A stretch of 21,449 nucleotides of DNA. Source: Photobacterium leiognathi (lineage in GTDB: Bacteria; Pseudomonadota; Gammaproteobacteria; Enterobacterales; Vibrionaceae). The stretch spans positions 1 through 21,449 of the forward strand of contig NZ_CP131600.1 in assembly GCF_030685535.1 (NCBI RefSeq), given 5' to 3'. Within the stretch, counting starts at the first letter, position 1, and every line of letters starts with the position of its first letter. Below the pieces are notes generated by a model. That model was not told the origin of the DNA. It ran no database searches and saw nothing but the letters and a program-made list of their open reading frames with translations. Below are positions 1 to 21,449 of the stretch, piece by piece. A program made the translations under genes and the position numbers.

Positions 1-395
1 TTGAAATTTCAAGATAAAAAAGCGTTAAATATGAAGCCATTCCTGTTTTATTTCACACCTTTCCCCTGCGGTCGTTCCTCCCTTGTATCAAGGGTTCAAC
101 CAAGCCAAAACAACGCTCCGCAAATGTCTTGGCCCATTCGGGTAACAATCAGGGCTAAAGGTCAAAAGCTTTCGTTTGCTGTGCCAAGTGTCGCTAAGGT
201 GTGTGCTGTTTCCATGTGCTTTTTGTTTTCTCCTTATTGTTCTCATCGCTTTTTCACGGGTTGTAACGTTGCACAGCAGAACCTCTAAAACAAGGGTGAA
301 ATGAACGCGTTGCGCCCTTGCTTTAAAGAACCTGCCGTGCCTCGAAAAACGTTAGGCGAAAACGGCGATGAGAACCATTCATAAGGAGAAAAGCG
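1..395. other. Non-coding leader region at the window edge
   Basis: I see no convincing gene here. An open frame running from a TTG at base 1 to 288 exists, but it has no ribosome binding site in view and its Cys/Phe-rich translation looks like read-through of structured DNA. The stretch holds short inverted repeats, for example CCCTTG-TAT-CAAGGG near 82-97 and a CAAGGG/CCCTTG pair near 290-320. The last 20 bases supply the ribosome binding site AAGGAG for the gene at 396. A structured region upstream of small plasmid genes could be a promoter or a single-strand initiation site; that is only a guess. Confidence 0.4.
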
Positions 396-701
396 ATGGC
401 ACATTCCAACTCACACTCACCAAGCTCCACTAAGGCACATCAACCGAGCAGCGTATCACCGCTGCACCACTCAGGCTCTACAACGATGAGCGACAGATCC
501 CGTGACTACTTTATTGATAAGCGTCTGTACCAACTCTATACCCGACTACGTGAATGCAATCCAAGTGTATTGGATATGGTGAATGCGCTTAATTTTGTAC
601 TTAAGCAATACCCAGCATTAGGGCCAGTGATTGGCACTTGTCACGATCTGGAATGTTTTATTGAAGCGGTAGAAAGCTACGAGCAGGAGGGGGCGCTATG
701 A
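396..701 (+). CDS. Small conserved-type hypothetical protein (101 aa)
   Basis: I do not recognise a named family. The start is well supported: AAGGAG lies seven bases before the ATG. The first 30 residues are low-complexity and rich in Ser, His and Thr, and a second Met at residue 31 (MSDRSRDYF) could be the start of the folded part. The rest looks like a compact helical domain (YQLYTRLRECNPSVLDMVNALNFVLKQ is spread over residues 46-72) with an acidic tail. Its stop overlaps the next start as ATGA, so the two genes are translationally coupled and probably act together. It carries no signal peptide or membrane segment, so it should be cytoplasmic. Confidence 0.7.
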   Translation: MAHSNSHSPSSTKAHQPSSVSPLHHSGSTTMSDRSRDYFIDKRLYQLYTRLRECNPSVLDMVNALNFVLKQYPALGPVIGTCHDLECFIEAVESYEQEGAL

Positions 702-1024
702 GTCAGCCGTATTATATGGAAATAGCCAACACCATTTTAAGCCAGCTCGGCGGTAACCGTTTTATTACCATGACTGGCGCAAAACATTTTGTTGGCCTCA
801 CCGAACCTGGGCTGCAATTTGATTTACCTACTGATACAGGGGCAATCAATAAAGTGACACGGTTACGGGTAATTTTAGATCCGTGTGATACCTACACGGT
901 GATCAGCTTTCGTAAAAAGCGAGGCCAACTGGAATACATCGAAGTCACACGCCAATCGGGAATTTACTGCGACATGTTAGAGGGGACTTTTACCGAAATG
1001 ACGGGGCTTTATACGTCGTTGTAG
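698..1024 (+). CDS. Small conserved-type hypothetical protein (108 aa)
   Basis: Second gene of a two-gene unit: its ATG overlaps the upstream stop by four bases and is preceded by a strong AGGAGG. The sequence (ANTILSQLGG near residue 10, MTGAKHFVG near 25, TRLRVILDPCDTYTV near 53, SGIYCDMLEGTFTEMTGLYTSL at the end, residues 87-108) resembles a family of roughly 100-residue proteins that I associate from memory with phages and plasmids of proteobacteria, whose function is not known to me. It is a soluble alpha/beta protein with no obvious catalytic motif. A hairpin terminator begins about 20 bases after the stop. The role cannot be assigned from sequence. Confidence 0.75.
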   Translation: MSQPYYMEIANTILSQLGGNRFITMTGAKHFVGLTEPGLQFDLPTDTGAINKVTRLRVILDPCDTYTVISFRKKRGQLEYIEVTRQSGIYCDMLEGTFTEMTGLYTSL

Positions 1025-1042
1025 GTGGTGATAGGTGTTAAA

Positions 1043-1068
1043 AAGCCCTGCTTTGCAGGGCTTATTTA
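1043..1068. terminator. Bidirectional rho-independent terminator
   Basis: A perfect 9-bp stem, AAGCCCTGC / GCAGGGCTT, with a TTT loop, lies between two converging genes. On the minus strand it is followed by a run of five T, on the plus strand by TTATTT, so it can end the plus-strand pair and the minus-strand Nudix-PAP2 gene. Confidence 0.85.
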
Positions 1069-1178
1069 ACAGTATGGGTATTTATACGCACTAACAAATA
1101 CTGGCTGGACGATCATTAACATTGTTAAAGTCTATAATCTTTAAACTTTCTCTACCTTTAAAAATTCAAATATAACTA

Positions 1179-2627
1179 TCATCGATGATTAAAATGTCGA
1201 GTTAAATACGGCGATCCAATTAAGATCCATAATATCCCACTAAAAATAGCTAATGCATTAACACTTAAAATAATGATACTGGTTGTTGATGATATGACTA
1301 AATACTGAGCCATTCCAGTAATCACCACGATGCCTGTTACCGAAGCGATAACCTGTTGCCAATGGTTAATATTTAGCACCTCTGATTGCTCTCTGTTAAA
1401 AAATAATGAAATGAATAACCCTAGGGCAGCAAACCATACAAATACATATAGAGGCTGCAACAGTTGCAACGTAGCAAAGAAGTACACTACCAATAATAAC
1501 AGCCATAATCGAGTTGATTCAATTAAACGCTTTTGATCAGAGTATCTACGTTGATATACCACCAAAGACACTAAAGCAATCAATCCACCTAAAACTACGC
1601 CAGCCACAATATCCGCTGGGTAATGTACACCAAGCCAAACTCTGGCAGCACCAGCAAGGAGTGAAAGCATAAGCCAACTCACTAACGTCGTGCTCAAGCC
1701 AATATATCCGCATTGTTCACCTCGTTTTGTTACCCATCCTAGTAGCAGACCTACGATAGCAGCCGCTTGTGTTGCATGACCACTAGGAAAGCTAAAACCA
1801 CTGGCTTGTGCTTGTTGTAAGCTAGGTAATAAATAAAACGGTCTAGGAATAGCAAAAATCATTTTTAGAAGATTAACAGAGTAGGCTGTCGCCAGCAGAG
1901 CAAAGGCAATTGTTAAACTGTAACGCAAAGGTAAAAACAGTAAAAAGAGTAAAAACAATCCAACAGCGAATGCGCCTTCGCCTAAGCAATTACTTAAAGA
2001 GAGCAGGCTACCAATCATAGGCATCGATTTGACCCATGCTTGAAAAGAAGCCATAACGGGCAGTTGCTTTATCTGTAGTTCACTTGCTTTATCAGACAAA
2101 TCTTCAAGCTCATGAAACACACTGGGCCTACTCGCCTTCACCCAAGAATTCAGGGCAGCGGTATCAGCCGGATAACGATATTTATCAAGAACAGCAGGTG
2201 TTAATGAAGCAAGATAGACCTGACGAATTTCTTTGCCAAAATGTTTGGAATTCAACGCTGGAATGATCGCTGCACCAAAATGATTATCGATAGCTTGCTT
2301 AAGAAAGCCAACACTTTCACGTGGCTGACAAGCGAATACAACCCGATTGTTATCTATGGAAAGCAGTTCACCTATGTCGACATTGATACCTGTCTCTTCA
2401 AGGGTTTCTCGCTTGGCTGCAGCCTGAAATGTCTCACCACTATCAATATACCCTCCAGGTAAAGAGAGCGTGCGCGTCAGGTAGTCTTGAACTAAAACGA
2501 CCTGTCCATCTTCATTATGAATAACACAAGTCGCGCCTTTAGGTTGATAAGATAAGTTTTCTTGAGAAAAAACAGATGAGCTTAATAAGCTGACAAAGAA
2601 TAAGAGTTGCAATAATACATGTTGCAA
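1179..2627 (-). CDS. Nudix hydrolase fused to a PAP2-type membrane phosphatase
   Basis: A 482-residue two-domain enzyme. Residues 1-21 form a signal peptide or signal anchor. Residues about 28-190 are a Nudix domain: the box begins at Gly59 and shows G-x5-E-x7-RE-x-x-EE-x-G (GETFQ near 64, RETLEETGI at 73-81), the Mg-binding motif for cleaving nucleoside-diphosphate-linked substrates. Residues about 205-360 are a PAP2 domain with the acid phosphatase motif complete: K255-x6-R262-P263, PSGH at 281-284, R329-x5-H335-x3-D339. Several further membrane helices follow to residue 470. With the signal sequence, the Nudix domain would be outside the cytoplasm, which suggests hydrolysis of periplasmic nucleotide or lipid-linked pyrophosphates (inference). 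The start is TTG, supported by AGGGAG seven bases upstream; no in-frame ATG fits better. It is a lone cargo gene, convergent with the preceding pair. Confidence 0.88.
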   Translation of the reverse strand: MQHVLLQLLFFVSLLSSSVFSQENLSYQPKGATCVIHNEDGQVVLVQDYLTRTLSLPGGYIDSGETFQAAAKRETLEETGINVDIGELLSIDNNRVVFACQPRESVGFLKQAIDNHFGAAIIPALNSKHFGKEIRQVYLASLTPAVLDKYRYPADTAALNSWVKASRPSVFHELEDLSDKASELQIKQLPVMASFQAWVKSMPMIGSLLSLSNCLGEGAFAVGLFLLFLLFLPLRYSLTIAFALLATAYSVNLLKMIFAIPRPFYLLPSLQQAQASGFSFPSGHATQAAAIVGLLLGWVTKRGEQCGYIGLSTTLVSWLMLSLLAGAARVWLGVHYPADIVAGVVLGGLIALVSLVVYQRRYSDQKRLIESTRLWLLLLVVYFFATLQLLQPLYVFVWFAALGLFISLFFNREQSEVLNINHWQQVIASVTGIVVITGMAQYLVISSTTSIIILSVNALAIFSGILWILIGSPYLTRHFNHR

Positions 2628-3080
2628 AATAAAGCTCCCTTTATTGTAATAATTAGGACGTAATTATGGAGGCTATTTTGTTGACATCCAACTAAAGATG
2701 ATAAAGGTATATGAATATATAATTAAAAACGGCTGTATTTAACATATTCCATCTTTTGCGCACCACCAGATCCGTGTTCGATTGAATTTAACGGTGAAGC
2801 CATTGTTTTAGATAGACTTCTCACGCCCGTAAACAGCTTTTAAGGCTGTTAAAATTTGTTATCAATGTTGCGAGATTCAGAAATCGCTACTTCGTCTTAA
2901 AATCGCTTAAAGACCGTATTTCTTTAAATATTACTTAGTATTTTGCTTTGCACCGACTTTAATTCATGGACGGAGTAGGGCGTTAATTCTGTAAACTACA
3001 AAATCGAAAGATAAGACCAACTCAAAGATGCAACCAACAACTTTTGTTCCTGGTCCTTACCGATAAGATCTTATACCCCA

Positions 3081-3130
3081 CATTTTTTTGCTCATGCGAG
3101 AGCATCGTTCTTTCGTTTAGACTCTTTCAC
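3081..3130 (+). repeat. Arm 1 of a 50-bp long-range inverted repeat
   Basis: These 50 bases match the reverse complement of 17285-17334 at 48 of 50 positions; a weaker match continues about 15 bases upstream (gatcttataccc against gttcttattccc). The unit contains a hairpin, GCGAGAG-catcgtt-CTTTCGT here and GCGAGAG-catcgtt-CTCTCGC in the other copy. Both differences turn G-C pairs into G-U pairs, so an RNA hairpin survives in both copies. Confidence 0.9.
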
Positions 3131-3163
3131 TCAACTCTCACATTTCTCAAAAAACGAACCCTC

Positions 3164-3205
3164 GGTTCGAGCTATGAATCATTATCATGATACATAGCTC
3201 GAACC
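3164..3205. repeat. 42-base near-perfect hairpin
   Basis: GGTTCGAGCTATG at 3164-3176 pairs with CATAGCTCGAACC at 3193-3205. The pairing continues inward with one mismatch (ATCAT/ATGAT) to a four-base TATC loop, giving a 19-bp arm. There is no T-run directly after it, so it is not a standard terminator. It could be a protein-binding cruciform, an RNA structure or a recombination scar; the centre AATCATTATCAT also resembles part of a Fur box. Confidence 0.8.
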
Positions 3206-3727
3206 TTATTCTATCTGGCTTCAAGGCTTCATTTTTACCATAAACGCCCATAAATTAACGCCCATTGCTTAATTTAACTCACTGAATTAAAATTGAGTTC
3301 TATCAAGATCAGCTAGGACAGTAAAAGCTGATAAATATCTGTCTATCTACCTCGGCTCTAAGCCACACAACTATCCGCAACCACCAAAACCGATCCATCA
3401 AATAAAAACTTTCTACTTCATGATATAAACAAGCTATTTCGTTAACTAATTATTTAGTGATGTGCTTTCTTACGTGTCTTTCATCACGAGTTTTCATTAC
3501 ATCACTCAAGTAACAGTTGTCAGAATTGGCTCTTAGAACATGATCTTAACTATCCAAAATCACACTAAATCTAATTCTTTATGTATTTAAAGTTGAGCGA
3601 ACTTAAAACGCTTTGCGAGATCAGTCCGAGCAAATTTCTTTTGAAATAAACAGGGGCGAATAGGCATATGCCGCTGAATCAGAACATCGTTTCTAATCAG
3701 TTAGTCTTACTTGATTTTGGATTTGTG

Positions 3728-3958
3728 ATGAATGTTTTTAATGCTATCGCGGTTGTCGAGCGATTAAAAAAAGAGACAAAAGAAACAAGAAAACAACGAT
3801 ATAGAAGATCGCGGTTAGACAGATACAAAGCTGAATTAATCGCTTTAAAACAAGAAGGAGCTTCTAATGCTGAATGCCAGCGCTGGCTGCGAAAAAATCG
3901 CATTAAAGTAGATCACCGAACGGTGGGGCGATGGGTGGAGAAAAATTTTAATGGCTAA
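3728..3958 (+). CDS. Small HTH-type protein encoded with a tyrosine recombinase
   Basis: A basic 76-residue protein. Residues about 10-30 are strongly charged (ERLKKETKETRKQRYRRSR), and the C-terminal half (ALKQEGASNAECQRWL, then RTVGRWVEK) has the shape of a small helix-turn-helix domain. It probably binds DNA with or for the recombinase: the next gene starts inside its last codons (ATGGCTAA overlap of eight bases), a clear sign of coupling. The frame is open back to an ATG at 3668, but that start has a poorly placed ribosome binding site, whereas ATG 3728 has a purine-rich GGA seven bases upstream and begins the conserved-looking part. The start is therefore uncertain; the gene itself is likely real. 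Confidence 0.7.
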   Translation: MNVFNAIAVVERLKKETKETRKQRYRRSRLDRYKAELIALKQEGASNAECQRWLRKNRIKVDHRTVGRWVEKNFNG

Positions 3959-4859
3959 ATTTGGAGCTAACAAGAACACTCGTGAAGCAGCCGAAACTCA
4001 AGCAAAAAACATACTTAAACAAATATCTGAAAAGCATGTCGGTACAGACCGAAACAACTTTGAATCACTCGTAAAACTCGCTGAATATGCCAATTCTTAC
4101 CTAAATTGCTCATTAAAAGATGTTACTCAAGAACAAGCACTTCAATATCTATCAGATCGTAGCGTTGATCATTCTCAAAGCTCTTTGAATAAAGACACAT
4201 TAGCGTTCCAGCGAATGTTCCAAGGTGCCAAGGTCAGCGATCCTTTATCGAAAAATGACCGCCTCCCCAAAATAAAATCAGAAATGGAGCAAAACAATAA
4301 TTCTCGATGCTATACGCAACGACAGATAGAGATCGTTCAACAACATCAGACGGATAAATTTGCATTAGCCACCCAACTTGCTGCCTCAGCAGGTCTACGA
4401 GCTCATGAATTATTAACGTTACAGCGTATTGATGAACGTTCACCAAGTGAGCGTGATAAATACTTAGAAGCAAAAGAATTAAAGTTTAAGGGCATGGACG
4501 GGGAAAAATATACAGTAAAAGGCAAAGGGGGCTTAATTCGTGAAGTTGTTATTCCCTCACACTTAGCTGAAAAGCTAGAACAACACCTATTAGATCAACC
4601 CAAACAGGTGATAGATCGTGAAGTTCATTATCAATCAAAGTATGACATTCCTGGGGGGCATCGATGGTCTAATTCTTTCACAAAAGCAGCAGAACGATCG
4701 TTGGGCTGGACGACCGGCGCACATGGCTTACGTCATACCTACGCACAAGAACGTATGAGCGACCTTCAAAATACAGAAAGATATCAAACAGCTCTTGCTG
4801 TTATCAGCCAAGAATTGGGACATTTTCGCCCTGACATTACACTTGTTTATTTACGTTAG
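3951..4859 (+). CDS. Tyrosine recombinase / integrase
   Basis: A 302-residue site-specific recombinase. Residues 1-110 form the helical core-binding (SAM-like) domain; residues 120-302 form the catalytic domain with all expected residues: R150 in SAGLRAHELL, K192 in the KGKGG beta turn, H258 and R261 in HGLRH, H291 in LGHFRPDIT and the nucleophile Y300. The protein ends just two residues after the tyrosine, which is unusually short but leaves the active site complete. Translation is coupled to the small HTH gene upstream. It lies next to the ColE2-type replicon, so multimer resolution or integration of that module is a reasonable role (inference). The codons for T156-I160 contain the 14-mer ACGTTACAGCGTAT, which also heads three dispersed Xer-like repeats. 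Confidence 0.9.
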   Translation: MAKFGANKNTREAAETQAKNILKQISEKHVGTDRNNFESLVKLAEYANSYLNCSLKDVTQEQALQYLSDRSVDHSQSSLNKDTLAFQRMFQGAKVSDPLSKNDRLPKIKSEMEQNNNSRCYTQRQIEIVQQHQTDKFALATQLAASAGLRAHELLTLQRIDERSPSERDKYLEAKELKFKGMDGEKYTVKGKGGLIREVVIPSHLAEKLEQHLLDQPKQVIDREVHYQSKYDIPGGHRWSNSFTKAAERSLGWTTGAHGLRHTYAQERMSDLQNTERYQTALAVISQELGHFRPDITLVYLR

Positions 4860-4954
4860 TTTTGAAAGAGTTTCTTTGAAATGAAGGATAATAGAAATTA
4901 TCATATTATATAGAAGTCAGACAGCTACTTTTTCTATAACTTACTTTGTTAACC

Positions 4955-4978
4955 TTTTAAAAGCCCCTTACAGGGCTG
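4955..4978 (-). terminator. Terminator behind the ColE2-type rep gene
   Basis: On the minus strand AGCCC-tgtaag-GGGCT is followed by TTTTAAAA. The short stem sits at the far edge of the predicted replication origin, about 35 bases after the rep stop, so transcript ending and origin are packed together. Confidence 0.6.
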
Positions 4979-5004
4979 TTATCTGATAGGGCTTATCTGG
5001 TCTC
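4973..5004 (-). other. oriV: ColE2-type replication origin (oriV)
   Basis: Read on the minus strand from 5004 to 4973, this 32-base block starts GAGACCAGATAAGCC and continues TATCAGATAACAGC. It contains two CAGATAA direct repeats. It matches the minimal ColE2 origin as I remember it nearly base for base, and lies just downstream of the rep stop codon, where ColE2 plasmids keep their origin. Rep would bind here and make the short primer for leading-strand synthesis. Confidence 0.85.
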
Positions 5005-5010
5005 ATTATT

Positions 5011-5892
5011 TTAAATCTTACCAGCGGCTTTCCATCGATAATAAGTCGGGCGACTAATCCCTAGTCCCCTCCATGGTTTCAATGTTCTATCTGAATTTTT
5101 AACAGGCTTACGTTTAGACACTTTCCCACCATTTGCACCTTTCTTTGCTTGGCTTTGACGGAATTTATCAGGCGTAAACTCTCGATACGTCCAGTTAGCT
5201 ATCGATTTAGCGATAGATTTTATCTCAGAGACTGGTAACGGTACATTAAACTGACTATTTAAAGCCTCTACATACTCATATACGGCACCAAGCCATGCTT
5301 GCCTGTAGTTGGGTTCCCAATATTCACGAATCGCCTTATATGCCCATCTGCGGACATTTTCAAATAGTTCACAATTTCGACCAACTCCCACCGCACTGTT
5401 ACCGCGTAACGGGTGACCGCGAAGATCGAGGTAATCAGCCAATTCATCGAGGGTATATTCGTAATCTGACCAAAACTCATTTTTCCAATGGTTGTGAAGT
5501 GGGTTTTTCGTAAGTAATCCTGCAAAACTACGATCCGCACCTAAACGTGCTGCCATTGCAGATTCTATAGCGGCCATATATTTAATCGGTCTCCAATGCG
5601 CAATATCAGACGTACAGACCGGGGTTTTTAAGCGGTAAACGATATGAGCATGACCATTTTTAGGATTGGTACTCGTCCAGTACGGTGGTGGTAAATTTTT
5701 GTCATACCACGACAAAGCGGCGCCGATTCGATCTATATCAAAAATAAGATACGTAACCATTTTAGGCTGATTTATTTGTAAGTATTTTTTATCGATTGCT
5801 GTACTTTTAGAGTGAATATAAGTCACACCGAGTTCGTCAGTACAGTATGGCTTATGAGGTAAAGTATCTATGAAACAACGAGCATTAGTCAC
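5011..5892 (-). CDS. repA: ColE2-type replication initiator / primase Rep
   Basis: A 293-residue Rep of the ColE2/ColE3 replicase family. Family hallmarks in order: YLIFDIDR at 48-55 (primase-like acidic motif), NPKNGHAH at 76-83, KTPVCTSD at 89-96, LTKNPLHNHW at 127-136, then the PriCT-type GRNCELFENVRRWAY at 171-185, and a C-terminal HTH (LGISRPTYYRW at 277-287) that binds the origin. In this family Rep both recognises the origin and makes a short primer used by DNA polymerase I. The start is GTG at 5892 without a clear Shine-Dalgarno sequence; ColE2 rep genes are known for unusual initiation under antisense control. A five-codon open frame (MDIKP) ends across this GTG and could couple translation. 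The origin follows directly downstream. Confidence 0.93.
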   Translation of the reverse strand: MTNARCFIDTLPHKPYCTDELGVTYIHSKSTAIDKKYLQINQPKMVTYLIFDIDRIGAALSWYDKNLPPPYWTSTNPKNGHAHIVYRLKTPVCTSDIAHWRPIKYMAAIESAMAARLGADRSFAGLLTKNPLHNHWKNEFWSDYEYTLDELADYLDLRGHPLRGNSAVGVGRNCELFENVRRWAYKAIREYWEPNYRQAWLGAVYEYVEALNSQFNVPLPVSEIKSIAKSIANWTYREFTPDKFRQSQAKKGANGGKVSKRKPVKNSDRTLKPWRGLGISRPTYYRWKAAGKI

Positions 5893-6411
5893 GGCTTAAT
5901 ATCCATTTTTTAATGAATATTTACCTTAATGCTATTCTTTCTTTCCCCCGTTATTAGTTGGAAAACGCAAAATAACGCTCAAAATACATACAGAACTGAG
6001 GATTGAATTTGCAGTCTACAAAATCAAATAAAACTTGATTTATATACCCATCTAAAAATACTTTTCAATCTCTTCACGTTTATCGTCAGCTTTAATCTTA
6101 CCGCAGCTATATTCAAAGAAACTCTTAGTTCCAACGGTTAAACAGCCATACATAATAACAAGTTAAATAGATAGTGATTATTTACTTAAATAATAGAGCA
6201 ACATCAATTCCGTTCTTTTTCAAATCCATAAAAAGAACCTGCTGCCACAAAATAATATTAAGTACTTGATTTTATTTATTTTAATATCAAACAATGTAAT
6301 ATCACCATTACAAACCCGTAAAGATAAGTTCTCTTAATAGGCCAAAAACGCTAATTTTCGGAATTTTGTTGCTGTATATAAAAAAGCAGATGATGGGGCA
6401 AATGAAAATGC
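5893..6411. other. Non-coding region upstream of rep
   Basis: About 520 AT-rich bases without a credible gene. The part nearest rep (to about 6000) should hold the rep promoter, the leader and, by analogy with ColE2, a small antisense RNA on the plus strand. A hairpin fitting that role is listed separately. In the remainder I see nothing I can name. Confidence 0.5.
5949..5977. promoter_or_regulatory. Hairpin in the rep leader, candidate antisense-RNA target
   Basis: CGTTATT and AATAACG pair around an inner GTT-GGAA-AAC hairpin, 57 to 85 bases upstream of the rep start. ColE2 plasmids limit Rep translation with an antisense RNA (RNAI) whose loop pairs with the rep leader. Position and shape fit, but I cannot confirm a plus-strand promoter. 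Confidence 0.4.
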
Positions 6412-6438
6412 ATGGCCTATAGACTTACCTTGGTAAAA

Positions 6439-6636
6439 ACAGAGCGAATAAGCCCTCCTAATATTCAGTCGCTAGAACTGCGCGGCCTGATCGTTGCCGC
6501 TAAATCTGAAGCCGTGATGCGCGGCACCGATGTGTACCTTCACACCATAGGCTTAACCAGTACTAAAACCCTCACCGATAATTGGTGCCTAATTGCCACT
6601 ACCGATGCCACCATTACCGATTGTGATCACAGCACA
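6439..6636 (+). pseudogene. Fragment of a type IV pilin-like (FimT/GspH) gene
   Basis: The translated segment (frame starting at ATG 6412) reads LRGLIVAAKSEAVMRGTDVY near its start and NWCLIATTDATITDC near its end. That is the pattern of the soluble part of FimT/GspH pseudopilins, in which the S/KSEA-x-x-RG motif follows the long N-terminal helix. The prepilin leader and hydrophobic helix are missing, and the frame runs straight into the end of the opposite-strand gene at 6640. This looks like a chromosomal gene fragment captured during rearrangement. The assignment is by motif only. Confidence 0.45.
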
Positions 6637-6639
6637 AAT

Positions 6640-7790
6640 CTAAATCAAATTGTACTCATAGCTAATAACTTTTAGCAGTGAATCATCTATCTTCCAAGGG
6701 AAATATTGACGTAAATTTCCTCCCGTTGCGATAGGTGTAGTAGTGCTCCGATGTAAGTTTATATCAGACACAACTATCAGCATGTTGTTTGGATAGCTTT
6801 GCATGTGTAATTCAACTTCATTACGTGTCAAAACAACAGTTCCAATGCTGGAGGTTGTCCCTTTCACCTCTACAGGTATCGAGCTGCCTTTTTTGGTCGC
6901 TTTAAAATCATATGATTCTTTGTTACTAACATCTTCAACTTCATAACCAAGTGTAATAAGGTGTTCTTGTGCCACCTGCATTGCCCTTAACTCTATAGCT
7001 TTTCTTTCTGGACCTGTAAGCTTAAACCCTTGACCTACACCTTTCCCATGAGAGGCACTTTTAACATCAGATACGACTATGTCCTCTTGATCTGGTGCTC
7101 TACCCATATCTTCACCGAAATAAAGCTGACCAAGCAAACCTGCAAATAAACAGGCATCTTGTGTTAGCTCCTCAAGACTTGGTAGATTTGTTAAATCATA
7201 ATATTTGGCCGCAATAACGGATTTTTCATATGATTGAGCTAGTTTTAATTTAGACTCTAAGTTTATTGACTTAACAATATCAGGACGAGACTTAATCGAA
7301 CTAGCAATAACTGCACTACCCCAATCCGTCAATTGTTTAAGTTCATCATTTGAACGAGGAACAAAACTGCCATTTTCTAGCCTAGAAGAGCCATGTGCTA
7401 AACAAACGTATATTCCATTGCCATGGGTAGGAAATAAATAAACGACATACCAGCCCTGAGTAGCACTCTTTGACCTAGATTTAGAGTAGAACCTGCTCCA
7501 GGGAACATCTGTTTTTCGGCCTACACCGTCTTTTCCTTCAAAAGAAATGTCAGTGTATTCCTGTTCCATAGCTTCTAATATTTTCGGCCTACACCGTCTT
7601 TTCCTTCAAAAGAAATGTCAGTGTATTCCTGTTCCATAGCTTCTAATATTTTCGGCTTTAGTGACTTAACAAATTCAGTGAACTCCCCCCGGACCAACTC
7701 ACCTCTTCTTTTCATATGTGGAGTATTGTCTGATGACCATAACGGTTGAAGAGAACAAATTTCTTTAATTATTTTGTGGGCCACGAACAT
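6640..7790 (-). pseudogene. DUF3578 (McrB N-like) + DUF3883 nuclease gene, split by a 68-bp duplication
   Basis: Two adjacent reading frames (7790-7575 and 7569-6640) belong to one gene. Removing one copy of the tandem 68-bp repeat at 7513-7648 joins them into a single protein of 360 residues. The N-terminal half (WSRFYSKSRSK, GWYVVYLFPTHGNGIYVCLAHG) looks like the McrB N-terminal DNA-binding domain DUF3578. The C-terminal part (AMQVAQEHLITLGYEVEDVS, YDFKA, PVEVKG) is a DUF3883 domain with a PD-(D/E)xK-like core: Asp272, Glu285 and Lys287 in the joined protein. Such pairs occur in restriction and phage-defence proteins. As sequenced, the upstream frame stops at a TAG five bases before an in-frame ATG (7569), so re-initiation could yield a 309-residue product lacking the first 51 residues. 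It stands alone, with no methylase beside it. Confidence 0.75.
7513..7656. repeat. 68-bp tandem duplication with 8-bp boundary homology
   Basis: Bases 7513-7580 are repeated exactly at 7581-7648. The 8-mer TTTTCGGC stands at both starts and again at 7649-7656, so the duplication arose between two TTTTCGGC copies 68 bases apart. Since 68 is not a multiple of three, it shifts the frame of the nuclease gene. Confidence 0.97.
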
Positions 7791-7871
7791 TCCTATCTAT
7801 CCTAGTAACTAACTGAATTATAATAGCATAACTTTAAATTCTGTTTTAAAAATGCGCACAACATCTCATAA

Positions 7872-8031
7872 TTAACTCTCTTTCACCCCCCTCGCTATTG
7901 TTGCCCTACTACCCCTAAATTCTGTTATATCACTGAATAACTACGCCCAAGTTTTATCAGCTCTCGAGTATCTTGATGCAGTGACTCATTCACACAACAA
8001 CCACGATAATTAGCACCTTGCCACTCGCCCA
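7872..8031 (-). pseudogene. Decayed C-terminal remnant of a serine resolvase
   Basis: Read on the minus strand, this piece gives EWQGANYRGCCVNESLHQ, then DTRELIKLGRSYSVI, a TAA stop, and after a one-base shift SRATIAR. The same stretch in the resolvase at 10550-11189 reads YRGRRVNASLHQD, LGRSYSEIQQKLG, CSRATIARVAK. It is therefore an older, frameshifted copy of the same family, in the same orientation, cut off at its 5' side. It sits directly upstream of the umuDC promoter, so umuDC is now bracketed by two direct copies of a resolvase tail. Confidence 0.85.
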
Positions 8032-8048
8032 AAACACCTCTAAAATGA

Positions 8049-8070
8049 CTGTACATATATACAGTATAAT
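8049..8070 (+). promoter_or_regulatory. LexA (SOS) box and -10 of umuDC
   Basis: CTG-N10-CAG at 8049-8064 within the 18-bp palindrome ACTGTACATATATACAGT (8048-8065) is a near-ideal LexA operator. A perfect TATAAT (8065-8070) overlaps its right end. LexA bound here would block the promoter until DNA damage. The ATG of umuD begins only six bases after TATAAT, so the transcript may be leaderless. Confidence 0.92.
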
Positions 8071-8076
8071 TTAACC

Positions 8077-8784
8077 ATGATTACACTTAACACTCACGTA
8101 CAGGCGGGGATCACCTACTTTGAAAACCCCACTATTCGCTTTCGGAAAAAATCGCTAAACCTACAAACCATGTTTGTACACAGCCATTCATCTATGCGGA
8201 TAATGAGCGCCGATAACACCTACAAAAAGCTAGGGATCGCCAAAGGGGATTGGCTACTCATAGACTGCGCCTTACAACCACTAAACAGCGATCTTGTTGT
8301 ATTTGAGCAACACGGTGACAACCACATCGCACGTTGGAACCTGCTATGCCAACACATTGCCGCATCGGGCAAAGAGTGGGACGACTTACACGTAATAGGC
8401 GTGATCACTCTTTCCATCCATCACTTCAGGCAACCGCCGTTATTACCATGGCACCATGACTTAACCGAACTCGACCTACACCAACTGGTGATCACCCAAG
8501 AGCATTCCACCATATTGTGCCGTGCGGCTGGGCTTTCCATGCTGCCGTACATTTGGGACCACGACATACTCGTATTAGAGCGCCACCTCAACCCTGAGAA
8601 CGAAGACGTTATCGTACTTTCATTAAACAACGATCTTGTTGTTAAGCGCGTAAACCTACACAGCAGAACCTTGTATTCAGATAACCCCAGCTTTCAGCCA
8701 CACCCAATAAACCAAGACGACTACACCCGCTTACACGGCGTGGTGCGTTACAGCCTACGATTACACCGCCCTGTTACCTTATGA
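8077..8784 (+). CDS. umuD: Tandem UmuD: fused double S24-type subunit of DNA polymerase V
   Basis: A 235-residue protein, against about 140 for UmuD, made of two consecutive UmuD-like units. Unit 2 (about 131-235) aligns well with UmuD': LDLHQLVI at 132-139, catalytic Ser154 in AAGLSM, and Lys190 in VVKRV, 36 residues apart (37 in E. coli UmuD). Unit 1 (about 10-118) has the same layout (LGIAKGDWLLID at 52-63, IARW at 84-87, VIGVI at 106-110), but the serine position is Thr48 (ADNTY) and the lysine position is Arg86, so it should be inactive. An Ala10-Gly11 pair precedes unit 1 at the place of the UmuD/MucA cleavage site; no such pair precedes unit 2. The promoter carries a LexA box. umuC overlaps by four bases (ATGA). 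No Shine-Dalgarno sequence is visible. The functional reading is inference from alignment by eye. Confidence 0.85.
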   Translation: MITLNTHVQAGITYFENPTIRFRKKSLNLQTMFVHSHSSMRIMSADNTYKKLGIAKGDWLLIDCALQPLNSDLVVFEQHGDNHIARWNLLCQHIAASGKEWDDLHVIGVITLSIHHFRQPPLLPWHHDLTELDLHQLVITQEHSTILCRAAGLSMLPYIWDHDILVLERHLNPENEDVIVLSLNNDLVVKRVNLHSRTLYSDNPSFQPHPINQDDYTRLHGVVRYSLRLHRPVTL

Positions 8785-10061
8785 TTTGCTTACTTGATGG
8801 CACCCGCTTTTACGCCGAATCTTGCATTACCTACAAGCCCGCCCTGAGAAACACCCCGCTACTGGTAACAGCAGGTCAAGGGATCTCCATTGCCGCTAAC
8901 CGTGCTTGCACTAACATCGGGATTTCAAAATTCACCCCTATATGGGAAGAAATAGACCGCCTACGGGTACACAAAGGCATTGTGTATAAAGCTAACTTCA
9001 ACACCTTTTCTCACCATTCAGATCGCTTCATGACAGCCCTTGAAAAGCACATACAAGGTGCCCGCTCTATGCGCTACAGCGTAGATGAAGTGTTTTACGA
9101 TGTTAGCCACCTCCACCAAATTAACGTCGATTTGAATGAACACGTACAAGCACTACGCAAAGCCATTTACAAAGAAACTGGTGTACCGACAGGCGCAGGT
9201 GTAGGCAAAACCCTGACCTTTACCAAAGTCGCCTCGTGGGCAGCGAAGAACTGCCAACCCTACCAGGGACAATGTGTATTAATAAGCGAGAAAGAAACCG
9301 ATGCGGTTTTAAAACAAATGCCCGTAGGTAAACTTTGGAACATAGGCAGACAACTGAATAAACACCTGACACAAGAAGGTATTTTAACCGCCTACCAACT
9401 AAAACAGTGCGACACTAAAACCTATCACAAACGTTATTCCATCAACGTGGCTAACGTGATTTCAGAGCTTAATGGCATCGCCTGTTTAGACATATCCGTT
9501 GAGCGAGAAAAGAAAAAACAGATATGGTCTACCGCTTCCTACCGTGATCGCCTACACTACCGAGACGACCTTTTTGCCGAATTGGCTCACCACTGCGCCG
9601 AAGTGATGCGCAAAATACGTGACCAAAAAAGCGAGATGAAAACCCTTTCGGTATTTGTCAGCACCTCAAAGTACGACCGTTGCCCGCCGTTTTATCGCCG
9701 TGGTGAACTGACACTCGAAAACGGCCTAACCGATACCAGTTTTGCCCTGCAGCAACTGCGCGTCTTATTCGATGATTTGATCCCCGACAACCTTGCCAAG
9801 CAACCCATATACAAAGTGGGCGTGGGCGCCCCAAGCCTGATTGATGCCGAAGTAAAACAGTTCGAGTTATTTAACCGCTTTGATAACAAAGACACCTTAA
9901 ACAACACCCTCGACCAACTAAGCGATCGCTTTGGTAAAGGCGTGATCGGTTTTGCATGCCAGCAACGTAGCTACCACGAACGACAGGGAGAAATAGAAAT
10001 GTTAGAGCTAGAGAACTACTACACCGACATTAGAGACATTGTGGTAGTGAAGTGTGTTTAG
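8781..10061 (+). CDS. umuC: UmuC-like Y-family DNA polymerase (Pol V catalytic subunit)
   Basis: A 426-residue translesion polymerase, the size of UmuC (422). Metal-binding residues are present: Asp6 in LLDGTRFY and Asp102-Glu103 in YSVDEVFYD. Tyr11 matches the steric-gate tyrosine. The helix-hairpin-helix region (GKLWNIGRQLNKHL near 183-196) and the little-finger domain follow, and a likely beta-clamp motif QFELF lies about 60 residues from the C-terminus, corresponding to QLNLF in E. coli UmuC. It is strongly diverged from E. coli UmuC (for example GQGISIAANRACTN in place of the NNDGCVIARN region). Translation is coupled to the fused UmuD gene by an ATGA overlap. The pair gives damage-inducible mutagenic repair, a frequent plasmid cargo (MucAB, RulAB, ImpAB). 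Confidence 0.93.
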   Translation: MICLLDGTRFYAESCITYKPALRNTPLLVTAGQGISIAANRACTNIGISKFTPIWEEIDRLRVHKGIVYKANFNTFSHHSDRFMTALEKHIQGARSMRYSVDEVFYDVSHLHQINVDLNEHVQALRKAIYKETGVPTGAGVGKTLTFTKVASWAAKNCQPYQGQCVLISEKETDAVLKQMPVGKLWNIGRQLNKHLTQEGILTAYQLKQCDTKTYHKRYSINVANVISELNGIACLDISVEREKKKQIWSTASYRDRLHYRDDLFAELAHHCAEVMRKIRDQKSEMKTLSVFVSTSKYDRCPPFYRRGELTLENGLTDTSFALQQLRVLFDDLIPDNLAKQPIYKVGVGAPSLIDAEVKQFELFNRFDNKDTLNNTLDQLSDRFGKGVIGFACQQRSYHERQGEIEMLELENYYTDIRDIVVVKCV

Positions 10062-10132
10062 TGGATTATTAAATAAATTTAGCGAAAAAAAATAAACCAT
10101 ATCAGTTCATAACTTTACGAAACAAGACGAAA

Positions 10133-10156
10133 ATTGACCATTTCTGTCAATATAAT
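10133..10156 (+). promoter_or_regulatory. Inverted repeat and -10 box upstream of a small-peptide gene
   Basis: ATTGAC-catttct-GTCAAT is a perfect 6-bp inverted repeat, and a perfect TATAAT begins on its last base (10151-10156). The layout suggests a regulated promoter whose operator overlaps the -10. The -35 is not clear. The transcript would reach the hairpin at 10222 and the small peptide at 10268. Confidence 0.4.
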
Positions 10157-10209
10157 CATAACCTTACAAAGATAATGAAATTCACATGCCTTGACGCCAT
10201 AAAAATTAT

Positions 10210-10256
10210 AGGGCTTAATACAAACAAGCCCTCGCATAGGGCGAGGGCTTGTTTTT
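10210..10256 (+). terminator. Terminator with a competing upstream hairpin (attenuator-like)
   Basis: A perfect 14-bp stem (10222-10235 with 10241-10254) with a five-base loop and T-run forms a very strong terminator. Just upstream, AGGGCTT (10210-10216) can pair instead with AAGCCCT (10226-10232), the 5' half of that stem. This one-two versus two-three choice is the layout of an attenuator. The Shine-Dalgarno sequence of the next gene starts right after the T-run. At minimum it is the umuC terminator. Confidence 0.75.
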
Positions 10257-10267
10257 AGGAGACTACT

Positions 10268-10348
10268 ATGAGTCCTGAATTAATTACAGCTATTGCGCTT
10301 TTAGTTGGAGCCTTAGCTAAATTAATCCTAGCAATAAAATCTAAGTAA
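10268..10348 (+). CDS. 26-residue hydrophobic membrane peptide
   Basis: ATG is preceded by GGAG at a good distance (seven bases). The product MSPELITAIALLVGALAK continues LILAIKSK: one membrane-spanning segment with a short acidic N-terminus and a basic C-terminus. The gene is isolated between two strong hairpin terminators. Size, topology and setting resemble type I toxins (TisB, Ldr, Hok-like), whose translation is limited by structured leaders or antisense RNA, but I recognise no specific family and see no clear antisense gene. A small membrane regulator is the main alternative. Its position behind umuDC invites comparison with SOS-linked TisB, although I find no LexA box in front of it. 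Confidence 0.65.
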   Translation: MSPELITAIALLVGALAKLILAIKSK

Positions 10349-10371
10349 TGGCCGTTATTTAGATTTTTTCG

Positions 10372-10406
10372 CCCCCATAAGGTTATAACTTTTGGGGGTT
10401 TTTTTA
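10372..10406 (+). terminator. Rho-independent terminator after the small peptide gene
   Basis: CCCCCA and TGGGGG pair, with an inner AAG/CTT, around a GTTATAA loop, followed by seven or more T. It ends the transcript 24 bases after the peptide stop codon. Confidence 0.9.
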
Positions 10407-10549
10407 TTACTAATCTATACACTTTTGCAGTTCAAAAATGTAGATCATTGATAATACTAACCTAACAAAATTTATTATCAAGGTTTTCTGACTTGTAAAT
10501 AGTCTAGCACAACGCAAATATTTAACTAACCAACTGAAAAATATGACTA

Positions 10550-11189
10550 TCATATTAAGCTCTTAGCCACTCTCGCTATTGTCGCTCTGCTACACCCCAA
10601 CTTCTGCTGTATTTCTGAGTAACTCCGCCCAAGACTTAGCTGATCTCGTATATCTTGATGCAGCGATGCATTTACACGGCGACCACGGTACTTACCTTCT
10701 GCTTTTGCTTTCGCAATGCCTTGCGCTTGGCGTTTATGGCGAGTTTCGTAATCATCGCGAGCCATCGCTGCACCCAAATCCAGCATGAACTCGGTTAATG
10801 CTGTTTTGCTCCCCCGAACTGAACACCGCATGCGTCATCGGCTGATCTGCCACCACAACCCGCGTCGGCCCGACTGCACGGCGCATCGGCTGATCTGCCA
10901 CCACAATCACCAAGCCTTTTTCCATGATACGGGCTTTTAAGGTTTTCCATTCCAACCAAGGTAAACGAGTGAGGCGATCCATCTTTTCAATCAGCAACAC
11001 ATCACAGGCTTCGCTATCGTCTATCAGCTTGTTAAGTTCCGGCCTTTCTAACTTGGTGCCAGATTGATTATCGATGTAGTAGCCAGCAATACGACTTCCA
11101 AATTTGGCACCAAAGGCTTTCAGTTCTTCTTTTGCCCGTTGGGCATCTTGCTCTGTGGTTGAGGCACGAAGGTAAGCACGGATCAGCAT
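10550..11189 (-). pseudogene. Frameshifted serine resolvase (Pin/Tn3-type)
   Basis: The 5' part (from ATG 11189, AGGGGA ribosome binding site) encodes MLIRAYLRASTTEQDAQRAK with the nucleophile Ser10, DVLLIEKMDRLTRL and the rest of the catalytic domain. The 3' part, in another frame, encodes LTEFMLDLGAAMARDDYE, RQAQGIAKAKAEGKYRGRR and the C-terminal HTH SRATIARVAKSL. The frames part near 10800-10830 after HAVFSSGE, where a one-base indel and probably a few lost codons break the gene. In addition, VVADQPM occurs twice, 16 codons apart, from an in-frame 48-bp duplication. The broken product should be inactive for recombination. The family resolves plasmid or transposon cointegrates or inverts DNA segments. 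Confidence 0.88.
10836..10906. repeat. 48-bp-period duplication inside the resolvase pseudogene
   Basis: The 23-mer at 10836-10858, beginning CATCGGCTGATCTGCC, recurs at 10884-10906, giving VVADQPM twice in the protein. The 48-base period keeps the frame. The sequence between the copies is more GC-rich than the gene around it. Confidence 0.9.
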
Positions 11190-11197
11190 GGTTTCCC

Positions 11198-11239
11198 CTA
11201 AACTGGTTTAATTTAAGTTGGTTTCTAAAATCAGTTTAG
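11198..11239. promoter_or_regulatory. Inverted repeat upstream of the resolvase, candidate res site
   Basis: CTAAACTG at 11198-11205 pairs with CAGTTTAG at 11232-11239, with the related half-site AACTGGTTTAA/TTAAGTTGGTTT between them. Serine resolvases bind and recombine at such repeats next to their own gene, and the same site usually represses it. Subsite borders cannot be fixed by eye. Confidence 0.5.
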
Positions 11240-11426
11240 TATAGATGGTTTCATGAATGAAGCGGTAAGGATTGAGAGGAGGTGGGAAGTGGTTTCGTTA
11301 GGGTATACATATATCCCTTTGAGATATTGACACTTTTTCAATTATATTCAATCATATACCGTGCATTTAAATGCACAAATAAATGGGGATTCCTTCCCCG
11401 CCTAATTTATTAAAAAAGGAAAAACT

Positions 11427-11531
11427 ATGAAAAAAATGCCTATAAGGACTTTTTCCATAACATTCAGAATTTTTAAACAACAAGAGGATATTTATGATTA
11501 CAAAACAAAACTACGACGATGTCATGACTAA
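11427..11531 (+). CDS. Possible 34-residue leader peptide
   Basis: ATG with a good ribosome binding site (AAGGA, six bases upstream) opens a 34-codon frame, MKKMPIRTFSITFRIFKQ and onward, rich in basic and aromatic residues. It overlaps the first 38 bases of the larger gene at 11494 in a different frame, so its translation could affect access to that start. The codon pattern gives no strong support; it may be only a short open frame with a fortuitous binding site. Confidence 0.35.
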   Translation: MKKMPIRTFSITFRIFKQQEDIYDYKTKLRRCHD

Positions 11532-12033
11532 CATGGCAAAAATGGTTGAAACCACATTCAATGCTGAAAATATGATGAATATTTCGGTGACTCTCTCTGT
11601 ATTCGAAGATACAGAAGATGCTGCCAATTGGCCTGATGTGACTAACCAAAAAGACGGATACGGCAACATGGACTGGAAAAAGATTTATGACAACCAACGG
11701 AATAAATCAAAACATTTTATGTTGAGTGTCCACTCCTCAGAAAATCATCAAAATCTAGCAATGCTCTTTGCTGGGCATGTTAGCGCTAATGATGATGATG
11801 GCTCATGTGTCTCTTTAGACTATATCGAGCGAAATTCTGAGGCAGTAGAACTAAAGGGGTACGCAATTGTTCTCGCTATCAAATTTGCGTATGTGTTGGC
11901 TGAACTAATTTCATTCAAACGCGTCAAGGTAAACAATCCGGCCCGAGGGCTTGGTTCAATTTACCAAAAAGAAATGCCTAACAGTGAATGGGTTCAGTAC
12001 GGTAAGACTAATTATATTCATGCAGAATTATAA
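11494..12033 (+). CDS. Hypothetical protein with distant GNAT-like features (179 aa)
   Basis: The start is supported by AGAGG before ATG 11494. The protein is acidic and soluble, without signal peptide or membrane segments. Its C-terminal half (GYAIVLAIKFAYVLAELISF near 121-140, then KVNNPARGLGSIYQKEMP) recalls the helix-strand-Asn/Pro pattern found near the end of GNAT acetyltransferases on plasmids, but the acetyl-CoA loop Q/RxxGxG/A is not evident, so catalytic activity is doubtful. I would annotate it as hypothetical. It stands alone, following a 300-base gap that contains an imperfect GGGTATA/TATATCCC palindrome (11301-11317) and a small GGGGA/TCCCC hairpin (11382-11397). No partner gene suggests its role. 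Confidence 0.7.
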   Translation: MITKQNYDDVMTNMAKMVETTFNAENMMNISVTLSVFEDTEDAANWPDVTNQKDGYGNMDWKKIYDNQRNKSKHFMLSVHSSENHQNLAMLFAGHVSANDDDGSCVSLDYIERNSEAVELKGYAIVLAIKFAYVLAELISFKRVKVNNPARGLGSIYQKEMPNSEWVQYGKTNYIHAEL

Positions 12034-12050
12034 TTGCTTACTAATCCAAA

Positions 12051-12224
12051 TTAGGAGATAGAAGCGTAGACGGTTACTTCGTTCGAAAGATTTGAAAAGT
12101 CATGTTTCGGAGTACCGTTTACACGATGGTTTGGCGCTACATAAGTGCCATTTTTAACAGCACTTAGCATCGCTTGCATTTTTATCGCAAGTTCAGACTG
12201 CTCTTTGCTATTTTCTTTATGCAC
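12051..12224 (-). CDS. Small hypothetical protein (57 aa)
   Basis: A short reading frame ending 17 bases from the convergent gene before it. The frame opens at a GTG at 12236, but the next GTG, 12224, is preceded by GGAG at six bases and is the better start. The product is polar: SKEQSELAIKMQAMLSAVKN in the first half, NHRVNGTPKHDFSNL in the second. It looks like a short helix followed by an extended tail. A plausible minus-strand promoter (TTGACA at 12321-12326) lies upstream. I do not recognise a family. Confidence 0.5.
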   Translation of the reverse strand: MHKENSKEQSELAIKMQAMLSAVKNGTYVAPNHRVNGTPKHDFSNLSNEVTVYASIS

Positions 12225-12297
12225 TTTATTCTCCACTTAATTAAGTAACATTTACTCAACATAAGGTTAAGTAGTAAACAAATTGACTATTTTGTTT

Positions 12298-12340
12298 AAA
12301 ATAATGCAACGAGTTTTATTTGTCAATAATCCAGTTGCAT
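12298..12340 (-). promoter_or_regulatory. Promoter with flanking inverted repeat
   Basis: On the minus strand TTGACA (12326-12321) is followed after 17 bases by TATTTT (12303-12298). ATGCAAC (12304-12310) and GTTGCAT (12334-12340) flank the -35, so a repressor could act there. It would drive the 57-residue gene. Confidence 0.5.
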
Positions 12341-12618
12341 AAATAATACCTCAGTAAAAAACCTAAGGCATTGAATTATAATATTTAAATACATTTAATC
12401 ATAAGAAGCAAAACACATATCAATAAATAATAAATAGTATGTATAAGGTATTTTTAATAACACTCTATTTAAAATTATGTAGTAAGCACATAGAGACAAC
12501 TAAAAACAACCTTATGACTCTAGCCAACGAATTAATTACGAAAGCCACCGTTCTCTACTTCCCAACTTGACGTTTATCTATACAATCCAGCCCTACGTCG
12601 TATAGAAGAATAAAAACA
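12341..12618. other. AT-rich intergenic region
   Basis: Very AT-rich and gene-free. It must contain the promoter of the XRE regulator; TTGACG at 12567-12572 is a possible -35 but lacks a clear partner. A TATAC/GTATA pair (12580-12605) just before the gene might be an operator. Nothing else is recognisable. Confidence 0.4.
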
Positions 12619-12933
12619 ATGAGTAACCCTAACGCATTTCACCTACTACTTAAGCAAAACCGTGAAGAACACGGTATGACGCAAGTCGATGCTGCAAAAC
12701 ACTTAAAGGTAGCAAGGCAAACCTACTTAGATTTAGAGTACGGTAAAACACTGCCACGACTAGATACACTCTTAGCAATATCATCACTTTTTAATAAAAG
12801 TGTTGCCTACTTTACGGGCGAGCGTCCCTCGTTAGATGGGTTTGATACCATGGAGTTATTTGCAGAACTTCAACAACGGTACACCAAACAAGTACCGATC
12901 ATCTCGAACGAGATGAAGAAAGAATCAAGATAA
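12619..12933 (+). CDS. XRE-family helix-turn-helix regulator (104 aa)
   Basis: Residues about 8-62 form a Cro/CI-type HTH: LLLKQNREEHGMTQVDAAKHL (7-27), then VARQTYLDLEYGKTLPRLDTLLAIS with the recognition helix near 32-42 and the LxxLExG-like LDLEYGKTLP turn. YFTGE and an amphipathic helix with a basic tail (NEMKKESR) follow. It should be a small dimeric DNA-binding repressor, possibly acting on its own promoter. No toxin partner is adjacent, so an antitoxin role is not supported. Its stop codon touches the next feature, a bidirectional terminator shared with the gene on the opposite strand. Confidence 0.88.
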   Translation: MSNPNAFHLLLKQNREEHGMTQVDAAKHLKVARQTYLDLEYGKTLPRLDTLLAISSLFNKSVAYFTGERPSLDGFDTMELFAELQQRYTKQVPIISNEMKKESR

Positions 12934-12959
12934 AAAAGCCTGCGCCAGCAGGCTTTTTT
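12932..12959. terminator. Bidirectional terminator
   Basis: GCCTGC-gcca-GCAGGC with six A on one side and six T on the other gives a symmetric terminator for the XRE gene (plus) and the small convergent gene (minus). Confidence 0.93.
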
Positions 12960-13176
12960 ATTGCTTTTGATCTTGCTTTACCACAACGACAAGCCCGCTG
13001 TAGACCGCCCGATAAACACAGTAAATAAAGTTTGTAGCCAGATAGGTAAAGCCAAAGGCGTAGACACCCTTTATTGGCTCTGAGCGGGATACCCTGGGCG
13101 GGCGGGGGAGGTTGTGGGAGTCGATGTGCGAAGCGCGAGATAATTGGCCCGCAAGGCCAAGACGGCAGACGACCAA
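12958..13176 (-). CDS. Possible small membrane protein (up to 72 aa)
   Basis: A minus-strand frame ends exactly at the bidirectional terminator, which suggests a real gene. The C-terminal 45 residues (SEPIKGVYAFGFTYLATNFI, then YCVYRAVYSGLVVVV and KQDQKQ) look like one or two membrane segments followed by a charged tail, and the codons are ordinary. The N-terminal part is less convincing. The frame opens at a TTG at 13176 with no good binding site, and the true start may be further in. I do not recognise a family. Two other frames over the same DNA are open but look like chance in a GC-rich stretch. Confidence 0.45.
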   Translation of the reverse strand: MVVCRLGLAGQLSRASHIDSHNLPRPPRVSRSEPIKGVYAFGFTYLATNFIYCVYRAVYSGLVVVVKQDQKQ

Positions 13177-13440
13177 CCATCACAAAAAGCAAAATGCCAC
13201 CGAACTTACGTGAATGTTTGCAGGCAACGCCTGCTAGGGTGCAGCCACGCTGCGCCTTTGCTTTTGATGTTGGGCTTGTGATCAAAGCGATCACCGATGC
13301 CAAACTGAGCGCGGAAAATTTAACATAATTGCCGTTTTATGCGTTGTGCCCAGTGCCCGCCAGCTTGCTGGGGTTAGGCACGTAACATTTCGCATAAACA
13401 GATTTACTGTTAAATGACCGCCCATCGTGGCGGTCTTTTA
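13177..13440. other. GC-rich non-coding block with nested hairpins
   Basis: More GC-rich than its surroundings and without a credible gene. It holds GCAGGC-AAC-GCCTGC (near 13219-13233), a GCAGC/GCTGC hairpin just after it, and a 100-base imperfect inverted repeat (13316-13415) whose ends are ATTTAAC and GTTAAAT, with TTTATGCG/CGCATAA and GTGCC/GGCAC inside and a CCAGC-TT-GCTGG tip. This could be a structured RNA, a single-strand origin or an attC/dif-like recombination site. Confidence 0.5.
13416..13439 (+). terminator. Rho-independent terminator
   Basis: GACCGCC-catcgt-GGCGGTC followed by TTTT. No gene ends before it, so it may close a non-coding transcript from the GC-rich block at 13177-13415. 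Confidence 0.8.
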
Positions 13441-13446
13441 GTATCG

Positions 13447-13491
13447 ACGTTACAGCGTATCGGATCGTTTTAGATCAATTAAGTTAAATAG
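13447..13491 (+). repeat. Dispersed repeat copy A with an Xer-like core
   Basis: ACGTTACAGCGTAT (13447-13460), one base, then a 28-bp core at 13462-13489: GGATCGTTTTA, spacer GATCAA, TTAAGTTAAAT. The 11-6-11 layout and the right arm fit a XerC/XerD site. Copies B and C are in the same orientation. Confidence 0.7.
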
Positions 13492-13534
13492 GGCTGTTTA
13501 AGGGAAAATTTAATACTGAACGGTTGAGATCTAA

Positions 13535-13550
13535 GAATGAACGTTCATTC
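13535..13550. promoter_or_regulatory. Perfect 16-bp palindrome
   Basis: GAATGAACGTTCATTC is fully self-complementary, in the style of TetR-family operators. No regulated gene lies close by, so its role is unknown. Confidence 0.4.
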
Positions 13551-13576
13551 ATTTTATCTAACTTGAAATTGGGGAT

Positions 13577-13602
13577 AAAAAAAACCTCTCATCTGAGAGG
13601 TT
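13577..13602 (-). terminator. Minus-strand terminator
   Basis: AACCTCTCA and TGAGAGGTT pair perfectly. On the minus strand they are followed by eight T. It can end the large secreted-protein transcript, which would then carry a 480-base 3' tail, or an antisense transcript. Confidence 0.85.
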
Positions 13603-13730
13603 AAATACAGAGAAGTATAGGAAGTATAGTTTTAATTTTGCAGTGTTTTTAAATTATACCCATGAGTGCAGTTTTGATTTGTGAAGTATTCCGCATAAGC
13701 CTTTTTTAACCTCATAAATTTAAGATCTGA

Positions 13731-13781
13731 ACGTTACAGCGTATCTGTATCGGATCGCTTTAGATCCATTATGTTCAATAG
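13731..13781 (+). repeat. Dispersed repeat copy B with a psi/dif-like core
   Basis: ACGTTACAGCGTAT (13731-13744), seven bases, then the core at 13752-13779: GGATCGCTTTA, spacer GATCCA, TTATGTTCAAT. The right arm matches the dif XerD arm TTATGTTAAAT at 10 of 11 bases, and the spacer equals that of pSC101 psi as I remember it. It lies downstream of the large secreted-protein gene, whose other side has copy C. Confidence 0.75.
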
Positions 13782-13863
13782 CGGCAAAAAAGCATAAATT
13801 TACTTAATTTGTGGGTTTGACGGTTCAATGACAAAAAAATGATAGGGGATAGGCGAGTTAATG

Positions 13864-14011
13864 TATAATCAGCGCGGGTGCTCTTGGCTGTCTGTCAAGA
13901 GCATAACAACTGTCACCTGTTTTGTGTGAGTGTCAGATAGACGAAAGCCCCGAAAGTTAATTTCTTAACCAACGAGGCAATCTAATGTATCTCATCAATA
14001 CTGATTGCTAG
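13864..14011 (+). other. hok/sok-type mRNA leader without the toxin gene
   Basis: TATAAT at 13864-13869 is followed by GGGTGCTCTTGGCTGTCTGTC, so the transcript would begin near 13876. AAAGCCCCGAAAGTTAA and ACCAACGAGGC follow, and then a short mok-like frame at 13985-14011 (MYLINTDC). This order matches the 5' half of hok/sok loci (R1 hok, E. coli hokC). After the leader there is no Hok-like membrane peptide: the DNA runs, within 68 bases, into the 3' end of the large opposite-strand gene. The quoted run was kept to the recognisable core. Confidence 0.7.
13878..13957 (-). ncRNA. sok: Sok-like antisense RNA
   Basis: On the minus strand the sequence runs TTTCGGGGCTTTCGTCTATC and ends in the hairpin TGCTCTTG / CAAGAGCA (13879-13903), like Sok of R1 and the chromosomal Sok RNAs, which begin near CGGGGCT and end in a terminator hairpin carrying the GACAGACAGCC loop. 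A promoter reading TTGGTT / TTAACT lies just upstream. Sok normally blocks mok/hok translation; here its target toxin is missing, so it may be an orphan or may act on a related transcript elsewhere. The exact ends are estimates. Confidence 0.7.
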
Positions 14012-14078
14012 CCTCTATAAGAAACTATCAACATATATTAAGACGAAACATATCTCTAAGATAGAGTTGAGAAGACAA

Positions 14079-16445
14079 TTAATTACTATCTTTATTAAGC
14101 TTTGTATTTCTTATCGGATAAGATGTAATTACCATGCCATTACTCCCTATAACTATACGGAGATTAGTTACTGTATATTGTTGATTGTTATATGTAAACT
14201 GAATGTTTCCATAAGTCCTAACTGATGAACCATTCCGAGGTGATGCTCTATTTTCAACATCTGATGTCGTATTTGATAGTGCAGCCATCAGCATAGTTGC
14301 AAGCATATCTCGATTGGTTATGCCCAACGCTTCCCAATCCCTTCTATGCCCTCCCTCGATAGTGCTCCATATATGGTATAACCCATAAGAAAATCGTTTG
14401 TTTAATCGGTCTCTATCACTTAAAAACTGTGGATCAGGCAAATAAACAATACCTAAATTGTTTCCAGATCTCATTCCATCTTCAGCGATACCCCAAACAT
14501 AATTAAAAATATCATTTATTGTGTACCTAGGAGGAAGAGGTACATAACTGTTTACCAACTGTGTTGCTAGACCATGAAAAGGCTGACTATGTCTTTGATA
14601 AAAACGTCCACCGATTTGTGTATTAGCAGGGGGGGTTATGATTTTATCATGTTCATTTTTACCTAATTTTTTCTTGACTTTTTTTATGCATTTTAAATTA
14701 TTACTTCCATCTAATGTTATGCTTCTTTCTGCACAACTCCCTAAAATTGGCGCTATATTTCGCTTTTCGCCTTTCCTATTTCGAAATGAAATTAACTCCG
14801 GACCACCACTAGCACTTGCTCGTGAACTGGACATCAATACAGAAGCATGTGTTAATAGACCTTCTGCCTCAATGGGATTTTCAAGGATATAATTTCTTAA
14901 CCATGAATCATCAATATTAATATCTGGTAGTGGTGTTGCTCCGGCAGTTGCTACGTCATTGTTGTACTCTTGTAAGATATGTAAGACTTGAATGACTTCT
15001 TCTCGTGTTAAATCACCGATTAAGTTGATAGCTCTATTTTGACTATCTGTACAATTACTCTCGTTTACATCGGAATGAGGATTATCACCACATGCTAAAT
15101 TTGTCATGGCAACATTAAACCCATCATCATCATTGTTTATGCTTTGTTCAATGGCTTCATAGCTTTCTAAGTCAACGTTTGATGGAATAGCATTATTATT
15201 TCTCTGTATGCCATCTATTTGGTTATTGTCTTGACTGATCCCACACAAGCTAGGTGCGCCAAAAATACGCTCCAAAACATATATACCAAATGAAGATATT
15301 CCATATATAATATCTTCAATACATCTTTTATTTCTTGGCCTATTTTCATTTAATGGAACTACAGTATCAGATGTGTAAATAATGTTGCCTATATTATTGT
15401 ACGCTTGACTGTATGGTTTTAATGCGTTTAGGTAGTGCGTTGTTGAAAAAAAAGGGCTGCTAGTCGAATTTCTGTTAGAGTTAACTAGAATGTTGTAATT
15501 AAGCCATTGATTTAATGTGTATGAGTCGGCATTTAAATAAATTGCGTCATTTAAAACTTTATCGCCGGTTTGAATTACACCAGTGCTCGGATCATAATTA
15601 GCTTCACTTATTGATATAGCTATGTTTGATGGAGCATTTAAATTAGACTTTGCTTGCTCTGTTAATAAATAAATTGAAAATTGAATATAGTCACTTTCTA
15701 CTGATTTAGATAATGCAATATCAAAAGGCCAACTAATTACTCTTCTATATGGTATAAATGACTCATCATATGTTATACTACCACTATGACTAGTTGGATG
15801 CCAAACATCATTAGCCGTTCCTATATATTGTAGCTTTAATCTGTGTTCGCTAACATTTGCAGATAATCCAGCATAAGAATATCTTCTATTTATTTTACTA
15901 TATGAAATTGAGTCATCATTTTCACCATATGATGCAGGTCGTAATGTAATGTTAAATAGGTTTGCGCTGTCTTTTTTCACTAAAATTAAAAGTTTTTTAA
16001 TATAACTTTCACCAAAAGTATCATATTGGCCTCTTGATGTTACAAGTGAGCTTTGAATTCCATCAAACTCAACATTTTCCATAAAAGAGGTGTTGTAAAA
16101 CTTTTGCTTCAATTTGTTTTTTGAACCCAAGTCTTGTTTGAATATACTTCCTGTTTTATTGACGCAAAGACTATGCCCTGGTGGATAGTTTGTATTATAT
16201 GATTTTATTTGATATCCATATCCAGACCCCATAGCGGCTAAGGTATTATCTATCCTATATATGCCCCATTCCAGAATATCTAGTTTTTCTTTAAACTTAA
16301 GAAATTCTTCTCGTTTTAAATATCTTGTGTTTGGGGGGCAGGTTTCAGATAAGTTTACAAGTATGTTGCCATTATCTATTTCATCAATAGCTAAAGCCGT
16401 TGTTGAAGTTAATGCAACAACAGACGCTAGTAATATTTTTTTCAT
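14079..16445 (-). CDS. Large secreted protein with a toxin-like C-terminal domain
   Basis: A 788-residue protein with a clear Sec signal peptide (MKKILLASVVALTSTTALA, cleavage near residue 19). I recognise no family for the Tyr/Asn/Ser-rich body (20-560). There is one hydrophobic patch near 385-410 between cysteines and an Asn/Asp-rich linker near 410-460. The last 90 residues look like an RNase toxin of the EndoU/BECR type: His700 in EGGHRRDWEALGIT, a helix DMLATMLMAALS, then strands ending GMVITSYP (770-777), the usual placing of the first His and the final Thr/Ser-Tyr in such toxins. This is pattern resemblance, not proof. The gene is visibly more AT-rich than umuDC, has no immunity-type gene beside it, and lies between Xer-like repeats B and C in direct orientation, so it was probably acquired. 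A secreted exotoxin or a bacteriocin is possible. Confidence 0.7.
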   Translation of the reverse strand: MKKILLASVVALTSTTALAIDEIDNGNILVNLSETCPPNTRYLKREEFLKFKEKLDILEWGIYRIDNTLAAMGSGYGYQIKSYNTNYPPGHSLCVNKTGSIFKQDLGSKNKLKQKFYNTSFMENVEFDGIQSSLVTSRGQYDTFGESYIKKLLILVKKDSANLFNITLRPASYGENDDSISYSKINRRYSYAGLSANVSEHRLKLQYIGTANDVWHPTSHSGSITYDESFIPYRRVISWPFDIALSKSVESDYIQFSIYLLTEQAKSNLNAPSNIAISISEANYDPSTGVIQTGDKVLNDAIYLNADSYTLNQWLNYNILVNSNRNSTSSPFFSTTHYLNALKPYSQAYNNIGNIIYTSDTVVPLNENRPRNKRCIEDIIYGISSFGIYVLERIFGAPSLCGISQDNNQIDGIQRNNNAIPSNVDLESYEAIEQSINNDDDGFNVAMTNLACGDNPHSDVNESNCTDSQNRAINLIGDLTREEVIQVLHILQEYNNDVATAGATPLPDINIDDSWLRNYILENPIEAEGLLTHASVLMSSSRASASGGPELISFRNRKGEKRNIAPILGSCAERSITLDGSNNLKCIKKVKKKLGKNEHDKIITPPANTQIGGRFYQRHSQPFHGLATQLVNSYVPLPPRYTINDIFNYVWGIAEDGMRSGNNLGIVYLPDPQFLSDRDRLNKRFSYGLYHIWSTIEGGHRRDWEALGITNRDMLATMLMAALSNTTSDVENRASPRNGSSVRTYGNIQFTYNNQQYTVTNLRIVIGSNGMVITSYPIRNTKLNKDSN

Positions 16446-16652
16446 TATATATTCACCACATGAGCTAGAGTGTACATGGTATACTCAACGGCATTAATAT
16501 CGAATCTAAAAGTGTAACTAATAATGTTTATTATTTACTTTCTATCAGATACAAACAAAAGAGAAATAGGGGGAATCAAACTTCTCGTTTTGTATTATGC
16601 CTCATGGGTATTATTTATTTTGTGATATTGCCCTCAGAACAACTTTGCCAAT

Positions 16653-16709
16653 ACGTTACAGCGTATTTATATTTTATTTAGATCGCTTTAGAACCATTAA
16701 GTTAAATAG
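16653..16709 (+). repeat. Dispersed repeat copy C with an Xer-like core
   Basis: ACGTTACAGCGTAT (16653-16666), 13 bases, then the core at 16680-16707: AGATCGCTTTA, spacer GAACCA, TTAAGTTAAAT. It sits about 210 bases upstream of the secreted-protein gene. Apart from this repeat and the gene's unresolved promoter, the 16446-16773 gap holds nothing I can name. Confidence 0.72.
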
Positions 16710-16773
16710 CCGCTCTTTTTTGTAAAAAACACCAACAGTTGTAGAGTCATTGGAAGTTGTAGGATGCGTCTTC

Positions 16774-17141
16774 TTATTCTCCGATTTCCAATTTTCCAGT
16801 TTCTTTGTATTTTTTGATTAATGCTAGAATTTCATCTTTGATCGACTCAGGGCATCGAACCATCACTGTTTTTTCTTTCTTCTTTCTACCAGCCCCGTCA
16901 CGCTTTCCGCCCCTGTTTGATTCTTGTATACGTTTTTCAGATTTTAAAAATTTAATAGTTTCAGCATACGCTGTTAAAAATTTAGCACTGCTAATTTTAT
17001 TCAATATTCGCTTGGTTCCTGCTCGTTGTTGTCCCTTGGGAGTGAAATTGTCTTTCTCTTTTAAGATGTCTTTTTCAAGCTGGATAAGCTCATTTTCTGA
17101 TAGTTTTTTACGTCGATTTTTTCAGCATCTTTAAAATACAT
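16774..17141 (-). CDS. Small basic DNA-binding-type protein requiring a -1 frameshift
   Basis: The frame that ends at 16774 is open back to about 17127 but has no ATG/GTG start of its own. A frame opening at ATG 17141 (MYFKDAEKIDVKN) reaches the slippery heptamer A-AAA-AAC at 17109-17103; a -1 slip there joins it precisely to LSENELIQLEK and onward, giving 122 residues. The product has an N-terminal acidic helix, a middle section (GQQRAGTKRI, then LNKISSAKFLTAYAETI), and a glycine/lysine-rich GGKRDGAGRKKKEKT followed by VMVRCPESIKDEILALIKKY. That last pattern is common in small plasmid DNA-binding proteins. Three copies of a palindrome at its promoter and inside the gene suggest autoregulation. 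If the shift is a plain mutation, the gene is broken or restarts at TTG 17004 (76 residues). Confidence 0.55.
16917..16940. promoter_or_regulatory. In-gene copy of a 24-bp palindromic operator
   Basis: TTGATTCTTGTATACG followed by TTTTTCAG, matching the promoter-side copy O1 at 20 of 24 bases. It falls in the codons for EKRIQES. Confidence 0.6.
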
Positions 17142-17146
17142 TTCTT

Positions 17147-17210
17147 TTGATTCCCGTATACGCTTTTCAATACCGTATATGATTTTTTGAAAAGTGTATA
17201 CGAAAATCAA
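17147..17210. promoter_or_regulatory. Pair of 24-bp palindromic operators, O1 and O2
   Basis: O1 (17147-17170) and O2 (17187-17210) both follow TTGA-N4-yGTATACG-N4-TCAA. Each is itself palindromic, and O2 is an inverted match of O1 at 21 of 24 bases, so the pair can also fold as one long hairpin. They lie just before the ATG at 17141 and probably regulate that gene. Confidence 0.7.
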
Positions 17211-17229
17211 AGGCAAGAGCTAGAGATAG

Positions 17230-17280
17230 GCACGCTGTCGAAAGTATACTCTTCGTTCCTCAAAGTTTACTTTCGCGTGC
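17230..17280. repeat. Interrupted inverted repeat
   Basis: GCACG-ctgt-CGAAAGTA (17230-17246) pairs with TACTTTCG-CGTGC (17268-17280), a 13-bp stem with a four-base bulge. It lies between the small regulator and the long-range repeat; its role is unknown. Confidence 0.7.
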
Positions 17281-17284
17281 ATGG

Positions 17285-17334
17285 GTGAAAGAGTCTAAGC
17301 GAGAGAACGATGCTCTCGCATGAGCAAAAAAATG
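17285..17334 (-). repeat. Arm 2 of the 50-bp long-range inverted repeat
   Basis: Reverse complement of 3081-3130 at 48 of 50 bases. It reads in the direction of the iteron-type rep gene, about 190 bases beyond that gene's stop. Here the inner hairpin GCGAGAG/CTCTCGC is a perfect 7-bp stem. Confidence 0.9.
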
Positions 17335-17472
17335 AGGGGGAATAAGAACAAAAAGGAAGTGGACCAGTTTTTAAAATTGCAGGTATCATCTTTGAAAGAT
17401 ACCTCTCATTCGATTTTGTTGTTAACAAAATTGAATGACATAATAACGCACTATAACTTTTATCCTTTAGAA

Positions 17473-17499
17473 TAAAAAAATGCCACACCTACCTGTGCA
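17473..17499 (-). terminator. Probable rep terminator
   Basis: On the minus strand TGC-ACA and TGTGGCA pair with one bulge and are followed by seven T, about 25 bases after the rep stop. The stem is short, so efficiency is uncertain. Confidence 0.45.
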
Positions 17500-17521
17500 G
17501 CACTTCTTTATGTCTCTCTGA

Positions 17522-18709
17522 TCAAGCACCAATGATTTTTCTATAACGTGCTAGGCGCTCTCTATCAGCTTTGATTAATTTTCTTTTTACCGTTTTCAGC
17601 TCTTTCTCATAGGCTTCTAAAATCGCAATACACTTTCTCGCCCATGCGCCTTCTGCATCCGAACCTACCGTTACCCTTGGTCGTGGTGGTAATCGTTTAC
17701 GGGTGATCTTCTTCATCCCTTTTTGCTCTAAATCAACAGCGGATTTTTTAGAAAACACGATGTTTAGCTGCATATATTTTTTCTTCACTTTAGTCGCTTC
17801 ATCTTTAAAGTGAATCACATCAAATTCGGTTTTCTTGGTCAGCTCAGTGAACAACTTAAAATTATTCGCAAACTGGGTGATGGTCTTATACTTCGTTGCT
17901 GATAATTTATTACATTGCTCTAAGTCTAACGAAATCATCCAGCCACCCTCTTGGCTGACAGGTTTAGATGATGCCGTCATTTGCAACAAGGTATACAGCT
18001 TACTGGCAGGTTTGGTGAGCTTTTCAGTCACAGCACTGTCTAAACGGGTAAAGTAACGCTGTAAAAACAGCATTTCCATTGCCAGGCGTTCGTGCAGAAT
18101 AAAACTCACACTTGCCGCACTCCAATGCTTACTTTCATCCCCGCTCTCTGCTGTTTTTTGCGTCCAACCTTTCGGCTTGATCATTTGGTGAGTGACCGTT
18201 TTTATCTGGGTCATTTCACTCTGGTTTAGCTGAACATGGAACGTAATGTCACTGATAGGACGAGACAGGCCAACATCGATCACCGAATTACGGGTATCAG
18301 AGAACGAGATATTGGTCAGCATCTCATCAAACAAGCTCAATGCATTTAACGTAAATTCACGATAATAGGTACTCGCCGCCAATTGATAATCTTTGATGTA
18401 ATCTTTAGCGCGTAGCGTGACCGTGCGATATTTCGCTGGGATCACTGCAGTACCTTCTGAAAGATCATTAAGAAACTGCTCAGAATTGAGCAATTGCAGC
18501 GGGTAAACATCAATCTTCTTTGCTATTTGCTCGAATATACGCCAACTGTCGGGCTCCATCTGTAGCAACCCAGTGATCACGTCATTGGATAGACGATATA
18601 ACTTACCTTGTTTATCTAAGTCATTATTATGCTTAAATTTCAATAGATTAGTATGTAAATCTCTATCAGGCAGCGTTACCAATTCTTGATTATTTAGATC
18701 AACGTCCAT
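17522..18709 (-). CDS. rep: Iteron-type plasmid replication initiator
   Basis: A 395-residue protein with the layout of theta-plasmid initiators of the winged-helix type. An N-terminal dimerisation/DNA-binding region (20-180) holds LYRLSNDVITGLLQM and FSDTRNSVIDVGLS. A second winged helix (about 225-320) holds SKLYTLLQMTA, MISLDLEQCNKLSA and YKTITQFANNF, and a basic C-terminal tail (KKITRKRLPPRPRV, KRKLIKADRERLARY) follows. I cannot place it in a named incompatibility group. The strongest support is context: seven direct repeats lie immediately upstream of its start, the first only nine bases away, as expected for an initiator that binds its own origin and represses its own promoter. The ATG at 18709 lacks a clear Shine-Dalgarno sequence, which would keep expression low. 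It is a second, independent replicon beside the ColE2-type one. Confidence 0.85.
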   Translation of the reverse strand: MDVDLNNQELVTLPDRDLHTNLLKFKHNNDLDKQGKLYRLSNDVITGLLQMEPDSWRIFEQIAKKIDVYPLQLLNSEQFLNDLSEGTAVIPAKYRTVTLRAKDYIKDYQLAASTYYREFTLNALSLFDEMLTNISFSDTRNSVIDVGLSRPISDITFHVQLNQSEMTQIKTVTHQMIKPKGWTQKTAESGDESKHWSAASVSFILHERLAMEMLFLQRYFTRLDSAVTEKLTKPASKLYTLLQMTASSKPVSQEGGWMISLDLEQCNKLSATKYKTITQFANNFKLFTELTKKTEFDVIHFKDEATKVKKKYMQLNIVFSKKSAVDLEQKGMKKITRKRLPPRPRVTVGSDAEGAWARKCIAILEAYEKELKTVKRKLIKADRERLARYRKIIGA

Positions 18710-18717
18710 TTCAAAAC

Positions 18718-18936
18718 ATACATCAAATAGCTAAAGATTTTCATAATATACATCAAATCACTTAACTTATCTCAATTTGATGTCAAAAAAATAGGGATAC
18801 ATAAAATTACTTAAAATAAGCTATGAAAACATACATAAAATTACTTAAAGTTAGTCTGCGATTTTTTCAAAACATACATAAAATAACTTCGTATTATACA
18901 TATAAAAACTTCGTATTATACATATAATTACTTTAA
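18718..18936. other. oriV: Iteron array, replication origin of the second replicon
   Basis: Seven 19-bp direct repeats with consensus ATACATAAAATTACTTAAA start at 18718, 18748, 18797, 18831, 18874, 18896 and 18918 (spacings 30, 49, 34, 43, 22, 22). The last three, two helical turns apart, form the tightest cluster. ACATCAAAT (18750-18758) also faces an inverted copy ATTTGATGT (18775-18783), the usual form of a Rep-dimer operator overlapping the rep promoter. The surroundings are extremely AT-rich. I found no DnaA box matching the consensus. Confidence 0.92.
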
Positions 18937-19277
18937 CATGAAGTTTAAATATGAATTAAAAACAACAAGTTAATTAAAAAAAGTACCATCCTAAAGTAAA
19001 GTAAAGATCCTTACTGTAAGTAATATAAGTAATTAAAAGATCAAAGATAGAAGCAACTAAGATCAACATCTTCGATGTATTTTATTTTTTGAAAATAACT
19101 TCAAAAAGCACTTTAAGTAGTAAGCTATTGATTTTATTTAAATGTTTTTCTTTGTTTTATAACAATGAGATCAAACGAAAGGATTTTCCCAAACACATCG
19201 CAATTTCTTCATTCCCCAGTGGTGGATCATATCTTGTTTGTTTAGCGTGATGTTTCTTGTCCAATCAAGGAATGATC
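18937..19277. other. AT-rich flank of the iteron origin
   Basis: No gene. About 340 AT-rich bases with five GATC sites between roughly 19000 and 19230 suggest the melting region of the origin with possible Dam-linked control. The resolvase promoter must also lie here, but I could not fix it. The ribosome binding site AAGGA of the resolvase ends the stretch. Confidence 0.5.
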
Positions 19278-19880
19278 ATGGCTAGCTACGCTTATTTACG
19301 TGTCTCAGGTGATACCCAAGACGTAAACAATCAGAAACATGGCATTTTAGAGTACTCAAACCGCCTAGGACTGAGTAACTTAGTTTTTATAGAGGATTGT
19401 GTGTCTGGAGCTAAAAAATGGCGTCAGAGGCGTTTAGGGAGCTTATTAGAGGGATTATCAGCAGGGGATGTGATCATTTTTTCTGAAGTTACCCGTATGG
19501 CACGTTCCACGCTGCAAGTATTAGAGATCTTAGAACTGTGCATGGAAAAGCAAATCAGCGTCCACATTGCCAAACAGAACATGCAGCTTGATGGCTCTAT
19601 GCAAGCCAAAATTGTTGCCACCATCTTGGGGCTAGCTTATGAGATAGAACGTGAGTTTATCCGAATGCGAACCAAAGAAGCGCTAGCGGCCCGTAAAGTA
19701 AAAGGCCAAATATTGGGGCGGCCGAAAGGACCCGCGAAACGTTTAAAGCTCGATGATAAACGTGACCAGATAGAAAAGTATCGGGCTATGGGGTTAGGTA
19801 TTAGAGCCACGGCAAAGCTGCTTGATATTGCCCCTAGCACACTCAGTGATTATCTAAAAATCAAAGATATAAGTACATAA
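19278..19880 (+). CDS. Serine recombinase (resolvase/invertase family)
   Basis: A 200-residue serine recombinase. The catalytic domain has YAYLRVSGDTQD with nucleophile Ser10, DCVSGAKKW, GDVIIFSEVTRMARST with the conserved arginines, and IEREFIRMRTKEAL in the long dimer helix E. A C-terminal HTH (GLGIRATAKLLDIAPSTLSDYL) follows. The start at ATG 19278 has AAGGA six bases upstream; an earlier in-frame TTG at 19257 has none. It is intact, in contrast to the frameshifted resolvase at 10550-11189, and only distantly similar to it. Position next to the iteron origin and partition operon fits multimer resolution, which secures stable inheritance. It is convergent with the partition operon, with one of the 22-bp palindromes between the two stops. 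Confidence 0.92.
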   Translation: MASYAYLRVSGDTQDVNNQKHGILEYSNRLGLSNLVFIEDCVSGAKKWRQRRLGSLLEGLSAGDVIIFSEVTRMARSTLQVLEILELCMEKQISVHIAKQNMQLDGSMQAKIVATILGLAYEIEREFIRMRTKEALAARKVKGQILGRPKGPAKRLKLDDKRDQIEKYRAMGLGIRATAKLLDIAPSTLSDYLKIKDIST

Positions 19881-19902
19881 ATGTATTACATTTGTAATAC
19901 AT
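19881..19902. promoter_or_regulatory. Partition-type palindrome, copy 3
   Basis: ATGTATTACA-TT-TGTAATACAT: perfect 10-bp arms around TT. It marks the far end of the parA operon, between the convergent stops, where it cannot be a promoter operator. That favours a centromere-like (parS) role. Confidence 0.75.
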
Positions 19903-19904
19903 GG

Positions 19905-20270
19905 TTACTTTTTGTTTGAAAAGTAATAGCCCACGACAGATCCAATTATCGCGCTACTAAACGCCAAAAGCTCTGTGAAATATTGGCTTTCAATGATGAG
20001 AGCATAAGTGAGTAATCCGAGAAGAATACCGGTTAAGTAGATAGCTAAAACAGGCGCTATACGTTTATTCATCCGATCTGTGGTTGGCTCTGTAATTCCC
20101 AGCCCATTACACACCCCACAAACAAGGCCTGTTTGGTTTTTTCTACGCCAAAAAGGGATTTCTGCTCGTTGTATACAGGCGCGGCAAGAGTCTTGGTTGT
20201 GTCCTGTTGTACATGTTCCAGTCCCCGCACAATGCTTACACTCATATAAATTGAGTTTATTGACTTCCAT
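19905..20270 (-). CDS. Zinc-finger membrane protein, third gene of the partition operon
   Basis: A 121-residue protein. Residues 10-65 hold a DnaJ-like cysteine pattern: CKHCAGTGTC, then a central DSCRAC, and CGVCNGLG, enough to bind one or two zinc ions. Residues about 73-117 form two membrane helices (VLAIYLTGILLGLLTYALII, and a second ending VVGYYF), with a short basic tail. So a cytoplasmic zinc-binding head is tethered to the inner membrane. It starts 11 bases after the preceding gene, so it is co-transcribed with parA. I know of no standard role for such a protein in partition; anchoring or quality control of the complex is speculation. Confidence 0.75.
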   Translation of the reverse strand: MEVNKLNLYECKHCAGTGTCTTGHNQDSCRACIQRAEIPFWRRKNQTGLVCGVCNGLGITEPTTDRMNKRIAPVLAIYLTGILLGLLTYALIIESQYFTELLAFSSAIIGSVVGYYFSNKK

Positions 20271-20281
20271 GTTTGTATTTC

Positions 20282-20590
20282 CTAGTTGGCTTCGTAAATC
20301 GCTTGGATCAGTTTCTTCTCGTTCACTTGCGCACGCATCTTAATCAAGCCACGCAACAACTTAGCACTGGTGATCTTCTTATAGGTGTGTGCGCTTAATT
20401 CTTCTAGCCATAAATTCAGCTCGGCTTTATCGTTATCAGATAGGCGCATCGGTATCGGTGAGGTCCCTGTAGTGACATTGCGGCGTGTCGCTACCGTGGT
20501 AATTTTCTCAGCTTTCTTTGGCTGCTCTTCTGCCTCAGTTTTTCGCTGGCTTCGACGGTTAAGGCCCGTCATTCCTTTTAATTTAGTCAT
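20282..20590 (-). CDS. parB: ParB-type small DNA-binding partition protein
   Basis: A 102-residue basic protein directly downstream of parA. The first 45 residues are a disordered, Lys/Arg/Thr-rich tail (LNRRSQRKTEAEEQPKKAEK). The C-terminal half (IPMRLSDNDKAELNLWLEEL, KITSAKLLRGLIKM) has the strand-helix-helix pattern of ribbon-helix-helix proteins. In type Ib partition systems, a small protein of this kind binds the centromere and stimulates ParA. A copy of the 22-bp palindrome overlaps the region just before its start and the end of parA, so autoregulation is likely. The assignment depends mainly on operon position and fold pattern; it has no similarity to large HTH ParB proteins. Confidence 0.7.
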   Translation of the reverse strand: MTKLKGMTGLNRRSQRKTEAEEQPKKAEKITTVATRRNVTTGTSPIPMRLSDNDKAELNLWLEELSAHTYKKITSAKLLRGLIKMRAQVNEKKLIQAIYEAN

Positions 20591-20594
20591 AATA

Positions 20595-20616
20595 ATGTAT
20601 TACATTTGTTATACAT
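20595..20616. promoter_or_regulatory. Partition-type palindrome, copy 2
   Basis: ATGTATTACA-TT-TGTTATACAT, one mismatch in the arms. It overlaps the parA stop codon and ends four bases before the start of the next gene, in the place of its ribosome binding site. Confidence 0.8.
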
Positions 20617-21385
20617 CTAGTCTTGCAAGTATTTCTTTTGCAAGGGATTTGTAATCATTAATAGCGGTAGAGCTAGGCTTGTAAGTCATTAGTGGCTCCG
20701 CACTCACACTCGCTTGCCCAATGGCTTCAGTGCGGCGAACGGTACTGTGTAAGACTTTTCCTTCAAGCTCATTTAATTGCTCATCAAGGAAGTTATTGAT
20801 CAGCTTATTGGCTTTGGCATATTCGTTCCGAAATACCGCAAAATTGACATTGTCGGTTTCTTTCACTTCTTCCAATGCATCTAATAAATCGGCCAAACCA
20901 TTGAGTGAAAATGATCCGCCATCAACTGGGATCAAGAATAAATCTGCTGCCATCATGGCGTTGACGGAGGTTAAACTTAGGTTTGGTGGACAATCTAAAA
21001 TCACCACATCAAATTGCTCTCGTAACGTATCAAGCTGCTTAAGCAAAATGCGCTCACGATGCACTTTAGTCAGGCTTTGTTCGATCACTCGGCTTAAGCG
21101 AATGTCTGTCGGGCAAAGAGAAAGATTTTTGATGTTATCGCCACCTGCTTGCGCTGGGATAATTGCTTGGTTAATAGGGTGTTTTTTTGCTGATTCAAAC
21201 ACGTCAGAAATAGTGCTTTTGAACTCAAACTGGCTACCGCTTAGCACTACACTTAAGTTCGCCTGCGGATCGAGATCGATTGCCAGTGTACGTTTTCCTT
21301 CACGAGCAAATTGAGCACTTAAATTAATGGCGGTAGTGGTTTTACCTACCCCACCTTTTTGGTTAATTATGGCTATGGTTTTCAC
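20609..21385 (-). CDS. parA: ParA-family partition ATPase
   Basis: A 258-residue deviant Walker ATPase. Walker A is KGGVGKTT at 10-17, with the signature Lys10 and Lys15; the A' motif is in DLDPQANLS (38-46) and Walker B in VVILDCPPNLS. There is no N-terminal HTH, so it belongs to the short (type Ib-like) ParAs, in which autoregulation is done by the small partner. It moves plasmid copies apart by ATP-dependent binding to the nucleoid. The start is GTG 21385 with AGGG about nine bases upstream. A 22-bp palindrome lies just upstream at 21401-21422. It leads an operon with the small DNA-binding protein and the zinc-finger membrane protein. Confidence 0.93.
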   Translation of the reverse strand: MKTIAIINQKGGVGKTTTAINLSAQFAREGKRTLAIDLDPQANLSVVLSGSQFEFKSTISDVFESAKKHPINQAIIPAQAGGDNIKNLSLCPTDIRLSRVIEQSLTKVHRERILLKQLDTLREQFDVVILDCPPNLSLTSVNAMMAADLFLIPVDGGSFSLNGLADLLDALEEVKETDNVNFAVFRNEYAKANKLINNFLDEQLNELEGKVLHSTVRRTEAIGQASVSAEPLMTYKPSSTAINDYKSLAKEILARLDV

Positions 21386-21400
21386 TGAATAATCCCTTTT

Positions 21401-21422
21401 GTGTATTACAAATGTAATACAT
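21401..21422. promoter_or_regulatory. Partition-type palindrome, copy 1, at the parA promoter
   Basis: GTGTATTACA-AA-TGTAATACAT, 16 to 37 bases before the parA GTG. It is the reverse complement of copy 3 with one change. It should bind the small ParB-type protein for repression and may be part of the centromere. Confidence 0.82.
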
Positions 21423-21449
21423 TTTATCTGGGTAGTTTAATCATTAGCT

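Follow-up and report, generated by a model that had tools for sequence, protein, structure and literature searches.

The stretch of DNA analysed here (hereafter the window, 21,449 bp) carries a gene whose 235-residue product is probably a single-chain UmuD pseudo-dimer and would serve a plasmid-borne Pol V as its accessory subunit; to judge from the sequence, the second UmuD-like unit would cut the N-terminal arm of the first. Fusions of this kind arose at least twice, and with the same polarity each time. For their history we lean, by a modest margin, towards a scenario in which UmuD became a covalent asymmetric pseudo-dimer on at least two occasions (in marine Vibrionaceae/Alteromonadales and in Pseudomonas), the first half bearing the cleavage site each time and the second half the protease. 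In this scenario, two marine lineages went on to a pre-cleaved, protease-dead and constitutive single-chain UmuD'2. The polarity would then argue, from evolution, that natural cleavage of UmuD takes place between protomers.

UmuD is the textbook example of a self-cleaving switch, and the question of whether the cut is made within or between protomers has been worked out with mutants. The fusions are natural experiments in this respect: the protease as a rule sits in the half that is unable to cut itself, and the only dyad losses found are where no arm remains to be cut. They also show a route from a homodimer to an obligate asymmetric dimer. A fused Pol V accessory dimer has a fixed composition and no mixed UmuD/UmuD' states, and could simplify biochemical and structural work on Pol V.

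Two UmuD-like units in one chain

The features that are relevant for the discussion, all on the forward strand (+), are the following:

8049–8064 (+): LexA-type operator CTGTACATATATACAG, ending 12 nt before the start codon of the fused gene
8077–8784 (+): fused (single-chain) UmuD-like gene, ATG start, 235 aa
8077–8106 (+): N-terminal arm of unit 1, residues 1–10, up to the predicted cut (alignment to UmuD)
8104–8109 (+): Ala10-Gly11, predicted cleavage site (UmuD site column)
8107–8430 (+): unit 1, the putative substrate half, an S24/UmuD homologue without the catalytic dyad (profile matches; dN/dS about 0.1)
8218–8220 (+): Thr48, at or beside the Ser60 position of UmuD (alignments)
8329–8334 (+): Ala85-Arg86, aligned with Lys97 of UmuD (in the gap-free register it is Ala85)
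8431–8466 (+): linker, residues 119–130, where an arm and a cleavage site of unit 2 would be expected (unit-2 match starts at profile position 26)
8467–8781 (+): unit 2, the putative enzyme half, UmuD'-like (profile matches)
8536–8538 (+): Ser154, predicted nucleophile of unit 2 (dyad column)
8644–8646 (+): Lys190, predicted general base of unit 2 (dyad column)
8781–10061 (+): umuC-like Y-family polymerase, with a 4-nt overlap with the fused gene

A preliminary description of this DNA had placed at 8077–8784 an open reading frame of 235 residues containing two UmuD-like units, and both points are borne out. The Peptidase_S24 family of Pfam matches the whole protein in two stretches, and a profile of single UmuDs (see below) matches it twice. 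When the halves are searched separately, unit 2 gives a Peptidase_S24 match with an E value of 4.3e-14 and unit 1 one of 0.11, which is below the Pfam cut-off. In NCBIfam, unit 1 matches HumD (2.6e-8, the best score) and UmuD (3.5e-6), and unit 2 matches UmuD (4.9e-19), all of them below the curated cut-offs; the whole protein reaches 90.7 bits against the UmuD family PRK10276.1, whose cut-off is 110 bits. A profile made from 10 unit-1 sequences finds the solved structures of UmuD (8gmt, E 1.9e-15) and UmuD' (1umu and 1i4v, 1e-14), with matches spanning positions 13–114 of 117, and the likeness of unit 1 to UmuD is therefore beyond chance. The possibility, raised beforehand, that the first 118 residues lack the S24/UmuD fold thus did not materialise as far as sequence goes, and by sequence profile both units are assigned to this fold. 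While a single-unit UmuD has about 115–145 residues, the present protein has 235 and two units, the second of which starts past the point at which UmuD is cleaved.

Within this chain, the cleavage site and the dyad are found on different units. Ala10-Gly11 of unit 1, correctly identified at the outset as lying where UmuD is cut, falls in a column that is Ala-Gly in all 90 single UmuDs used, and an Ala/Cys-Gly site following an N-terminal arm occurs on unit 1 only. Ser154 and Lys190 both fall on dyad columns, so that the dyad of unit 2 is intact, as claimed; no unit combines it with a site. The dyad positions of unit 1 had been given as Thr48 and Arg86. It holds that there is neither Ser nor Lys, while the second assignment has to be revised. 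Thr48 is on the Ser column in two alignments and in two others this column has a gap, beside Thr48, with no Ser in any of them. The Lys position is better read as Ala85, which occupies it in the gap-free register; another set of alignments wavers between 85 and 86, and it is never Lys. Likewise, the statement that no Ala-Gly precedes Ser154 is too general, as Ala151-Gly152 is part of the active-site motif RAAGLSM, but there is indeed no Ala/Cys-Gly at the cleavage-site position of unit 2.

Another residue of unit 1, Ser39 (8188–8196, usually in the motif SSM), does not vary among the 20 rows of the closest group and is without obvious counterpart in UmuD. As a candidate for a displaced nucleophile it was rejected, since the preceding stretch aligns to UmuD without gaps and places Ser39 before the nucleophile position.

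The umuC-like frame downstream contains Asp6, Asp102 and Glu103 as well as a QFELF clamp-type motif, whose roles we take to be the same as in E. coli UmuC. The overlap of the two genes and the LexA-type box upstream suggest an operon with umuC under LexA control. The window is an entire contig, one of three in the genome, and its ParA-type, replicase/PriCT and resolvase genes make a plasmid the most likely interpretation. Photobacterium records contain four close copies (97%).

Fused proteins and their origins

Among the matches listed (the best 120 per protein search) and the loci, we found at least 55 fused proteins, from Photobacterium, Vibrio, Shewanella, Alteromonas, Pseudomonas and metagenomes. 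This collection, in which near-copies are counted, consists of a first set of 42 and 13 of Pseudomonas type; a 142-aa piece (P0009), a copy with an in-frame stop (L054) and further near-copies (e.g. L004–L011, L043, L044, L046, L047, L049 and L053) were removed before counting. The single-UmuD profile was built from 90 sequences, each retaining Ala-Gly, Ser and Lys, with a broader profile for the full 55, and it matches every one of the 55 twice (weakest unit-1 match E 3.3e-8). For the first 42, the unit-1 matches start at profile positions 1–13, the site being at 10–11, and those of unit 2 at about 25, past the site, with a few at 16–24. The exceptions are P0025, P0026 and P0028, in which the unit-2 matches start at positions 12–13.

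The Ser-Lys dyad is present in unit 2 of 49 of the 55 proteins. In unit 1 it is present in at most seven, according to the profile alignment, and never in unit 1 when absent from unit 2 (0/55). Four of the unit-1 calls (P0020 and P0032–P0034) are doubtful, because the family alignment puts Arg where the window's protein has Thr48. The dyad of unit 1 is clear in P0025, P0026 and P0028, which are of the V. campbellii plasmid type and, by their sequences, look like a near-symmetric duplicate. Homologues with both Ser and Lys in unit 1, named beforehand as evidence against a division between the halves, thus do occur in part, but in these three the site is still on unit 1 only. Since this type keeps both dyads, the split of site and dyad is not universal.

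Of the 49 proteins with an active unit 2, 45 have Ala or Cys followed by Gly or Ser at the cleavage site. The pairs are Cys-Gly in 21, Ala-Gly in 20, Ala-Ser in four, Gly-Gly in two and Leu-Gly in one, with none in P0010, and the site is still present in relatives that share no more than about 26% identity with the window's protein. Unit 1 is under purifying selection, with dN/dS values between close copies of 0.09–0.13, compared to 0.03–0.07 for unit 2; these come from the four of seven pairs with a computable dS, saturation being reached in the three more distant ones. In the 14 Pseudomonas-type proteins, the Lys of unit 1 is always gone (Arg in 12, Thr in two) and the Ser is still present in four, and the Lys therefore seems to have been lost before the Ser. 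Two proteins of this type, P0128 and P0129, have 66 and 102 residues before the cut, compared to 25–26 in most of their kin, possibly as a result of wrong starts in the database.

A single clade comprising all unit 1s is rejected (p 0.0009; AU p 3e-7 with more Pseudomonas rows), which means that at least two independent fusions took place. Without the Pseudomonas row, a single clade of unit 1s is not rejected (p 0.23), and neither is a common origin of the two Pseudomonas groups (p 0.25), and we therefore hold the claim to at least two and no more. Trees of the individual units were calculated with 33 of the 42 and with 34 of the 55 fused proteins, from about 120 columns; for the latter tree, the bootstrap had not settled. 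In them, both units of the Pseudomonas-type proteins group with single UmuDs of Pseudomonas type, and both units of the V. campbellii type fall together. Among the marine proteins, most unit 1s cluster together, the unit 2s of the window type have a group of their own, and the other marine unit 2s are not separated from single UmuDs. Single and fused genes of Pseudomonas plasmids share a setting, with the order TonB-umuD-umuC-hfq in one locus (L103, which has one extra gene between TonB and the single umuD) and TonB-fused-umuC-hfq in another (L039).

It is important to examine the six fused proteins in which unit 2 is dead. These have Ala/Lys (P0006–P0008), Arg/Arg (G037 and G076) and Asn/Arg (G109) at the dyad positions, and none of the six has Ala or Cys at P1. 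They belong to two lineages, both on branches without an arm. P0006–P0008 open with MKHAV or MKQAV, beyond the arm, their starts being database predictions. In G037, G076 and G109, the LexA-type box and the start are separated by 14, 4 and 8 nt, respectively (for G109, the box CTGTATAAACAACCAG and a GTG start were chosen by eye), a distance too short for an arm, with at most 4 residues ahead of the site. Judged in this way, the six are pre-cleaved, protease-dead forms. A tree made from 35 of the 42 fused proteins, with the trait columns removed, has three changes of the arm and two of the dyad, and both dyad losses fall inside arm-less lineages. The co-loss amounts to two independent events (sign test p 0.5), and a Fisher test on the counts (6, 1, 0, 28) gives p 4e-6, a value that ignores kinship and is not usable as a probability. 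One further protein, P0010, appears to be arm-less, with the start taken as in the database, and has its dyad intact.

Proposed mechanism and alternatives

We now turn our attention to how the fused protein could work. Upon DNA damage, repression by LexA, whose box is seen upstream, would be relieved. The two halves of the resulting 235-residue chain, both of the UmuD family by sequence, would pack against each other like the two protomers of a UmuD dimer. On RecA-ssDNA, Ser154 and Lys190 of unit 2 would then cut after Ala10 of unit 1, and this one cut per molecule would turn the chain into a covalent UmuD'-UmuD' dimer, the form in which it would activate the UmuC encoded next to it. As to how this arrangement came about, a head-to-tail fusion could have turned the second arm into a linker, with loss of the second site. 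The dyad of unit 2 would have been kept by selection for as long as unit 1 had its arm and site, and the dyad of unit 1 would have decayed because no substrate was left for it once unit 2 had lost its arm. Cleavage of each arm mainly by the unit that carries it would instead lead one to expect a dyad in unit 1. For E. coli, the available text of PMC5342242 describes that the arm of a UmuD S60A protomer is cut in trans by the active site of its partner.

The substrate half and enzyme half proposed in the preliminary description are in line with the dyad counts of the two units (49 and at most 7 of 55), with the same polarity in at least two fusions and with the loss of the dyad in arm-less lineages only. 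The division is not seen in the V. campbellii type, which has both dyads. There are also other points against a built-in dimer in addition to the two dyads of P0025, P0026 and P0028: the intact dyad of P0010 in the apparent absence of an arm, the residues at the site among the 49 (Ser at P1' in four, Gly at P1 in two and Leu in one), the fact that the co-loss is based on two events only, and a Shewanella aestuarii member without a neighbouring umuC.

The alternative to which we give the most weight, although we consider it unlikely, is that two fused chains pair into a four-domain assembly in which the arm of one chain is cut by unit 2 of its partner. There would still be a substrate half and an enzyme half, but the molecule would not be self-contained. 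The cutting of UmuD between protomers, as given in the same available text (PMC5342242), would fit this, and nothing in the data fixes which unit 2 meets which arm. However, exactly two units were fused on at least two occasions, which most simply corresponds to one dimer being fixed, and the linker seen in the window's protein, which has about 12 residues, suits domains that are neighbours. It could also be that no maturation is needed, with Ala10-Gly11 as an inherited remnant and the fused dimer, having at most one arm, already active. The lineages of P0006–P0008 and of G037, G076 and G109 do persist without arm and dyad, the latter still preceding a umuC-like gene. A remnant is nevertheless difficult to reconcile with a site of the A/C-G/S form in 45 of the 49 proteins whose unit 2 is active, even at about 26% identity, and with the dyad being lost only where there is no arm, which makes this option improbable.

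Still less probable is that unit 1 serves a task other than UmuC, for example as an SOS regulator or a partner-binding domain. What could hint at such a task is the invariant Ser39 and the one fused member without umuC, but the profile likeness of unit 1 to UmuD extends over most of the unit, a umuC-like gene is adjacent in 27 of 28 loci, and Pfam finds no DNA-binding domain. The last option, namely that umuD is decaying here, its extra copy is degenerate and there is no division of labour, is disfavoured to the point that we give it hardly any weight: one V. alginolyticus copy has an in-frame stop, whereas unit 1 is under purifying selection and the fusion is found in several genera, with the same polarity in independent lineages. 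The built-in dimer, with unit 2 cutting the arm of unit 1, is thus the reading that we retain.

Related systems and distribution

The E. coli Pol V UmuD has plasmid homologues of the MucA/RumA/SamA type. Together with UmuD they share with the fused protein the S24 units, an Ala/Cys-Gly site after a short arm, the Ser-Lys dyad, a LexA-type box and an operon with umuC. They differ from it in that known UmuD is one self-pairing unit with arm, site and dyad in each protomer, whereas here arm and site are on one unit of the chain and the dyad on the other. The UmuD/UmuD' heterodimer has one arm per dimer, as does the fused protein, in which this one-armed state is genetically fixed and covalent, with a single active site. 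HumD of phage P1 is a single-unit UmuD' homologue encoded without an arm, and the arm-less members P0006–P0008, G037, G076 and G109 resemble it in being encoded in the cut form. The window's protein, on the other hand, has an arm and a site and reaches 50.6 bits against HumD, for which the cut-off is 120 bits. LexA and the prophage repressors of the S24 family have a self-cleaving S24 domain, but the fused protein has two S24 units and no N-terminal DNA-binding domain was found in it, Peptidase_S24 being the sole Pfam family at E values up to 10; the score against TIGR00498 (LexA) is 24.3 bits, with a cut-off of 110.95 (NCBIfam).

A comparable asymmetry is known from PolB2 operons, where PPB2, an accessory subunit of a translesion polymerase, is duplicated and only one copy keeps the N-terminal arm motif, according to the available text of PMC11791011. 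PPB2 is a different protein and is present as duplicate genes instead of a fused chain, and self-cleavage is not mentioned for it in that text. Concerning UmuD itself, a search of titles and abstracts in the open-licence literature found no paper describing a fused, single-chain, tandem or duplicated form. In the records examined, the fused gene is named S24 family peptidase, phage repressor or hypothetical protein; among the protein matches, P0034 is called 'Error-prone repair protein UmuD' and P0149 'DNA polymerase V'.

Full-length two-unit matches are present in 12 of 296 Vibrionaceae genomes, including that of the host, and in 1 of 369 genomes sampled from the class, which is the host's own. 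Among plasmids, 34 records have a match covering at least 80% of the query. Of the 18 of these that were examined, 15 have an intact fused gene; in L054 it is interrupted by an in-frame stop, L048 is a single UmuD, and L052 shows many stops in the one frame read. In annotated phage records there are partial matches to the window's protein in nine and none covering 80%. A umuC-like frame adjoins the fused gene in 27 of the 28 loci examined (near-copies counted), and 26 of the 28 have a CTG-N10-CAG box no more than 80 nt upstream of it, compared to an expectation of about 0.012 per 80 nt from the rate in the window itself.

Some individual loci deserve mention. On the Shewanella aestuarii plasmid (L051, 2456–3253), the fused gene has a Leu-Gly site and no adjoining umuC, and a tyrosine recombinase comes after it on the opposite strand. 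The interrupted gene L054 (2483–3187) is on the Vibrio alginolyticus plasmid pMBL287 and has its stop in unit 2. Some genomes have several copies of the fused gene (three in G115, two each in G117 and G286). The preliminary description had also suggested that the fused protein may resist exchange with chromosomal UmuD. In this host, the chromosomal umuD (contig C1, 906326–906749, L116) consists of two overlapping frames, with the site in one and the dyad in the other, and looks frameshifted in the assembly or affected by a sequencing error; downstream of it there is an open umuC-like frame, identified by eye.

Elsewhere in the window, a 788-aa ORF at 14079–16445 has no Pfam match at E up to 0.01, NUDIX and PAP2 phosphatase domains are combined in the ORF at 1179–2627, and 6640–7569 encodes a protein with MrcB_N and NOV_C domains that is possibly defence-related.
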